A stretch of DNA of 62,636 nt. Source: a bacterium CG_4_9_14_3_um_filter_65_15 (GTDB lineage: Bacteria; Krumholzibacteriota; Krumholzibacteriia; LZORAL124-64-63). Shown here in pieces: positions 1 to 62,636 of the stretch (position 1 is its first letter; every line of letters starts with the position of its first letter). The notes under the pieces were generated by a model, which searched no databases, had not been told where the DNA came from, and was given only the letters and a program-made list of their open reading frames with translations. Location of the stretch: the NCBI GenBank assembly GCA_002790835.1, contig PFVX01000007.1, positions 1 to 62,636 on the forward strand, in the 5' to 3' direction. The position numbers and the translations under genes were made by a program.

Positions 1-1620
1 GTACGGATACGCTCGTGGCGGATCAAACGTCTCCTTGACCGTCCGCGGGCTCACCCACCGCACCAGGTTCAGATAACTGCCGGCCTTATCGTTGGTGCCG
101 GAAGCCCGGCTGCCGCCGAACGGCTGCTGCCCGACGACCGCGCCGGTCGGTTTGTCGTTGATGTAGAAGTTGCCGGCGGTGCCCTGCAGTTCCTCCTGCA
201 TCTTGATCAGCGCCGCCCGGTCCTGGCCGAAGATGGCTCCGGTCAGGGCGTAGGCCGACGAGGTATCGCACACCCGCAGCGTCTTCAGCAGATCCTTGTC
301 CGCGTAGACGAAGATCGTCAGCACCGGGCCGAAGATCTCCTCCACCATGGACTCGTAGTGGGGATCGAGAGCCTGGATCACCGTCGGTTCCACGAAGTAG
401 CCCTTGCTGTCGTCGCAGCCGCCCCCGGCGATGACCCGCGCCTTGCCACGGGCCCCCTTGCCCTTGGCCCGCGTGATGTAGCCCTTGATGGTCTCGAAGG
501 CTCCCTGGTCGATGACCGCACCCATGAAGGTGCGGAAATCCGTCACGTCGCCCATGACGATACTCTCCACCGCGGCCAGCAGCTTCGACTTCACTTCTTT
601 CCACAGGCTCTCGGGGATGTAGGCCCGGCTCGCGGCGCTGCACTTCTGGCCCTGATACTCGAAGGCGCCGCGCACCATCGCGGTGACCAGCGCGTCGACG
701 TCGGAGCTGGGGTGGGCGAACACGAAGTCCTTGCCCCCGGTCTCGCCCACGATCCGGGGGTAGCACCGGTAGTTGTGGATGTTGTTGCCGATGGTCCGCC
801 ACATGCCCTGGAAGACCGACGTGCTACCGGTGAAGTGGATACCGGCCAGATCCGGGTGAGCCAGCACGGGATCCCCCACGGCGGCGCCGCGCCCCGGAAC
901 CAGGTTGATGACGCCGTCGGGCAGACCGGCTTCCTTGAAGACCTGCATGAGGTAATACGCCGAATACACGGAGCTGGAAGCGGGCTTCCAGACCACCGTA
1001 TTGCCCATCAAAGCCGGGGCCGTCGGCAGGTTGCCGGCGATGGACGTGAAGTTGAAGGGCGTGACCGCAAAGACGAACCCGTCCAGGGGCCGCTGCTCCA
1101 GCATGTTCCACAGGCCCGCAGGACTGTAGGGCTGCTCGGCCAGGATCTTCTGGGCGAAATAGGGATTGAAGCGCCAGAAATCGATGAGTTCGCACGCGCT
1201 GTCGATCTCGGCCTGGAAGGGGTTCTTGCTCTGCCCCAGCATGGTGGCCGCATTGAGGGTCATGCGGTGGGGGCCGGCCAGCAGGGCCGCGGCTTTGAGC
1301 ATGACCGCCGCACGGTGCTGGAAGGGCGTGGCGGCCCAATCCTTGCGGGCCTTGTTCGCGGCCTTGATGGCCAGGGCCACTTCCTTGGCACCGGCCTGGT
1401 GGTAGCGGCCCAGCACGTGCTTGTGGTCGTGGGGCATCACGCAATCGGCGAGCTGGCCGGTCCGGATCTCCTGGCCCCCGACGATCACGGGGATCTCGAT
1501 CTGCTCCGAGGCCATCCGCTTCAAGGCGGCCTTGAGTTCCTTCTTCTCGGGCGAACCCTCGATGTATCCCTTGATGGGCTCATTTTGGGGTGCGGGTACG
1601 GAGTAAATCAGGTCGGACAT
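1..1620 (-). CDS. pruA: L-glutamate gamma-semialdehyde dehydrogenase (1-pyrroline-5-carboxylate dehydrogenase), 3' end cut
   Basis: This NAD-dependent aldehyde dehydrogenase oxidises glutamate semialdehyde to glutamate, the second step of proline breakdown in the cytoplasm. The reading frame from ATG 1620 stays open for 540 codons to the window edge without a stop. The family is usually about 535-560 residues and the last visible residues (VSPRTVKETFDPP...) resemble the family C-terminus, so only a few codons are missing. The catalytic Glu lies in GETGGKD (Glu293) and the nucleophilic Cys in GQKCSAAS (Cys327), with the 34-residue spacing normal for the superfamily. AAGGAG sits 6 nt before the ATG. 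It diverges from fbp. No PutA proline dehydrogenase domain is fused, so that enzyme must be separate. Confidence 0.93.
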   Translation of the reverse strand, partial: MSDLIYSVPAPQNEPIKGYIEGSPEKKELKAALKRMASEQIEIPVIVGGQEIRTGQLADCVMPHDHKHVLGRYHQAGAKEVALAIKAANKARKDWAATPFQHRAAVMLKAAALLAGPHRMTLNAATMLGQSKNPFQAEIDSACELIDFWRFNPYFAQKILAEQPYSPAGLWNMLEQRPLDGFVFAVTPFNFTSIAGNLPTAPALMGNTVVWKPASSSVYSAYYLMQVFKEAGLPDGVINLVPGRGAAVGDPVLAHPDLAGIHFTGSTSVFQGMWRTIGNNIHNYRCYPRIVGETGGKDFVFAHPSSDVDALVTAMVRGAFEYQGQKCSAASRAYIPESLWKEVKSKLLAAVESIVMGDVTDFRTFMGAVIDQGAFETIKGYITRAKGKGARGKARVIAGGGCDDSKGYFVEPTVIQALDPHYESMVEEIFGPVLTIFVYADKDLLKTLRVCDTSSAYALTGAIFGQDRAALIKMQEELQGTAGNFYINDKPTGAVVGQQPFGGSRASGTNDKAGSYLNLVRWVSPRTVKETFDPPRAYPY

Positions 1621-1697
1621 GGCTTCTCCTTCCGAACCGATGGGAAGCGGGCATTTTCCAGGGGCAACATCGCTAAACGCAGGCGAAAAGGCAATCC

Positions 1698-1725
1698 TTG
1701 TGCAGGAGAAAATCGGAGTTAAAAT
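1698..1725 (+). promoter_or_regulatory. candidate sigma-70 promoter of fbp
   Basis: TTGTGC (1698-1703) and TAAAAT (1720-1725) are separated by 16 bp and lie about 52 bp before the fbp start. The -10 matches the consensus at 5 of 6 positions and the -35 at 3 of 6. The assignment comes from sequence pattern only. Confidence 0.45.
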
Positions 1726-1777
1726 GGGACCGGATTACACGGCACAACGATCCCAGGGAAACCGTCAAGGAGCGCGC

Positions 1778-2800
1778 ATGACCCAGGTACCCCGGAACCT
1801 GCAGACCATCGAAGCCCACATGCTGGAGCTCCAGAGCTTGCACCCCGGCGCCAGCGGCGACTTCACCGGGCTGCTCAACGACATCACCTTCGCCGCCAAG
1901 ATCATCAGCCGGGAGGTCACCAAAGCCGGTCTGGTCGACATCCTCGGCGCCACGGGCGAGGAAAACGTTCAGGGCGAAGCGGTCCAGAAGCTGGACGACT
2001 ACGCCAACAAGGTCTTCTTGAACTGCCTGGGCAAGCGCGGCCAGGTGTGCATCATGGGCAGCGAGGAAACGGCCGAGCCGGTCTACCTCCCCGTCAGCCA
2101 GGGGTCAGGGCGATACATCGTCGTGTTCGACCCCTTGGACGGAAGCTCCAACATCGACGCCAACGTTTCGGTGGGAACCATCTTCGGCATCTGGCGGCGT
2201 CGTTCCGACCGCGCCCACGTGTGCGCCGAGGACCTTCTGCAACCGGGCCGCGACCTGGTCGCCTCCGGCTACATCGTGTACGGGTCCAGCACCATGTTCG
2301 TCTACACCGCCGGCAAGGGCGTGCACGGGTTCACCCTGGATCCGAGCATCGGGGAGTTCCTGCTCAGCCACGAGAACATCGCCACACCGTTCAGCGGGCA
2401 TTTGTACTCGGTGAACGAAGCCTACCAGAACGACTGGTCGGCCGAGGTGCGCGAGGTGGTGGGAATCCTCAAGGGCGGTCGGCCGGGACGACCCGGAGGC
2501 ATGTCCGGTCGCTACATCGGATCCCTGGTGGCGGACTTCCACCGCAACCTGCTGTACGGCGGCACCTACCTCTATCCGCCCACGACCGACAAACCCGCCG
2601 GCAAGCTGCGTCTGATGTGCGAAGCGGCGCCGTTGGCCTTCATCGCCGAACACGCCGGGGGCTACGCCAGCGACGGGGCCGGTCCCATCCTGGATATCGT
2701 GCCCGACGGCCTCCACATGCGCGTGCCGCTGTACATCGGAAGCCGTGAAGACGTGCTGTGGATCGAGAAGAAACTCTCGGCGGCGGGCGACAAGCTGTAA
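1778..2800 (+). CDS. fbp: class I fructose-1,6-bisphosphatase
   Basis: It hydrolyses fructose-1,6-bisphosphate to fructose-6-phosphate in gluconeogenesis or a reductive pentose cycle. The metal-binding signature DPLDGSSNID starts at about residue 118, and the conserved YGGTYLYPP and KLRLMCEAAP blocks follow towards the C-terminus. The open frame reaches back to 1619, but ATG 1778 is preceded by AAGGAG at 7-nt spacing and gives 340 residues, the family norm. The extension upstream would overlap pruA and has no homology that I recognise. The gene stands alone, divergent from pruA and convergent with the cupin gene, with a hairpin between them. No RuBisCO or phosphoribulokinase gene is nearby, so gluconeogenesis is the simpler reading. 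Confidence 0.95.
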   Translation: MTQVPRNLQTIEAHMLELQSLHPGASGDFTGLLNDITFAAKIISREVTKAGLVDILGATGEENVQGEAVQKLDDYANKVFLNCLGKRGQVCIMGSEETAEPVYLPVSQGSGRYIVVFDPLDGSSNIDANVSVGTIFGIWRRRSDRAHVCAEDLLQPGRDLVASGYIVYGSSTMFVYTAGKGVHGFTLDPSIGEFLLSHENIATPFSGHLYSVNEAYQNDWSAEVREVVGILKGGRPGRPGGMSGRYIGSLVADFHRNLLYGGTYLYPPTTDKPAGKLRLMCEAAPLAFIAEHAGGYASDGAGPILDIVPDGLHMRVPLYIGSREDVLWIEKKLSAAGDKL

Positions 2801-2828
2801 CGGCGACCGATCAGACGACCGGTCGCCG
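2801..2828. terminator. hairpin between convergent fbp and cupin genes
   Basis: A 9-bp perfect stem (CGGCGACCG / CGGTCGCCG, 2801-2809 with 2820-2828) with a 10-nt loop directly follows the fbp stop. There is no T-tract on either side, so it may terminate both convergent transcripts weakly or act as a 3'-end stabiliser. Confidence 0.5.
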
Positions 2829-2842
2829 GGTCTGCGGCGCTC

Positions 2843-3172
2843 TCAAACGCGCGGCGTCATCTGGGTCTGCAGCCCCTTGCGCTCGACGACCAGGGCCAGC
2901 GCCATGTTGAGGCAACGGGGCTTGTGGGTCGCGCCGGCCGGGATCAGGATGCTCTCCCCCTGGCGCACCGAGTGGCTTTTCCCTTCCACATCCACGATCA
3001 GTTCACCCTCCAGGATGGTGATGAACTCGTCCTTTTTGTGTGAGTGGGCGATGTAATCACCGCTGTAGCGCACGATGAACGCGTGGTAATCCTCGTCGAT
3101 GGCCGTGACCACCACCGGTCGGAAAACTTCCGTCAGGCCACGCGCCATGCGCAGCACCGAATACTTGGGCAT
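2843..3172 (-). CDS. small cupin-domain protein
   Basis: This 109-residue protein is a single conserved beta-barrel (cupin 2 type). The first motif reads HSHKKDEFITILEGE (residues about 43-57) and the second PAGATHKPRC (about 78-87), supplying His/Glu ligands for a metal. Its substrate cannot be read from the sequence. It starts 27 bp after the cpoB stop on the same strand, so it is probably the last gene of the Tol-Pal transcript, which is unusual company for a cupin. Possible roles are a mannose-6-phosphate-isomerase-like or small-molecule-binding protein, and none is supported beyond the fold. Confidence 0.8.
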   Translation of the reverse strand: MPKYSVLRMARGLTEVFRPVVVTAIDEDYHAFIVRYSGDYIAHSHKKDEFITILEGELIVDVEGKSHSVRQGESILIPAGATHKPRCLNMALALVVERKGLQTQMTPRV

Positions 3173-3199
3173 GACCGGATCCTCCTCGTCGGCGGTCGT

Positions 3200-3994
3200 C
3201 TAATGCGACTGCTTGAGTTCTTCCTCCATCAGGGCCGCTTCGTCCGAGCCGGGGTAGTTGTCCCGCAGCGCCCGGGCGCGTGCAGCGGCCTCGTCCGGCC
3301 TCTCCAGGGCCAGCAGGCAGCGGCGCGACTTGTACAGCGCGGCCGCGGCGTTGGTGTCCTGGGGAAACCGCTTCAGCAACGCGTCGAACCTCGTCAGGGC
3401 CTCGCCGAATTTTCCGGCGTCGAGATCCATGTCGCCCAGCCGGAAGAGCGCCCGCGCGGCGCCTGCGGAGTCCCCGAAGCGCTGCAGGAATTCCTCGTAG
3501 CCGGAGCGGGCCAGACTGTCATTGCCCCGGCTGCGATCGAGGTCGGCCGCATCCAGGATCGTGCGGCCTTCCTCCGGCAGAACCGAAGCGGCAGCACCCT
3601 TGGTGGGCGGTCGGTATTCCCCCAGCGTCGGAATGCCTGAGCGGTTGACCAGCAGATCCACACGCGCCGAGAGGTTGCGCATGAATTCCGCGTTGTCTTC
3701 CTGCATCTGCTGCAGCTGGTCCAGGCGTGCGATGATCTGGGTCAGCCGGGCGACACCCATGGCGCCCGACTGGTCACCCGACGTGTTCTGCATCCGGACC
3801 AGCTCGGCCAGGGAGGCGACCTCCTGCTGCGTGCGCTGGTTCTCGGCGGCAATGCGCGCCATCTCATCCCGGTTGGCCTGGATCCCGGTCTCGATGCGGT
3901 CGAGCTGGGACGCACACCCGCCCAGCAGGACCACGAGTCCGCCCATGGCCAGGGCCGTCCGGACCCCACTCCCCATGCCGCTTCTGCAGCCCAT
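3200..3994 (-). CDS. cpoB: Tol-Pal system TPR protein, lipoprotein variant (YbgF/CpoB-like)
   Basis: CpoB coordinates peptidoglycan synthesis with outer-membrane constriction during division. The 264-residue product has an N-terminal coiled coil (about 30-110) and C-terminal tetratricopeptide repeats (about 140-255), the standard YbgF layout. It differs from the soluble E. coli protein because the leader ends in a lipobox (VVLLGGC, Cys at about residue 27), predicting a lipoprotein. The start codon overlaps the pal stop by one base (TGATG), so translation is coupled. Its place as last conserved gene of tolQ-R-A-B-pal supports the call. Confidence 0.88.
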   Translation of the reverse strand: MGCRSGMGSGVRTALAMGGLVVLLGGCASQLDRIETGIQANRDEMARIAAENQRTQQEVASLAELVRMQNTSGDQSGAMGVARLTQIIARLDQLQQMQEDNAEFMRNLSARVDLLVNRSGIPTLGEYRPPTKGAAASVLPEEGRTILDAADLDRSRGNDSLARSGYEEFLQRFGDSAGAARALFRLGDMDLDAGKFGEALTRFDALLKRFPQDTNAAAALYKSRRCLLALERPDEAAARARALRDNYPGSDEAALMEEELKQSH

Positions 3995-4542
3995 CAGGGC
4001 CTCTCGAAGTGAGCGCGGCGATTCTGGGCCCAGGCCTGGTCGGTGTGACCGACGGAGAAGGGCTTGTTCTCACCGTAGGACGTGATCAGCATGCGGCCCT
4101 GCGGCACACCCAGGCTGGCCAGGTAGTCCCGCACGGCGCGCGCGCGTTTTTCCCCGAGGGCCAGGTTGTACTCCACCGTGCCCCGCTCGTCGCAGTGGCC
4201 CGAGATCAGGACCAGGGCGCCGACATCCTTGAGAATGCGGGCGTTCCGGGCCAGAACCCCCATGGACACCTCGTCCAGGCCGTACTGGTCGAAGGCGAAG
4301 AACACGTCTTCGACGCCGTAATCCTGCGGGTCCATGGTCTTGGGGTCGATGACGTTGCCGTCATCGACGACTTTGGGCTCCTGGACCACGGGGGGGGTGA
4401 GGGTCTCCGTCGTGTTCATGTCGTCCGGCATCGTCGGCGCGGTATCGACGGCGGGTTTGTTGCCGCAACCGGAAACCAGGACCAGAAGGCCGGCCATCAG
4501 GATCAGGGCCAGAACCGTGACGCGCTTGTGCTGCAATTCCAT
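3994..4542 (-). CDS. pal: peptidoglycan-associated outer-membrane lipoprotein
   Basis: Pal anchors the outer membrane to peptidoglycan. The signal peptide ends in a lipobox (LLVLVSGC), and after a short linker an OmpA-like domain follows with ISGHCDERGTVEYN and LGEKRARAVRDYLASLGV, the diaminopimelate-binding signature. I chose ATG 4542 (182 residues). An in-frame GTG at 4554 is also possible, but AAGGAG lies almost on top of it. It sits between tolB and cpoB. Confidence 0.95.
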   Translation of the reverse strand: MELQHKRVTVLALILMAGLLVLVSGCGNKPAVDTAPTMPDDMNTTETLTPPVVQEPKVVDDGNVIDPKTMDPQDYGVEDVFFAFDQYGLDEVSMGVLARNARILKDVGALVLISGHCDERGTVEYNLALGEKRARAVRDYLASLGVPQGRMLITSYGENKPFSVGHTDQAWAQNRRAHFERP

Positions 4543-4580
4543 TTTCCTCAACACTCCTTGGGATCGCTCACGTGGGCGGC

Positions 4581-5897
4581 CTAGTTCGACCAGGCCGGGG
4601 TGATGTCGGGGTCGTCTCCGAAGGTCAACTGACGGAAACTCTCCTCGACCACATCATACACATACAATTTGAAGACGCCGCTCCGGTCCGAAGTGAACAC
4701 GAGGTGCCGGCCGTCGGGGGCCCAACTGGGGTCTTCGCAGTTGCCCCACCGCGGGCCGGTGACGATCCGCCGATCCTCTCCCGTGGGCTTGATCAGGACC
4801 AGGCGCGTCAGATTTTCGATGCGGGTGGCATAGGCCAACTGGTCGCCGCGGGGAGACCAGGTGCCCGAATCGTTGTACTGACCCTCGAAGGTCAAGCGGC
4901 GCCGACCGCTGCCGTCCTTGTCGATGATATATAACTGCGGGGTCCCGGTCCTGTCACTAGTAAAAACCAGTTCTCCCCCGCCCGGGGCCCAGGACGGGCT
5001 GATTTCGATGGATGGCCAAACGGTCAACCGCTTGATGATGGACCCGTCGGTCCCCACCCGGTAGATCTCCGGGTCGCCCCCCTGCGACAGGGACACCAGG
5101 AGCTCCTTTCCGTCCGACCGCCAGTCCGCCCCATAATTCAATCCCCCCAGCGCCAGGATCTTGCGGACCTTGCCCGTTCCAGTATCCAGGCTGTACAGCC
5201 CCTGCTGCCCGCCGTGGTAGCTGGTGAAGGTGATCTCGCTGTTGTCCGGCGACCAGGAAGGACAGAGGTTCAGGGTGCGATTGGCGGTGACCCGGAGCAG
5301 CCCCTCGCCGTCGTAGTCGACGACGTAGAGATCGCGCCGGTCCCCCGCACCCCGGGAAAACACCACCCGCGTCATGCAGATGCCCTTTCCCCCCGCCACC
5401 ATGTCCAGCACGAGGTTGGCGAAGTGGTGGGCGGTGACCCGTTGCTGGCCGGCCAGGGGCCGGTAGCGCTTCGAAAGCAGGATTTGCCGGTCCGGATAGG
5501 TCATCAACTCCAGGCTGACGGTCAGCGGGGCTTCCTCGCCGCTGGTGGCCTCGTCCAGCAATGGTCCCTCGACCCGGCCCTCGATGAGGTACTCGAACTG
5601 GAAACTGTCGGGCGTGTCGGTGGAAATACCGGTCCGGATCAGCCCGCTGAGATCCAGGTCGCCGAGGATGACGGCGCCGATGAGGTCGCCGCCGCGGGCG
5701 GCCGTCTGGCCGCCGGAGAGGATGTCCAGGGGCATGACCAGCACATCGGTCTTGAGGTAGGGCCGCTGGGTGATATCGATGACGACGTCACTGCTCTGGG
5801 CCGCAGCGGAAACGGCTGACCCGATGACCGCACAGAATGCCAGGAGGATGGTTATCAGCTTGGACATGGAAAGTTGGGACATGGAAAGCTGGGACAT
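4581..5897 (-). CDS. tolB: Tol-Pal system beta-propeller protein
   Basis: TolB is the periplasmic propeller that shuttles between Pal and the inner-membrane TolQRA complex. The 438-residue product has a cleavable signal peptide, an N-terminal alpha/beta domain, and repeated WD40-like blades (SWSPDNSEITFTS, SWAPGGGELVFTSDRTG, SWAPDGRHLVFTSDRSG). ATG 5897 overlaps the stop of the preceding gene (TGATG). The start region contains a 15-bp tandem duplication giving three in-frame ATGs (5897, 5882, 5867). The signal peptide proper begins at the last, so up to ten extra residues may precede it. Confidence 0.95.
   Translation of the reverse strand: MSQLSMSQLSMSKLITILLAFCAVIGSAVSAAAQSSDVVIDITQRPYLKTDVLVMPLDILSGGQTAARGGDLIGAVILGDLDLSGLIRTGISTDTPDSFQFEYLIEGRVEGPLLDEATSGEEAPLTVSLELMTYPDRQILLSKRYRPLAGQQRVTAHHFANLVLDMVAGGKGICMTRVVFSRGAGDRRDLYVVDYDGEGLLRVTANRTLNLCPSWSPDNSEITFTSYHGGQQGLYSLDTGTGKVRKILALGGLNYGADWRSDGKELLVSLSQGGDPEIYRVGTDGSIIKRLTVWPSIEISPSWAPGGGELVFTSDRTGTPQLYIIDKDGSGRRRLTFEGQYNDSGTWSPRGDQLAYATRIENLTRLVLIKPTGEDRRIVTGPRWGNCEDPSWAPDGRHLVFTSDRSGVFKLYVYDVVEESFRQLTFGDDPDITPAWSN
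5862..5897 (-). repeat. 15-bp tandem duplication at the tolB start
   Basis: On the plus strand, 5862-5876 and 5877-5891 are the same 15-mer with one mismatch (T/C near the end), and the first six bases of a third copy follow. It repeats the codons for Met-Ser-Gln-Leu-Ser in frame and so multiplies possible start codons. Confidence 0.85.
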
Positions 5898-6610
5898 CAA
5901 TAATCCGGCTCCAGGTTGAAGTTGATCGCCACGCCCAGGCGGGACCCGGAGAAACGCGGCGGCAGCGGCGGCAGGCGGCTGGCCTCCACCGCTCTCAGGG
6001 CCTCCCGGTCATAGACGCCGATGCCGCTCGAAGCGATCAAGGAAACCCCCGAGATCGCTCCGCCCCGGGACACCTCGAAATGGACCGTGCAGGTGATGGA
6101 GCTCTTGCCGAAACCCAGTTGCCTCGGTTTCCAGTTGCGATCCACCATGCTCTTGATCTGCATCAGGTACCAATCAAAGGGAAAGTCGCTGTCGGTCCCC
6201 TGGACCTGCAGCCCTCCCGCAGCAGGAGCAGATTTTTCCGCGCTCACGGTGGGGTCCGGTGCGGTTTCCCGGGCCACCACGGTCTCCTGCGGCCGAGGCT
6301 TCACCTCGGGTTTCTTTTCGGGCTTCTTGTCCTCCAGCGGCTTGACCGGCACCTCCTTGGGCGTCAGTTCCACCTTCTGTTCCGGAGGCGTTTCGACCGT
6401 GGCCTCGGGCTCGCTCTGTTTCTCGGGTTCGATCACCGGCTCGGGGACATCCACCGGATTTTCCCGATCCGCCGCGACCGCATGGACCAGCCGGAACGGG
6501 ATGGCGTGCATGGGTTCGACGGGCCTGCGGGTCACCCGGTTGCCGTAGACCACGACCAGAACCAGGACCAGGGCATGCACGAGAACGGAATAGGGCATCC
6601 CCCGGGTCAC
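5897..6610 (-). CDS. tolA: TolA/TonB-like energy transducer
   Basis: This 237-residue inner-membrane protein has one N-terminal transmembrane segment (about residues 8-22), a Pro/Glu/Lys-rich periplasm-spanning stretch (about 45-110, with repeated KPEKKPE-type segments), and a C-terminal TonB/TolA domain beginning near FDWYLMQIKSMVDRNWKP. It would couple TolQR proton-motive-force use to TolB-Pal. It is much shorter than enterobacterial TolA because the long helical domain II is missing, so by sequence it looks more like TonB. Position between tolR and tolB decides for the Tol role. Confidence 0.85.
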   Translation of the reverse strand: MTRGMPYSVLVHALVLVLVVVYGNRVTRRPVEPMHAIPFRLVHAVAADRENPVDVPEPVIEPEKQSEPEATVETPPEQKVELTPKEVPVKPLEDKKPEKKPEVKPRPQETVVARETAPDPTVSAEKSAPAAGGLQVQGTDSDFPFDWYLMQIKSMVDRNWKPRQLGFGKSSITCTVHFEVSRGGAISGVSLIASSGIGVYDREALRAVEASRLPPLPPRFSGSRLGVAINFNLEPDY

Positions 6611-6613
6611 GGC

Positions 6614-7024
6614 TTACTCCCTCGTCCCCGGCGGGTCGGCCACCAGGGAGAGGTTGACGAAGCCCTCCCTTTCGAGGGCGGCCATGACCTTGACCACCAT
6701 GCCGTAGGGCACCTCTTCCCCGCAGCGCAGATAGACCGGGGTGGTGTCCTTCGTGTCCGCGTACGGGGCCATCAGGCCGGCCAGGTCGGCGATTTCCACC
6801 GCCTGTTCCATGAAATAGACCTGCCGGTTGTCCGTCACCGAGATCACGGGGCCTTCCTTGACCACCTGCGAACGGGTCTCCGCCTGGGGCAGATTCACCT
6901 CCACGCCGCCCTGGATATAGGGGGCCGTCAGCATGAAGATGATCAACAGGGTCAGGGTGACATCCACCAGCGAGGTGATGTTGATCTCGGTCAAGCTGCC
7001 GAAATGCTTGCGGCGTCCGGCCAT
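6614..7024 (-). CDS. tolR: TolR/ExbD family proton-channel subunit
   Basis: This 136-residue protein has one membrane segment near the N-terminus carrying the essential Asp (SLVDVTLTLLIIFM, Asp at about residue 21), followed by a periplasmic domain. With TolQ it forms the proton-driven motor for TolA. The start codon overlaps the tolQ stop by one base (TGATG). ExbD and TolR are separated mainly by context, which here is Tol-Pal. Confidence 0.92.
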   Translation of the reverse strand: MAGRRKHFGSLTEINITSLVDVTLTLLIIFMLTAPYIQGGVEVNLPQAETRSQVVKEGPVISVTDNRQVYFMEQAVEIADLAGLMAPYADTKDTTPVYLRCGEEVPYGMVVKVMAALEREGFVNLSLVADPPGTRE

Positions 7025-7773
7025 CAGATCCTGCCCCCGGGGTGGGCGTCCGGGCCCTGCGCCTGATCGCGCTCACCGGGCAGGACGGTCCCGCGACCGC
7101 CCCCCGCCGCCTCTTCCAGGATGGTCCGCAGCCGGTCCATCTCGTTGGCGACCAGGTCGATCTTGCGCACCAGCATGTTGTAGAAGATCACCGCGGGAAT
7201 GGCCACCGAGAGCCCCGCGATGGTGGTGACCAGGGCCTCGGCGATACCCGGGGCCACGACGGTCAGGTTGGCGCTGTGCATGGTGGACATGTCCCAGAAG
7301 GCCGACATGATGCCCCATACGGTACCCAGCAGACCCAGGAAGGGCGAGATGGTCACGGCGGTCGACAGCAGGATCAGGTACCGTTCAAGGTTCTCGGTCT
7401 CCAGATAGGCCGCGCGCTCGGCGGCGCGACGAATGGCGGGGACTTCATGCAGGGATTCGGTCTCCAGCACCAGACTGGCCAGGGGCAGATCAAAATGCTC
7501 CCTGCTCCATGTGGAAATCCCGCCGGACGGTGCACCCTGATCCAGCCAGCCCTCGCACACCTGCCAGAAGGCCATGTGCCCGCTGCGGATCCGTCCCAGG
7601 TTGCGCGCCTTGTCGATGAAGACGGCCCAGGAAAGCAACGACATCACCAGGAGAATCAACAGGATGGTCTTGCCGAAGAAGGAACTCCCCGCGATCAGGC
7701 CCATCAGTTCGCCCGGTCCGAGGGTGCACGGAGGCGGCAACAGGACCGCCAACGAAAGGAAGGGGGAACCCAT
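7024..7773 (-). CDS. tolQ: TolQ/ExbB/MotA family proton-channel subunit
   Basis: This multi-pass inner-membrane motor subunit has three hydrophobic segments: residues about 5-50, and two in the C-terminal half around LLSTAVTISPFLGLLGTVWG and the following GIAEALVTTIAGLSVAIPAV block, the TolQ/ExbB signature. The frame extends back to 7911, but ATG 7773 has AAGGAG at about 6 nt and gives the normal length of 249. It is the first gene of the Tol-Pal operon. Confidence 0.93.
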   Translation of the reverse strand: MGSPFLSLAVLLPPPCTLGPGELMGLIAGSSFFGKTILLILLVMSLLSWAVFIDKARNLGRIRSGHMAFWQVCEGWLDQGAPSGGISTWSREHFDLPLASLVLETESLHEVPAIRRAAERAAYLETENLERYLILLSTAVTISPFLGLLGTVWGIMSAFWDMSTMHSANLTVVAPGIAEALVTTIAGLSVAIPAVIFYNMLVRKIDLVANEMDRLRTILEEAAGGGRGTVLPGERDQAQGPDAHPGGRI

Positions 7774-7837
7774 GGAAACTCCTTGTAGGCGTCGGGGGGT
7801 TGGAAAAGGATTCGGCGCAAATCCTGGGCCGCATGCC

Positions 7838-7877
7838 GCCGGCCCTCCATGGCCGGCTGGTGACCGCTGAGCGGTCA
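7838..7877. promoter_or_regulatory. two inverted repeats in the tolQ upstream region
   Basis: A perfect palindrome with 8-bp arms (TGACCGCT-G-AGCGGTCA, 7861-7877) lies about 90 bp before the tolQ start. A second inverted repeat (GCCGGCC/GGCCGGC, 7838-7857) lies between it and the gene. The first has operator-like symmetry. No regulator can be assigned. Confidence 0.35.
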
Positions 7878-7881
7878 GGTC

Positions 7882-7903
7882 AAAAATGCCGCAGAACGCG
7901 GCA
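7882..7903 (-). terminator. intrinsic terminator of the TIGR04138-like gene
   Basis: Read on the minus strand, a 6-bp stem TGCCGC / GCGGCA with a 5-nt loop is followed at once by TTTTT. It lies 50 bp after the stop at 7954 and separates that gene from the Tol-Pal operon. Confidence 0.7.
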
Positions 7904-7953
7904 CCAAGCAAGTAAGGACCGGGACGGGGAAAAGTTCCGCGGAAAAAACCGCC

Positions 7954-8331
7954 TCAGGAACGACCCTGGAACACCTTCAGGGAAAAGGCCTCCTGGAAAT
8001 CGAACCGGTCCAGAAAATCCGTGAGGTTATCGTGGGGTTGCTTGCGAAGCAGCCCATCCTCCACCAGATGGAAAACCACGCGTCCGAAGTCCAACGTGCA
8101 GCGCACGCCCCAGTCGTTGAACACGTCCCCGGCCATGACCCCGTACCGCTCCGCCCCCAGGGCTCTCACCACGTCCAGCAGCTCTTCGCCGGAAATGTGG
8201 CCCGGGACATCCCGCTCGATCATGGCCCGCTCCAGGGCTTCCAGGACGAACAGGTAGGCTTCAGTCCGGAAAAGCCCCCGGCGGCGGGCGACCTTCTCGA
8301 TGCTGCGCACCATTTCCATCGTCTTGTCCAT
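7954..8331 (-). CDS. conserved hypothetical protein, Minf_1886-like (TIGR04138 type)
   Basis: This 125-residue soluble protein has no enzymatic motif that I can see. The pattern YLFVLEALERA followed by HISGEELLDVVRALGAERYG and the terminal VFNDWGVRCTLDFGRVVFHLVEDGLL matches the small family named after Minf_1886, known mainly from Planctomycetes and Verrucomicrobia and of unknown function. The start is taken at ATG 8331; the longer open frame upstream enters bshA. It is monocistronic, with a good sigma-70 promoter overlapping the bshA stop and its own intrinsic terminator. Confidence 0.75.
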   Translation of the reverse strand: MDKTMEMVRSIEKVARRRGLFRTEAYLFVLEALERAMIERDVPGHISGEELLDVVRALGAERYGVMAGDVFNDWGVRCTLDFGRVVFHLVEDGLLRKQPHDNLTDFLDRFDFQEAFSLKVFQGRS

Positions 8332-8431
8332 GGGGTCACGACCTCGCAGTCCCGACGTTCGAAGGGGGGCGCTCACGGCTCCAGGGCCCGGATCCAGCCT
8401 CTGGGCAGGCGATCCCCTGAGACTTGACTCT

Positions 8432-8460
8432 ATTCTCCCCCGAGAGGCCGCCTGTGTCAA
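8432..8460 (-). promoter_or_regulatory. sigma-70 promoter of the TIGR04138-like gene
   Basis: On the minus strand a perfect -35 TTGACA (8460-8455), a 17-bp spacer and -10 GAGAAT (8437-8432, 4 of 6) lie about 100 bp before the ATG. The -35 overlaps the TGA stop codon of bshA. Confidence 0.6.
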
Positions 8461-9599
8461 CCCGCCTTGTGTTCCAGCACCCGTTCGTACAGGTCCAGGT
8501 AGGTGCGCACGACGCACCCGGCGCCGAAATCGCCGGCCGCATCCCGGCGGGCCGTTTCGGCCACCTGCAGGCGCAAGGCCGGGTCTTTGGCCAGGAGTTC
8601 GATGGCCTGGACCATCCCCTCAATGTCGTCGGGAGCCCTCAGGTAGCCGTTGTGGCCATCGGTGATGAATTCACTCGCGCCGCCGCGGTCGGTCACGATG
8701 GGAACCGTCTCGCAGGCCATGGCCTCGAGGGCCACCAGGCCGAAGGACTCGTGCCAGGAGGGCAACAGCAGGACGTCGGTTGTCGGAAGGACATCCTCCA
8801 GCCGATCGATATGCCCGAGGAAATGGACATGGTCCTGGATCCCCTTTTCCCGGACCAGCTTGCGCACCCCCGGCAGCTCCGGCCCCTCGCCCACCATCAC
8901 CAGGGTCACGGGGACTTTCTCCCGCGCCGCGGCAAACACCTCGACCACCGCAGAGGTGTTCTTGACCTTGCGGAAATTGGAAGCGTGCAGCAGCACGAGG
9001 CGATCGTCGGGAGCGAACCGCGCCCTCAGTTCGGTATCCCGCCGGGGCTGGAACTGTCGCGCATCCACGAAGTTGGGGATGACCTCGATATCCCGGCCGC
9101 AATCGAACACCCGGATCGTCTCCTGCTTCAGGAAACTCGAGACCGCGGTCACCGCATCGCTTTGCTCGATGACGAAGCGGGTGATGGGAAAGAAGGAAGG
9201 CTCCTTGCCCACCAGGGTGATGTCGGTGCCGTGCAAGGTGGTGATGATCGGCAGCCGCCGCGGCAGCAGCATCTGCCGGGCCAGATAGGCGCTGGCGGCA
9301 TGGGGAATGGCGTAGTGGACATGCAGCAGGTCCAGCTCGCACTGGGCGGCCACCTCGGCCATGGCCGAGGCCAGGCTCAGGGTATAGGGCGAATGTTCGA
9401 AGACCGGATAGGTCGGCATCTCCACCTTGTGGTGGAAGATGTTGCGGTCGTAGCCATGCAACCGGAAAGGCAGCTGACTGGATATGAAATGGATCTCGCA
9501 TCCGCGCCGCGCCAGGTGCAGACCCAGTTCGGTGGCCACCACGCCGCTGCCGCCCTGACTGGGATAACAGGTGATGCCGATCGAAGGCATGGGCATCAT
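8457..9599 (-). CDS. bshA: N-acetyl-alpha-D-glucosaminyl L-malate synthase, bacillithiol step 1
   Basis: This retaining GT4 glycosyltransferase joins UDP-GlcNAc to L-malate. The N-terminal signature GITCYPSQGGSGVVATELG and the C-terminal nucleotide-sugar block SWHESFGLVALEAMACETVPI are characteristic of BshA rather than of general GT4 enzymes. The length of 380 fits. ATG 9599 follows AGGAG by 5 nt and overlaps the bshB stop by four bases (ATGA). It is the last gene of the nadB-methyltransferase-bshC-bshB-bshA run. Confidence 0.93.
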   Translation of the reverse strand: MMPMPSIGITCYPSQGGSGVVATELGLHLARRGCEIHFISSQLPFRLHGYDRNIFHHKVEMPTYPVFEHSPYTLSLASAMAEVAAQCELDLLHVHYAIPHAASAYLARQMLLPRRLPIITTLHGTDITLVGKEPSFFPITRFVIEQSDAVTAVSSFLKQETIRVFDCGRDIEVIPNFVDARQFQPRRDTELRARFAPDDRLVLLHASNFRKVKNTSAVVEVFAAAREKVPVTLVMVGEGPELPGVRKLVREKGIQDHVHFLGHIDRLEDVLPTTDVLLLPSWHESFGLVALEAMACETVPIVTDRGGASEFITDGHNGYLRAPDDIEGMVQAIELLAKDPALRLQVAETARRDAAGDFGAGCVVRTYLDLYERVLEHKAG

Positions 9600-10366
9600 C
9601 GCCACTCCTGGTCGGGCAGGTCGGTCACCACGCCGGCGGCCGATCCCGCGATCGCCTCGCCGTACTCGACCCCGGCCCGCTGGCCCCAGGTCTTGCCACG
9701 ACGCTCGATCTTCTCCAGAAAGCCCGGGTCGTTGATGGCCGTCGGCAACCGCCGGTCGTCGCGTTCAAATTGGCTCTTGTAACAGGCCATGGCTTCCAGC
9801 TTGCGGTCCCAGGTGGCCGATACGTCGAACACGAAGGTCGGGCGATCGCCGTCGGAACAAACCCCGAACACGGCCTCGGTTTCCCAGCGCTCCGCGGCTG
9901 GGGGCAGATCCCCACCCGCGGGCCATATCCGGCCGGGACCGCCCTTCGGACGCCAGTTCGCCATGCGGGCCAGGTGGCAGGCCCGGCCGACGAGCAACGG
10001 AGTGGCGATGTGGTCGGGGTGTCGCACCGGATCCGGAGCCGTGATCACCCAGCGCGGCCGCAGTCTGCGCACCACGACGGCGACCTGGGCGGCTTGGCCC
10101 GCATCCTGGGGGTTGATGAATCCGTCCGGCAATTCCAGCTGGACGCGACCGCTGAGCCCCAGGATGGCCGAGGCCGCCGCGGCTTCTTCCCAGCGTTCAT
10201 CCGGAGTCGCGTTGGATCCCAGTTCGCCGCGGGTCAGGTCGAGGGCCCACACACGCCGGTCCTTCCCGGCCAGCATGGCCACGGTGCCTCCCAGCCCGAT
10301 CTCCAGGTCGTCGGTGTGCGGCGAGATCACCAGGAGATCGCAACCGGACAGGTGGGCCTGATTCAT
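9596..10366 (-). CDS. bshB: bacillithiol biosynthesis deacetylase
   Basis: This zinc-dependent LmbE/PIG-L family hydrolase removes the acetyl group from GlcNAc-malate. The metal motif near the N-terminus reads SPHTDDLEIG (residues about 15-24), in place of the more common HPDD, and a second metal-ligand segment is VRHPDHIAT (about 113-121). The length is 256 residues. The ATG overlaps the bshC stop (ATGA). Mca-type amidases share this fold, but the flanking bshA and bshC settle the assignment. Confidence 0.92.
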   Translation of the reverse strand: MNQAHLSGCDLLVISPHTDDLEIGLGGTVAMLAGKDRRVWALDLTRGELGSNATPDERWEEAAAASAILGLSGRVQLELPDGFINPQDAGQAAQVAVVVRRLRPRWVITAPDPVRHPDHIATPLLVGRACHLARMANWRPKGGPGRIWPAGGDLPPAAERWETEAVFGVCSDGDRPTFVFDVSATWDRKLEAMACYKSQFERDDRRLPTAINDPGFLEKIERRGKTWGQRAGVEYGEAIAGSAAGVVTDLPDQEWR

Positions 10367-11877
10367 GACTCGTCTCCCTCTGCAGGCAATTCGAACAGTG
10401 AGGTCCGCCAGTCGCCGGCCAGCCCATGGTCAAGATGAACCGCCGCGGCGTTTTCCACCGCATCCAGGAAGGGATCCCCCCAGGCCAGCAAGGTGCCCAT
10501 GGCCGCCAGGCTGCGCTCCTGGGTGCGACCGAGGGGAGCCAGCCAGGGTGGTCCCTGGGAGGCGCGAACCACTCGGGCCTGGGCCGAAACCATGTGGGTG
10601 AGTCCCTTGCGCCAACGCCGGATGCGTTCCGCGGCCAGGGTGCGGCTTCGCGTCGCGTCCAGTCCCACGTCTTCGGTCAGCAGTTTGCGCAAACGCTTCT
10701 CGGCATCCTCCAGAAAGACGGCGGCGAGGTTGCCTGATTCCCGATCGGCCGCTCCGGGAGACACTTCAACCGGGGAGGTGCCCGGGGAAACGATCGTCCC
10801 GGACATGCGCGCAACGACGGGACATCGGGGAACCCCCACGGCTTCGAAGAGGGGCTCCAGTTGCTTCATGTAGGCAAACTCGCCGGGACCCGCAACCACG
10901 GCGACGGGCCCCAACAACCAGTCCTGGATGGCGCTGCGCATGAGGACTCCGGGGCGCAGGGTCGACGGGTCCTGGGGATCAGCCGCGGCCAGAGGTTGCC
11001 GACGCGTTCCGTCGCTGCCGTACCAGGGCTGACGCAGACTGCGTTCATCCAGCTGGGCGTGCCCGCCATGCTCCCGGAGGTCTTCTCCACGGGACCGCAC
11101 CAGGGCCGCGAGTTCGGCCGTGCGTGTTCGCAATTCCGCTGACAGATCCCCCGCACTCGCGTGCAGACGGGGGTCATCACCCGACAACACGATCAAGCCG
11201 TCGGCCGCAAACAGACGCGTCCAGAAAACCGTCAGCATGCGGGACAGGGGCCAATCGAGATCGATAGCCTGTTCAATCAGCTCAGCCCAGGGAAGGCACC
11301 CCGGGCCAATCCCGCGGCCTTCCATCTCCCGGGCGAAAGAATGATGCAGGATGGAACTGGACAGGGTCCCGACCATGCGCCCCCGCAGGTCCCGGCGCTT
11401 GAGGTATTCCCGTCCCCCGCTCCGGACCACCCTCCGCAACCCCGGCAACCAGGCCACGGCGGCCAGGGCCTCCGCCAGGTCGGTGTCATCGTCGGCTGAC
11501 CAGAAAACCGGGACCGTCGGATGGCCGTTGAGCGTGCGACTCCGTGCCAGGGCCACCGCCGTGGCGATCTTGTATAGGGTGTAGAGAGGCCCGCCCAGGA
11601 AACCCGGCTGTTGCCCGGTGACGACCACCGCGGCCCGGCCGTCTGCGAGTTTCCCACAGAGATCTTCCAGGTGCTCAATGTGCTCCGGATCGAGTTCATC
11701 CAGGAGATCATCCGCCGGCCGCCACCCCGAAGCGAAAAGGCGCGCAGGACCATGCGGAGCGGACGCCAACGCGGACTGCAGACCGGAAGTCGCCCCGAAT
11801 TCCCCACCGTCCATGAGCCAGGCGGCGAACATCCCGGGGGCGATATCCCCCAAGGGACCGCCATCGAGTCGCCTCAT
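10363..11877 (-). CDS. bshC: bacillithiol biosynthesis cysteine-adding enzyme
   Basis: BshC adds cysteine to GlcN-malate, completing bacillithiol. The 504-residue protein contains the Rossmann-like core with VVVTGQQPGFLGGPLYTLYK (about 86-105) and VFWSADDDTDLAEA (about 121-134), typical of the family, and a coiled C-terminal half. It is slightly shorter than the usual 530-540. It overlaps both neighbours by four bases (ATGA), so bshB, bshC and the upstream methyltransferase are translated as a coupled set. Confidence 0.93.
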   Translation of the reverse strand: MRRLDGGPLGDIAPGMFAAWLMDGGEFGATSGLQSALASAPHGPARLFASGWRPADDLLDELDPEHIEHLEDLCGKLADGRAAVVVTGQQPGFLGGPLYTLYKIATAVALARSRTLNGHPTVPVFWSADDDTDLAEALAAVAWLPGLRRVVRSGGREYLKRRDLRGRMVGTLSSSILHHSFAREMEGRGIGPGCLPWAELIEQAIDLDWPLSRMLTVFWTRLFAADGLIVLSGDDPRLHASAGDLSAELRTRTAELAALVRSRGEDLREHGGHAQLDERSLRQPWYGSDGTRRQPLAAADPQDPSTLRPGVLMRSAIQDWLLGPVAVVAGPGEFAYMKQLEPLFEAVGVPRCPVVARMSGTIVSPGTSPVEVSPGAADRESGNLAAVFLEDAEKRLRKLLTEDVGLDATRSRTLAAERIRRWRKGLTHMVSAQARVVRASQGPPWLAPLGRTQERSLAAMGTLLAWGDPFLDAVENAAAVHLDHGLAGDWRTSLFELPAEGDES

Positions 11878-12695
11878 GGGCCCGCCTCTCCCCGACCCTT
11901 GCGAAAAACCAGGAGCCAGCGGTCTCCGTCGCCCAGGGCCTTGCCGTCATAACTGCCCGCGCCGGCCACCCGCTGCAGACCCGCTTTCTGCGCCAGGGCG
12001 TCAAGCTCAGCGAGCGGGAACAGTGCCACTTCCTCCCGGTAGTGGAGGCCTTCCCCATCCATCTCCAGGGTCGAGGCCTCGGCTTCGCATCCCGCCCGAA
12101 TCGTGACCGTCACGTCCTTGATCACCGTACCTCGATCTTCGGCCAGACGCCGTTTCTCGCGAAACTCACACGGACCCAGCACTCGGGTCCGGATCAGGCC
12201 CTCCGGATGGGGCGCCAGGTCCCGAATCACGCGATCACTATCAAGATAGTCGAGGAACCAGTGTCCGCCAGAGGCCAGAACTCTGGCAACTTCTTTGATC
12301 ACAACGCTATTCGCCTCAAGTTTACCAAAATACCCGAAGGTGGTGAACAGCGACAGGACCCCGCCGAAGGCCCGATCCCGCGCCGGAATCGCCCGCATAT
12401 CACCCCGCACGATCCCCCGGATCGGGCCTGCGCCCGGTGCCTGCCGCGTGCGGGCGGCCACGAGCAGGGGCGCCGAAAGATCCAACCCCACCACCGGGAC
12501 CGATTTTGCGATGAGGGAAAGGTGCCGGCCATCTCCGCACCCCAGATCCAGCACCCCCAATCCGGAGCCCGGCGGGGTCAAAGGGGCCAACTGGGGCAAC
12601 AGCTCGAGGCACCGGGCCGCCTCGGTCTCGTTCCGGTGGGCGTAAAGCAAGGGATAGTGGGCCCCGAAAGCGACCTCGAACCAGGGTCGGCTCAT
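11874..12695 (-). CDS. class I SAM-dependent methyltransferase in the bacillithiol operon; candidate N-methyl-bacillithiol synthase
   Basis: The SAM-binding Rossmann signature GVLDLGCGDGRHLSL (about residues 45-59) and the acidic post-II motif VVGLDLSAPLL are clear. The C-terminal half (YREEVALFPLAELDALAQKAGL) matches small-molecule methyltransferases. The frame is open back to 13007 inside nadB, but ATG 12695 gives 273 residues, begins the recognisable domain and forms an ATGA overlap with the nadB stop. The gene also overlaps bshC by four bases. Green sulfur bacteria N-methylate bacillithiol with a SAM enzyme (NmbA). Location makes this a candidate for the same job, but nothing in the sequence proves the substrate. 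Confidence 0.85.
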   Translation of the reverse strand: MSRPWFEVAFGAHYPLLYAHRNETEAARCLELLPQLAPLTPPGSGLGVLDLGCGDGRHLSLIAKSVPVVGLDLSAPLLVAARTRQAPGAGPIRGIVRGDMRAIPARDRAFGGVLSLFTTFGYFGKLEANSVVIKEVARVLASGGHWFLDYLDSDRVIRDLAPHPEGLIRTRVLGPCEFREKRRLAEDRGTVIKDVTVTIRAGCEAEASTLEMDGEGLHYREEVALFPLAELDALAQKAGLQRVAGAGSYDGKALGDGDRWLLVFRKGRGEAGP

Positions 12696-14365
12696 GATCC
12701 GGCGCCTGCACCGGGATCGAAACAGGTCTCCCCCGCGAGGGGCTGACCGGCACGCAGGATCGAATCCTCGGCCGATGCGGACAGCTCGGGATAGTCCAGG
12801 GTGTAATGCAGGCCCCGGCTTTCGTGTCGGGATCGCGCGCACAGGACGATCATCTCCCCCACCAGGGCCAGGTTGCGCAGCTCCACAACCTCGGGCGAAC
12901 GGGGAGCCCGCATGTACAGGGATTCCACCGTGGTGCGGATTCCCCGCAGGCGCGCCAGGGCAATTTCCAAGCGGGCGTTGTCTCGCACGACGCCGACATA
13001 ATCCCACATGATGCGCCTGACCAGGTCCCAGTCGTGCTCCAGCACCATGGCCTCGAGTTGGGCGGCCGTCGGCCGGCCCGTCTGCAGGGTCTCACCCACC
13101 CTGCCGCAGACCTCCGCAGGCAGGGGCGGCTCGCAGGCTGCGGCGGAGGCGGCACGGGAAGCGAAGAAGACGGCCTCCAGCAGGGAATTGCTGGCCAGGC
13201 GATTGGCGCCGTGGATCCCCGTGCAGGAGACTTCACCGATGGCATAGAGCCCCGGTAGACTGCTGCGCGAATCCAGGTCAACCGCCACGCCTCCGCACAT
13301 GTAGTGGGCCGCAGGAACCACCGGCACGGGTTCTCCCGCCATGTCGATTCCGAACCCCCGACAGACCTGGACCAGATTGGGAAACCGCTCCTCGACGTGG
13401 GCGCGTTCCAGGTGACGCAGATCCAGGAAAACGCACGGCTCACCGCTGACTTTCATCTCCCGATCGATGCCCCGGGCCACGACGTCCCGCGGGGCCAGGT
13501 CCGCCAGGGGGTGGAACCCCTCCATGAAGCGCTTTCCCCGGCGGTTGATCAGGACCGCGCCCTCTCCCCGCACCGCTTCACTGATCAGGAAGCTCTTGGC
13601 ATCGGGGTGGTACAGGCAAGTCGGGTGGAATTGGACGAACTCCAGGTTGCGCAGCTCGGCGCCGGCGCGGAAGGCCATGGCCAGGCCGTCGCCCGTGGCG
13701 ATGTCCGGATTGCTGGTATAGCTGTAGACCTTGCCGCTGCCGCCGGTGGCCAGCACCACCGCATCGGCGACGTAGACCCGCCGGGATCCATGGAGGCGGT
13801 CCTGGACCACACAACCGATCACCCGCCGCGCCCCCTCCCCCGTCAAGCCCGCCTCCCGGCCCAACAGCAGGTCGATCCCGATGTGGTTCTCCTCGATGGT
13901 GATCCGCGGATCTGCCCGGCAGGCGGCCAGCAGGCTGGCCTCGATTTCCCGACCCGTCAGATCCTTGCAGTGCAGGACCCGGCGATGGGAATGTCCGCCC
14001 TCCCGGCCCAGGCTGAATCCCGCGCCGCCTCCCGACTCCCGGCTGAAATGCACACCGTAGCTGATGAGGCGTTCCACCAGTTCGGGGCCCGCTTCCACCA
14101 TCTGCCGCACGACATCCTCGCGGCAGAGGCCCGCCCCCGCCTCCAGGGTGTCCCGGATATGGGAATCGAAATCGTCGAGGGGAGAAACCACGGCGGCGAT
14201 CCCGCCTTGGGCATAGTTGGTGTTGCTTTCCCGGCTTTCCTTCTTGGTGACGAGCTGAACGGACCCCGCGGCGGCCGCCTGCAGGGCGAATTGGAGTCCC
14301 GCAATGCCCGAACCGACCACCAGGAAGCGGCTGGATTCGGGCTGGTAGTTATCCACAGCCGTCAT
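12692..14365 (-). CDS. nadB: L-aspartate oxidase, NAD biosynthesis
   Basis: This FAD enzyme oxidises aspartate to iminoaspartate for quinolinate synthesis. The dinucleotide-binding motif VVGSGIAGLQFALQAA lies at residues about 16-31. THE substrate-loop block NTNYAQGGIAAV, the EFVQFHPTCLY segment and the conserved GEVSCTGIHGANRLASNSLLE follow in order. At 557 residues it is full length. Fumarate-reductase flavoproteins are related, but the tripeptide context GAGLCREDVV and the GANRLASNSLLE block indicate NadB. A GGAGTAGGA site precedes ATG 14365. NadA and NadC are not in the window. Confidence 0.93.
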   Translation of the reverse strand: MTAVDNYQPESSRFLVVGSGIAGLQFALQAAAAGSVQLVTKKESRESNTNYAQGGIAAVVSPLDDFDSHIRDTLEAGAGLCREDVVRQMVEAGPELVERLISYGVHFSRESGGGAGFSLGREGGHSHRRVLHCKDLTGREIEASLLAACRADPRITIEENHIGIDLLLGREAGLTGEGARRVIGCVVQDRLHGSRRVYVADAVVLATGGSGKVYSYTSNPDIATGDGLAMAFRAGAELRNLEFVQFHPTCLYHPDAKSFLISEAVRGEGAVLINRRGKRFMEGFHPLADLAPRDVVARGIDREMKVSGEPCVFLDLRHLERAHVEERFPNLVQVCRGFGIDMAGEPVPVVPAAHYMCGGVAVDLDSRSSLPGLYAIGEVSCTGIHGANRLASNSLLEAVFFASRAASAAACEPPLPAEVCGRVGETLQTGRPTAAQLEAMVLEHDWDLVRRIMWDYVGVVRDNARLEIALARLRGIRTTVESLYMRAPRSPEVVELRNLALVGEMIVLCARSRHESRGLHYTLDYPELSASAEDSILRAGQPLAGETCFDPGAGAGS

Positions 14366-14456
14366 GGGTTCCTACTCCCGGATTTCGCCGCCTCACCCGG
14401 GCAAAAGAGACTAAAGCCCGGACGACAACGGCCGATAACACTTCAGGAAACCGAAA

Positions 14457-14495
14457 TTAACCACAGCGGGGCCCGTTTGTCCACAGCGGCGCCCG
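14457..14495. repeat. two direct repeats with DnaA-box-like edges between nadB and a lipoprotein gene
   Basis: CCACAGCGGGGCCCG (14461-14475) recurs as CCACAGCGGCGCCCG (14481-14495), exactly 20 bp apart and with one mismatch. Each copy is preceded so that a DnaA-box-like 9-mer appears (TTAACCACA 14457-14465; TTGTCCACA 14477-14485). A perfect TTATCCACA occurs at 14349-14357 inside the nadB start. The spacing of two helical turns suggests a protein-binding site. Confidence 0.45.
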
Positions 14496-14523
14496 CCTCA
14501 AAGGTCACTTGGAGGGCAGTATC

Positions 14524-15129
14524 GTGAAATCCCCTAGCTTGTTGATTCTCATGGCGGTCATCACCATGATGGCGGCTGCCTCCGGTTGCAGCACCGACAA
14601 CAACGAACTCCAGCGTCTGGTCTGCGAAGTTTCGTCGGTCAACGGCGGGGCGCCCCTCGTTTCCGCCTATCTCAACGCCGGCAACGACAAGATGGTCGGC
14701 ACCGACGACGACTTCCTGCCCATCGACATCGTCAGCGTCCTGTTCCATGCCCGCGCGTTGAACACGCAACTGGTGATTCCGGACAACGGCACCTACAGCA
14801 GCTTCCACGTGACCAGCTACGACCTGATCTGGCACCCCGGGCCCAATGCTCCGGCGGAACTGACCAACTTCAACGTCACCGGCGCCCCTTCCGACGCCAT
14901 GGTGCCCGTTGACGACGATGGCATGGTGAGCATCCTGGTGGCCGATCGCGGCATGAAGGAACAGTCCTGGTTCCGGGCCCTGTACGACGATTGGTTCGAC
15001 TCGGCTCCGCCCAGCTTCTCGGCCTTCCTGGAAATCAACTTCCACGGGCACGAATCAAGCAGCGAACATGAAGTTGTGATCCCCGCGGGTCTGACCGTCA
15101 CCTTCTTCGGCGTGGTCACCGAAAGCTAG
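14524..15129 (+). CDS. putative lipoprotein of unknown function
   Basis: This 201-residue protein has a signal peptide ending in a lipobox (MMAAASGC, Cys at about residue 22). The mature part has alternating hydrophobic residues suggestive of a beta-sandwich, contains a DDDFLPID segment, and recognises no family that I know. The start is GTG 14524 with GGAGGG 7 nt upstream; a TTG at 14509 lies before the ribosome site and is rejected. It is the only plus-strand gene for over 47 kb around it and shares its CTAG stop palindrome with the convergent lpxK. Confidence 0.7.
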   Translation: MKSPSLLILMAVITMMAAASGCSTDNNELQRLVCEVSSVNGGAPLVSAYLNAGNDKMVGTDDDFLPIDIVSVLFHARALNTQLVIPDNGTYSSFHVTSYDLIWHPGPNAPAELTNFNVTGAPSDAMVPVDDDGMVSILVADRGMKEQSWFRALYDDWFDSAPPSFSAFLEINFHGHESSSEHEVVIPAGLTVTFFGVVTES

Positions 15130-16202
15130 TCCCGCACACCCTCTGCGTGGCGTCTGACGCGCTTCCGGACCAGTTTCGGGAGCGCGTCCGCTTGCCCAGC
15201 CCAGTTGACCGTCTGCACCACCAGGAAGACCTTCCAGGACGCGGGAACCCGGCCCTCGAGCTTGACCCAATCCTTTTCCGTGGTGACGACCGCATGCACG
15301 CCCACCTCGTCCAGGTGGCGGGCGATTTCGCGGATTTGCGATTGGCGGTAGGGCTCATGATCGCGGCAGCGGACGGCCGCCACGGGCGGGACTCCGGCGA
15401 GGGAGCCGGCATCGCGTTCCAGGGCTTCCGGCCTGGCGATCCCCGCCAGGGAGGCCCAGGGTCGGTCCAGCGACTTCGCCTCTTGTTGGTCCGCGGCCGA
15501 TACCAGGCGGCAGGTGCGGGAAAAAGTCGTCACATGGTGTCCCGGCGGTGCCGGGAGCTTGGGCGCCGCTGGGGTCTCCAGCAGCCAGATGCCCGCTCGG
15601 TCGGCAGCTGAAGCCGGCTCACGCCACGGTCCCAGGGGGACCACCGGGCCGGCCAAGGGCCTGACCCGTCCCTGGGCGTCGGAATCCCAGGCGTCCAGGA
15701 TCAGGATATCGAGATGCCGACCCACCCCACGGGTCTGAAACCCGTCCTCCACGATGACGCAATCCAGGTCGGAAAACCGGGCGGTCAGGAAATTCAAACC
15801 TGCGGAGCGATCGGCAGCCTGGACGACGGGGACACCCACGGCCGCGAGCATCCTCGCCAACAGTCTGGCCTCGTCGCCGCATTCGTCGCAGCCGGCGTCG
15901 ACCAGGACCGGTCCCTTCCGACGGGACCGGTAGCCGCGGGTCAGCACCCCGATCTTCAATCCGCCTCGGGCCAGATCAAGCGCCAGCTTCCCGGCCACCG
16001 GGGTCTTCCCGCTGCCGCCGAGGGAAAGATTACCCACCGAAAGAATGAACGGGGATACCGCGGGAGCCGCACGGCCCGCGAGTCGGCGGGCCACGATCCC
16101 ACCCCAGAGGCGCGACCAGGCCCCCGGGTGAGCGGTCGGCTCGCCGTGCCAGACACGCTGAGCCCAGCGTTCCACCGGCGGTCGCAGGTCGACGATTTTC
16201 AT
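15126..16202 (-). CDS. lpxK: tetraacyldisaccharide 4'-kinase (lipid A)
   Basis: LpxK phosphorylates the 4' position of the lipid A disaccharide at the inner membrane. The P-loop VGNLSLGGSGKTPV (about residues 56-69) and the following GVLTRGYRSRRKGP block are diagnostic, and a VIVEDGFQTRG segment carries the conserved acidic residue. The length is 358 residues. ATG 16202 overlaps the preceding acyltransferase by four bases. Last gene of the lpx run; it meets the plus-strand lipoprotein gene tail to tail. Confidence 0.93.
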   Translation of the reverse strand: MKIVDLRPPVERWAQRVWHGEPTAHPGAWSRLWGGIVARRLAGRAAPAVSPFILSVGNLSLGGSGKTPVAGKLALDLARGGLKIGVLTRGYRSRRKGPVLVDAGCDECGDEARLLARMLAAVGVPVVQAADRSAGLNFLTARFSDLDCVIVEDGFQTRGVGRHLDILILDAWDSDAQGRVRPLAGPVVPLGPWREPASAADRAGIWLLETPAAPKLPAPPGHHVTTFSRTCRLVSAADQQEAKSLDRPWASLAGIARPEALERDAGSLAGVPPVAAVRCRDHEPYRQSQIREIARHLDEVGVHAVVTTEKDWVKLEGRVPASWKVFLVVQTVNWAGQADALPKLVRKRVRRHAEGVRD

Positions 16203-16807
16203 GCGCCCACCTCTTCTTGCGCGAAGAACCGGGCCAGTTCAGCCTTCATGGCCGCCAGCTCCTCCTGGGTCGCCGACCGGTCGCAAGGCAGCGCCGGAGC
16301 CATCGCCATCCGCACCTGCGTCCCCGGACGAGGGACCACCGTGCGATCCCAGGTCCTGAGGATCCAGGCCGACGCCGGCTGCACCCGGAGCGGAAGAATG
16401 GAAACCCCCGTCAGGCGAGCCAGGTGCAAGACACCGTCCTGAACCTCGCCGAAGGGTCCCTTGGGACCGTCGACCGCAATGCCGATGCTGCGGCCGCCCT
16501 CAAGTTCCCTGCGCAGCCCGACCAGGGCGCGTTCTCCCCCGCTGCCGGTGGATCCGCGCACGAAAGAGAAATTGCCGCGCCCCAGGGTCCGCACCAGGAT
16601 GTCCCCGTCAGGGCTGTTGCTGACCAGAAGGCTGGGCCGGACCGGCTGCACGAAACGAATGGCGGGCAGGATGTCCCGGTGCAGGCAGGCGAAGATCACC
16701 GGCGCCGGAATATCAGCGGGGTCAAGTTTCGGCTGCATCCGCCAGGAGCCCGCCAGGATGCGCCATGCCGGGGGGGCCAGGGCAGTCTTGAGCACCTGGA
16801 GCACCAT
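16199..16807 (-). CDS. DUF374-type lysophospholipid acyltransferase-like protein
   Basis: This 202-residue membrane-associated protein has the PlsC-like pattern of the DUF374 family: FACLHRDILPAIRF (HxxxxxP-like motif, about residues 38-51), VRGSTGSGGERALVGL and GIAVDGPKGPFGEV. Such proteins are found next to lpx or waa genes and probably act on lipid A, perhaps as an acyltransferase, but no activity can be assigned from sequence. ATG 16807 begins 1 bp after the lpxB stop; the frame upstream overlaps lpxB in another phase and is discarded. Confidence 0.82.
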   Translation of the reverse strand: MVLQVLKTALAPPAWRILAGSWRMQPKLDPADIPAPVIFACLHRDILPAIRFVQPVRPSLLVSNSPDGDILVRTLGRGNFSFVRGSTGSGGERALVGLRRELEGGRSIGIAVDGPKGPFGEVQDGVLHLARLTGVSILPLRVQPASAWILRTWDRTVVPRPGTQVRMAMAPALPCDRSATQEELAAMKAELARFFAQEEVGA

Positions 16808-16808
16808 C

Positions 16809-17996
16809 TCAACGGACCGAGCCGTCAGAAGCCCGACGCCCCGGCGAATCCAGGAAATCAAAAATCTCGTCCGCGGTGCGCGCCCAGACTCCGGGCGGGC
16901 CACACAGGCTCCGCAACCGGTCACAGGCCCCGTAATAGGCCTCGCGTCTTTCCGGCGACCCCAACCAGCGCAGCAGGCTTCGAGCCAGCGGCAAAGGCAA
17001 GGCCTGTTCCTGCACGTGCTCCCGCACGATGGCCTCATCCAGGATCAGATTGGCAAGCCCGATGTAGGGCACCTTGACCAGGCGGCGGGCCAACGCGTAA
17101 TCCAGTCGGCCGGTGCGGTAGACGATCTCGTGCGGAACCCCGGCCAGGGCGCACTCCAGGCTCGCGGTCCCACTGCAGACCAGCGCAAGATCCAGCTCGG
17201 GGAGCAGCTCCGACAGTGGCGCAGGGGATATTTCCACCTGGGAGTCGAGGCCCAAGGCCACCTCGCGGTCATCCATACCGGGCGCGACGCTGGCAATCAG
17301 GCGCAGGGGCCTGCCCTGCAGATGGGCCGACAGAACCTGGACCGTCACCTTCAAGATGGGCAGCAGCCGGCGCAATTCCTGCCGACGACTCCCGGGCAGC
17401 AACCCCACCGTCAGCACCGCCGACCGGTCCTGAAAAGCGGCCTCGCGTCGTTGGCGTGATCCCCGCAAGGGGAAGTCGGGTCCGTAGACATCGCTCAGGG
17501 GATGTCCCATGGGGAAGACGGAGAAACCGCGGCGGGAAAAAAATTCGGTTTCGAACGGCAGGATGGTACCCAGGCGGTCGATCCGCTTGACCAGCTTGCC
17601 GGCTCGCCACCCCCCCCAGGCCCAAAGCTGCGGTGCAATCAGCCAGAAGACGGGCAAGCCCAGGGACTTTGCGTGGCCGGCCACCCAGCCGTTGAATCCG
17701 GGAAAATCGAGGGGGACGACCAGATCGACCTGCTCCTGCTTCAGGAAGCGGGATACGTCTTGGCGCGCGCTGCGGATGGCCGGCAAGGCCCGCAGGACAT
17801 CGGTGAATCCCATGACCCCCAAACCCTCGGCGGAATGGATGATCTCCACACCGGCTTCCCGCAGCCCCTTACCACCCAGGGCGGAGATCCGCAGGTCGGG
17901 AACCAAAGCACGCAGGGCGGAAACAAGTTCCGCCCCGTAGCGATCCCCGCTGGCTTCGCCGCAGGAAAGAAAGATATGTCCCGTGGTGTTCGCCAT
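16809..17996 (-). CDS. lpxB: lipid-A-disaccharide synthase
   Basis: This GT19 enzyme joins UDP-diacylglucosamine and lipid X. The N-terminal FLSCGEASGDRYGAELV (about 9-25) and later GLLPGSRRQELRRLLPI and VCSGTASLECALAGVPHEIVY match the family throughout 395 residues. It sits between lpxA and the DUF374 gene. No LpxI-like or LpxH-like UDP-diacylglucosamine hydrolase is found between lpxA and lpxB, where lpxI often lies, so that step is encoded elsewhere. Confidence 0.95.
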   Translation of the reverse strand: MANTTGHIFLSCGEASGDRYGAELVSALRALVPDLRISALGGKGLREAGVEIIHSAEGLGVMGFTDVLRALPAIRSARQDVSRFLKQEQVDLVVPLDFPGFNGWVAGHAKSLGLPVFWLIAPQLWAWGGWRAGKLVKRIDRLGTILPFETEFFSRRGFSVFPMGHPLSDVYGPDFPLRGSRQRREAAFQDRSAVLTVGLLPGSRRQELRRLLPILKVTVQVLSAHLQGRPLRLIASVAPGMDDREVALGLDSQVEISPAPLSELLPELDLALVCSGTASLECALAGVPHEIVYRTGRLDYALARRLVKVPYIGLANLILDEAIVREHVQEQALPLPLARSLLRWLGSPERREAYYGACDRLRSLCGPPGVWARTADEIFDFLDSPGRRASDGSVR

Positions 17997-18028
17997 GACG
18001 GTCTATGTCCGTCCCCGGCCCGGGTGAA

Positions 18029-18850
18029 TCACCGCACGATACCCCTTTCCGAACGGCGGATGAAGGCCATGAGGTCTTCGATGCGTCGATCGAGGGTACA
18101 GTCGGTGGCGATCTTCTCCAGGGCCTGGGTCACGTTCAGTCCGGAGCGGTAGAGCAGTCGGTAGGCGCGCCTGAGGTTCAGGAGTTCCACGTCCGTGAAT
18201 CCGTTCCGCTTCATCCCGATGCTGTTGAGGCCGGCGACCTCGACGGGATTTCCGGCCACCTTGATGAACGGGGGCACGTCCTGGGGCAGGCGGCTACCGC
18301 CGCCGACGAAACTGAATGCGCCGATGCGCACGAACTGGTGCACGGGGGTCAGGCCGCCGATGATCGCATGGCTCGCCACCTCCACATGGCCGGCCAGATT
18401 CACGGCGTTGGCGATGACGGTGTTGTCGTGGATGTGGCAATTGTGGGCGATGTGGACGTACGCCATCAGCAGGTTTCCACTACCGATCCGCGTGGCGTCA
18501 CCTTCGCCGGTCGCCAGGTGGACGGTGGAGAACTCCCGGAAATCGTTGTTGTCTCCGATCTCCACGTAGGAGACTTCACCCCGGTACTTCTTGTCCTGCG
18601 GCTCGCTGCCCACAGCCGAGCCGTGGAAAAAGCGGTTGCCCCGCCCGATGGTCGTGCGACCGTCGATCAGGACCGAGCTGCCGATTACGCAGTCGGGTCC
18701 GATCACGACGTCCGGCCCGATCACCGCATGGGGTCCGATCTTGACGTTGTGGCCCAAACGCGCCCGGGGATCCACCACTGCCGTGGGGTGAATTTCCGCT
18801 TCCCGCACGGGCCGGGGACCGATCACCTTCGTCACCTTCATAGGGTCCAA
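18029..18850 (-). CDS. lpxA: UDP-N-acetylglucosamine acyltransferase
   Basis: LpxA starts lipid A synthesis by acylating UDP-GlcNAc. The left-handed beta-helix hexapeptide repeats run from about residue 15 to 190 (IHPTAVVDPRARLGHNVKIG...), and a helical C-terminal domain follows. The putative catalytic His sits in LMAYVHIAHNCHI. The start is probably TTG 18850, because AAGGAGG lies 6 nt before it; ATG 18841 three codons later is the alternative. It is downstream of the lpxC-fabZ fusion, 23 bp away. Confidence 0.93.
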   Translation of the reverse strand: MDPMKVTKVIGPRPVREAEIHPTAVVDPRARLGHNVKIGPHAVIGPDVVIGPDCVIGSSVLIDGRTTIGRGNRFFHGSAVGSEPQDKKYRGEVSYVEIGDNNDFREFSTVHLATGEGDATRIGSGNLLMAYVHIAHNCHIHDNTVIANAVNLAGHVEVASHAIIGGLTPVHQFVRIGAFSFVGGGSRLPQDVPPFIKVAGNPVEVAGLNSIGMKRNGFTDVELLNLRRAYRLLYRSGLNVTQALEKIATDCTLDRRIEDLMAFIRRSERGIVR

Positions 18851-18873
18851 GACTATCCTCCTTGCCGCACCAA

Positions 18874-20187
18874 TCAAGTATCCACGATGGTGGACATGAG
18901 ATCGGCCTCAGCCACCTTAACGGAATCCACATACGCGGTCCCATGCATCTTGCACATGGGTCCGCGCAACTTCACCATTTCCAATTCGAAACGCAACTGA
19001 TCGCCCGGCGTTACCGGCCGGCGAAAACGCGCACCGTCGATGCCGCTGAAATAGACCAGCTTGCCCCGAGCGTCGTCCACGCTGCTGAGCAGCAGAACGC
19101 CCCCGGTCTGGGCCATGGCCTCAATGATCAGGACCGCGGGCATGACCGGATGTCCGGGGAAATGCCCCTGGAAGAACGACTCGTTGATGGTCACGTTTTT
19201 CAGTCCCGTCACGCTCTCGCCGGGAACCAGACTGATGATCCGGTCCACCAGCAGGAACGGGTACCGGTGGGGCATGATCTCCATGATGGAACCGATGTCC
19301 CAGCCCTGGGGATCACGCGGCGGATAGATCCGCGGGAGACTTCTTTCGCTCTGAGCCAACTGACGCACGAATTCCACATTGGCGTCATGCCCCGAACAAC
19401 GGGCATGGACGTGGCCCTGAAGGGGCATCCCCAGCAACGCCAGGTCGCCGAGCAAATCCAGGATCTTGTGTCGGACGCATTCATCCGGGAAGCGCAAAAC
19501 CTGGTCGCCAGCCAGCTTGCCGTTGTCGAACACCAGGGCGTTGCCCGGGTTCCCGCCTTTGGCCAACCCCATCTCCTGCAGGGCGGCCACGTCCTTCATC
19601 AGGGCGAAGGTGCGGGCCGGAGCGATCTCTTCCCTGAAGACATCCGGCTGGATCGAGAAGGTGGCATCCTGGATGCCGATGGCCGGGTCGTCGTAATCGA
19701 TATGGAACGAAAGCAGGAAGCCGTCGGCCGGTTCCACGCTGATCTGGATGTCGCCCTCCCGCCAGCGTCGCCACCGCTTGACGTGGTAGGACAGGGCGGG
19801 AATCCCCTGATCCACGACCCCCGCCTCGTCCACCATTTCCACGTATTTGCGCCCGCTGGCACAATCGGTCACCGGCGGTTCGCCGCCCTCCAGACCGATC
19901 CGGCAGTTGGTCACCCCCATGCCGTACAGGGCGGCCAGGATGTGCTCCACGGTGGTGACCCTCGCCCCGTCCTTTTCCAAGGAGGTGGCGCGATTCATCT
20001 GGTCCCGCGCCACGGCATATTCGACGCGGGCCGGGATCTCGACCTCGCCGTCGGGCCCGGGCACCACGAAGACCAGGCCCGTATTGACCGGAGCCGGCTC
20101 CAGGGTCATAACCGCTTCCACACCGGTGTGCAGACCCGTGCCTTTCATGGTCACGCTCTTGCCGAGTGTCTTCTGCCGCCAGATCAC
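18874..20187 (-). CDS. lpxC/fabZ: bifunctional UDP-3-O-acyl-GlcNAc deacetylase / 3-hydroxyacyl-ACP dehydratase
   Basis: The N-terminal part (about 1-285) is LpxC, the zinc deacetylase that commits to lipid A. It has [10 protein letters not shown], the first zinc ligand in [10 protein letters not shown], and [14 protein letters not shown] with the remaining ligands. The C-terminal part (about 290-437) is FabZ, with [13 protein letters not shown] and the catalytic [21 protein letters not shown]. There is no stop or frame change between them. This fusion is known from Bacteroidota and related phyla. The start is GTG 20187, with GGGGAG 6 nt upstream, 3 bp after the lpxD stop. Confidence 0.95.
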
Positions 20188-20190
20188 CTG

Positions 20191-21219
20191 TTACTCCCCA
20201 TCTTTTTCCCTCTGATCATGGACCAGCTTGCGCCAGCTCTTGAGCAATTCCGGGAGACGGCGCATGGCGCCGGTGATCCGGAAAGCCTCTTTGACGTCCA
20301 GAGCCGGGGTGCCGAACATGGTTGCCTTGGGCGGGACATCCCGCCAGATTCCCGACTGGCCGCCCAACTGGGCGCCGGCGCCCACCTTCAGATGATCGCC
20401 GATCCCAACCTGCCCTCCGGCCACGACACCGGCCTCCAGAACCGTCGTGCCTGCGATCCCCACCTGGGCGCTCAGGGCGCAATGGGGACCGATTTTCACA
20501 TTGTGCCCGATCTGCACCAGGTTGTCGATCTTGGTTCCCTTGCCGACAACGGTCCGCCCGATCTTGGCACGATCCACACAACTGCCGGCGCCGATCTCGA
20601 CATCATCCTCGAGGACGGCGATCCCCACCTGGGGAATCTTGGCCATTCCGTCGGGACCCGGCAGATATCCGAACCCGTCGCTCCCGATGACGGCCCCGGG
20701 GTGAATGACCACGCGGTCACCCACAAGGCAACCGTAACGAACGGTGACCCGCCCGTGCAGCGTGCATTCGCGACCGACCAGGACTCCGGGCTCCAGGATC
20801 ACGTGGGCTCCCAGGCGGGTACCCCGGCCCAGCCTCACGCCGGGCCCGATGACGCAAAAAGGGCCCACGGAGACCGCTTCGGCGACATCCGCATCGGCGG
20901 ACACCCGGGCCGTCGGGTCGATGCCCGGCGGAAACAGAAGATCCGGGCTCGGCTCCTCTTCCGCCAACAGACCCACGAAAGCCCGATGGGGATCGGCCAC
21001 GCGCACGGCGGGCCGGTCGGGTTCCAACCCCTCAGGCACCAACACGGCCCCGGCGGAACTGGCCCGCATGGCGGCCAAGGCCTGGGGACCGACCACAAAA
21101 CTCAGGTCCTGCGGTCCAGCATCCTCAAGGCCGGCCAACCCGGTGATCGGGAAGGAATCGGGTCCCAGCAACTCCCCCACGAGTTCGGCCGCAATCTCGC
21201 CCAGGGTCCGTTCCGCCAT
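20191..21219 (-). CDS. lpxD: UDP-3-O-acyl-glucosamine N-acyltransferase
   Basis: This is the third lipid A enzyme. An N-terminal uridine-binding domain (about 1-100) precedes hexapeptide repeats of the left-handed helix (about 105-300) and a short helical tail. The segment VQIGHNVKIGPHCALSAQVGIAG contains the conserved His of the active site. The length of 342 is normal. GGGAGAT precedes ATG 21219. A 175-bp gap with a TTGACA box separates it from the ompH-like gene, so the lpxD-lpxK run may have its own promoter. Confidence 0.95.
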   Translation of the reverse strand: MAERTLGEIAAELVGELLGPDSFPITGLAGLEDAGPQDLSFVVGPQALAAMRASSAGAVLVPEGLEPDRPAVRVADPHRAFVGLLAEEEPSPDLLFPPGIDPTARVSADADVAEAVSVGPFCVIGPGVRLGRGTRLGAHVILEPGVLVGRECTLHGRVTVRYGCLVGDRVVIHPGAVIGSDGFGYLPGPDGMAKIPQVGIAVLEDDVEIGAGSCVDRAKIGRTVVGKGTKIDNLVQIGHNVKIGPHCALSAQVGIAGTTVLEAGVVAGGQVGIGDHLKVGAGAQLGGQSGIWRDVPPKATMFGTPALDVKEAFRITGAMRRLPELLKSWRKLVHDQREKDGE

Positions 21220-21351
21220 GGTCCATCTCCCGACCCTGACCGTACTCCCCGGACCGTTTGGGCCGGGGCAAAACGCGTTTCGTCCGGTTTAAGCAACCGC
21301 CCCCCATCTGAAGCGACAGGGGGCATATCAAACTTTGTTGCTATATCGCTA

Positions 21352-21380
21352 AATTTGGGTCTCCAAAGGCCCACTGTCAA
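21352..21380 (-). promoter_or_regulatory. possible promoter upstream of lpxD
   Basis: A perfect TTGACA (21380-21375 on the minus strand) is followed after 17 bp by CAAATT (21357-21352), which matches the -10 consensus at only 3 of 6. The area is locally AT-rich compared with its surroundings. Confidence 0.3.
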
Positions 21381-21394
21381 CCACAAACAGGGGT

Positions 21395-21931
21395 CTACTC
21401 GTCCCCTCTGGCCAAAGCCGCGAGCACGTCGTTGGTCAGATCGAAGTCCGGATCGAGGTAGAGAACCGAAACCGCGGCGGCGTCGATGATCAAGCCGTAG
21501 CCCTTTTCCTTGCCGATCCGTTCGACAATGGTCTTGATCTGATCCAGGATCGGCGATATCCGGGTTTTGTACTCCGCTTCGGCCTTCTGGTCGATTCCCT
21601 CGTGGAATTGGAAGTATTCGGCCTTTTTCTGCTCGAACTGCTGCATCTTGGTGGCCAGGGCGTCTTCTCCCAGGAGCATCTTCTGGCTCTCGATCTCCTC
21701 GGCCATGTCGGTCAGCTCCTTCTCGCGCTGATCGACTTCCTGCTGCAGCCCCTCCAGAAACTTCTGGTACTGCTCCTGGGCATCCTTGGCCGCTTCATAT
21801 TCCTCGGCGATCCGCTGGGTATCGATGACCGCCAGAGGCTTGTCCACACTGGCTGAAGCACCCACCGGCGCCAATACACCCGCCACCAGGACCAGGGCCA
21901 CGAGTCCGAAGACCAGTTTGTTGCGACGCAT
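21395..21931 (-). CDS. OmpH/Skp family periplasmic chaperone
   Basis: Skp-type proteins hold unfolded outer-membrane proteins on the way to BamA. The 178-residue product has a signal peptide (about 1-24), then a long charged coiled coil (about 40-130) and the family motif IDAAAVSVLYLDPDFDLTNDVL at the C-terminus. The open frame starts at 21979, but ATG 21931 has AAGGAG at 7 nt and begins the signal peptide. It lies 44 bp after bamA, the usual order. Confidence 0.9.
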   Translation of the reverse strand: MRRNKLVFGLVALVLVAGVLAPVGASASVDKPLAVIDTQRIAEEYEAAKDAQEQYQKFLEGLQQEVDQREKELTDMAEEIESQKMLLGEDALATKMQQFEQKKAEYFQFHEGIDQKAEAEYKTRISPILDQIKTIVERIGKEKGYGLIIDAAAVSVLYLDPDFDLTNDVLAALARGDE

Positions 21932-21975
21932 GACAACTCCTTCATGTTGCTTGGGCGACGATCCACGGACCGTCA

Positions 21976-24333
21976 TCAAAAGAAATTCCCGACGGTGAAG
22001 TGGGGCTCCCAGCTCGGGCCCCCTACTCGGTCGAATCCGTAACCGTAATCGAATCCGATGGTGCCCATCATCGGCACCTCAACTCGCAGACCGAACCCCG
22101 CACCCTTGCGCAGATTCGCGATGTCGGCCTGGGCGAAACTGTTCCAGACGTCACCCATATCCAGGAAGGATAGGAGTTGGATGGAATCGGTCAAGGGGTA
22201 CAAGACCTCGGTGTTGAAGATGGTGAAGTACCGCCCGCCGATGAAGCTGGGATTGCCCCGGGGCACCACTTCCAGATCCTTGTAACCCCGCAGGGGATAG
22301 CGGCGGTTGCCGCCCAGGCGGTACCGCTCCCAGTCCGGCACGTTGTCCGCGCTCCCGATGCCGTGGATCATCCCGAAGAACCCCCGCAGGTGCAGGGCGA
22401 ACCCTCCGGGGAGTTTCTGGTAGGTCGAATGGGACACCAGATGTTCCTGGAACTCGATCTCCCCGCCCAGGGTGCCTCCAGCCAGTTCGACGCTGTAACT
22501 CGACTTGGAACCACGGGTCGGGAAGAAGGGACTGTCGGTGGAATTGCGACTGAATGTCAGACGCAGGCTGCTCTTGGTCTGCGGCCAGTCGATGCGGTCG
22601 AGGCGCTGCCAGGGCAGGTCGCTGGTGCCGAGGGACTGTTCGAGGTCGTCCAGGTACTTGATGTAGCTGGCGCTGAAGTCCGACAGCTTGGTCTCGGACA
22701 ACTCGTAGCGCAGGCCTACGCGGCTGTAGCGGGTCCCCGGTATCCGCCGCCCCACCCGCAGGCTGAAACCGCGCACCCGGCTCTCGTAGAAGTCGTCGTA
22801 GTTGAACTGGTAGCGATCGAACAGGTCGGCGCCCACCAGGGTCGGTGTGCCGCGGAACCAGGGTTCGGTAAAGCTCAAATCGACGTAGCGCTGCCGGCTG
22901 CCGAACTGCCAGGTCACCCCCAGGTTCTGTCCCTTGCCCCGGAAATTCGTCTCCGCAACCTGGATGAAACCGCTGGCCGAAGTCTGCTCGCTGTAGGCCA
23001 TGCCGAACATGAACTGCCCGGTCTGCTTCTCCTTGACCTTCATGGTCATGTCCACATCGCCGCCGGCCACCGGCTGGATATCGGGCTGGATGTCCTCGAA
23101 GAATCCGGTCTGGAAGATGTCCCGCATGGATGCCTGGATGCGGGTATTGCTGAAACGGTCCCCGGGGAAGATCCGCATTTCGCGGAGGATCACGTTGTCG
23201 TAGGTCTTGGTGTTGCCGGTGATCCTGATGTCGTGGATCTGGGCCGGTTGGCCCTCGATGAACTGGAAGACGATGCTGACCACGTGTTCGGTGATGTCCC
23301 GCTGGGGCTCCACCGTGATGTAGATATATCCCCGGTCGGCATAAACCTGCTGCAGGTTGTCGAGGGTCTGGAGGTAGTCCTCCTCCTTGAAGACGTCGCC
23401 CTTCTCCAGCAGGATCTGAGCGGCGACGGCCATGTCGTCCAGGACGGTGTTGCCTTCCCAGCGGATATCGCCCGTGAAGTACTGCTCACCCTCGTCGATG
23501 TGGATGGTGATGTCGAGTTCCTCCCGGTTCTCGACCTCGACCTCCTCCTCGTTCCCGTCCTCGTCCTGGCGTTCCTCGATCCTGGTCCGGAAATCCAGAT
23601 CCACCTTGGAGATGGCTGCATCCAGGAACCCGGAATTTCGGCAGCGGGTGATGATCCGGTCCTTGTCTTCCTCAAACTGCTGGCGCTTGAAGGACCCCCC
23701 GCGCAGGAAGCCGGTGGTGCCTTGCTTCATGGCCCCGCGCAGGGCGCCGGGGCCCACGCGATCGGCGCCGACGAAGTTGATCGACTTGACCTTGACCTTC
23801 TTGCCCTCACGGATGCGAACCACGAGGTCTTCCAGGAAGTCGGTCCCGACGACGACGGAATCGGCGTCCATGGCCACGTTGTAGTAGCCCTTCTCGTAAT
23901 ACAGGTCCTTCAGGGGCTGAAGATCCCGGCGGATGGCGGCGGGATTGGCGAATTTGCCCACCCCGACGGGGAAGGCTTCGCGCAGGTCCTTGTCCTTGAC
24001 GTGGTCGTTTCCCTGGAAGGCGATGCTGCGGATGCGGGGGAATTCATCGAGGTTGATCACCAGCTTGACGCCGTCGGGCTGGTCTTCGCCGTAAACATAG
24101 ATATGCGCGAACTTCTTGGTATCGAAAAGTTTGCGGATGCCATCGGCCACCAGGTCACGGGACAGCGGCTTACCGATCTCCAGGCCGGACCAGGCAACGA
24201 CCTGCCTCTGCCCCACGGTGCGGGCGCCGATCACCTCGATGGAGCGGATGACGGGCGTAGCCGCTTCCTGGGCCTGGGCGGAAATGGCCGCCAAGATGAG
24301 GGCCAACAGCAGCCAGATACGTTTGGTCTGCAT
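21976..24333 (-). CDS. bamA: outer-membrane protein assembly factor BamA
   Basis: BamA inserts beta-barrel proteins into the outer membrane. A signal peptide (about 1-21) is followed by five POTRA domains (about 25-420) and a 16-strand barrel ending in an aromatic residue (HFTVGNFF). The conserved barrel segments RLGGNRRYPLRGYKD and the VRGF-like motif are present. A run of about 20 acidic residues in POTRA 3 (RTRIEERQDEDGNEEEVEVE region) is longer than usual and may be a flexible insertion. The start was set at ATG 24333, which begins the signal peptide, rather than 24384. Confidence 0.95.
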   Translation of the reverse strand: MQTKRIWLLLALILAAISAQAQEAATPVIRSIEVIGARTVGQRQVVAWSGLEIGKPLSRDLVADGIRKLFDTKKFAHIYVYGEDQPDGVKLVINLDEFPRIRSIAFQGNDHVKDKDLREAFPVGVGKFANPAAIRRDLQPLKDLYYEKGYYNVAMDADSVVVGTDFLEDLVVRIREGKKVKVKSINFVGADRVGPGALRGAMKQGTTGFLRGGSFKRQQFEEDKDRIITRCRNSGFLDAAISKVDLDFRTRIEERQDEDGNEEEVEVENREELDITIHIDEGEQYFTGDIRWEGNTVLDDMAVAAQILLEKGDVFKEEDYLQTLDNLQQVYADRGYIYITVEPQRDITEHVVSIVFQFIEGQPAQIHDIRITGNTKTYDNVILREMRIFPGDRFSNTRIQASMRDIFQTGFFEDIQPDIQPVAGGDVDMTMKVKEKQTGQFMFGMAYSEQTSASGFIQVAETNFRGKGQNLGVTWQFGSRQRYVDLSFTEPWFRGTPTLVGADLFDRYQFNYDDFYESRVRGFSLRVGRRIPGTRYSRVGLRYELSETKLSDFSASYIKYLDDLEQSLGTSDLPWQRLDRIDWPQTKSSLRLTFSRNSTDSPFFPTRGSKSSYSVELAGGTLGGEIEFQEHLVSHSTYQKLPGGFALHLRGFFGMIHGIGSADNVPDWERYRLGGNRRYPLRGYKDLEVVPRGNPSFIGGRYFTIFNTEVLYPLTDSIQLLSFLDMGDVWNSFAQADIANLRKGAGFGLRVEVPMMGTIGFDYGYGFDRVGGPSWEPHFTVGNFF

Positions 24334-24424
24334 GCCGGGACAAGTCTCCCAGTTGGGGATGAGTCGGTCGGTGGACCGGAGCAAGCTACACTACCGCTTG
24401 CGGACGGGCAACGGCCATCCGGCC

Positions 24425-24451
24425 CAAAAAGAAATCCGGGCCGGAGCCCGG
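24425..24451 (-). terminator. second intrinsic terminator, in the bamA 5' region
   Basis: On the minus strand the stem CCGGGC / GCCCGG (24451-24436) with a TCCG loop is followed by ATTTCTTTTTG. It lies 123 bp past the clpC terminator and about 90 bp before the bamA start, so it could end a short RNA or attenuate bamA. Confidence 0.6.
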
Positions 24452-24545
24452 GGACCAGGTCGGTGGATCTCAACCGATACCGCAGGGGAAAGTTCCCGTA
24501 GCGATATCCGGATGGCAAAAATAGCCAAAGCACGCCCTTTTGAAA
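24452..24545 (-). promoter_or_regulatory. clpC-bamA intergenic region with candidate promoter and possible small RNA
   Basis: Just past the clpC terminator the minus strand shows TTTTCA (4 of 6), a 17-bp spacer and TATTTT (4 of 6). A transcript from there would be about 90-100 nt and would end at the terminator at 24451-24425, passing through several short inverted repeats (for example GGGAACTTTCCC). No gene is seen. Whether it is an independent small RNA or a bamA leader is open. Confidence 0.3.
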
Positions 24546-24573
24546 AGCGCGGAATTGCGGAGGGCCGGCGCAC

Positions 24574-24603
24574 AAAAAAGCGGACCGGCCGCAGCCGGTC
24601 CGC
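24574..24603 (-). terminator. intrinsic terminator of clpC
   Basis: A perfect 10-bp stem GCGGACCGGC / GCCGGTCCGC (24580-24603) with a 4-nt loop is followed on the minus strand by TTTTTT. It begins 25 bp after the clpC stop. Confidence 0.9.
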
Positions 24604-24628
24604 CGGAACGATCCAAGGCTCGCCCCCA

Positions 24629-27094
24629 TTACCCCGCGGGGGTCTTGATCCCGGTCTGGGGCTCGCACTTGAAAGTCAGCTTGCCCCCTTCGAAGTCGAT
24701 GACCAGCTGACTGTTGCTGGTGATCTGCCCCCGCAGCAACTTTTCACTCATCGGATCCTCCACGTACTTCTGGATCGCCCGCCGCAGGGGCCGGGCACCG
24801 AGCTGCGGGTCAAAACCCACTCCGCACAGGAAGTCCTTGCAGGCGGCGGTGAAGTCGAAGTTGATCTCCAGGTTCTGCAACCGATCGCTCACATCGTTCA
24901 GCAGGATGTCGACGATGCGCGTGATGTCAGCCCGGCTGAGGCTGTTGAAGGTGATGATCTCGTCGATGCGGTTGAGGAACTCGGGGCTGAAGGTCTTGCG
25001 CAAGTCCGACTCGATGTTGCCCTGGGCCCGCTGCTGCTTGTGGGCGACCTCGTCCGAGCCGAACCCGACTCCCCGGACCTCATGCGTCCGGCGGCTGCCC
25101 ACGTTGCTGGTCATGATCAGGACCGCATTGCGGAAGTCGACGGTCCGGCCGAAGCTGTCGGTCAGCTGGCCGTCGTCCAGAACCTGCAGCAGGATGTTGT
25201 AGACGTCCGGGTGGGCCTTCTCGATCTCGTCCAGGAGGATGACCGAATAGGGTTTGCGCCGGACCTTCTCCGTCAACATGCCACCCTCGTCGTAACCCAC
25301 GTATCCCGGAGGGGCGCCCACCAGGCGGCTGACCGAGTGCTTCTCCATGTATTCGGACATGTCCACGCGGATCAGCGAAGCCTGGTCACCGAACAGGAAT
25401 TCCGTCAGGCGCCGTGCCACCTCGGTCTTGCCCACCCCGCTGGGGCCCAGGAAGATGAACGATCCGATGGGACGGCGGGGGTCGCGCAGGCCCGCACGGT
25501 TGCGGCGAATGCATTTGGAGACTGCTGACAGCGCCGCATCCTGACCGATGACCCACCGGCCCAGCTCCTCCTCCATGCGCAGCAGCTTGTCCGTTTCCTC
25601 CTCCTCGACCTCCGACACGGGAATACCCGTGATGTCCGCGATAACCTCGCAGATCAGCACCGGAGTAACCGATGACTGGGGCTCGGCGATTCCGCCGGTC
25701 AGGTCGGATCTGAGATCGTGGAGCTTCTGCTTCAGCTCCTTCTCCTCATCGCGGAACGCAGCGGCCTTTTCGAACTCCTGAGCCTGGATGGCCGCCTCCT
25801 TCTCCCCGATGACCTCCTCGATGCGCTGCTCCAGTTCCTGGAGGTCGGGCGGCACCACGGTCATGCTGAGTCGGGCGCGGCTGCCGGCCTCGTCGATGAT
25901 GTCGATGGCCTTGTCCGGCAGGGCGCGGCCGGAGATATAGCGGTTGGAAAGGTAAACGGCCGCCCGGATCGCCTCGTCGGTGTAGACCACCTTGTGGTGC
26001 TGCTCGTATTTGTCCTTGAGCCCGAACAGGATCTCCACGGTCTCCGGTTCGCTGGGCGGGTTGACCATCACGGGCTGGAAACGCCGTTCCAGGGCCCCGT
26101 CCTTCTCGATGTACTTGCGGTACTCGTCCATCGTGGTCGCACCGACGCATTGGATCTCACCGCGGCTCAGCGCCGGCTTGAGCATGTTGCTGGCGTCGAT
26201 GGCGCCCTCGGCGCCCCCGGCGCCGACGATGGTGTGCAATTCGTCGATGAAGAGGATCACGTCGGGATTCTCACGAATCTCGGCCATGATCTGCTTGAGC
26301 CGCTCCTCGAACTGTCCGCGGTACTTGGTGCCGGCCACGACGCTGGCCAGGTCGAGGGTGAAGATCTCCTTGCCCCGCAACAACCCGGGCACATCGCCCT
26401 CGACGATCCGGGTGGCGAAACCCTCCACGATGGCGGTCTTGCCGACACCCGGTTCACCGATGAGCACCGGATTGTTCTTCTTGCGGCGGCTGAGAATCTG
26501 GATGCACCGGTCGATTTCCCGGGCGCGTCCGATGGTGGGGTCGAGCTTTCCGTCCCGGGCCATCTCGGTCATGTTGCGACCGAACTGTTCCAGGATGGAG
26601 CCTTCCTTCTTGGCTGCCTTCTTGCGCCCGCCGAGACTCAGCCGGGCTCGGCCGTCGCCCCCGCCCAGGGCCTTCATGACCTCGCGCTTGACGCCCTCGT
26701 GATCGACGCCGAGTTCTCCGAGGACCCGCGCGGCGACTCCCTCGCCCTCGCGGATCAGCGCCAACAGCAGATGCTCGGTGCCCACGTAGTTGTGGTTGTG
26801 CAGGCGGGCCTCGTCGATGGAAAGTTCCAGGACCTTCTTGGCGCGGGGAGTGAACGGGATCTCCCCGATGCTCACCGGTCCCATGGGCGCGGTGACGGAG
26901 TCCTCGACCGCCTTCTGCAGGCGCTCGAAATCCACGTTCATCTTGCGCAGGACGTTGGCGGCAACGCCCTCTCCCTCATGGATGATCCCGAGCAGGAGGT
27001 GCTCGGTTCCGATGTAGTCATGCTGCAGACGTCCGGCCTCGTCCCTGGCCAAAAAAAGGACCTTGCGCACACGCTGGGTGAATCGGTCATTCAT
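24629..27094 (-). CDS. clpC: ClpC-type AAA+ unfoldase of the Clp protease
   Basis: ClpC unfolds substrates for ClpP. Domains in order: double Clp-N repeat (about 1-145), first AAA module with Walker A GEPGVGKTA (about 210), a middle domain with a UVR segment (about 420-455), and second AAA module with GPSGVGKTE (about 545). Both GTEH sites of the N-domain that bind phospho-arginine in Bacillus (Glu31 and Glu107 here) are kept. ATG 27094 follows GGAGG; the longer frame to 27214 is discarded. At 821 residues it is full length. A 232-bp gap to mcsB with a TATATT box suggests its own promoter. ClpP is not in the window. Confidence 0.95.
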   Translation of the reverse strand: MNDRFTQRVRKVLFLARDEAGRLQHDYIGTEHLLLGIIHEGEGVAANVLRKMNVDFERLQKAVEDSVTAPMGPVSIGEIPFTPRAKKVLELSIDEARLHNHNYVGTEHLLLALIREGEGVAARVLGELGVDHEGVKREVMKALGGGDGRARLSLGGRKKAAKKEGSILEQFGRNMTEMARDGKLDPTIGRAREIDRCIQILSRRKKNNPVLIGEPGVGKTAIVEGFATRIVEGDVPGLLRGKEIFTLDLASVVAGTKYRGQFEERLKQIMAEIRENPDVILFIDELHTIVGAGGAEGAIDASNMLKPALSRGEIQCVGATTMDEYRKYIEKDGALERRFQPVMVNPPSEPETVEILFGLKDKYEQHHKVVYTDEAIRAAVYLSNRYISGRALPDKAIDIIDEAGSRARLSMTVVPPDLQELEQRIEEVIGEKEAAIQAQEFEKAAAFRDEEKELKQKLHDLRSDLTGGIAEPQSSVTPVLICEVIADITGIPVSEVEEEETDKLLRMEEELGRWVIGQDAALSAVSKCIRRNRAGLRDPRRPIGSFIFLGPSGVGKTEVARRLTEFLFGDQASLIRVDMSEYMEKHSVSRLVGAPPGYVGYDEGGMLTEKVRRKPYSVILLDEIEKAHPDVYNILLQVLDDGQLTDSFGRTVDFRNAVLIMTSNVGSRRTHEVRGVGFGSDEVAHKQQRAQGNIESDLRKTFSPEFLNRIDEIITFNSLSRADITRIVDILLNDVSDRLQNLEINFDFTAACKDFLCGVGFDPQLGARPLRRAIQKYVEDPMSEKLLRGQITSNSQLVIDFEGGKLTFKCEPQTGIKTPAG

Positions 27095-27180
27095 GAATTT
27101 TCGCCTCCGATGGCTGTTGGCGGCCGGGAATCCCTTCCGGCGTCGCAGAAAGCGGGGTGCAATCCCTGCCCTCAGGCAAG

Positions 27181-27186
27181 AAATAT
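27181..27186 (-). promoter_or_regulatory. possible -10 element upstream of clpC
   Basis: TATATT on the minus strand, in the 232-bp mcsB-clpC gap, matches the -10 consensus at 5 of 6. No good -35 is seen at 16-18 bp, and no CtsR or CIRCE operator is found. Confidence 0.25.
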
Positions 27187-27326
27187 ACTGGAACCACCAA
27201 ATCAGCGCTACCACACTTCGCGGCGGCTGGGAAAGGCGCGATATCCGGCGATTGGCTCCACCCGGTTACTCATCGACCGAATTGCCATAGGCTTGAGGAA
27301 CGGACCCGGTGAAAAGGGGCCCGCGA

Positions 27327-28391
27327 TCAGGGACCGGGAACCGACAGGATCTCCCGGAACAGCGCGGCTCGGGCCGCCATCAGTTCCTTTCCCTGCAGAT
27401 TCTCGGGACAGGACAGGGACAAATGCCCACCCTGTTGGAAGACGAGCAGGCGGTTCAGGTCCTCCAAGCGGACATCCGGTAGGATGCCCAAACCGTGGCC
27501 AAGACGCAGATTCGACAGAAGGTCGAAGCCCTCCTGGAGGGTCATCAAGCGGGCATGACGGCAAGTGGCCAAAGAGCGATGGGCGAGATCCTCCATGGCC
27601 ACAGGATCGCCATCGTAGAGTTGATCCCGCGCCGTCCGTTCGTGATGGATGATCTTGCCGACATGCAGGGCATAATCCTCCACAGCCTCATCTTCGCTCC
27701 GTCCCAGGGTCACCAGGTTGGAAATCAGGAACAGGCAACCCCGCACCGAACCCGAGCGTCCGGCCAGGCCGCGCACGGCGAACTGGAGTTGGCGCAAGGC
27801 GTTCACGATGCGTCCGATCTCCCCGGCCATGACCAGTCCGGGCAGGTGCAGCAGGCTGGTCAGCCGCAAGCCGGTGCCCACCCGCGTGGGGCATGCAGTG
27901 AGGTAGCCGATCTCTTCGCTGAACGCGAATTCCAGGCGCCCATCCAGGACGCTCTCCAGTTCCAGGGCCGCGGCAACTGCCCCCGGCGCTGCGAAACCGC
28001 CGCGCCAGGCCTTGATCCGCAAATGGTCTTCCTCGTTGACCACCACCGCACGGCCCAGGGCGGGTTCCAGGATCAGCCCCGCACCCAGGGGTTGATGGGC
28101 GACAGCCAGGGTGATCAGGCCTTTCTCCTGCAGGCAGCAGCGGAGCGGTAGCGACACCTCTTCCAGCTTCAGCCAGTTGCCGGTGGCCAGTTCGGCGTTT
28201 CCCTCGAGCCCGCGGACAACTTCCCCCAGGATCGTGCGCCGCTCCACTTCCGAAGCCCGGTCCGGGAAAGGGAAGGCCCACAAACTGCGGGCCAGGGCGG
28301 CTTCGGTGAGCAGGACGACATCAGGGTCGAACGCACCCGGGGCCTGCCAGGGAAGAGCCGTCCTGAGCCACTGCGGTCGATCATCCGCCAT
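27327..28391 (-). CDS. mcsB: McsB-like protein-arginine kinase with altered active site
   Basis: McsB phosphorylates arginines and so marks proteins for ClpCP. The 354-residue length, the nucleotide-handling VVNEEDHLRI (about 117-126), the CPTRVGTGLR loop with Cys167 and Arg176, and the C-terminal half match the family. However, the phosphagen-kinase signature SSRxRLARN is replaced by LTEAALARSL (28-37), losing two ATP-phosphate arginines, and the Glu of the RGxxGE loop is Arg212. The reading frame is clean, so these are substitutions and not a frameshift. It may be a pseudokinase or a reshaped enzyme. It overlaps mcsA by 11 bp. Confidence 0.85.
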   Translation of the reverse strand: MADDRPQWLRTALPWQAPGAFDPDVVLLTEAALARSLWAFPFPDRASEVERRTILGEVVRGLEGNAELATGNWLKLEEVSLPLRCCLQEKGLITLAVAHQPLGAGLILEPALGRAVVVNEEDHLRIKAWRGGFAAPGAVAAALELESVLDGRLEFAFSEEIGYLTACPTRVGTGLRLTSLLHLPGLVMAGEIGRIVNALRQLQFAVRGLAGRSGSVRGCLFLISNLVTLGRSEDEAVEDYALHVGKIIHHERTARDQLYDGDPVAMEDLAHRSLATCRHARLMTLQEGFDLLSNLRLGHGLGILPDVRLEDLNRLLVFQQGGHLSLSCPENLQGKELMAARAALFREILSVPGP

Positions 28392-28950
28392 GATCGTCCT
28401 CCTGATCGGGCCGAACCTGGAGAATCCGCAACTGGTCCCTCAACCGGGCGGCTTCCTCGAATTTTTCGCCTGCGATCGCCTTTTCCAGGGCGACCCGCAG
28501 GCGCGACACCTCGACCAGGCGCATGCTGCCGCCGGACCGGGATCCCGGAGCGCGTCCCATGTGCGTGGCATGGCGGTGAAAGGCCGCCAGCAGGGGCTGC
28601 AGGCGAAGGCGAAACGCGTTGTAACACCGCGCGCACCCGAGTTTCCCCGTGTCCTGGAAATCCGCCCAGCTTGTCCCGCAATGCGAACAGGAGACCGCAG
28701 GATCGGGCCCGGCCGCCTCGGCGGCGGACGACCCCAGGAACCTCAGCATGGAATCGAAGGCGTCCCCGGGTACCTCGTCCGCCGGGGGCACATCATCCTT
28801 GGCAAAGGATCCCGAGGCGATCGCATCCAGTCGCCGCCATTGCTCAGCATCGGCGCACTCGGAGCACAGCCAAAGGTCCCGGTTGGCCTTGCCGTCCATT
28901 TCCACCAGATGGACGGTGGCTTCCCGGTTGCTGCAGTGCTGGCATTTCAT
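28381..28950 (-). CDS. mcsA: McsA-like zinc-binding adaptor with UVR domain
   Basis: McsA activates McsB and tethers it to ClpC. All four CxxC zinc motifs are kept: CQHC at residues 3-6, CSEC at about 29-32, CSHC at about 78-81, CARC at about 95-98. The UVR motif (LRVALEKAIAGEKFEEAARLRDQLR region) lies near the C-terminus. The length of 189 fits. In Firmicutes the gene follows ctsR; here it follows lolD with 15 bp between, and ctsR is absent. It is followed by mcsB (11-bp overlap). Confidence 0.9.
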   Translation of the reverse strand: MKCQHCSNREATVHLVEMDGKANRDLWLCSECADAEQWRRLDAIASGSFAKDDVPPADEVPGDAFDSMLRFLGSSAAEAAGPDPAVSCSHCGTSWADFQDTGKLGCARCYNAFRLRLQPLLAAFHRHATHMGRAPGSRSGGSMRLVEVSRLRVALEKAIAGEKFEEAARLRDQLRILQVRPDQEDDHGG

Positions 28951-28965
28951 GGATGCTCCTTTGCC

Positions 28966-29646
28966 TCAGGTACCGAGGATCAGGTTCCCCTTTTCCAACA
29001 CGTAATGCCGGTCTGCCCGACCGGCCAGTTCGGGATCGTGGGTCACGATCACCAGGCTCGTGCCCTCCCGTTCCTTGAGTTCGAAGAGAAGGTCGCTCAG
29101 CTGGTTGCTGATCCGTCCGTCCAGGTTCCCGAACGGTTCATCCGCCAAGACGATCCGCGGCCGGTTCATGAAGGCCCGCGCCACGGCGACCCGCTGTTGC
29201 TCGCCGCCGGAGAGTTCGCCGGGCAGATGATCGCTGCGGTGGGCGATGCCCATGCGCTCCAGGAATCCCCGGGCGCGGGCATGGTCATCCGCGGTCACCG
29301 CGCGGTGCGCCCGCACGGGGATCAGCAGGTTCTCGAAGGTGGTGAAATCCGGGAGCAGGAAATGGAACTGAAATATGAAGCCCACGACGTCCGCCCGCCA
29401 CCGGGTCAAGGCCCGGGGGCTGCCGAAATCCAGGTATTCCCCGTCAAAGGCGATCTGGCCGGCGGAGGGATGGTCCAGCCCGCCGAGGATGTTCAACAGG
29501 GTGCTCTTGCCGGCCCCGCTGGACCCGGTGATGGCCACGGCCTCGCCTGCGCCCAGATCCAGTCCGCAGCCGCTGAGCACCCTGACGGTACTCCCGTGCC
29601 GCGGGAAACTCTTGTGGATGTCCGATGCGCTCAGCAATGCGGTCAT
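28966..29646 (-). CDS. lolD: lipoprotein-releasing ABC transporter ATPase
   Basis: LolD powers release of lipoproteins from the inner membrane to LolA. The 226-residue ATPase has Walker A GSSGAGKSTLLN (about 38-49), the LSGGEQQRVAVARA signature (about 140-153) and Walker B IVLADEPFGNLDG. It belongs to the MacB/LolD/FtsE group, and the lolC-like permease just upstream (30 bp) makes LolD the best reading. Confidence 0.9.
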   Translation of the reverse strand: MTALLSASDIHKSFPRHGSTVRVLSGCGLDLGAGEAVAITGSSGAGKSTLLNILGGLDHPSAGQIAFDGEYLDFGSPRALTRWRADVVGFIFQFHFLLPDFTTFENLLIPVRAHRAVTADDHARARGFLERMGIAHRSDHLPGELSGGEQQRVAVARAFMNRPRIVLADEPFGNLDGRISNQLSDLLFELKEREGTSLVIVTHDPELAGRADRHYVLEKGNLILGT

Positions 29647-29676
29647 GCGGCGGTCCTCCGTGGGCCCGGCACCCGA

Positions 29677-30921
29677 TCAGGTGTAGCGGATGATCTCCAT
29701 GGGCTCCAGATTCGACGCTTCCCAGCTGGGCCAGACACCGGCGAGCAGGGAGATGGCCAGGCCCACCGCGGCGACGCTGACGAAGTCCCCCCACTGCAGC
29801 AGCACCGGAACGGTGTCCACGAAATACACGTCACCCGGCAGTTTGAAGCCGAAGGTGTGCAGGGCCCAGATGCCGGCAAGGCCCAGGCAGGACCCGCCGA
29901 ACACGCCCAGGGATCCGAGCCAGAACCCGTCCAGCAGGAAGATGCCCATGATCCGCGAGCGCGGGGCGCCCATGGCGAGCAGGATGCCGATCTCCCGGCG
30001 CCGTTCACCAACCATCATGGTCAGGATGCCGATGATGTTGAAGCCGGCGATCAGCACGATCATGCCCAACAGCAGGAACATGATGACCTTCTCCTGCTTG
30101 ATCCAGTGGAACAGGTTCTGATTCAGGGTCATCCAGGCCGTGGCGTGGAAGCGGGACCCGAGAGCTTCCTCCAACCGCTCGGCCACCTGGTCGGCGCGCA
30201 TGGGTTGGTCGACCCCCACCCCGACAAGCGTGGCGCCACCCCGGGGATATCCGAAGAAGTTGCGGGCGTCCTGGAGATCCAGGTAGACGAAACGGCTGTC
30301 GAAATCATACATCCCGGTGCTGAAGAAGCCCGCGACCACGAACTTCCGGTTGACGGCGGCGATGTCGTCCAGATCCAGCTCGCCGTTCACGGAGGTCAGG
30401 ATGAGGGTGTCGCCGATCTGGGTGAACAGGTTGTTGGCCATTTCACTGCCGATGATCACCCGGGGTGTCTCTCCCCCGCCCAATCCCGCCAGCAGGACCG
30501 GGTCGGGCTGGATATGCGCGGACAGCGGCTGGACATCGTCGACCAGCGACGGCTCGACGCCCCAGGCGATTCCGGCCTGCGGGCGCAGCGGCCCGATCCT
30601 GCGCGCGGAGGTCACCAGGATCTCCTGGCGGATGTAGGGAGCCACGCCGGTGACGCCGGAGACCTGCCCCATTTTATCCATGACCCCGCCCAGGTCGGTA
30701 AATCCCTCGGGCGCGATGTTGATCACGGTGATCATGGGCATGTTCTCGATGAACGAGCGGCGCATCTCGGTGTGAAAACCGTTCATGATGGCCAGGGTGA
30801 TGTTCAGGACCATCACCCCGATGGCGATGCCGATCACCGCGGTCATGCCGCCACGCCCGAGGAACCGGCTGTGCCGCCGACTGCGCAGATAGCGACCGGC
30901 GATGTAGGCGGCGAATTGCAT
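29677..30921 (-). CDS. lolC: lipoprotein-releasing ABC transporter permease
   Basis: This 414-residue permease has an N-terminal transmembrane helix (about 25-50), a large periplasmic MacB-like domain (about 55-250) and three C-terminal helices (about 275-395), the LolC/LolE topology. N-terminal FAAYIAGRYLRSRR and GMTAVIGIAIGVMVLNITLAIMNGF are family hallmarks. With a single permease gene here, the complex may be a LolF-type homodimer or its partner lies elsewhere. It starts 1 bp after the lysS stop. Confidence 0.9.
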   Translation of the reverse strand: MQFAAYIAGRYLRSRRHSRFLGRGGMTAVIGIAIGVMVLNITLAIMNGFHTEMRRSFIENMPMITVINIAPEGFTDLGGVMDKMGQVSGVTGVAPYIRQEILVTSARRIGPLRPQAGIAWGVEPSLVDDVQPLSAHIQPDPVLLAGLGGGETPRVIIGSEMANNLFTQIGDTLILTSVNGELDLDDIAAVNRKFVVAGFFSTGMYDFDSRFVYLDLQDARNFFGYPRGGATLVGVGVDQPMRADQVAERLEEALGSRFHATAWMTLNQNLFHWIKQEKVIMFLLLGMIVLIAGFNIIGILTMMVGERRREIGILLAMGAPRSRIMGIFLLDGFWLGSLGVFGGSCLGLAGIWALHTFGFKLPGDVYFVDTVPVLLQWGDFVSVAAVGLAISLLAGVWPSWEASNLEPMEIIRYT

Positions 30922-30922
30922 A

Positions 30923-32449
30923 TCAGCCGGGGCTCCCTGGGGCGTCTTCCGGTCGCATGTGGGGAAACAGCAGCACGTCGCGGATATTGTTGGTATCCAC
31001 CAGCAGCATCACCAGACGGTCGATGCCCAGGCCCAGGCCTCCGGTGGGAGGCATGCCCGATTCCATGGTCTGCAGGAAGTCCTCGTCGATGGGCTGCGCC
31101 TCGTCGTCTCCCGCGCCGATCAGCGCCTTTTGGGCCTCGAAGCGCCGGCGCTGCTCGCGCGGATCGTTCAGTTCGCTGAAGCTGTTGACCAGCTCGAATC
31201 CGGCGACGAAGAGCTCGAAGCGTTCGACCAGCCCCGCGGTCTCGCGGTGGTCCTTGGCCAAAGGCGACAGCTCCTTGGGGTGGTCCATGACGAACGTGGG
31301 CTGGGTGAGTTCGGGTTCGACCAGCAGGCTGAACAGTTCATCGAGAATCTTGTCGCGGCCCATCCCCTTCTTGAGTTCCACGCCGTGCTTTTTCGCCAGG
31401 GAGGCGAGATCATCCGAGGAAAGGTCCATCAGGTCGCGGCCGGTCTTTTCCGCCAGGGCGTCCATGAAGCGCACGCGACCGAACGGTTGGTTGAAGTCCA
31501 GTTCCACCTCGCCGAAGTTCACCTTGCCCTCCTGGCCGAAGCGTCGCGCCAGGCGGCGGAGCAACCGTTCGGTCAGGTCCATCATGTCGTGGTAATCCCA
31601 GTAGGCCGCGTAGCACTCGAGCATGGTGAACTCGGGATTATGGGTCCGGTCCATGCCCTCGTTGCGGAAATCCTTGGCGATCTCGTAAACCCGTTCCAGA
31701 CCGCCGACGATGAGCCGTTTGAGGTACAGCTCGTCGGCGATGCGCATGTACAGCGTCATGTCCAGCGCGTTGTGGTGGGTCATGAAGGGGCGCGCCGTGG
31801 CCCCGCCGTAGAGGGGTTGCAGCACGGGTGTTTCGACCTCCAGGAATTCCTCCTCGTCGAGAAATGCCCGGATGTCGCTGATGATGGCGCTGCGCGTGCG
31901 AAACCGCGCGCGGCTTTCCAGATTCATGGCCAGGTCCAGATGCCGGCGGCGGCTCTTGTTCTCCAGGCTCATGTCGTGGTACTTCTCCGGCAGCGGCCGG
32001 ATGGCCTTGGCCAGGAAGGTGAAATCCCCCACGGCGATGGTCAGCTCATCGGTGCGCGTCCGGAACAGGGTCCCCTCCACTCCGATCCAGTCTCCGATGT
32101 CGATGAGCTTCTGGATCCGGCGGAAGCGGTCCTCTCCCAGGTCGTCCTTGCGGAAGTAGGCCTGGATGATGCCGTCCTGGTCGCAGATCGGCACGAACAG
32201 GGTCTTGCCCGTGCCGCGCTTGGCCAGAATGCGGCCGGAATATTTCACGACCGCTTCCCGGGCGACCAGGTCCGCCTCGGCGGCGCGAACCTGTGTACTC
32301 GTGTGGGTCCGCGCGTAGCCATAGGGATACAGGGGAACCTCGGCGCCCAACTGTTCCATCTTTTCCAGGCGGGCGGCGATCAACGGGTGCAGGGAATCGG
32401 CCGCGTCGTCCAGATTCCGGTCTCCGGGATTTTCCGGTGCAGTGGTCAA
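30923..32449 (-). CDS. lysS: lysyl-tRNA synthetase, class II
   Basis: It charges tRNA-Lys. An N-terminal OB-fold anticodon-binding domain (about 60-170) precedes the class II catalytic core, with motif 2 FRNEGMDRTHNPEFTMLECYAAY (about 255-277) and motif 3 GLGLGIDRLVML (about 470). The start is taken as TTG 32449, which has GGAG at 8 nt; GTG 32455 is too close to that site. It gives 508 residues. It lies 21 bp after prfB, the same prfB-lysS neighbourhood known from E. coli. Confidence 0.94.
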   Translation of the reverse strand: MTTAPENPGDRNLDDAADSLHPLIAARLEKMEQLGAEVPLYPYGYARTHTSTQVRAAEADLVAREAVVKYSGRILAKRGTGKTLFVPICDQDGIIQAYFRKDDLGEDRFRRIQKLIDIGDWIGVEGTLFRTRTDELTIAVGDFTFLAKAIRPLPEKYHDMSLENKSRRRHLDLAMNLESRARFRTRSAIISDIRAFLDEEEFLEVETPVLQPLYGGATARPFMTHHNALDMTLYMRIADELYLKRLIVGGLERVYEIAKDFRNEGMDRTHNPEFTMLECYAAYWDYHDMMDLTERLLRRLARRFGQEGKVNFGEVELDFNQPFGRVRFMDALAEKTGRDLMDLSSDDLASLAKKHGVELKKGMGRDKILDELFSLLVEPELTQPTFVMDHPKELSPLAKDHRETAGLVERFELFVAGFELVNSFSELNDPREQRRRFEAQKALIGAGDDEAQPIDEDFLQTMESGMPPTGGLGLGIDRLVMLLVDTNNIRDVLLFPHMRPEDAPGSPG

Positions 32450-32470
32450 GATCACTTCTCCAGGTTGAGG

Positions 32471-33596
32471 TCAGGGTCCGGTTTGCTGTTTGGTCTTGGC
32501 TCCCAGCCAGCGCAGATATGCGTCGATGAATCCGTCCAGATCGCCGTCCAGAACCCCGGTGGAGTTTCCGGTTTCGAACTCCGTCCGGTGGTCCTTCACC
32601 TTGGTGTAGGGCTGCAGCACGTAGGAACGGATCTGGCTGCCCCAGGCATTCTCCATCTTCTCGGCCTCGATGGCGTCGCGTTCCTTCTGCCGCTGCAGGA
32701 TGATCAACTGGTAGAGTTTGGCCCGCAGCATGGTCATGGCGCTCTCGCGGTTGCGATGCTGGCTGCGCTCGCTCTGACAGGACACGACCGTCCCGGTGGG
32801 CTCGTGGGTGATCCGCACGGCGCTGTCCGTCTTGTTCACGTGCTGTCCGCCCGCCCCCTGGGCCCGGAAGGTGTCGATGCGCAGGTCGGCGGTGTTGATC
32901 TCCACTTCCACATCGTCATCCACCAGGGGATAGACGTATACCGAGGCGAAACTCGTGTGCCGTCGGCTTTGGGTGTCGAAGGGCGAGATCCTGACCAGGC
33001 GGTGCACACCCGTCTCGCTCTTCAGGTAACCGTAAGCGAAGGAGTGGTCGATTTCCAGCACCGCGGTCTTGATCCCCGCCTCGTCCCCGGGCTGAATTTC
33101 GAGGGTCTTGAACTTCATTCCGCTGCGCTCGAAGTAGCGCGTGTACATGCGCATGAGCATCTGCGCCCAGTCGGCGCTCTCGGTGCCGCCGGCGCCGGGA
33201 TGGATCTCCATCACCGCTCCACGCCCGTCGTCCACGTCGCTGAGCAGAAACTGGAAATCCAGCTTCTCCACAGCCTCTTCCAGGGCGACAAGCCCCTCAC
33301 GGACCTCGGCCGCGGATTCCTCATCGTCCTCGGCTATCGCCATCTCGGCCAGCAACTCCAGGTCTTCGGCCATGGCCGAGGCGCGGTCCAGGGGATCGAT
33401 CCACTGCTTGAGGGAACGGACCTGGCGGACCACCCGGTTCGCCTCCTCCTGGTCATTCCAGAACTCGGGATCCGCCTGACTGGCCTCGCAGGCGGCCAGC
33501 TTCTTCACCAGGCTGGAATAGTCAAAGACCCTCCTTGAGGGAGGCGATGGTCTGCCGGGCCGCTTCGATCCTATCGCGGGCTTCCTTCACGATCAT
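32471..33596 (-). CDS. prfB: peptide chain release factor 2, with programmed +1 frameshift
   Basis: RF2 reads UGA and UAA stops. The first frame starts at ATG 33596 (24 codons) and stops at an in-frame TGA (33524-33522) inside CTT-TGA-C. Skipping one T continues in the main frame as Asp-Tyr-Ser-Ser-Leu-Val, giving 374 residues. The recognition tripeptide Ser-Pro-Phe (RISPFDTQSRRHTSF) and the catalytic GGQ (AQGAGGQHVNKT) are present. The ATG overlaps the coaE stop (ATGA). An annotation that ignores the frameshift would start falsely at GTG 33508. Confidence 0.95.
33522..33536 (-). promoter_or_regulatory. RF2 autoregulatory frameshift site
   Basis: A Shine-Dalgarno-like AAGGAGG (33536-33530) sits 2 nt before CTT (33527-33525), followed by the in-frame TGA and C. 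This is the known RF2 feedback arrangement: low RF2 stalls at UGA and favours the +1 slip on CUU. Confidence 0.95.
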
Positions 33597-34231
33597 CCTG
33601 CTTTCTGATCCGGGTCAAACCGGGGCGACGGGGGTGGGTCCCCGGTCCCCAGGCGATCCAGTATGGAGAGGACGGCCGCCTCCAACTCGGAAGGACTGCC
33701 GTCATTGACTATCACGAGGTCTGCCCGGTTCCAGGCGGAGAACAGGGAGGCCTGGGCGGCCACCCTCGCAGCGGCCGCATCCTCCCCCATGCCGCTCCTG
33801 TCCTGCAGGCGCTGCAGGCGGACTTCCCTCTCCGCGGTCACCGTGACCACCAGATCCACCGTGTGGCGGATGGGCAACAGAAAATACACAGCCGCTTCCA
33901 GCACGGCAAGGACGCCGGGGTCGGCCTGGGCCAGTTCCTCCAGCCGCGCATCGATGAGCGCGGCAAGCGGCGGATGGGTAAGACGATTCAGGGTAGCAAG
34001 AGCGCGGTCATCCGCAAAGACCAGGTCTCCCAGTTTCCCGCGGTCGATGCGGCCGTTCGCGAGGATACCCGCACCGAACTCACCCGCCAACGCCTCTCGC
34101 ACCGGGGTTTGTTCCAGGACCTCGTGCCCCAGGCGATCGGCGTCCACCAGGGTCCCGCCCCGGGCAACCAGCAAGCCGGCCAAGGTGGATTTGCCCCCGC
34201 AGACCGGCCCGGTGACGGCGACGGTTTTCAT
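33593..34231 (-). CDS. coaE: dephospho-CoA kinase
   Basis: The last step of coenzyme A synthesis. The P-loop reads GPVCGGKST (about 8-16) in place of the usual GGIGSGKS, but the Lys and Ser are kept. DADRLGHEVL (about 32-41) and the lid region follow. The length is 212 residues from ATG 34231, which forms an ATGA overlap with the polA stop; the six extra residues upstream are unlikely. It also overlaps prfB by four bases. Confidence 0.92.
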   Translation of the reverse strand: MKTVAVTGPVCGGKSTLAGLLVARGGTLVDADRLGHEVLEQTPVREALAGEFGAGILANGRIDRGKLGDLVFADDRALATLNRLTHPPLAALIDARLEELAQADPGVLAVLEAAVYFLLPIRHTVDLVVTVTAEREVRLQRLQDRSGMGEDAAAARVAAQASLFSAWNRADLVIVNDGSPSELEAAVLSILDRLGTGDPPPSPRFDPDQKAG

Positions 34232-37074
34232 CCGTGGGCCTCCGCCCAATTGGCTCCCGTGTGCATATCCACCACCAGGGGAACGTCCAGCGCCAGGGCC
34301 TCTTCCATACCCGACCGCACGAGCTTCCGCACCGCTTCCAGGTCGTCGCGGGCAACCTCTAGGACCAATTCGTCATGCACCTGCAACAGGAGCATGGCCC
34401 GCAGAGCGGACGCGTCCAGTTCCGCGTGGATCCGGATCATGGCTAGCTTGATCAGGTCGGCGGCGGTGCCCTGGATGGGGGTATTAACGGCCACCCGCTC
34501 CTGGAAAGCCCGGACCTGGTTGTTCTGCGAGGTGATTTCCGGCAGCAGGCGCTTGCGACCGAGCATGGTGGCGACCCACCCCTGCTGGCGGGCCATCTCC
34601 CGCGTTTCCTCGATAAACTCCTTCACACCCGGGTAGGTGGCGAAGTAGCTGGCGATGAATTCGCCGGCTTCGGCAACCTTGACGCCGATCTGCCGGGCGA
34701 GGGCGCGCGAGCCCATGCCGTAGATGACCCCGAAGTTGATCGCCTTGGCCCGGCTGCGCATCTCGCCGTCCACCTCGTCCTCCGCCACCCCGGCAATGAG
34801 AGCCGCGGTGCGCCGGTGGATGTCGGCGCCGTCCCGGAAGGCCTGGACCAGGTGCGCGTCCCCGGACAGATGAGCCAGCAGGCGCAGTTCCACCTGGGAA
34901 TAGTCCGCCGACAAAAAGACGTTGTCGGGGCTGCGGGTGACGAAGGCCCGCCGGATGCGCCGGCCGAGCTCGGTACGAATGGGAATGTTCTGCAGGTTGG
35001 GGTCCGAACTCGACAGGCGTCCAGTGGCCGCCACGGCCTGGTTGTAGGAGGTGTGGATCAGGCCGGTCTTGGGATTGGCGAGATCCGGCAGGGTGTCCAC
35101 GTAGGTGTTCTGGAGTTTGGCCACCGTCCGGTACTCGAGGATCAGCCCCGGCAGCGGATGGCTCTCCGAAAGCTTGGTCAGCACCCCCACGTCGGTGCTC
35201 CAACCGGTGGCGGTCTTCTTGACGGGTTTGAGGCCCAGGCGATCGAAAAGGATCTCGGCCAGTTGCTTGGGACTCTGGATGTTGAACTCACCGCCGGCCA
35301 GTTCGTGGATGCGACCGGTCAGGTCAGCCAGGACCCGCGTGAATTCCTCGTTCAATTCGGCCAGGAATTCCCGGTCGAGCATGATCCCGTGGCGCTCCAT
35401 GTCCAGCAGCACGTGGGATACCGGCATCTCGAGGGAGGTGAAAAGGTCCTCCATGCCCGACTCGGCCAGCGCCGGTTCGAGGACGCGATACAGCTGCAGG
35501 GTGAAGTCCGCATCCTCGGCGGCGTAGAGCGCCAGGCGGTCCGGATCCACCCCCAAGATGTCCTGGCTGCGGTCCCCGGCGGCGAACAACTCCTTGTAGG
35601 GCATCATGCGATGGTCGAGATGCTCCCCGACCAGGTCATCCAGGCCGTGGCTGCGCCGCCCGGGATCCAGCACGTAGGAAGCCAGCATGGTGTCGAAGCT
35701 GGGGCCGCCCAGTTCCAGGCCGTGCCGTCCCAGGATCCAACGGTCGAACTTGAGGTTCTGCCCCACTTTCAGGCAGGAACCGGCCAACCAGGGCCCCAGC
35801 CGAGGGGCAACTTCCGGAAGTTGATTCACTTCCCGGCCCAGGGGGAACAGGGTGTCCGCGGCGGCTTGCTGGGGTGACTGCTCCCGCCACAGGACAGGGA
35901 CGTAGGCCGGCGGGGCCGCCTCGCCGTCCATGCCGGTGCCGGCCAGGCTGACGCCCACCAGTCGCGCCACATCGCGGCGCAGGCCGTCGGTTTCGGTATC
36001 CACAGCCAGGGCCGCCTCGGGATCCAGCGCTTCGAACCAGGCGTCGATTTCCCGGGGCTCCTGGAGGCGCACGTACCGGCTCTCCCGAAGACGCTGCGCC
36101 CAGGTGGTCTCCTCGGTCGGGGGATTCTTGCCGGGAAGATCCTCGACCGCCGGATCCTCGGGTTCCTCCGCGGTTGCAGCGGCGGTGGACATCCCTCGCT
36201 CGGAGAGCAACCCGTTGGCGGCCGACCGCAGTTGCCGCAACCCGAGTTCCCCCAGCAGGGAGTGGAGCTCCGGCGCCGCGGGCAGCACGACCCTCAGGTC
36301 ATCCAGATCCACCGGCAGGTCAAGGTCCTGGCGGATCACGAACAGGTCGCGGGAGAGCATGATCTGATCCCGGTTTTCGGACAGCACGCGTTTCAGGCGT
36401 GGCGTCAGGTTCGAGTCCTGAAGTTCGGCAAAGAGTCCCGACAGGGAGCCGAACTGTTGGATCAGATTCAGGGCGGTCTTATCCCCCACACCCGGCGCAC
36501 CGGGGATGTTGTCGGCCTTGTCCCCGGACAGGGCGAAGACATCGATGAGGTCGTCGGGTTCCAGCTTGTATGTCCGGCGCACATCCTCAAGCTGGACGCA
36601 CGTCACCTCTTCGCCGCGACGGCCGGGTTTCAGCAGTCCCACCTGGGGCGCGACGAGCTGCAGGAAATCCTTGTCCCCGGAATACAACCAAACCTGCAGC
36701 CCCTCGGCGGCGGCCCGCTTGGACATGGTCCCCAGTACGTCGTCGGCCTCCACATCCGCGGCCTCCAGAATCGGCAGGCCCCAAGCCTCCAGCAATTCGC
36801 GCAGACGGGGCAACTGCTCCCTGATCTCCTCGGGCATGGGTTTGCGGTTGGCCTTGTATTGCGGGTACAACCGGTGCCGAAAGTTCTTTCCCGGCAGGTC
36901 GAACACGACGGCGAAATACCGGGGATCGTAATCCGCGATCAGACGGACCAGGGCGTTGAGGAAGCCGAAGGCGATGGAAGTGGATTCGCCGGACGGGCCG
37001 GTCAAGGGACGCCTGGCAAAGGCGTAGTGGGACCGATAGACCAGTGCCGAACCGTCGACAAGTATCAGAGACAC
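34228..37074 (-). CDS. polA: DNA polymerase I
   Basis: Three domains are seen in 948 residues. The 5'-3' exonuclease (about 1-290, ILVDGSALVYRSHYAF at the start) has intact metal-binding regions (VFDLPGKNFRH, VEADDVLG, SGDKDFLQL). The 3'-5' proofreading exonuclease keeps its carboxylates (AVDTETDG, QNLKFDRW, YAAEDADFTLQLY), and the polymerase has motif A DYSQVELRLLAHLSG, motif B region RSRAKAINFGVIYGMG and motif C LLQVHDELVLEV. The start is GTG 37074 with GAAAGG upstream; upstream codons to 37191 fall inside nadD. It ends in an ATGA overlap with coaE. Confidence 0.95.
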   Translation of the reverse strand: MSLILVDGSALVYRSHYAFARRPLTGPSGESTSIAFGFLNALVRLIADYDPRYFAVVFDLPGKNFRHRLYPQYKANRKPMPEEIREQLPRLRELLEAWGLPILEAADVEADDVLGTMSKRAAAEGLQVWLYSGDKDFLQLVAPQVGLLKPGRRGEEVTCVQLEDVRRTYKLEPDDLIDVFALSGDKADNIPGAPGVGDKTALNLIQQFGSLSGLFAELQDSNLTPRLKRVLSENRDQIMLSRDLFVIRQDLDLPVDLDDLRVVLPAAPELHSLLGELGLRQLRSAANGLLSERGMSTAAATAEEPEDPAVEDLPGKNPPTEETTWAQRLRESRYVRLQEPREIDAWFEALDPEAALAVDTETDGLRRDVARLVGVSLAGTGMDGEAAPPAYVPVLWREQSPQQAAADTLFPLGREVNQLPEVAPRLGPWLAGSCLKVGQNLKFDRWILGRHGLELGGPSFDTMLASYVLDPGRRSHGLDDLVGEHLDHRMMPYKELFAAGDRSQDILGVDPDRLALYAAEDADFTLQLYRVLEPALAESGMEDLFTSLEMPVSHVLLDMERHGIMLDREFLAELNEEFTRVLADLTGRIHELAGGEFNIQSPKQLAEILFDRLGLKPVKKTATGWSTDVGVLTKLSESHPLPGLILEYRTVAKLQNTYVDTLPDLANPKTGLIHTSYNQAVAATGRLSSSDPNLQNIPIRTELGRRIRRAFVTRSPDNVFLSADYSQVELRLLAHLSGDAHLVQAFRDGADIHRRTAALIAGVAEDEVDGEMRSRAKAINFGVIYGMGSRALARQIGVKVAEAGEFIASYFATYPGVKEFIEETREMARQQGWVATMLGRKRLLPEITSQNNQVRAFQERVAVNTPIQGTAADLIKLAMIRIHAELDASALRAMLLLQVHDELVLEVARDDLEAVRKLVRSGMEEALALDVPLVVDMHTGANWAEAHG

Positions 37075-37099
37075 GGGAAACCTTTCAACAGGGAGCGAA

Positions 37100-37699
37100 T
37101 CAACCGACGTAAAGGCCATGGGCGGCGATGTAGGCCGCCACTGCCGCAGGCACCAGATCCGCCACACCCTCATGTCCGGCCAGCATAGCACGAACCCGGC
37201 GGGATGACACGGGAGCCCCGAAACCCTCGGCCACCCGGACCGAGCGTGGATGCACCCCCCCGGCGTGGAGCTGCCGCAGCGCGTCCGCTTCGGTCAGGTC
37301 GTCCCCGCGCGGGAACACGTACAGGTCGGCCAGGGCCAGCAGACGGTCCACCTTGCGCCAGCGGGGCAGTCCGGACAGGTTGTCCTGGCCCAGCACCAGC
37401 AGGAGCTTTTCCTCCGGGTGGTCCGCGGCCATCTCTTCCAGGGTCGTGACGCTATAGGAAGGTCCTGGCCGGGAAAGCTCCCGCGTGTCGATCACCACTT
37501 CGGTCCGGGAGGCGAAAGCCAGTTCCAGCATGGCCAGCCGATGCTCGGGGCCCGCCGCATGACCTTCCTTGAAGGGTGAGTGGGCCGCCGGCACGAGAAC
37601 GACCTCGGCCGCCGCTCCGTCCGCCAGCAGCCGGTCGACCATGGCCACGTGACCCAGGTGGGCCGGATCGAAGGAACCACCGAAGACGGCGCGGGTCAT
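37100..37699 (-). CDS. nadD: nicotinate-nucleotide adenylyltransferase
   Basis: It transfers AMP to nicotinate mononucleotide in NAD synthesis. The (H/T)xGH superfamily motif is FGGSFDPAHLGHVAMV (about 6-21), and SxxR is near SSRRVRAMLAG (about 165-175). The length is 199 residues. Its start overlaps the bamD stop by four bases (ATGA). The other NAD gene here, nadB, is 23 kb away. Confidence 0.93.
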   Translation of the reverse strand: MTRAVFGGSFDPAHLGHVAMVDRLLADGAAAEVVLVPAAHSPFKEGHAAGPEHRLAMLELAFASRTEVVIDTRELSRPGPSYSVTTLEEMAADHPEEKLLLVLGQDNLSGLPRWRKVDRLLALADLYVFPRGDDLTEADALRQLHAGGVHPRSVRVAEGFGAPVSSRRVRAMLAGHEGVADLVPAAVAAYIAAHGLYVG

Positions 37700-38481
37700 G
37701 ATTCCGGGGTATCGGTCTCGACCGGATCGGACCGCAATTCAGTCTTGATCTTCCTGGCGTAGGGGCTGTCAGGGTACTTTTCGCGGAGTTGGACAAGGAA
37801 CCTGTCGCCCTCCCCCTGTTGCCCCAACTTGAACGCAGTCTGAGCACGCTCCCACAAGACCTTGTCAAGCTGGGAGCTTCGTTTTTCTTCGGCCAGCAGG
37901 TTGTCGAGGGTCGCGGCAACCGCCTTGTAGCGATGCAATTGCCGGTAGACGTCGATCTCCCTGAGACGCTTGCGCACCACGATGTCGGAAATCTCCACCA
38001 GGGATTGTTCGGCCTCGGTCCGGAAGGGCGACTCGGGATAGCGGTCCAGGAAGTCCAGGAATTGCCTGCGTGCGGAGTAGGCCCCGGATATGTCCCTCTG
38101 AACCTTGCCGACCTCGAAGAGGTAGGCCTGCCCTTCGCGGAACATCGCCTCGGAAACCAGGTCGCTGGTGGGATAGTCCTTGCGCAGGATCTGGAATTCC
38201 ACCGCGGCGAGGGGATACTCCTTCATGGCCAGATAGGTCGTGCCTTTGCGGAACTGGGCTTCCGCCGCCAGGCTGTCGGTGGGGTTGCGGCGGACAAAGG
38301 ACTCGTAGGCCGCCACGGCCTCGAAATTCTTCCCGTGGTCGACGAAGAATTCGGCCCGGTCGAAACTGCCGGGGGGGTAGGGATTACCGGTGCCGCAACC
38401 GCCTGCCAGGACCAAGGCCAGGGTGGCCGCAAGGCCCAGGGCAAGCAGAAAGCCGGCGGAGCGGTTCGGGCGCATCGTCAT
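37696..38481 (-). CDS. bamD: BamD-like outer-membrane assembly lipoprotein
   Basis: BamD is the essential TPR lipoprotein of the BAM complex. The 261-residue protein has a lipobox (LVLAGGC, Cys at about residue 28), then five TPR-like units (AEFFVDHGKNFEAVAAYESFVRRNP and on). The start is ATG 38481, 8 nt after GGAGG; GTG 38496 lies on the Shine-Dalgarno itself. It overlaps nadD. The family is broad (outer-membrane assembly lipoprotein YfiO), and bamA lies 13 kb away in a separate transcript. Confidence 0.88.
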   Translation of the reverse strand: MTMRPNRSAGFLLALGLAATLALVLAGGCGTGNPYPPGSFDRAEFFVDHGKNFEAVAAYESFVRRNPTDSLAAEAQFRKGTTYLAMKEYPLAAVEFQILRKDYPTSDLVSEAMFREGQAYLFEVGKVQRDISGAYSARRQFLDFLDRYPESPFRTEAEQSLVEISDIVVRKRLREIDVYRQLHRYKAVAATLDNLLAEEKRSSQLDKVLWERAQTAFKLGQQGEGDRFLVQLREKYPDSPYARKIKTELRSDPVETDTPES

Positions 38482-38502
38482 GCCAAGGGCCTCCACGGAA
38501 AA

Positions 38503-39168
38503 TCAGTTGGACGTGTTGGCGAAATAGACCGCCACCAGGCCGGCGAGGGTCCCCAGGACCACCACTTCCTCCAGGCGGTCGTGCCAGTTGCCGTTGACGG
38601 GTTCAGCCGTCGTGAACTCGTACAGGGGCGAGTCCACATGCGAATAGTCGTCGGCCGGAAAACGATCGGCCATCTGAAGCCGGAGCTGATCGTCCATCAG
38701 GATCCTGCCGCCGGAAGATTCGGTAATGGTGCACAACACCGTCACTCCGATCTCCCGCGCGATCCAGCTGCGCCAGATGCCGAGGGTGCGGCCCACTTGC
38801 GGGTAGGCCAACTCGACGCCGACGACCCGGAAATACCATTGGACATCGACGGCGGGGTCCCCGGTGGAATCGGCCCCGGCCAGAAACACGTCATGGTCCC
38901 GGTCGCGCAGGACTCCATGCGCGGCGGCCTCGAAAAGTTCCGTCCCCGCTTCCGCATCGCCGGGTACCAGCAGAATCCTGTGGTGCTGGGGACCGAGGGT
39001 CTGGGCGCATTGTTCGGCCAGGTCCTCCATCATGCTGCGGGTGAGCCAAAGGTTGGACGGTACCGAATCGCCCTGGGCAGCGGCAGCTTCAACCGCCACC
39101 GGCGCAACGAGGGCCAGGACCAGCAATGCATTGCCGAGGATTCTTCCGGACGTGTGAACGGACATCAT
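38503..39168 (-). CDS. exported protein of unknown function, between rimO and bamD
   Basis: I do not recognise a family. The 221-residue protein has a signal peptide (about 1-33), an alpha/beta middle with HRILLVPGDAEAGTELFEAA (about 62-81), a beta-rich part (VDVQWYFRVVGVELAYPQVG, ITESSGGRILM), and a short C-terminal hydrophobic segment (VVLGTLAGLVAVYFANTSN) that could anchor it in a membrane. The middle pattern loosely recalls periplasmic FlgO/CsgG-like domains, which is a guess. The gene overlaps rimO by four bases and precedes bamD by 21 bp, which suggests an envelope role. Confidence 0.75.
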   Translation of the reverse strand: MMSVHTSGRILGNALLVLALVAPVAVEAAAAQGDSVPSNLWLTRSMMEDLAEQCAQTLGPQHHRILLVPGDAEAGTELFEAAAHGVLRDRDHDVFLAGADSTGDPAVDVQWYFRVVGVELAYPQVGRTLGIWRSWIAREIGVTVLCTITESSGGRILMDDQLRLQMADRFPADDYSHVDSPLYEFTTAEPVNGNWHDRLEEVVVLGTLAGLVAVYFANTSN

Positions 39169-40667
39169 GGTTTCCTTCGACCTTTCTCGGCGGTCCCGCC
39201 GGGGCTGTTCCGTTGATTCGTGGTCGGGACCGGCAGGCCCCAGACATCGGTTGCGGTAACGGCCGCAAATTCCACATCCACGAAAGCCCCGGGTTCCAGA
39301 CCGGCCCCGGGCAACAAAACGACTCCATCCACATCGTAGCCGAAATGGTAACTCCGGCCCACGGCAAGGGCGGAGGCATCCCCGGCAAAATCGACCTCGG
39401 GCCCCGGCAGAACATCACCGTCGCCGGCAAGTTCCGCCAGCACGGTGTCGAGGCCTTCGTCCAGGATCATGTCCGCCGGAATGATCCGATCGATCAGGAC
39501 CTCGTGGCGTTGGCCCAGTCGTCGCTGCATCCTCCGCAGGGCGATCTCCTCCTGCAGATCCTGGATCAGGGCTTCGCGATCGAGGATCACTTCATCCGGG
39601 ACCCGATCCGGCAAGGCGAACGAAGCGGTGCCCGGCTCGGGAGAATAACGGTAGGTGCCCAGGTGGTCAAACTCCACCTCGGCCAGGAAGTCCGCCAACA
39701 GGCTGACGTCCTCATCCTCCTCGCCCGGGAAACCGAGCAGGGCCGTGGAGCGCAGAACAAGCTCGGGCCGCTCCCGGCGCAGGCGGGCGAAGAAATCCGG
39801 AGACGAACGCTCCGCACCGGGCCGGCGCATGGCTTTCAGAAGCCGCGGGGACGCGTGCTGGACCGGGAGGTCCAGGTAGGGGACGACCTTCGGCACATCC
39901 AGCAGGCGCAGCAGATCGTCCGCTGCCACCACGCCTGAGTAGAGATAGAACAGACGGATCCGCCGCAACCCGTCGACGCCGTCGAGGGCACGGACCAGGT
40001 CTCCCAGGGCCTCGCCGGAATCGCGACCGTAGTCGCTGGTGTTCTGCGAGACCAGTTGGACCTCCGCCACTCCCCGCTCGACCAGGGAGGCCACTTCGGC
40101 CCGGATTTCGCTCACCGGCCGGCTGCGCTGGCGGCCGCGGATCAGGGGAATGCGGCAGAAGGAGCAGGAAAAATTGCATCCCTCCCCGATCTTCACGAAG
40201 GCTACATGCGCGGGAGTCAGCAGAGGTCGCTCGACGATCCCGGTATAAGGGGCGGTCATGGGGTCCCCCACCAGGGGTCCGGCCAGCGGGAATGCGGATG
40301 TGTCGCCGGGAGAGGCGGCCTCGGCCCCTGCGTCCAGACACGCGGCCACCACCTCGTCGAAACGCCCGACCCCCGCCACCACGTCCACACCCGGAAACAT
40401 CTCGCGGATCGTGTCCCCATGTTCCTGTGACCAGCATCCGCAAACGACCAGGGTCCGCCCGCCCTTGGTCGCCACCAGTTCCTCCACCGCCTCCAGGCTG
40501 TCCCGGCGCGCCGCCTCGATGAATCCGCAGGTGTTGAGGATCCAGATGTCCGCGTCCTGAGGGTCGCTTACAGACTCAACTCCACGACCGACGAAACGCC
40601 CCAGCAAGGCTTCGGAGTCGACCAGGTTCTTGTCGCAACCGAGGGTGGCGCACCATACGCGAGGCAT
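39165..40667 (-). CDS. rimO: ribosomal protein S12 (Asp89) methylthiotransferase
   Basis: This radical SAM enzyme adds a methylthio group to S12. The UPF0004 domain with three cysteines comes first (TLGCDKNLVDSE, LNTCGFIEAAR, VCGCWSQ), then the radical SAM motif CNFSCSFC (about 162-169), then a TRAM domain (about 430-485). The RRDSLEAV context after CGFIEAA and the N-terminal GCDKNLVDSE separate RimO from MiaB. The length is 500. Its start overlaps the ftsK stop by one base (TGATG). Confidence 0.93.
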   Translation of the reverse strand: MPRVWCATLGCDKNLVDSEALLGRFVGRGVESVSDPQDADIWILNTCGFIEAARRDSLEAVEELVATKGGRTLVVCGCWSQEHGDTIREMFPGVDVVAGVGRFDEVVAACLDAGAEAASPGDTSAFPLAGPLVGDPMTAPYTGIVERPLLTPAHVAFVKIGEGCNFSCSFCRIPLIRGRQRSRPVSEIRAEVASLVERGVAEVQLVSQNTSDYGRDSGEALGDLVRALDGVDGLRRIRLFYLYSGVVAADDLLRLLDVPKVVPYLDLPVQHASPRLLKAMRRPGAERSSPDFFARLRRERPELVLRSTALLGFPGEEDEDVSLLADFLAEVEFDHLGTYRYSPEPGTASFALPDRVPDEVILDREALIQDLQEEIALRRMQRRLGQRHEVLIDRIIPADMILDEGLDTVLAELAGDGDVLPGPEVDFAGDASALAVGRSYHFGYDVDGVVLLPGAGLEPGAFVDVEFAAVTATDVWGLPVPTTNQRNSPGGTAEKGRRKP

Positions 40668-43063
40668 CAGGCTCGCCCTTCTTCCTCGATGTCCAGGTCC
40701 TCGGGTTTGATCAGCACGTCCCGCGCCTTGCTGCCGGTGAAGGGCCCCACCACCCCTGCTTCTTCGAGCATATCCATCAGGCGCCCGGCACGGGTGTAGC
40801 CGATGCGCAGCCTGCGTTGCAGCAAGGAGGTGGAACCGCTCTGATGCAGGACCACGATCTTTTTCGCGTCCTCGAACAGGTCATCCTGGCCGGTCACCAT
40901 GCCACCGCCCGCCGGATTTTCCTGCAGGCTGATTTCTTCGGTAAGGTTGTCGTAGTTGCGCCAGTGGGCTGCGATGGCCTCGCATTCGTCCACGTCGATG
41001 AAGGAGCCGTGAACGCGCACGGGCAGGGCGCGGCCCGGCTGCAGGTAGAGCATGTCTCCGTGCCCCAGCAGCTGTTCGGCTCCGTTCATGTCCAGGATGG
41101 TGCGCGAATCGTTCTTCTGGATCACGCGGAAGGCGATGCGGCAGGGGATGTTGGCCTTGATCACACCGGTCAGCACGTCGACGCTCGGGCGCTGGGTTGC
41201 CAGGATGAGATGGATCCCCACGGCTCGTGCCTTCTGCGCCAGACGCGTGATGGGGCCCTCCATCTCCCCACCCATCTGCAACATGAGATCGGCCAACTCG
41301 TCCACGATGGCCAGGTAGTAGGGCATGACCTCGGTGACGGGTTCCCCGTCCTTGTCGGTGATCTCCCCGGCCTCGACCTTGGTGTTGTACTGGATGATGT
41401 TCCGCACCGACCATTTCGCCAGGTTGCGGTAGCGGTATTCCATCTGCGCCACCAGCCACTGCAGGGCCTTGAGGGATTCGCGCGGATCGGTCACCACCGG
41501 CAACAGCAGGTGGGGGATCCCGTTGTAGACGTTCATCTCCAGCATCTTGGGATCGATCAGCAACATGCGCAGTCTTGACGGATCATTGCGCAACAGCAGG
41601 TTGCAGATCAAGGAATTGAGGCAGACCGACTTGCCGCTGCCGGTCGAGCCGGCCACCAGCAGGTGGGGCAGTGAGGCCAGATCCACGCTCACCGGCCTGC
41701 CCACCACGTTTTTCCCCAGGACGACGGACAGGGGCGGAGCTGCGCTCTGGTCGGTCTTTTCCAGCACCTCGCGCAGGCGCACCATACGGGGCTTGGCGTT
41801 GGGGATTTCGATGCCGACGGCCGCCTTGCCCGGGATGGGCGCCTCCATGCGGATCGAGCGGGCGCGCATGGCCAGGGCAAGGTCGTCGGCCCGCTGGACG
41901 ATCTGGTTGACCCGGATTCCGGAACCCGGCTGGTACTCGAAGGTCGTCACCACCGGTCCGGGGCGTACGTCCTTGACTTCGCCTTCGACGCCGAAGGAAT
42001 GGAGGGTGGATTCCAAAAGGTCCGCAGCTGCGTCCAGCTCCAGGCGAGAGGGGGGTTGCATGTCCGGCCCCGCGGGCGTGAGCAGTTCCACTCCAGGCAG
42101 CCTGACCTTGCCCCGGGGACGCTTCAGCGGTGGCTGGACCACCCGGGCGTCACGGGCGGGTTCGGCCGCAAAGTAGTCGTCCGTCTCGGCGCTGCCGGCG
42201 GCTCCGGCAAGGACCTCCGCCGGGGCGGCGTCGACCTGGGGTTTGGGGACCGGTTTCGGCTCGCGTTGCGCATTTGCCGGCACCGGTTCCAGATGGACCT
42301 GGCGCAGGGCCTGCGCTTCCTCGACGGCCTGGATTTCCGCATCCCGTCGAGCGGGGCGCTTCTCGGCCATGGAACGGGCGGCGCGGCCGGGAGCCCGGAT
42401 CACCGTCGACAGAACCGAGCCCAAGGCCCGAAAAGGCCAGAGGACCACGGCTGCCACGGCACCCATGGCCTCCAGCCAGCGGTCCCAGAGCGAGGCGAGA
42501 AAAGCGGGCACCCAGCCCAGGCGGCTGCGCATCAGGACACCCACGACGACCAGCAGGATGACGGTCAGGAAAATCCTGGCTCCCCAGAGCCCGAACAGGG
42601 CGTGGAAACCGCGGCTGAGGTAATACCCCGCCAGTCCGCCGAAGCGGGCGCCGGCGGAGCCGGAGAACATGCCCTCGGGCTGGGCAATCCAGGCGGCCGA
42701 GGCCAGCCACAGGGGCAAAAGGCGCAACAAAAGGGGTTTCAGGAATTCTGGGCGACGGACCAGCAAGCCGATGCCGGCCGCCAGCACCAGAGCGGGCAGA
42801 ACCCAGACCCAGAGCCCCCCGAATACGGCCGATAGAGTCACCGTCAACAAGGACCCCACCGGGCCACCCGGGTTGCCGGGGTCCATCAGAGTGAGCCGGT
42901 CTCCCCCACCCGTCAGCGCCGTCCACCACGGGGCGCCGCCGCCGCTGATGGACAAGCCCAGGTAGAGCCCCACGGCCACCAGCAGGATGCCGCTGAGCCA
43001 GGGAGATTCGAACCAGCGTCCCCGGGAAGTTGAACTAGCCTTCTTCGATTTTCGCCCTGACAC
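40667..43063 (-). CDS. ftsK: FtsK/SpoIIIE DNA translocase
   Basis: FtsK pumps chromosome ends through the division septum. Four N-terminal transmembrane helices (about 20-180) are followed by a short Pro/Ala-rich linker (about 220-320), the motor with Walker A VAGSTGSGKSVCLN and Walker B IVDELADLML, and the C-terminal gamma winged helix (LLQRRLRIGYTRAGRLMDMLEEAG) that reads KOPS sites. It is 798 residues from GTG 43063, with AGGAGG 6-8 nt upstream, and overlaps the accC end by 29 bp. Confidence 0.94.
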   Translation of the reverse strand: MSGRKSKKASSTSRGRWFESPWLSGILLVAVGLYLGLSISGGGAPWWTALTGGGDRLTLMDPGNPGGPVGSLLTVTLSAVFGGLWVWVLPALVLAAGIGLLVRRPEFLKPLLLRLLPLWLASAAWIAQPEGMFSGSAGARFGGLAGYYLSRGFHALFGLWGARIFLTVILLVVVGVLMRSRLGWVPAFLASLWDRWLEAMGAVAAVVLWPFRALGSVLSTVIRAPGRAARSMAEKRPARRDAEIQAVEEAQALRQVHLEPVPANAQREPKPVPKPQVDAAPAEVLAGAAGSAETDDYFAAEPARDARVVQPPLKRPRGKVRLPGVELLTPAGPDMQPPSRLELDAAADLLESTLHSFGVEGEVKDVRPGPVVTTFEYQPGSGIRVNQIVQRADDLALAMRARSIRMEAPIPGKAAVGIEIPNAKPRMVRLREVLEKTDQSAAPPLSVVLGKNVVGRPVSVDLASLPHLLVAGSTGSGKSVCLNSLICNLLLRNDPSRLRMLLIDPKMLEMNVYNGIPHLLLPVVTDPRESLKALQWLVAQMEYRYRNLAKWSVRNIIQYNTKVEAGEITDKDGEPVTEVMPYYLAIVDELADLMLQMGGEMEGPITRLAQKARAVGIHLILATQRPSVDVLTGVIKANIPCRIAFRVIQKNDSRTILDMNGAEQLLGHGDMLYLQPGRALPVRVHGSFIDVDECEAIAAHWRNYDNLTEEISLQENPAGGGMVTGQDDLFEDAKKIVVLHQSGSTSLLQRRLRIGYTRAGRLMDMLEEAGVVGPFTGSKARDVLIKPEDLDIEEEGRA

Positions 43064-44417
43064 GCAAACCCTCCTGCAATTGGGTCAATTCCTCGTCCAG
43101 GAAGCGTGTCGTCGCCTTGCCGGCCAGGAAGACCGGATTGTCCAGCACCTCAATATGAAAGGGGGTACTGGTGGGCAGACCTTCAAAAACGCATTCGGCC
43201 AGCGCTCTTCGCATCCGTGCGATTGCTTCCTCGCGATCCTCGCCATAGGTGATGATCTTGGCCAACAGTGAATCGTAATGGGGCGGTACCAGGTAATCGG
43301 AATACACGTGGGTATCCACGCGGACACCAGGCCCCCCCGGCGCGTGGTAATAGAAGACCCGGCCCGGACAGGGCATGAAGTCGCGTTCGGGGTTCTCGGC
43401 GTTGATCCGGCACTCGATGGCGTGGCCCCTGACGACCACGTCCTTCTGGGCGAAGGTAAAGGTCTCCCCTGCGGCGACCCGGATCATCCACTTCATCAGG
43501 TCGTAGCCGGTGACCAGTTCGGAAACGGGATGTTCGACCTGGATCCGCGTATTCATCTCCATGAAGTAGAAGGAGCCGTCCTCGTCGAGGAGAAACTCGA
43601 CGGTGCCGGCGCTGGTGTAGCCCACGCGTTGCGCCAACCTCACCGCGGCCTCGCCCATGCGCTGGCGCAGGTCCTCATTCACCGCGGGTGAAGGAGCCTC
43701 CTCGATGAGTTTCTGGTGGCGCCGTTGGATGGAGCAATCGCGCTCACCGAAGTGGCGGACGGCGCCGGAAGCATCGCCCATCAACTGCACTTCCACGTGC
43801 CGCGGGTTGACCAGGAACTTTTCCAGGTACACGCTGTCGTGGCCGAAGGCCGCCCCCGCCTCGGTGCGCGCCGCAACGTAGTTCCTGCGCAGCTCCTCCT
43901 CGTCCCAGGCCACGCGCATGCCCTTGCCCCCGCCGCCGGCGGTGGCCTTGATGATCACCGGATAGCCGAATTCCCTCGCCGCCAGGACGGCGTCCTCAAC
44001 CGAGGCCACCAGACCCGTGCCCGGCACGACGGGAACCCCGGCCGCCACGGCCATGGTCCTGGCGGTGGCCTTGTCCCCCATCTGGCGGATGACCTCGGCC
44101 GCGGGCCCGATCCAGGTAAATCCGCTTTCGGTGACGATCTCTGCGAATTCGGGATTCTCAGCCAGGAAACCGTAGCCCGGATGGATGGCGTCGGCGCCGG
44201 TGATCTCGGCGGCGGCGATGATGTTGGGAATCCGCAGATAACTCTCGGCACTGGTGGTCTTGCCCACGCAAACGGACTCGTCGGCATACTTGACGTGCTG
44301 GCAACTCACATCGGCCGCAGAGTGGATGGCCACGCTCTGCACGCCCAACTCACGACACGCGCGCATGATGCGCAGGGCGATCTCGCCCCGGTTGGCGATG
44401 AGAATCTTTTTGAACAT
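43035..44417 (-). CDS. accC: biotin carboxylase subunit of acetyl-CoA carboxylase
   Basis: It carboxylates biotin on AccB. ATG 44417 begins the family start MFKKILIANRGEIALRIMRA; the frame upstream is discarded. The glycine-rich ATP loop KATAGGGGKGMRVAWDEEEL (about 160-179), FMEMNTRIQVEHPVSE (about 286-301) and the C-terminal domain are intact. The length of 460 is about 10-15 more than E. coli AccC. It is first in the long accC-mcsB unit, and is separated from accB by pilT. Confidence 0.93.
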   Translation of the reverse strand: MFKKILIANRGEIALRIMRACRELGVQSVAIHSAADVSCQHVKYADESVCVGKTTSAESYLRIPNIIAAAEITGADAIHPGYGFLAENPEFAEIVTESGFTWIGPAAEVIRQMGDKATARTMAVAAGVPVVPGTGLVASVEDAVLAAREFGYPVIIKATAGGGGKGMRVAWDEEELRRNYVAARTEAGAAFGHDSVYLEKFLVNPRHVEVQLMGDASGAVRHFGERDCSIQRRHQKLIEEAPSPAVNEDLRQRMGEAAVRLAQRVGYTSAGTVEFLLDEDGSFYFMEMNTRIQVEHPVSELVTGYDLMKWMIRVAAGETFTFAQKDVVVRGHAIECRINAENPERDFMPCPGRVFYYHAPGGPGVRVDTHVYSDYLVPPHYDSLLAKIITYGEDREEAIARMRRALAECVFEGLPTSTPFHIEVLDNPVFLAGKATTRFLDEELTQLQEGLRVRAKIEEG

Positions 44418-44509
44418 GAACTGACTTTCCGGTGTCGGACACCTGGTTTGCGGTTCCCGAAGGGGCATGCATCCGTGCGCCCTGGGGTCGGGAACCGGTC
44501 CAACGGCAT

Positions 44510-44538
44510 ATTGTCATCCCGTGGGGGTGTGATGGCAA
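44510..44538 (-). promoter_or_regulatory. sigma-70 promoter of accC (and the genes after it)
   Basis: TTGCCA (44538-44533 on the minus strand, 5 of 6) and GACAAT (44515-44510, 4 of 6) are 17 bp apart and lie about 95 bp before the accC ATG, immediately after the pilT terminator. Confidence 0.6.
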
Positions 44539-44542
44539 GAGA

Positions 44543-44566
44543 AAATGGCCCCGGGCGGGGCCATTT
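44543..44566 (-). terminator. intrinsic terminator of pilT
   Basis: A perfect 10-bp stem AAATGGCCCC / GGGGCCATTT with a 4-nt loop starts 27 bp after the pilT stop. The minus strand continues TTTTCTCTT. Confidence 0.85.
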
Positions 44567-44593
44567 CAGGGGAATCGGGCTGAATCAGGGATT

Positions 44594-45742
44594 TCAGATC
44601 CGCTGGATTTCCACCTTCTCCTCCGCTTCCTCTTCCGGCTTATCTTCAAACCGGTTCCAGGTGTTGTCCGACGACCCCTGAATGCCCTTGATGCGGAGCA
44701 GGAATTCGTGGGGATTGCTGCTCGCCTTTGTCGCCACGTCCAGGGTGACCTTGCCCTCCTTGTAAAGCTGCATCAGGGACTGGTCGAAGGTCTGCATCTG
44801 GTAGGATACGAACCCTTCCTGGATGGCCTGGCGTACCATGACGGTCTTTTCGGCATCCCGGATATATTCCCGAATGGTACTGGTGGTCACCAGGATCTCG
44901 CAGGCCGGGTGACGCTGCAGTCCGCTGGAGTCGGCCACCAGGCGCTGGGAAATCACGGACTGCAGGGTGCTGGCCAGCAGGTAGCGGATCTCCTGGTGCT
45001 GGTGCGGAGGGAAGAAGGAAATGATCCGGCTGACGGTCTGGGTGGCATCGATGGTGTGCATGGTGCTCAACACCAGATGCCCCGTGTCGGCAGCGGTCAG
45101 CGCGATCTTCATGGACTCCTCGTCCCGGATCTCACCGATGAGGATGACGTCCGGATCCTGCCTGAGAACATGCTTCAACGCGTCGGAATAACTGGTTGTA
45201 TCGCAACCGATTTCACGCTGACTGACAATGGATTTATTGTCCCGATGGAGGAACTCGATGGGGTCCTCGATGGTGATCACGTGCCGAGCCGTTTCCTGGT
45301 TGATGATATTCACCATGGATGCCAGGGTGGTCGACTTTCCACTACCGACGGTGCCGGTGACCAGGATCAGCCCCCGCTGGCGCAAGGCCAGCTCCTTGAT
45401 GACCGGGGGCAGCCCCAGGTCGTCCGGACCCTTGATCTCGACCGGCACATGCCGAAACACCATGGCGATGGTGCCGCGCTGCACGTAGAAATTGGCCCGA
45501 AATCGGGCCACGCCGGGCACGCCGAAGGCGAAATCGATTTCCCGCGTCTGCTCGAAGGCTTCCCGCTGGCCGGCGGTCAGGACCTGTTGCGAGACCGCTA
45601 CCATATCCTGCACCGTCGGTGCGGGGTGTTCGGCCTGGACCAGACTTCCGTTGATGCGCAGGACCGGAGGTGTGGCGACCTTGAGGTGCAGATCGCTGGC
45701 ACCGCGCTCGATCATCTCGGTCAGAATGCGTTTGATATCCAT
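44594..45742 (-). CDS. pilT: PilT-type type IV pilus retraction ATPase
   Basis: PilT drives pilus retraction. The 382-residue protein has the PAS-like N-domain (SDLHLKVATPPVLRING, about 16-32), Walker A VTGTVGSGKSTTLAS (about 130-144), the Asp box ITIEDPIEFLH, Walker B EIRDEESM and the His box LVLSTMHT. The C-terminal NPHEFLLRIKGI block is typical of PilT/PilU. No other pil gene is in the window. It is flanked by terminators on both sides and so forms its own unit inside the acc region. It could also be a PilU-like paralogue. Confidence 0.9.
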   Translation of the reverse strand: MDIKRILTEMIERGASDLHLKVATPPVLRINGSLVQAEHPAPTVQDMVAVSQQVLTAGQREAFEQTREIDFAFGVPGVARFRANFYVQRGTIAMVFRHVPVEIKGPDDLGLPPVIKELALRQRGLILVTGTVGSGKSTTLASMVNIINQETARHVITIEDPIEFLHRDNKSIVSQREIGCDTTSYSDALKHVLRQDPDVILIGEIRDEESMKIALTAADTGHLVLSTMHTIDATQTVSRIISFFPPHQHQEIRYLLASTLQSVISQRLVADSSGLQRHPACEILVTTSTIREYIRDAEKTVMVRQAIQEGFVSYQMQTFDQSLMQLYKEGKVTLDVATKASSNPHEFLLRIKGIQGSSDNTWNRFEDKPEEEAEEKVEIQRI

Positions 45743-45856
45743 GGACGGCCTTCTCCTCTGCGCCAGGACAGACGGTTGACGGGATACTCCTGCCCCGTTT
45801 TCGGCAGCAGACCGCCAAGCTTGAATGGGAATCGCAACCGATGAGTGGAATGGATC

Positions 45857-45887
45857 AAAAAGGGGACGGACCTTGCGGCCCGCCCCC
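45857..45887 (-). terminator. intrinsic terminator of efp-accB
   Basis: On the minus strand an 11-bp stem (GGGGGCGGGCC / GGTCCGTCCCC, with two G-U pairs) capped by a GCAA tetraloop is followed by TTTTT. It starts about 27 bp after the accB stop. Confidence 0.88.
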
Positions 45888-45914
45888 GGGAATGCTCAGC
45901 GGAACAGGGAAGGA

Positions 45915-46400
45915 TCAGTCGGGGTCGACGAGGAAGAGAATTCCCTCGGCCTCGACGGGCTGACCGTTCTCGACCAGGATCTCCTGGATCACGCCCCCGA
46001 ATTCGGCCTCGATCTCGTTCATGACCTTCATGGCCTCCACGATGCAGAGGGTCTGACCGGGCCGCACCTTGTCCCCGATCTTGACGAAGGCGTCGGCATC
46101 GGGGGCCGGAGACTTGTAGTAGGTGCCCACGATGGGCGAGCGGATCTCCCGCCACTTGGCCCGAGCAGGGTCAGCGTGAACCGGCTCGGGCGCGGCAGCT
46201 GCCTGCGGACCGACTGCAGGCGCCGGCGCCGGCGCCGTGGCCACGGGCCCGAGAGGGGCATGACCGGATTTCTGGATCCGTATGGTGGTGTCCTTATGGG
46301 AAACTTCGAGTTCCTCGATACCGCTGTCCTCGACCAGCTTCACCAGCTCCCGGACCTGCCCGATATCCATGCGTTCCCGGCCTTCTGCGCCATTCGCCAT
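45915..46400 (-). CDS. accB: biotin carboxyl carrier protein of acetyl-CoA carboxylase
   Basis: AccB carries the carboxyl group between AccC and AccAD. The biotinyl-lysine lies in [11 protein letters not shown] (Lys at about residue 126). A Pro/Ala-rich linker (about 50-80) joins the N-terminal helical region to the biotinyl domain (about 85-161). GGAGGG stands 5 nt before the start, and the gene lies 1 bp after efp. The partner accC is 1.5 kb away across pilT. Confidence 0.93.
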
Positions 46401-46401
46401 G

Positions 46402-46959
46402 TCAAACCCTCCCCAGGTACTTTCCGGTGCGCGAATCGATCTTCAGGACTTCGCCTTCCTCGATGAACAGGGGAACCTGAACAACCAGGCCGGTCTCCAT
46501 GGTCGCCGGCTTCGAGCCGCCCTGGGCCGTGTCGCCACGCACCCCGGGATCGCTCTGCTTGACGGCCAGTTCCACGGTCAGGGGCGGTTCCACCGAAAGC
46601 GGCTTTCCTTCCAGCATCAGAATGCTGCACAGGTCGCTTTCCTTGATATACAGGGGAATATCCCCCAGGCTGTCCTTGTGCAGTTGAATCTGCTCGTAGG
46701 TCTCCATGTTCATGAAGACGTAGAATTCCCCGTCGGGATAGAGGTACTGGTAGGGTCGCTTTTCGAGACGGACCTCATCGACCTTCTCACCGGCCCGGAA
46801 GGTGTGCTCGACAACCTTGCCGTTCTCGATGTTCTTCAACTTGGTGCGGACGAACGCCCCGCCCTTGCCGGGCTTGACGTGTTGGAACTCCGCGATGGCC
46901 CAGATCCCGTCCTTGTGCCGGATCGTAAATCCAGTCCTGAAATTGCTTGTATCGGCCAC
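46402..46959 (-). CDS. efp: translation elongation factor P
   Basis: EF-P relieves ribosome stalling at polyproline. Three beta-barrel domains are seen in 185 residues. The tip loop reads [10 protein letters not shown], with Lys32 at the position that is modified in many bacteria. Neither EpmA nor EpmB is in the window, and a full-length LysS, not the short EpmA form, is encoded at 30923, so the Lys modification is unresolved. The start is GTG 46959 with AAGGAG at 7 nt. Confidence 0.94.
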
Positions 46960-47026
46960 GGAACAACTCCTTGAATGTCATCTTTGCCGGCCCTGAGCCG
47001 CTTCCGATCGCGGCCAAACCGGCCCA

Positions 47027-47055
47027 TTGATAACATGCCGACCGCCGCCTGGCAA
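47027..47055 (-). promoter_or_regulatory. sigma-70 promoter of efp-accB
   Basis: TTGCCA (47055-47050 on the minus strand) and TATCAA (47032-47027, 4 of 6) are 17 bp apart and lie about 70 bp before the efp start. The -35 is the same hexamer as at the accC promoter. Confidence 0.55.
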
Positions 47056-47059
47056 TGAA

Positions 47060-47506
47060 TCAGTTGTCGGCCAACAATTCGGCCATGCCCGCCAGAGCCA
47101 GGCGATATCCCGGGATGCCCAGCCCGAACACCCCGGCGGTCACGACATCCCGGATCATATTCCTCCGCCGAAACGGTTCGCGAGCATCGGGATTGGTCAG
47201 GTGCAATTCGATCACGGGAATCGAAAGTGCCGACAGAGCATCCCGGACCGCCACGGAGGTGTGGGTATAGGCGGCGGCGTTGATGATCAATCCGGAACTG
47301 TCGACACCGGCCCGGCCGATCAAACCCACCAGATCTCCCTCGCCGTCGGTCTGGGCAAACACAAGATCCAGTCCCAGCCCGCTTGCCCAGTCGTTGCAAA
47401 GGGTTTCCAGTTCGGACCAGGTCACCGTTCCGTAGACGTCCGGCTCCCGCGATCCCAGTAGCCCGAGATTGGGCCCGCCGAGCATTGTCACCCGTTTGGC
47501 CTTCAT
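47060..47506 (-). CDS. aroQ: type II 3-dehydroquinate dehydratase
   Basis: Third step of the shikimate pathway. The N-terminal GGPNLGLLGSREPDVYG (about 10-26, with the catalytic Tyr), INAAAYTHTSVAVRDAL (about 72-88) and the His in VIELHLTN (about 98-105) are conserved. The NPxxY-like residue is Ala in place of Pro-Gly, which is unusual but outside the catalytic set. The length is 148, the family norm. Its start overlaps the TPR gene stop by four bases. The aroQ-accB/efp neighbourhood is common in many bacteria. Confidence 0.92.
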   Translation of the reverse strand: MKAKRVTMLGGPNLGLLGSREPDVYGTVTWSELETLCNDWASGLGLDLVFAQTDGEGDLVGLIGRAGVDSSGLIINAAAYTHTSVAVRDALSALSIPVIELHLTNPDAREPFRRRNMIRDVVTAGVFGLGIPGYRLALAGMAELLADN

Positions 47507-48297
47507 CCCTGATCCCGGCCGCGACGCAGGTTGTTGACCCAGGACTGGAACATCTGTTTCTCCTCGGCACGGCGCTCGGCGGCTTCCCGGCGCACCCGCT
47601 CCAGTTGCGAAGTCAGGGCCCCGGCACCGAGGGGAGGTTTCCCCGGCTCGGCATCGGGTCCTTCGGTAGCGAGCGGAGCCCCCTGCAGGGGAGCGGACAA
47701 TCCCTGCTCGATCTCCCGAATCCGGTCCCGGACCTCCAGCCGGTCCGGATCGGCAGCCGACATCTCCTGCAGCACGGCCAGGGCCTTGTCGCGATACCCC
47801 TGGGCCAGATAGATCTCCACCAGGGTCAAGGTGGGCAAGGGACGGTAGCCGGCGCCGGAGTGCAAACCACCTCCCCCGGGCCGATTCGCGGCCTCGGTGC
47901 GGGCGTTGCGCAACCTCTCCTCCCAGTGGCTGTTCTGGGGGTCGAGTTCGGACAACCGCTGGAAATACCGGCTCGCCTCATCCCAACGCAGGGCGGCCGC
48001 AGCGCGCTCCGCCAGCTCGATCAGCGCCAGCTTGTTGCCCGGGTCATCGCCCAGCAGCCTCAACAGGTGGCTGCGCGCCTCGAGGTCGCGGCCGCGCTGG
48101 AACAGGAGGCGTCCCAATTGCAGCAGGGCGCCATGGTAGGCATTTCCCCCTGCCACCTTGTCCTCGAGGACCTTCAGCGCCTCTTCGCTGCGGTCGGCGG
48201 CCAGCAGCAGGTCGGCCAGGCGGAGAAACGCGGCGCCGGACTCTTTCGCCCGCATTCGCGTCTCCCAGCGTTCGACGGCTGCTTGACTCTCCGGCAC
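47503..48297 (-). CDS. TPR-repeat protein of unknown role
   Basis: This 264-residue soluble protein has no signal peptide. It has TPR-like helical repeats over about residues 20-125 and a further pair near 145-180, then a Pro/Gly linker and a charged C-terminal helix (about 210-264, LERVRREAAERRAEEKQM). GTG 48297 is chosen because AGGAGGAG precedes it by about 5 nt; it starts 11 bp after the acyl-CoA dehydrogenase stop. Function cannot be inferred; TPR proteins scaffold others. Confidence 0.75.
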   Translation of the reverse strand: MPESQAAVERWETRMRAKESGAAFLRLADLLLAADRSEEALKVLEDKVAGGNAYHGALLQLGRLLFQRGRDLEARSHLLRLLGDDPGNKLALIELAERAAAALRWDEASRYFQRLSELDPQNSHWEERLRNARTEAANRPGGGGLHSGAGYRPLPTLTLVEIYLAQGYRDKALAVLQEMSAADPDRLEVRDRIREIEQGLSAPLQGAPLATEGPDAEPGKPPLGAGALTSQLERVRREAAERRAEEKQMFQSWVNNLRRGRDQG

Positions 48298-48308
48298 TCC
48301 GGCTCCTC

Positions 48309-49961
48309 CTAATCCCGTTGCTTGAGGTGTTCGCCGACCTCGGCCATGTGCAGCCACAGACCTGTATATACGGCCGGCGGCAACAGCTCAGCCACCACAC
48401 CCAGCATCGCTTCGGCAGAGTCGGCGTTCTCTTCGGCGTCCTGCAGCGACAGGACGCACCGGTGGGCCGCGTAGGATGTCGCAGCAGCGCAGCGTATTGC
48501 GAAGACCCGGCTCATGGCGCCTTCAGTGCCGGCGGACGCATCCCCCTCGGCAGCGAGGCTGCCCGCACGGCTCGCGAATTCGTAGGCGACTTCACACCGG
48601 GACATCATGTCGGCGAAGGTGAACATGACCATCTGATGGCGGGTCCGCCGCGCCTGGTGCATACCGGTGATGACGGTGTTGAGGGCCCGCAGGGAACGCG
48701 CGATCAGGTCCGCGCCGACCTCGGGATAATCCCCGTGCAAGGCGTCCATCCGGGCGGCCATCTCCTCATAGTAGGCCCCCTTGGAACGCACGGTCTCCTT
48801 CCACCGGTACATGGCGATGATGCTGCGCTGGATCTCGCTGGTGCCCTCGTAGATGGTGGTGATGCGCACGTCCCGGCGTATCTTTTCCACCATGTATTCC
48901 CGCGTGTACCCGTAGCCCCCGTGAGCCTGGATCGCCGCGTCGGCGGCCCGGTTGCCGGCCTCGGTGCACCAGTACTTGGAGATGGCGCCCTCGGTACCCA
49001 TGTCCGCGTTGCCTTCGTCGATGCGCAGGGCGATCGCATCCATGTGGGCGCGCCCCGCCGCCAGATCGATCCAGGGCTCAACCAGCAAGTTGAGGAGGTA
49101 GCCCTCCTTCTCCACCAGGGGGCCGCCGAACTGGATGCGTGACTTGCCGTACGCGAGAGCACGGTCAATGGCGGCCTGTCCCGCACCGAGGCCGAAGGCC
49201 CCGACCATCAGGCGCGTATAGCCGAACACGGCGTTGGCCTGTTTCAACCCCTGCCCCTCGACCAACCCGAGCAGGTTCTCCTGCGGCACTTCCACGTCCT
49301 CGAGCAGAACCCCGGTGGTGTTGGAGGAGCGGATACCGTGCTTGTCTTCGTGGCGCCCGACCGCCAGGCCCGGCGTACCGCGCTCGACCACGAAGAAGCC
49401 CGGGCCGTCCGGCGTCTTGGCGAGGATGGTGTAGATGTCGGCGATTCCGCCGTTGGTGATGAACTGCTTGGCGCCGTTGATCCGGTAGCCGGTGACGTTC
49501 CCCTCCGCGTCCGAGATGCGGACGGCCGTGGTCTGGATGGACGCGACATTGCTGCCCGCCTCCGGCTCGGTCACGCCGTAGGCGACGATGGCTTCGCCGG
49601 TGGCGATGCGCGACAACCATTTCTGCTTCTGGTCGGGGGTCCCGCCAACCAGAATGGGATCGGTGCCCAGCAGGATGGCCAGGAAGGTGGTCGCCAGTCC
49701 GAGGTCGACGCCCGCCATGACCTCGCTGACCCGGCAGATATCCCTGGCTCCGCCGCCCAGACCGCCGTATTCCTCCGGCAGAAAAATCAGATGCAGCCCC
49801 ACATCGGGGGAAAGAAGGTGCCGGACCAGGTCCTCGGGACACTCGTCGTTCTGGTCGAGATCCAGGATCCTCGAGTCGGGCAGCTCACGCCCCACGACCT
49901 GCTGCAGGGTCTGGATCACCATATCGCACATTTCCCGGGACAGTCCGGCCGGAGCACTCAT
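48309..49961 (-). CDS. acyl-CoA dehydrogenase family protein
   Basis: An FAD enzyme that introduces a C2-C3 double bond in acyl-CoA. The 550-residue protein contains YGVTEPEAGSNVASIQTTAV (FAD and substrate binding, about 130-150), IQAHGGYGYTREYMVEKIRRD (about 345) and the catalytic Glu in TTIYEGTSEIQ (about 372-382). A C-terminal extension of about 140 residues resembles the longer ACADVL/ACAD9-like or FadE-type enzymes. Chain-length preference cannot be told. It probably shares a transcript with phzF upstream. Confidence 0.85.
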   Translation of the reverse strand: MSAPAGLSREMCDMVIQTLQQVVGRELPDSRILDLDQNDECPEDLVRHLLSPDVGLHLIFLPEEYGGLGGGARDICRVSEVMAGVDLGLATTFLAILLGTDPILVGGTPDQKQKWLSRIATGEAIVAYGVTEPEAGSNVASIQTTAVRISDAEGNVTGYRINGAKQFITNGGIADIYTILAKTPDGPGFFVVERGTPGLAVGRHEDKHGIRSSNTTGVLLEDVEVPQENLLGLVEGQGLKQANAVFGYTRLMVGAFGLGAGQAAIDRALAYGKSRIQFGGPLVEKEGYLLNLLVEPWIDLAAGRAHMDAIALRIDEGNADMGTEGAISKYWCTEAGNRAADAAIQAHGGYGYTREYMVEKIRRDVRITTIYEGTSEIQRSIIAMYRWKETVRSKGAYYEEMAARMDALHGDYPEVGADLIARSLRALNTVITGMHQARRTRHQMVMFTFADMMSRCEVAYEFASRAGSLAAEGDASAGTEGAMSRVFAIRCAAATSYAAHRCVLSLQDAEENADSAEAMLGVVAELLPPAVYTGLWLHMAEVGEHLKQRD

Positions 49962-50006
49962 AAGGCAGCCTCGCTTTCAACCGCGACGGCGGTCGCGGGG
50001 ATGAAA

Positions 50007-50912
50007 TCAGGACACGTGGATGGTTCCGGATCCGACCAGAACACACTGTCCACCGACCTTGATGGAAACGGCCCGGCCACCACGGACCGCGGCCTCGACG
50101 ATGATGCGGCTGGGGCGGCCCATTTCCATGCCTTGTTCACTGACGATGCGCACCGGATCCTGGACTTTCACCAACCGATGCTTGATCAGATAGGCAGCCA
50201 GGGCGCCCGTTGCGGCGCCGCTGGCGGGATCCTCGGGAATCCCGAAGTGAGGGGCGAACATGCGGCAATGCACGTCCACGTCGGCACCCTCGGTCTCGCA
50301 AGTGAAGACGAACAGGTCGCCGAAACCGAGATCCCGGGCAATGGCATCGGCATACTTGCGCCGCAGGGAGATGCGGGCCATGGCGTCCAAGGAGGCCACG
50401 GGAACCACGTGGATGGGCAACCCCGTCGAGACGACCTCGCAGGGAAGTCCCGTGATGGCGATGTCGTCCTCATCCAGCCCCAAGGTCTGGGCGACCTTGT
50501 CGCGATGGAAGTACTGCCCCATGAATTCCGGGTGGTCCTGGATCACGCCGTAGGTATAAGCCCCGTCCTCAAAGGCGGTGTCGACCTGGTACCGGCCGGC
50601 TTCGAGTTCCCAGACGAAGGAGGACCGGACCGATTCTCCGGGCCGACGCCCCAGATGATCGAGAGCGAAGGTCGCCCCGAGCACGGAATGACCGCCGAAG
50701 GGAATTTCCACCGACGGTGTGAAGACACGCAACCTGGCCCGCTGGGGTTGGGTCGCCCTCATGATGAAGGCTGTCTCACCCGCGCCCAGTTCCTGAGCCA
50801 CCTTTTGCATCAGACCGTCGGGAAGGTCGTCCCCATCGGGAAACAGATAAAGGCGACTACCGCCGAAGGGACGGGACGTGAAGACGTCGATCAGCAGGTA
50901 GGACAGATCCAT
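50007..50912 (-). CDS. PhzF family isomerase-like protein
   Basis: PhzF proteins are diaminopimelate-epimerase-fold isomerases, and only a few make phenazines. The start GAGETAFI keeps the catalytic Glu (about residue 44), and VEIPFGGHSVLG and EDPASGAATGALAAYL (about 240) match the two-lobe fold. The length is 301. ATG 50912 (GGGAG at 14 nt) is taken, not 50957. No phenazine gene is near, so it is probably an orphan with an unknown substrate. Confidence 0.8.
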   Translation of the reverse strand: MDLSYLLIDVFTSRPFGGSRLYLFPDGDDLPDGLMQKVAQELGAGETAFIMRATQPQRARLRVFTPSVEIPFGGHSVLGATFALDHLGRRPGESVRSSFVWELEAGRYQVDTAFEDGAYTYGVIQDHPEFMGQYFHRDKVAQTLGLDEDDIAITGLPCEVVSTGLPIHVVPVASLDAMARISLRRKYADAIARDLGFGDLFVFTCETEGADVDVHCRMFAPHFGIPEDPASGAATGALAAYLIKHRLVKVQDPVRIVSEQGMEMGRPSRIIVEAAVRGGRAVSIKVGGQCVLVGSGTIHVS

Positions 50913-50987
50913 ATGACGACGCGGCTCCCAGGATAGGCCGCGGGCAAAAAAGCCCAAAGGCCCGTGGCTAGGGGAAATCAGGGGGTT

Positions 50988-51016
50988 AATTTATCACACG
51001 GGATGGGCCCGACCAA
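50988..51016 (-). promoter_or_regulatory. weak candidate promoter of phzF
   Basis: TTGGTC (51016-51011) and TAAATT (50993-50988) are 17 bp apart on the minus strand, each matching only 3-4 of 6. The surroundings of the -10 are locally AT-rich. Confidence 0.3.
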
Positions 51017-51024
51017 GTCCTTTA

Positions 51025-51054
51025 GCAAGCCGGACGCCCGGCGTCCCGGCTTGC
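51025..51054 (-). terminator. strong hairpin ending the glycan operon
   Basis: A 13-bp stem with one bulged base (GCAAGCC + GGACGC / GCGTCC + GGCTTGC) and a 3-nt loop lies 9 bp after the sugar transferase stop. There is no T-tract, so termination may need Rho. Confidence 0.55.
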
Positions 51055-51063
51055 AAGTCAGGG

Positions 51064-51753
51064 TCAATAAGCCCCCTTGCGTTCAATGACCGCCGGAAGA
51101 GTGCGCAACAGGATCAGGATATCGGTCCGCACACTCCGACTGCGCACGTAGGTCCGGTCCAGGTCCATCCACTCGGAAAAATCCAGATGGCTGCGACCCG
51201 AAACCTGCCACAGGCACGTCAATCCCGGTTTGACCAACAGCCGCAGGGCATCCTGCGGTGCGTACTCCCTCACTTCAATGGGAATCTGGGGACGTGGCCC
51301 GATGAAAGCCATATCTCCGCGCAAGACGTTGAATAGCTGGGGAAATTCGTCAAGACTGCTGCGCCGAAGGAACCGGCCGACTCCGGTCACCCGGGGATCG
51401 TCCTTGATCTTGAAGGCAGCCCCTTTGGCCTCGTTGAGGTGCTCCAGTTCATTCTTCCGGGATTCGGCGTCCACGGCCATGCTGCGGAACTTGAAGCAAT
51501 CGAAGAGCCGCCCGCGCAGGCCGACCCTTCTTTGGCGGAAGAAGATCGGGCCCGGGGTTTCCAGCTTGATCAGGGCGACAATGAAGGGAAACAACGGGAG
51601 GAGGAGCAACAGCCCGGCCAAGGAGGCGCAAATGTCGACGAGACGCTTGAGCAGACGGTAACCCAGCTTGTCCCGAAAAGCATAGTCCCCTGCAACATCG
51701 GCAATGAACGCCGTGTATTCCTGCTCACTACCGTAAAAATTACTTTGCTTCAT
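51064..51753 (-). CDS. polyprenyl-phosphate sugar-1-phosphate transferase
   Basis: Such enzymes start O-antigen, capsule or glycoprotein glycan by putting a sugar phosphate on undecaprenyl phosphate. The product (229 residues) has a 30-residue N-terminal stretch, one re-entrant hydrophobic segment (about 35-65), GPIFFRQRRVG (about 70-80), FKFRSM (about 87-92), DEFPQLFNVLRGDMAFIGPRP and LWQVSGRS. It is the short PglC/WbaP-C form with no N-terminal four-helix part. ATG 51753 overlaps the GT39 gene end by 14 bp. Confidence 0.88.
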   Translation of the reverse strand: MKQSNFYGSEQEYTAFIADVAGDYAFRDKLGYRLLKRLVDICASLAGLLLLLPLFPFIVALIKLETPGPIFFRQRRVGLRGRLFDCFKFRSMAVDAESRKNELEHLNEAKGAAFKIKDDPRVTGVGRFLRRSSLDEFPQLFNVLRGDMAFIGPRPQIPIEVREYAPQDALRLLVKPGLTCLWQVSGRSHLDFSEWMDLDRTYVRSRSVRTDILILLRTLPAVIERKGAY

Positions 51754-53323
51754 GGGAACCTGCACCGCGCCGTTGCCAATGGAAGACCTGAACACCGGCG
51801 GCGGAGAACTCCCGCACGAGATTCCCCTGCAGGGACAATTGCTCGGGCAGGTAGCCGTGCGGATCGAAATCCCAGTGGCGTGACCATACGAGCCAGGCTC
51901 CGTCCGCCCCGGTCAGGTTCGCGGACATATACTGGCGGGCCGCTTCAGGCCCGTCAAGCAGGTCACAACCGTAGGACCCGATGACCGGAATTCCATCCTC
52001 GAAATAATACTCCAATACCGACGTGACCACCGGAGCCACGACAGGCTGCGCGCCCAGTCCCCGGCTTTGCAGATAACCGGCTGCGGCCCTGATGTCTTCG
52101 CGAGCAAAGCGGGGATTCCAGAAGTATCCACCCAGGGACCACAGGGAGATGCCCACCAGAAGAACCCCCCATACGGGACGGACCCGGCGGGGCAGGCGCA
52201 GAAGCCCCGCTCCCAGCATGACCAGAAACCACGGCAGAACCGCCGCCAGGTAACGGGGATTCCAGGGCTTGATGTTTTTCCCCGCAAGCACCGCCAGCAA
52301 GAGAACCGGCAGAGCACTCCAGACCAGAAGCATCCACCGCTTCGGCAGGACCCAGGTGAGTGAGCGCAACAGGGGAACACCGACCGCCAAGCCCACCAGG
52401 CCCAGGACGGGAAACCAGGAGGCAAGCACCGCGGATCCCGACATCAGGTGCAGGTCGGTCAGGGAAGGGCCGCAACTGAACCCGCACGCGAAGCTGAAGA
52501 CGGTGTAGGGGATCGCCAACCAGGTGAAGGTCGAGGCGCCGCGCAGAGCCTGGCCCGTTTCGGTGCCCGGGAGGAGGCGATCAACGGCCCAGACACCCGA
52601 AGCCCTCAACAACCACGGAAGAATCAACAGCAGTCCCAGCACCATGGCGAACAGCCAAGGCCCATGGGGCCGACCCCCTCGCGAGAGCGGCAGCGAGACC
52701 CAGGTCACACCCAATGCCAGCCAGAAAAACAAGGCCGACAGGTTGGCCGCCATGGCCAGGCCGCCGCACAGCGCCAGGACCAGGGCGTGGCCCCATCCCC
52801 CCTTGCCGGCCCCCAGATCCTGGACCAGCCAACCCGCCAGGACGACGAACAGCATCAACAAGGCATAGCCCCGGATCTCTTGGCTGTACCAGACATGGAA
52901 GGGATTGACGGCAAGCAGGAGGGCGGCCAGCAACCCCAGGCGGCGCCCGCCCATGCGGGATGCGCAGAGGCCCAGGGCCGGTACCGTCAGGATGCCCGCC
53001 ACGGCAGAGGGAAGTCTCATCCAGAAAGCGCCCGGGTGCAGGCGCACAATCGGCCACAGTATGGCCTGGTCCAAGGGTCCCTGGATGGCGTCACGGATCT
53101 GGGGCCAGAACTCCAAGCCGACGCCCGGCCTGACCTGGCGCCAGGTCATGATCTCGTCCACCCACAGGGACTGGCCGTCGAGACGATACAAGCGGATCGC
53201 CGCCCCCAGTATGGAAACCCCCAGGAGCAACCAGGCGAATCCCGGCAAGGACTCTCCAGCCTCATCGGACAACCAGTCGCCGGCCGGCACCAGGGAGCGG
53301 GGCCTTGCTTCAGGGTTTGTCAC
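51740..53323 (-). CDS. GT39-type membrane glycosyltransferase (ArnT/PMT-like)
   Basis: This integral-membrane enzyme uses a polyprenyl-linked sugar donor. The 527-residue protein has about ten to eleven transmembrane helices. The first periplasmic loop has the acidic pair SLWVDEIMTW (about 52-61) that is catalytic in the family, and LAVNPFHVWYSQEIRGYALLM (about 138-158) is typical of it. The C-terminal periplasmic domain (about 420-527) is variable. The start is GTG 53323, overlapping the DUF3108 gene by 14 bp. The acceptor (lipid A, core or protein) is unknown. Confidence 0.82.
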   Translation of the reverse strand: MTNPEARPRSLVPAGDWLSDEAGESLPGFAWLLLGVSILGAAIRLYRLDGQSLWVDEIMTWRQVRPGVGLEFWPQIRDAIQGPLDQAILWPIVRLHPGAFWMRLPSAVAGILTVPALGLCASRMGGRRLGLLAALLLAVNPFHVWYSQEIRGYALLMLFVVLAGWLVQDLGAGKGGWGHALVLALCGGLAMAANLSALFFWLALGVTWVSLPLSRGGRPHGPWLFAMVLGLLLILPWLLRASGVWAVDRLLPGTETGQALRGASTFTWLAIPYTVFSFACGFSCGPSLTDLHLMSGSAVLASWFPVLGLVGLAVGVPLLRSLTWVLPKRWMLLVWSALPVLLLAVLAGKNIKPWNPRYLAAVLPWFLVMLGAGLLRLPRRVRPVWGVLLVGISLWSLGGYFWNPRFAREDIRAAAGYLQSRGLGAQPVVAPVVTSVLEYYFEDGIPVIGSYGCDLLDGPEAARQYMSANLTGADGAWLVWSRHWDFDPHGYLPEQLSLQGNLVREFSAAGVQVFHWQRRGAGSHEAK

Positions 53324-54137
53324 CGGTCACCTCGAGTTCCAACGCCCGCAGCGGCGTACCGATGCGGTAGGACTTCAGTTCGACGTCGATGGTGCCGACC
53401 GGCACCTTCGTCTTGATCATCACCGGAAGGCGGTTTGCGTCATCGGAAATATAGATCGTCAATTTGCCCTCGTGTTTGAACAATCCTTCGCCCTCGATGG
53501 CCGGCTCGACGACGAGGCAGCCGAACTCTCCTGCTTCGGTCTTGACCGTTTCCCGCCCGTGGACGTAGACCTTCAGATCGTAGGACTTTCCCGACGAATG
53601 GGCAGGCACGGAATAGACGGCGCCGGGGACGAGGTCGAGGTTGCGCACGTGGTAAAACGCCGACAGGACGTCCTGCACGGAGGAATCCACCTCGACCTGC
53701 TTGCCGTCGGCGTAATGGGCCAGGCCCGCATCATGATCGAACACCACTTCCACGGTGCGACGAAAATCCCCTTCCCGCAACCGCTTGGAGAAATAGATCG
53801 AGTACAGGCTGTCCACGGCGATGTACGACATCACCCGGTCGCGCACCTTGTAGAACGAGGAGAAGAAGCGGTTGCTGTTGGTGCGGCTCTCGATGTGGTA
53901 GCAACTGCGACCGTTGAAATCGATGACATCGCTGATTTCCAGCGTGGCTTCACCGGCGCTGATGGGCCCGTAGGTGATGTCGAAAACCAGCAACTCACCC
54001 GGGCCGTAAACCGTGGGAGCCGGTTCCACCTCAAGGGCGGTTGCGGACGGCTCTGCGGCTGCGATCCCGGCGCTGCAGAACAGCCCCACCAGCAGGAAGG
54101 CCCCAAGGTGGCGCATCATAATCCGGTTTGTGTTCAC
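53310..54137 (-). CDS. DUF3108 exported protein
   Basis: This 275-residue protein has a signal peptide (about 1-30) and a beta-rich domain of the DUF3108 type (GELLVFDITYGPISAGEATLEI and on). The family is found in many Gram-negatives with unknown function, and may bind a lipid or glycan. The start is GTG 54137, 7 nt after GGAGGG and overlapping the GT9 stop (GTGA). It lies between a GT9 and a GT39 gene, supporting an envelope-glycan role. Confidence 0.82.
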   Translation of the reverse strand: MNTNRIMMRHLGAFLLVGLFCSAGIAAAEPSATALEVEPAPTVYGPGELLVFDITYGPISAGEATLEISDVIDFNGRSCYHIESRTNSNRFFSSFYKVRDRVMSYIAVDSLYSIYFSKRLREGDFRRTVEVVFDHDAGLAHYADGKQVEVDSSVQDVLSAFYHVRNLDLVPGAVYSVPAHSSGKSYDLKVYVHGRETVKTEAGEFGCLVVEPAIEGEGLFKHEGKLTIYISDDANRLPVMIKTKVPVGTIDVELKSYRIGTPLRALELEVTGDKP

Positions 54138-55369
54138 GTGACATCCCTCCTGCGCAAATCCGCATGCGATACCCGTTCCGCATGAACACCCAATACCGCG
54201 TGGCGTTCCGGGCCGACGGGCCCGGTAGCCAACCCGGCCAGGACCGCCGTCACCTCCGACACGCGCAAGCCCGGCAGACAGCTGAAAGCCCCGCACTCGT
54301 GGAGGTGACAAGGATGACAGGGCGGCTGATGGGCCAGAACGGCGAAGCGGGGATCACGGTCATAGGGAAACCAGATCTCCGGTTCGGTCGGACCGAAAAG
54401 TCCGACGGTGGGCACATTCAACCCGACCGCCGCATGCATGATACCTCCGTCGACGCTGACCACGGCGCGCGCGCCGGCGATGACGTCCAGAACCGCTTTC
54501 AGCGGCAGAACGGGCAGCACCCCTCCCCGACCGGGTGGAATGGCGACCGCCGGACCGATTGGGCCCGACTTTCCCGACGGTGCGGTCAGCAAGACCATTT
54601 TCCCCCCGTCCCGAGCGGCCAGCTCCTCCGCCAGCCCCGACCATCGCCGGGAGGGCCACGCCTTGCTGGACCAGGTTGCACCGGGGGCCAAGACAAGATA
54701 GGGACTATCAGGATCGACACCCACTCCCGCAAGAGCCTGTCGCGCCATCTCTCCGGTAGTCCTCGGTCCCAGCTGCGGCAACACACCGGTCGCGGCGAAT
54801 TGGCGGGTCAACCAGGGCCCGAACTCCAGTCCGGTTTCCTCATGGCGCAACGGACCGAGCCGGCACAGATGGTCCCCCAACCCGCCGGGGGCCGTTTGTT
54901 CCCACGCTTCGGCTAGCAGGACATCCTCCCGCGACTTTACCGTATGGGTGTAGAGGGCGCGACGCCAACTGCGGGCACCCCCGATCCGGGCCGGAATACC
55001 TGCTGCCCGCAACAGCACGGCACTGCGGGGATTGAAGAACAGGTCCACCGCCAGGTCGTACCCGGTCGAACGCAACTCGCGCACGGTGGCCATAGCTCCG
55101 ATTCCTGCGCTGGAGTCAGCCCCATGGGACGACCTCGCTGGGGCATCCCGCCCCCGCCGACCGGCAGCCAGGACGTGCAATCGATCCAGCAGGGGATGGT
55201 CGGCCAACACCGGCGCCGCCGCACTTTCGCACAGGAATCCCAACTCGACCGCAGGGTCCCCCTGCTTGAGGGCAGTCAGGACGACCGTGGACATGACCAC
55301 GTCACCCAGATAGCGCAGGCGCGTGACCAGAATTCGCCGCACGGTTTTGCCGTCGAGGACCCATGTCAC
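54134..55369 (-). CDS. GT9 glycosyltransferase, heptosyltransferase-like
   Basis: This 411-residue protein has the N-terminal RILVTRLRYLGDVVMSTVVL (about 12-31) and the nucleotide-binding VSVDGGIMHAAVGLNVPTVGLFGPTEPE (about 295-322) of ADP-heptose-LPS transferases. An insertion of about 20-25 residues after the first hundred (a Gly/Arg/Ala-rich stretch) is unusual. The start is GTG 55369 (GTGA overlap with the phosphatase stop). Which heptose it adds cannot be told. Confidence 0.85.
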   Translation of the reverse strand: MTWVLDGKTVRRILVTRLRYLGDVVMSTVVLTALKQGDPAVELGFLCESAAAPVLADHPLLDRLHVLAAGRRGRDAPARSSHGADSSAGIGAMATVRELRSTGYDLAVDLFFNPRSAVLLRAAGIPARIGGARSWRRALYTHTVKSREDVLLAEAWEQTAPGGLGDHLCRLGPLRHEETGLEFGPWLTRQFAATGVLPQLGPRTTGEMARQALAGVGVDPDSPYLVLAPGATWSSKAWPSRRWSGLAEELAARDGGKMVLLTAPSGKSGPIGPAVAIPPGRGGVLPVLPLKAVLDVIAGARAVVSVDGGIMHAAVGLNVPTVGLFGPTEPEIWFPYDRDPRFAVLAHQPPCHPCHLHECGAFSCLPGLRVSEVTAVLAGLATGPVGPERHAVLGVHAERVSHADLRRRDVT

Positions 55370-55965
55370 GACTTGAGCTCCTCATGTCCCAGGACAAACT
55401 CCACGGCGGATGCAAGATCGTCCACAACCGGGATGGACAACCGGGGCCAACGCGCCCGGCACACCGGTTCCGAGTCCCGCCCGTAGCCGGTGCGAACCAG
55501 GATCGGCGAGATCCCCAGGTTCAAACCGAGCTCGACATCGCTGGTCTTGTCGCCCACGACAAAGGAGCGGGCATCCAGCCCCTCGACCAGTCCGATTTCC
55601 GCCAACAACCCCACGGCCGGCTTGCGGCAGGCGCATCCTGCGTCCGGAGCATGAGGGCAGAACATGAACGCATCAAACTCCACACCCTCAGCCGCCAGCA
55701 GATGGTCCATCCGTTCCATGACCGACTCGAGGGCACCGGGGCCGAAGAGTCCCCTCCCCAGACCGGACTGGTTGGATACCCCGCACAAGAACCATCCCGC
55801 AGCACGGGCCTGTGCCATGGCAGCGGCCGCACCGGGAACCAGTTCCACATCCTCGGGACGGTCAATGTACCCACGGTCCAGGATCACGACGCCGTCCCGA
55901 TCCACCAGCAGGACCTTCCAGGGAGGGTGCGGCCCCTTCCCTACGGGGGCTTTCCAGACGGTCAC
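55366..55965 (-). CDS. gmhB: HAD-IIIA phosphatase, D-glycero-heptose-1,7-bisphosphate 7-phosphatase-like
   Basis: GmhB makes heptose-1-phosphate for ADP-heptose. The HAD nucleophile motif is LLVDRDGVVILDRGY (about 20-34), followed by GVSNQSGLGRG (about 62-72), a zinc-loop cluster CPHAPDAGCACRKP (about 102-115, typical of GmhB and histidinol-phosphatase) and VGDKTSDVELG (about 134-144). 199 residues from GTG 55965, 8 nt after AAGGAG, overlapping waaF by GTGA. Position among GT9 genes favours GmhB over histidinol-phosphatase. Confidence 0.85.
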   Translation of the reverse strand: MTVWKAPVGKGPHPPWKVLLVDRDGVVILDRGYIDRPEDVELVPGAAAAMAQARAAGWFLCGVSNQSGLGRGLFGPGALESVMERMDHLLAAEGVEFDAFMFCPHAPDAGCACRKPAVGLLAEIGLVEGLDARSFVVGDKTSDVELGLNLGISPILVRTGYGRDSEPVCRARWPRLSIPVVDDLASAVEFVLGHEELKS

Positions 55966-57077
55966 GTCGCACGCTCCTTCCCGGGCGGCTGCGTTCGGCT
56001 TTCCAGAAGGTCCTCCACCGCGGCAAGGACCCCGTCCGCGGCCAGGGCGTCCAGACAGAACTGCGCCTGGTTGCACTCGGGGCGGAAACAGGGACTGCAG
56101 GCAAAACCATCGGGCTTGAGAACACGGGTCCGGTCGCCCAGCGGCGCGGTCCAGTTCGGATCCGAGGACCCGAACAACCCCACCGTGGGCGTACCCATCG
56201 CGGCCGCCAGATGCATCAGCCCGCTGTCGTTCCCCACGAATACCCGGGACCGACCCAGCAGATCACAGACCTGGGGCAAGCTGGTCCGCCCCACAAGGTC
56301 GACGACCCCCGCGTCCCCGGCCAACTCCCTGCGGACCATAAGCCCGCCCGAAGATTCGCCCAGGTAGGCCGGCCCCTCACCCAGGAGCACGAGCCGCACG
56401 CGGTGCCGCTTCACGGTCGTGGCGATAAACTCCAGCACTTTTGCCCGGGGCCACGCCTTGGCTCCACCATAGGTCGCGCCCACCCCCAAGGCCCACACGG
56501 GCGGACCCTCATCCCAACCCGGCACGACTTGCCGAGCGCAGCCGGGCAACAGCGGCCCGGTATCCGGTCCCGAGAAATCCGGAACCCGTCCGCGCAGTCG
56601 AACCAACAGCGCCCGCCCCAGAGCCACCAACTGATCACTGTAGTGGCCGTGACCGCGGCCGGGGAAATCGAGACCCGCATTCAGGAACAAGCCCCGCCCG
56701 TCGGTGCGGTAGCCGAAGCGTTGGGGGATTCCGGCCAACCGGGACACCAGACCCGCCCGCAAGGAGGGCGGGCCAATGACGATTGCGTCAGCCTTCAGTT
56801 CGCGGAGTTCACGAGCCAGCCGCCAGACTCCCGCCAATCCTCCATGCCTCCCCGACCGTTCCACCGGAAACACCGCAGCCAGGCGAGGGTCGGCATCGAA
56901 CAGGGGTGACCAGGCAGGCCGGACGGCCAGGAAAATGCCCGCCCGGACATCCCGGGCGCCGAACCGGGCTCGCGAAAGCAGGGATAGCAGGGGTGTGGTC
57001 ATGACCACGTCGCCGAGCCAGTTGGGGGCCAGCAGCAGAATTCGCGGTGCCCCGTGTTGCTCGGTGGGTATCATCAT
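55962..57077 (-). CDS. waaF: GT9 lipopolysaccharide heptosyltransferase II-like
   Basis: This 371-residue protein begins with RILLLAPNWLGDVVMTTPLLSLL (about 12-34), the classical WaaF start. ALGVGATYGGAKAWPRAKVLEF (about 193-214) and FVGNDSGLMHLAAAMGTPTVGLFGSSDP (about 273-300) follow. The overall pattern is closer to WaaF than to WaaC. Its start overlaps the next gene (57074) by four bases. The inner-core assignment is by similarity only. Confidence 0.85.
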   Translation of the reverse strand: MMIPTEQHGAPRILLLAPNWLGDVVMTTPLLSLLSRARFGARDVRAGIFLAVRPAWSPLFDADPRLAAVFPVERSGRHGGLAGVWRLARELRELKADAIVIGPPSLRAGLVSRLAGIPQRFGYRTDGRGLFLNAGLDFPGRGHGHYSDQLVALGRALLVRLRGRVPDFSGPDTGPLLPGCARQVVPGWDEGPPVWALGVGATYGGAKAWPRAKVLEFIATTVKRHRVRLVLLGEGPAYLGESSGGLMVRRELAGDAGVVDLVGRTSLPQVCDLLGRSRVFVGNDSGLMHLAAAMGTPTVGLFGSSDPNWTAPLGDRTRVLKPDGFACSPCFRPECNQAQFCLDALAADGVLAAVEDLLESRTQPPGKERAT

Positions 57078-58204
57078 GAAGAGCCAGGCAGACCCACCCC
57101 ATCGCCGCCCACCGGTTGGGAGGGGTTGCTCGTGCGACCTCTGGTCACCTCACTGACCGCCTCCATCAGGGTGGCGATGTCGACCTTTTCCCCCTTGGTC
57201 AAGGTCAGGACGCGGGCATTCGACCTTCCCCGGGGTCGCCAGCGAGGTCCGTCGTGAGGGCTAAACAGCCCCACCGCCGGAACACCCAGGGCCACGGCCA
57301 TGTGAAAGAAGTCCGTATTGCCCGAGATAAAGAGGTTGCACTGGGACAGCAGCAGAACCCGTTCCAGCAAATCGTCGCAGGGTAGTCCCACGGGCACCCG
57401 TCCCAGGCGATCGCTGAAGGCCTTGAGACGGGCCTCGTCGTCGGGCACGCCCAGGGGCAGAATGCGGCACACCAACTGGGTGCCAAGCTGCCGCGCGAGA
57501 AATTCCAGGTTGTCGAGGGCAAATGCAAAACCGGTCTTACCGGGCCCGGGGTCCACTCCGATGAGCATCTGATCGGGATTGGGCTTGTGGAAATGGATTT
57601 GCTGGGCGATGTGGCGCACCCGGTCCAGCGGCAGGGGCCAGCGGAAATCCAGCGGATGAGGATCGAGGCAGAGAAAAGGAGCCAGCCGCAATAATCTGTC
57701 CCCGAGGTAACCCTCGGAGTCGGGCTCGTCACCGGGCCGCAGCTCACAATTGATGGCCGGGTAATTCTTGCCGTGCGAGGGCCCCAGGCGTAGCCCAGCC
57801 CCCGAAGCCAGCGCGGCGAGTTCGAGCCGCGGATGGGACTCGAAGGACGCGACCACGGCCATGTCGTAACCGCCCTGCCCCAACTTCTTCAACAGGGAGG
57901 CGAAGGCGGGACGCCAGGGGCTGAGCTGCCTTTCGTGATACAGGGTACACTGGCGGGCAAGGCCGCTGGGCACCACCAGCGGAGCATGTTCCTCCGGCAG
58001 CAGAAAATCGATTTCCAGCTCCGGATGCCGTCGGCGCAGGGCATTCAACAGGGGCGCATGGAAGAGCAGCTCGCTCAAGTCACCCGTATCGATGCACAGC
58101 AGTCGCGAGCGGGGTCCCAACGCGTCGGGAACCTGAAAAGTCGTCTCGCTCCCCTTGCGATAGAAGGGGCGCATGAGCGAGGTCAGGATTCCGTGATCAC
58201 CCAA
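57074..58204 (-). CDS. third GT9-like glycosyltransferase, divergent
   Basis: This 376-residue protein is a weaker GT9 member. The N-terminal LLCIDTGDLSELLFHAPLLNALRRRHP (about 34-60) takes the place of the GDVV motif, and LFISGNTDFFHMAVALGVPAVGLFSPHDG (about 300-328) gives the C-terminal donor site. The start is probably TTG 58204 (AAGGGCGG about 6 nt upstream), 18 bp after the lon stop. It may transfer another sugar than heptose or be inactive, because GD and the first basic residue are altered. Confidence 0.75.
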   Translation of the reverse strand: MGDHGILTSLMRPFYRKGSETTFQVPDALGPRSRLLCIDTGDLSELLFHAPLLNALRRRHPELEIDFLLPEEHAPLVVPSGLARQCTLYHERQLSPWRPAFASLLKKLGQGGYDMAVVASFESHPRLELAALASGAGLRLGPSHGKNYPAINCELRPGDEPDSEGYLGDRLLRLAPFLCLDPHPLDFRWPLPLDRVRHIAQQIHFHKPNPDQMLIGVDPGPGKTGFAFALDNLEFLARQLGTQLVCRILPLGVPDDEARLKAFSDRLGRVPVGLPCDDLLERVLLLSQCNLFISGNTDFFHMAVALGVPAVGLFSPHDGPRWRPRGRSNARVLTLTKGEKVDIATLMEAVSEVTRGRTSNPSQPVGGDGVGLPGSS

Positions 58205-58222
58205 GTCGGTCCGCCCTTTGTC

Positions 58223-60610
58223 TTAATCCAGAACGCCGGGGAAGACGGTCTCCCACACCCGGTTCACATTTTTTACGGGCACGAATTCGATGGCGCTGCG
58301 GACTTCCTCGGGAACGTCCTCCAGGTCCACGGTATTGGATTCGGGGATGATGATCCTGCGGATGCCCGCGCGATGGGCGGCCAGGACCTTTTCCAGCAGC
58401 CCCCCGATGGGCAGCACCGCACCCGTCAGGGTGATTTCACCCGTCATCGCCGTGCGTCGGTCGATGGGCTTTTTGAGCAACAGCGAAAGCAGGACCGAAG
58501 CCATGGCGATGCCGGCGCTGGGACCGTCCTTGGGGATGGCCCCGGCAGGCAGATGGATGTGAACGTCCCGCTTGCTGAAGAAATCCTGATACTCCGGCTT
58601 GGCCCCGAACCGATGGCGAAGGTAGCTGTAGGCCGCGCTGGCCGATTCCTGCATGACGCTGCCCACCTGGCCGGTGAGGTTCAGGGCCCCGCGCCCACCG
58701 GGCAAGGACACTCCTTCGATATAGAGGATCTTGCCGCCGACCTGGGTCCAGGCCAGGCCGGTGACCACCCCGACCACCAATCGCGTGCGGAGGGTGTCCT
58801 CACGATAGCTGGGCGGCCCCAGGTATTCTTCCAGGCTGCGCGCGGTGACGCTCTGTTTCTTGCGCCGTCCCTTGGCGACATCGGTGGCGACCTTGCGGCA
58901 AACCGAACCGATCTCCCGCTCCAGGTTCCGCACCCCGGCCTCACGGGTATGGTTCTCGATGATGGACATCAGACCCGCGTCGGTGAATCGGATGTACGTG
59001 CCCGACAGCCCGTTGGCGTCAACCTGGCGCGGGACCAGGTAGCGCTTGGCGATCTGCAGTTTTTCCAGATTGGTGTATCCCGCCAGCTGGATGATCTCCA
59101 TGCGATCCAGCAGGGGTCGCGGGATGGTGTCGAGCATGTTGGCGGTGGTGATGAACATTACCGACGAGAGATCGAAGGGCAGAGTGAGGTAATGGTCGGT
59201 GAAGGACGAGTTCTGTTCGGGATCCAGAACCTCCAGCAGCGCGCTGGCCGGATCACCGCGGAAGTCCTGCCCCAGCTTGTCGATCTCGTCCAACATGAAG
59301 ACGGGATTGTTGGTCCCGCAATCCTTCATGCCGGCAATGATGCGGCCGGGCATGGCGCCCACATAGGTTCGCCGATGGCCGCGGATTTCCGCCTCGTCCC
59401 GCATCCCGCCCAGGGAGAAACGGAAAAACTTCCGTCCCACGGCGTCGGCGATGCTGCGCCCCAGACTGGTCTTGCCCACGCCGGGCGGCCCCACCAGGCA
59501 GAGGATCGGCCCCCGGTGGTCCCTCTTCAGCTTGCGCACGGCCAGGTACTCGATGATCCGTTCCTTGACGTCTTCCAGGCCGTAGTGGTCCCGGTTCAGG
59601 ACCTCCTCGGCCCGCTTGAGATTCAGCTTGTCGTCACTGGAGACGGACCACGGCAGGTCCAGAATCCAGTCCAGGAAGGTTTTGCTGACGGTGTACTCGC
59701 TGGCACCGGGAGACATGCGGGACAGGCGGTCGAATTCCCTCTCCGCAGCCGCCTGAACATTTTTCGGCAGGTCGGCCTCGGCAATGCGGGCCTGGAGTTC
59801 ATCCAGTTCCACCGAGCCCTCGTCGGCTTCTCCCAATTCCCGCTGGATGGCCTTGAGCTGCTGGCGCAGATAGTATTCCCGCTGATCCTTGTCGATGGAC
59901 TTGCGGACCCGGGTCTGGAGCTTCTGCCCCAATTCCAGCACATCCAGCTCCCGCAGGACGATCTTGGACAGCATCTGCAGTCGCTTGCGGGGAGCCGGTT
60001 CCTCGAGGATCTGCTGCTTTTCCGCCACCTCGATGTCCAGGTTGGTGGCCACCAGATCGGCGAGACGACCGGGGTCGTCGATATTCATCACCACGACCTT
60101 GAGTTCCTCGGACAAGGACTCGTTGGCATCGATGATCTTCATGAAGTTGTTGGCCACGCCGCGCATGTACGCAAGGGTCCGCGAATCGTCCTGCACGTCC
60201 TCGCCGATCAACTCGACGCGGGCTTTCATGTAGGGTTCGCTGGTCACGAATTCCGTGATCCGGCACCGGGCCACCCCCTGCCCCAGCAACCGCATGCTCC
60301 CGTCGGGGAAACGCAGCATCTTCTGGATCCGCACCGCAGTGCCCACCCGGTAGATCAGATCCTGATCCCGGATGTCCTCGTCCTCGGTGTCGTCATCCGG
60401 CAGGTCCTGTTGCGTAAACGCACCCAGGATCTTGTCCCCGGCAAGGCAGTCGTCGGCCAGGCGCACCAGGTTGGCGTCGCTAAGCACCAGCGGCACCATC
60501 ATGGACGGGAAAATGACCGCCTCGCTGATGGGCAGGATGGGCATTTCAGCCGGCAGGGTGATCTCCCCCGCAGATGAGGCATCCAGGGTCTCGCTGGAGA
60601 TGTCGGACAT
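58223..60610 (-). CDS. lon: Lon ATP-dependent protease
   Basis: Lon degrades misfolded and regulatory proteins. The 795-residue protein has the LON N-domain (about 20-215), AAA module with Walker A CLVGPPGVGKTSLG and Walker B VFMLDEIDKLG, and the protease domain with the Ser-Lys dyad Ser698 (KDGPSAGIAM) and Lys741 (GGLLEKVLAA), spaced by 43 residues as in E. coli. AAGGAG is 9 nt before ATG 60610. It lies 66 bp after hsp20 and directly before a GT9 gene. Confidence 0.95.
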   Translation of the reverse strand: MSDISSETLDASSAGEITLPAEMPILPISEAVIFPSMMVPLVLSDANLVRLADDCLAGDKILGAFTQQDLPDDDTEDEDIRDQDLIYRVGTAVRIQKMLRFPDGSMRLLGQGVARCRITEFVTSEPYMKARVELIGEDVQDDSRTLAYMRGVANNFMKIIDANESLSEELKVVVMNIDDPGRLADLVATNLDIEVAEKQQILEEPAPRKRLQMLSKIVLRELDVLELGQKLQTRVRKSIDKDQREYYLRQQLKAIQRELGEADEGSVELDELQARIAEADLPKNVQAAAEREFDRLSRMSPGASEYTVSKTFLDWILDLPWSVSSDDKLNLKRAEEVLNRDHYGLEDVKERIIEYLAVRKLKRDHRGPILCLVGPPGVGKTSLGRSIADAVGRKFFRFSLGGMRDEAEIRGHRRTYVGAMPGRIIAGMKDCGTNNPVFMLDEIDKLGQDFRGDPASALLEVLDPEQNSSFTDHYLTLPFDLSSVMFITTANMLDTIPRPLLDRMEIIQLAGYTNLEKLQIAKRYLVPRQVDANGLSGTYIRFTDAGLMSIIENHTREAGVRNLEREIGSVCRKVATDVAKGRRKKQSVTARSLEEYLGPPSYREDTLRTRLVVGVVTGLAWTQVGGKILYIEGVSLPGGRGALNLTGQVGSVMQESASAAYSYLRHRFGAKPEYQDFFSKRDVHIHLPAGAIPKDGPSAGIAMASVLLSLLLKKPIDRRTAMTGEITLTGAVLPIGGLLEKVLAAHRAGIRRIIIPESNTVDLEDVPEEVRSAIEFVPVKNVNRVWETVFPGVLD

Positions 60611-60676
60611 GAAATGCAGCTCCTTCCACGTGGTGTCCGGCTCGGCGGGGACGTCGTGCGCCCCGCCCTGCCCGGG

Positions 60677-61111
60677 TCAAGGGTCGACGTCGATCTGCCG
60701 GGATCCCGACGGAGTCGTGTCGCCCTTGACGAAAGTAATATACAGGAAGCCGTTTCGATACCGGGCAACGGCGGATGTGGGATCAACGCCCGGTATCAGG
60801 GGAACCCTGCGGGCGAAAGGGCCCACGCTGATTTCCATTTCATGGAAGTGCTTCTTCCCCGGAGGGGAGATGTCCTGCCGGATTCCCTTGACGACCAGAT
60901 TGTTGGCATCGGCCTGCACTTCGATCCGGGCGGGATCGAGACCGGCCAATTCGATCTGCACCACGAAGGCGTCCTCGGTTTCGTAGGCGTCGGCCGGCGG
61001 TCGCCAGCACATTTCCGACTCCCCCGGCAAGATTCCGCCGCGCCGGGAGTAGGAAGTCACCAGGATTTCGAAAATTTCCTCGAGGTCACCCATGCGGTCG
61101 GGCTTGCTCAT
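60677..61111 (-). CDS. Hsp20/alpha-crystallin small heat-shock protein
   Basis: This 144-residue protein is one alpha-crystallin domain (about 30-130): ADAYETEDAFVVQIELAGLDPARIEV (about 37-62), NNLVVKGIRQ and the closing FARRVPLIPGVDPTSAVARYRNGFLYITF. The C-terminal IxI motif is lacking and the tail is short. It probably holds unfolded proteins as an ATP-independent chaperone. It is first in a unit with lon; a good sigma-70 promoter lies upstream. Confidence 0.88.
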   Translation of the reverse strand: MSKPDRMGDLEEIFEILVTSYSRRGGILPGESEMCWRPPADAYETEDAFVVQIELAGLDPARIEVQADANNLVVKGIRQDISPPGKKHFHEMEISVGPFARRVPLIPGVDPTSAVARYRNGFLYITFVKGDTTPSGSRQIDVDP

Positions 61112-61165
61112 ATCCCATCCACCTGTCCGGGGAACACGTCGGTTCAGGAATCATTGACGGACATT

Positions 61166-61194
61166 ATGCTAACGGCGCCCGGCGGGGCCGTCAA
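61166..61194 (-). promoter_or_regulatory. sigma-70 promoter of hsp20-lon
   Basis: TTGACG (61194-61189 on the minus strand, 5 of 6) and TAGCAT (61171-61166, 4 of 6) are 17 bp apart and lie about 55 bp before the hsp20 start. A tandem 14-mer repeat stands just upstream. Confidence 0.6.
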
Positions 61195-61195
61195 C

Positions 61196-61223
61196 AAGTC
61201 CCATGGATCAGGTCCCATGAATC
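61196..61223 (-). repeat. tandem 14-bp repeat upstream of the hsp20 promoter
   Basis: On the plus strand AAGTCCCATGGATC (61196-61209) is followed directly by AGGTCCCATGAATC (61210-61223), with two mismatches in 14. It lies between the lexA stop and the -35 of hsp20, where an activator or repressor could bind. Confidence 0.5.
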
Positions 61224-61243
61224 CTTCCGCAGACCCGGGCAGG

Positions 61244-61852
61244 TCAGAAGCGGCGCAAAACGCCGACCACGACGCCCTGGACCCTCACCCGGTCCTCGGG
61301 GAACTCCATGACCTGGAAATCGGGATTGGCCGGTTGCAGACGAATAACCGCTCCGTCCCGGTAGTACTGCTTGACGGTCACCGAATCTCCGTCGACCAGG
61401 GCGATCACGGTCTCACCGTTGCGTGCGACCTCGCGGGCTTCCACCACGACGGTGTCTCCGTCTCGGATCTGTTCTTCGATCATGGAATCCCCGCGCACCC
61501 GCAGGGCGTAGGTCCGACCCTTGCCGAGCCATTCCTCCGGCAAGGCAATTTCCTCGCGGTCCTCAAGGGCCTCGATGGGATAGCCCGCGGCCACGGTGCC
61601 GAGGATCGGCACCATGACGACCGCAACCGGTTTCGCATCGAGGTCAATGATTTCCAGGTCACGACTGGCGTTCGGGCGGTCGCGCCGCAGGTAGCCCTTG
61701 GAGACGAGTTGCCCCACATGTTTGTGAACGGTCGCCACGGACGACAGGTCGAATCGGGCACCGATTTCCTGAAGGGTCGGCGCATAGCCCTGCTCCCGGG
61801 AATAATCCTTGATGTAGTCCAGGATTTCCGCCTGACGGGGAGTCAACCCCAT
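61244..61852 (-). CDS. lexA: LexA-type SOS repressor
   Basis: LexA represses DNA-damage genes and cuts itself on RecA filaments. The 202-residue protein has the winged helix-turn-helix (about 1-68, LTPRQAEILDYIKDYSREQG and PTLQEIGARFDLSSVATVHKHV), the cleavage site Ala89-Gly90 (TVAAGYP), catalytic Ser123 (RGDSMIEE) and Lys161 (SVTVKQYY). The frame is open to 62038 but ATG 61852 has a GGAG-type site and begins the family. I find no CTGT-N8-ACAG or GAAC-N4-GTTC box upstream, so its operator is not of the textbook types or is elsewhere. Confidence 0.95.
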   Translation of the reverse strand: MGLTPRQAEILDYIKDYSREQGYAPTLQEIGARFDLSSVATVHKHVGQLVSKGYLRRDRPNASRDLEIIDLDAKPVAVVMVPILGTVAAGYPIEALEDREEIALPEEWLGKGRTYALRVRGDSMIEEQIRDGDTVVVEAREVARNGETVIALVDGDSVTVKQYYRDGAVIRLQPANPDFQVMEFPEDRVRVQGVVVGVLRRF

Positions 61853-61989
61853 ATCGCTCTCCACTCGCCTGACCGCATCACGCAACGCAGTCGCCTGCAA
61901 GTTCAACCGAAGCCGATCTTCGGCCTTTCCTTGCCCATAATCTCCCCGGCTCAAGCGAAAGTCCAGCGAAAAAAACGCGAAGGAAAAGG

Positions 61990-62015
61990 AAAAACATCCG
62001 GCTGGCCGAAGCCGG
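61990..62015 (-). terminator. terminator-like hairpin in the lexA upstream region
   Basis: On the minus strand CCGGCT-TCGGCC-AGCCGG is followed by ATGTTTTTCC. No minus-strand gene lies upstream, so it would either end a lexA leader transcript early or act as a chance hairpin. The 279-bp lexA-HIT gap also has a TAGAAT at 62044-62049 on the plus strand as a possible HIT -10. Confidence 0.35.
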
Positions 62016-62131
62016 GCTCCCCTGTCCCTCCTCAACAATGTGGTAGAATGCAGCCATCATGCTGCGGCCCCGCTCCCTGTCCCCTCAGCCTTCGGGGCCG
62101 CCCATCGCCGAGCCGTGAGAGGACCAATACC

Positions 62132-62476
62132 GTGACGCCTTGCCTCTTCTGCGAAATCTGTGCAGGTAACATTCCCTCAGCCGAGGTATTCAGCGACGAC
62201 CAGGTCCTGGCTTTCCGGGACATCGACCCGCAGGCCCCCACCCACATCCTGGTCATCCCCCGTCGGCACATCGCCAGCTTGGCGGAACTGGCTCCTGCGG
62301 ACACCGAACTCCTGGGCCACCTTCTGATGACGGCCACCGGGATCGCCGAGGGCGAGGGGCTGGCCGGCGCCGGGTACCGGGTGGTCGTCAATTGCGGCCG
62401 GCATGGCGGCCAGGCGGTCGACCACCTCCATGTGCATGTCCTCGGCGGACGCCAGATGGCCTGGCCTCCGGGTTGA
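62132..62476 (+). CDS. HIT family (histidine triad) hydrolase
   Basis: HinT-like proteins hydrolyse nucleotide phosphoramidates. The 114-residue protein has N-terminal CLFCEICAGNIPSAEVFSDD (about 4-23), PRRHIASLAEL and the triad HLHVHVLGG (about 100-108). The start is GTG 62132, with GAGAGG 9 nt upstream; the very long open frame before it is antisense to lexA and hsp20 and is not used. Divergent from lexA. Confidence 0.92.
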   Translation: MTPCLFCEICAGNIPSAEVFSDDQVLAFRDIDPQAPTHILVIPRRHIASLAELAPADTELLGHLLMTATGIAEGEGLAGAGYRVVVNCGRHGGQAVDHLHVHVLGGRQMAWPPG

Positions 62477-62510
62477 GCACCCAGCTTCCTCCCAAAGAAT
62501 AAAGTTGTGC

Positions 62511-62531
62511 CTCGTAAATTGTGTCTACGAG
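62511..62531. repeat. short inverted repeat after the HIT gene
   Basis: CTCGTA (62511-62516) and TACGAG (62526-62531) form a 6-bp inverted repeat with a 9-nt loop in a stretch visibly less GC-rich than the rest. It may be an end of the mobile element or the HIT 3' hairpin. Confidence 0.3.
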
Positions 62532-62612
62532 TTACGCCTCACCTTTTCGCCGCGTTTTCAGCTAGGAGCCTGCGCCGTAGAACTCCAGGAAGAGTTGTTG
62601 TAAAGTACGGGG

Positions 62613-62636
62613 ATGAGCACTTCATTCCGTCCGTAC
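62613..62636 (+). mobile_element. start of a probable IS1182-family transposase gene, cut by the window edge
   Basis: Only eight codons are visible (Met-Ser-Thr-Ser-Phe-Arg-Pro-Tyr). Transposases of the IS1182 group often begin with M(S/T)xxFRPYxxDQ, so this is a plausible match. The 120 bp before it have lower GC and no gene, as would fit the left end of an insertion sequence. Evidence is thin because the gene is cut. Confidence 0.45.

Follow-up and report, generated by a model that had tools for sequence, protein, structure and literature searches.

Organization of the mcsA-mcsB-clpC locus

The stretch of DNA analysed here (the window) covers 62,636 nucleotides of contig PFVX01000007.1 from an uncultured bacterium of the phylum Krumholzibacteriota, class Krumholzibacteriia. 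On its minus strand the genes mcsA, mcsB and clpC follow one another in this order, as in operons of the McsB family. The mcsB-like gene, which we predict to encode a pseudokinase, lies at positions 27327-28391 (minus strand); it starts with ATG and runs for 354 codons uninterrupted by stops. The mcsA gene (28381-28950, minus strand, 189 amino acids) overlaps the start of mcsB by 11 nucleotides, and both zinc fingers and the UVR motif of its product are intact. The clpC gene (24629-27094, minus strand) has its ATG at 27094, and both GTEH sites of the ClpC N-domain are kept (26999-27010 and 26771-26782). Elsewhere in the window, also on the minus strand, prfB (release factor 2) carries an apparent classical +1 programmed frameshift, CTT TGA C at 33527-33521. 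An ATG at 33596 is in frame to this sequence and the main open reading frame, 33508-32471, carries on in the +1 frame.

McsB normally tags damaged proteins by arginine phosphorylation. The window protein matches PF00217 with 142 bits, and solved McsB structures could be aligned over its residues 14-350 (E 2e-54 to 8wtb). An AlphaFold2 model was obtained with a pLDDT of 94.7 and a pTM of 0.92, and it superposed on Geobacillus McsB (6fh3) with a TM-score of 0.93. Full-length homology and fold thus place the protein by descent in the McsB family, but its scores of 239-245 bits with the NCBIfam equivalog models of McsB are below the curated cut-offs of 500 and 385. A PF00217 profile search of the 3.39-Mb genome returned no phosphagen-kinase domain besides this one; no second, functional McsB was thus found elsewhere in the genome. 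A protein scan of genome contigs gave five loci in total, one of them from a same-genus relative on contig JALUJS010000225.1.

Active-site and allosteric residues

Residues are numbered as in B. subtilis McsB, from its alignment with the window protein. An earlier note made from the sequence alone had reported that the signature SSRxRLARN reads LTEAALARSL at residues 28-37, with two arginines gone. The alignment confirmed this: in the degenerate motif (28281-28310, minus strand), Glu30 occupies the position of R29, Ala32 that of R31, and R34 is kept as Arg35. The alignment of the motif is gapless with R34 in register, so that a supply of the arginines from shifted positions, which the note had envisaged, was ruled out. 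The note was also right about the glutamate of the RGxxGE loop. In the lid loop, residues 207-217 (RGLAGRSGSVR; 27741-27773, minus strand), Arg207 is kept and E212 is replaced by Arg212.

Three further replacements had been missed. Asn170 is Arg170 (27882-27884, minus strand), and the allosteric phospho-arginine site R337-D338, defined in PMC8370763 and PMC7235348, is Leu337-Met338 (27378-27383, minus strand). On the other hand, the NEEDHLR block at residues 119-125 (28017-28037, minus strand), with the catalytic Glu121 and R125, is kept, as are R34, R176, R207 and the catalytic cysteine, Cys167 (27891-27893, minus strand).

B. subtilis McsB shows no kinase activity in a radioactive assay once any one of R29, R31, R34, R125, R176, R207 and R337 is changed to Lys (PMC7235348). 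Three of these seven arginines, R29, R31 and R337, are absent from the window protein, and none is replaced by Lys. The set expected of an active protein-arginine kinase is therefore incomplete, and the Glu, Ala and Leu found in its place are, by analogy, a more drastic change than the single R-to-K knockouts. In the transition state of arginine kinase, Arg124 and Arg126 hold the nucleotide and are in contact with both the donor oxygen and the phosphoryl being transferred, Glu225, Glu314 and Cys271 polarise the guanidinium, and Asn274 sits beside that phosphoryl (PMC11075012). Equating Arg124/Arg126 with R29/R31 and Asn274 with N170 relies on shared motifs (SSRxR, NEEDHxR, CPTNxGT, RGxxGE) and not on a structural superposition of the active site. 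Within the guanidinium-binding and catalytic set, Glu121 and Cys167 are present and Glu212 is Arg; Cys167 varies among the congeners. Overall, residues of nucleotide binding and catalysis have been lost within a conserved and intact gene, the pattern that marks a pseudokinase.

Distribution of the losses among McsB sequences

We gathered 106 McsB sequences, two Bacilli references included; two short ones were left out of the tree, which therefore holds 104. A canonical set of 72 sequences comprised the Krumholzibacteriota outside two families (f1, to which the window belongs, and f4), sequences of a second phylum to which Eisenbacteria contigs had led, and both references. Both R29 and R31 are present in all 70 sequences of this set that could be read at these positions. 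E121, R125, C167, N170, R176, R207 and E212 are each found in at least 71 of the 72, and where readable R29, R31, R34, R125, R176, R207, C167, N170 and E212 show no exception. All substantive exceptions to the conservation of catalytic residues fall in f1 and f4.

In the genus of the window (g1, four genomes), the position of R29 is E, E, G or S and that of R31 is A, A, V or A; all four proteins have Arg170. The natural loss of McsB catalytic residues is thus genus-wide. Because R29 and R31 are absent from all four genomes and invariant in the 70 readable sequences outside f1 and f4, their loss is attributable neither to chance nor to error, and a sequencing or assembly fault is ruled out by the agreement of four independent genomes. 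The alignment proposed in the earlier note as a check of a lineage-wide loss therefore showed one that spans the genus and does not extend across the wider lineage. Of the alignment columns with a conservation of 85% or more across 39 further McsB sequences, only R29, R31, N170 and a class-specific arginine (A104 in the window) are lost in all four congeners, and no such column is lost in all four within the dimerisation domain. The replacement of E212, given weight in the earlier note, was downgraded as a key mark since this position also varies in sister genera that retain R29 and R31.

Two other groups of sequences deserve mention. Degenerate McsB proteins occur a second time, and independently, in family f4 (L047, L049, L050 and L046, from G037, G041, G049 and G045). 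R29/R31 are kept and R125/R176/R207 lost in G041 and G037, and R29/R31 are lost in G049 and G045; mcsB lies between mcsA and clpC in the three genomes checked for synteny (G037, G041, G049). Genome G005 encodes an extremely divergent McsB-like protein (L048, branch length 3.9) with R31 changed to Asp, C167 to Glu and N170 to Arg. Its mcsA match is limited to the C-terminal half, and its clpC is intact.

Variation within the family of the window

The tree shows a clade of 23 f1 sequences, most of which have Ser at position 167, and Ser is the commonest state at this position in the family. Other losses in the clade differ by genus: R29/R31 in g1, R176 in g7, and R207/E212 in part of g12. The earlier note had listed Cys167, Arg176 and the NEEDH block as kept. 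All are indeed present, but Cys167 turned out to be uninformative, the four congeners carrying C, H, R and Y. With His, Arg and Tyr in the congeners and mostly Ser in the clade, the Cys of the window has probably come back by chance at a site under no constraint, and it was discarded as evidence for kinase activity. C167S is the classical 'kinase inactive' mutant of B. subtilis McsB (PMC7235348).

Each of the 38 f1 genomes has either both McsA and McsB or neither. Both genes are missing from eight of them, distributed over four genera (g5, g6, g11, g14); these genomes (G007, G008, G013, G016, G017, G022, G025 and G031) have ClpC matches. Where the ClpC N-domain was readable, both GTEH sites are kept in six of seven. 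The note had put forward the two ClpC sites as phospho-arginine sites. They are there, but since genera lacking McsA and McsB retain them as well, their retention says nothing about arginine phosphorylation, and we rejected them as evidence for such signalling.

Arginine phosphatase and CtsR

The P-loop of YwlE-type arginine phosphatases is CxGNTCRSP. No YwlE-type phosphatase with this P-loop was found in the window's own genome, which is 95% complete; its only two low-molecular-weight phosphatase matches are ArsC-like genes inside an ars cluster. This cluster (L061, L062; contig C65 of G000) also encodes an ArsR-like protein, a methyltransferase and a transporter-like ORF, and one of the ArsC genes seems to have a broken or shifted frame. 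In G002 and G003, too, the search turned up genes of ArsC type only. A YwlE-like ortholog is nevertheless present in many members of f1.

The P-loop Thr marks the phospho-arginine type in the YwlE phosphatase (PMC8001253). It is found in the YwlE-like P-loop of most families with canonical McsB, whereas three of the four f4 genomes (G037, G041, G049) have Ile instead. A strict link between kinase loss and a Thr-to-Ile switch was rejected, as exceptions on both sides leave only a trend.

A profile search found no CtsR in the window's own genome. In B. subtilis, mcsB and ctsR are adjacent. A control genome named Bacillus subtilis gave no match for PF00217 or CtsR; because the operon may be absent or masked in that genome, the missing match should not be taken to mean that the search is insensitive.

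Retention of mcsB under selection

The mcsB reading frame is intact in all four congeners, whose proteins share 49-70% identity. Simple Nei-Gojobori counts, which give rough values in such GC-rich genes, yielded dN/dS of 0.23-0.54 within the genus as compared to 0.08-0.36 in sister genera. The gene is therefore not evolving neutrally but under purifying selection. The dimerisation and regulatory domain (residues 251-350; 27342-27641, minus strand) includes R255, R272, R281 and R341, which together with R86 are needed for stimulation by McsA in B. subtilis (PMC7235348). These four arginines are kept in all four genomes; R86 is not kept, nor is it conserved in the canonical set.

The conservation of the active-site loops was compared with that of the whole kinase domain. 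Pairs of sequences keeping all six catalytic residues checked show an excess of 7-28 points in the loops (12-28 points in all but the closest of these pairs). The excess is 0-14 points in the genus of the window, 4-17 points in other eroded f1 genera, and -5 points in an f4 pair. These values suggest that the fold and the partner of McsB are kept under selection and that the catalytic site is partly released.

A functionless gene on its way to loss, as may have happened in g5, g6, g11 and g14, is an unlikely explanation. Complete loss of mcsA and mcsB in eight of 38 genomes, a dN/dS somewhat above that of several sister genera and the loosened active site would all fit it. However, intact frames at such divergence, the dN/dS values themselves, co-retention of McsA and a dimerisation domain with no near-invariant column lost throughout the genus argue against mere decay.

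Arg170 and Arg212 as candidate replacements

Arg170 is shared by the four congeners and by two distant degenerate proteins, those of G005 and G049. Both this position and that of R31 could be read in 103 sequences: Arg170 is found in six of the seven that lack R31 and in none of the 96 that have it. This would be expected of a rewired kinase, in which Arg170 and Arg212 replace R29 and R31 as a relocated phosphate clamp, perhaps with a different substrate. The location of the arginine-kinase equivalent of residue 170, beside the transferred phosphoryl (PMC11075012), and the retention of R125, R176, R207 and Glu121 also speak for such a rewiring. Yet the striking raw count reduces to three independent pairs on supported branches of the tree, two of them concordant (sign test p 0.5), and the covariation was not retained as a strong signal. 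Moreover, position 212 is Pro in the congener G001, where R125 and R207 are lost too, the two other carriers of Arg170 are strongly degenerate, and constraint on the active site has loosened rather than re-tightened. A rewired kinase is hence improbable. It is similarly doubtful, and if anything a little more so, that a clamp moved to Arg170/Arg212 would provide a new phosphotransfer or phosphate-sensing activity reaching ClpC through McsA. As between the scaffold and the changed chemistry that the earlier note had offered as alternatives, the former is well supported and the latter lacks statistical support.

McsB as a putative pseudokinase adaptor of ClpC

With a probability of roughly 0.6, we favor the view that the window McsB is a pseudokinase retained to serve, bound to McsA, as an adaptor of ClpC, at a late stage in the stepwise decay of arginine phosphorylation. 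The loss of arginines essential in B. subtilis, the Ser167 background, the failure to find a YwlE-type phosphatase in the genome, and the retention of McsA, of the McsA-responsive arginines and of the fold support this view. Replacement of the ATP-phosphate arginines R29/R31 by Glu and Ala, of the guanidinium-binding Glu212 by Arg and of the allosteric pocket R337/D338 by Leu and Met would have abolished kinase activity. The protein would still fold, dimerise and bind the zinc-finger protein McsA, and the McsA-McsB complex would serve the ClpC encoded next door as an adaptor or regulator that needs no phosphorylation. Lack of kinase activity, dimerisation, McsA binding and adaptor function are the most likely properties of the protein as judged from its sequence. 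Within the family, decay may have begun with a Cys167-to-Ser change in the ancestor of most genera. It would have continued with the loss of other catalytic residues genus by genus as the phosphatase changed or disappeared, and ended, in several genera, with mcsA and mcsB being dropped together and clpC kept.

Some features temper the pseudokinase view. The sequence still has R34, R125, R176 and R207 as well as the catalytic Glu and Cys, two new active-site arginines (170 and 212) could partly compensate, and the B. subtilis loss-of-function data are carried over to a protein with only about 34% identity. Besides, most of the ClpC-adaptor activity of B. subtilis McsB needs its kinase activity (PMC5506225); for this reason adaptor function without kinase activity is not what one would expect by default, and in that organism the enzymatic role is not easily told apart from the adaptor role. 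A normal kinase tolerating Glu30, Ala32 and the other changes would agree with four essential arginines, the NEEDH block, Cys167 and the predicted fold, but it is very improbable given that any one of R29K, R31K and R337K is enough to abolish activity in B. subtilis (PMC7235348), that an acidic residue stands at the phosphate-binding site and that no YwlE-type phosphatase was found in the genome to reverse the phosphorylation.

The pseudokinase proposed here can be compared with known systems. It shares with McsB of B. subtilis and Geobacillus (PF00217, NCBIfam NF053707) the fold, the length, the dimerisation domain, the gene order, the NEEDH block and R34, R125, R176 and R207. It differs from them by replacements at R29, R31, N170, E212, R337 and D338 and by scores below the curated McsB cut-offs, and neither CtsR nor a YwlE-type phosphatase was found in its genome. 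There is also a likeness to the B. subtilis C167S laboratory mutant, whose catalysis is compromised and which may still deliver substrates: MgsR has a lower stability in cells with C167S than in cells lacking McsB, and a kinase-independent adaptor role has been proposed (PMC7235348). Sister genera carry Ser167 naturally, whereas in the window C167 itself is present, and several other residues have been lost in nature, with the losses fixed in the genus. Eukaryotic and bacterial Ser/Thr pseudokinases have similarly lost nucleotide-binding and catalytic residues with fold and partners kept, but their fold is unrelated to the phosphagen-kinase-type catalytic domain of McsB. In the literature searched, outside which most subscription papers fall, we found no description of a natural McsB pseudokinase.

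A natural lineage that sheds catalytic residues stepwise and keeps McsA, ClpC and the surfaces of the complex would make a kinase-independent role of McsB directly testable. The f1 series may also offer intermediates in the dismantling of a protein-degradation tagging system.
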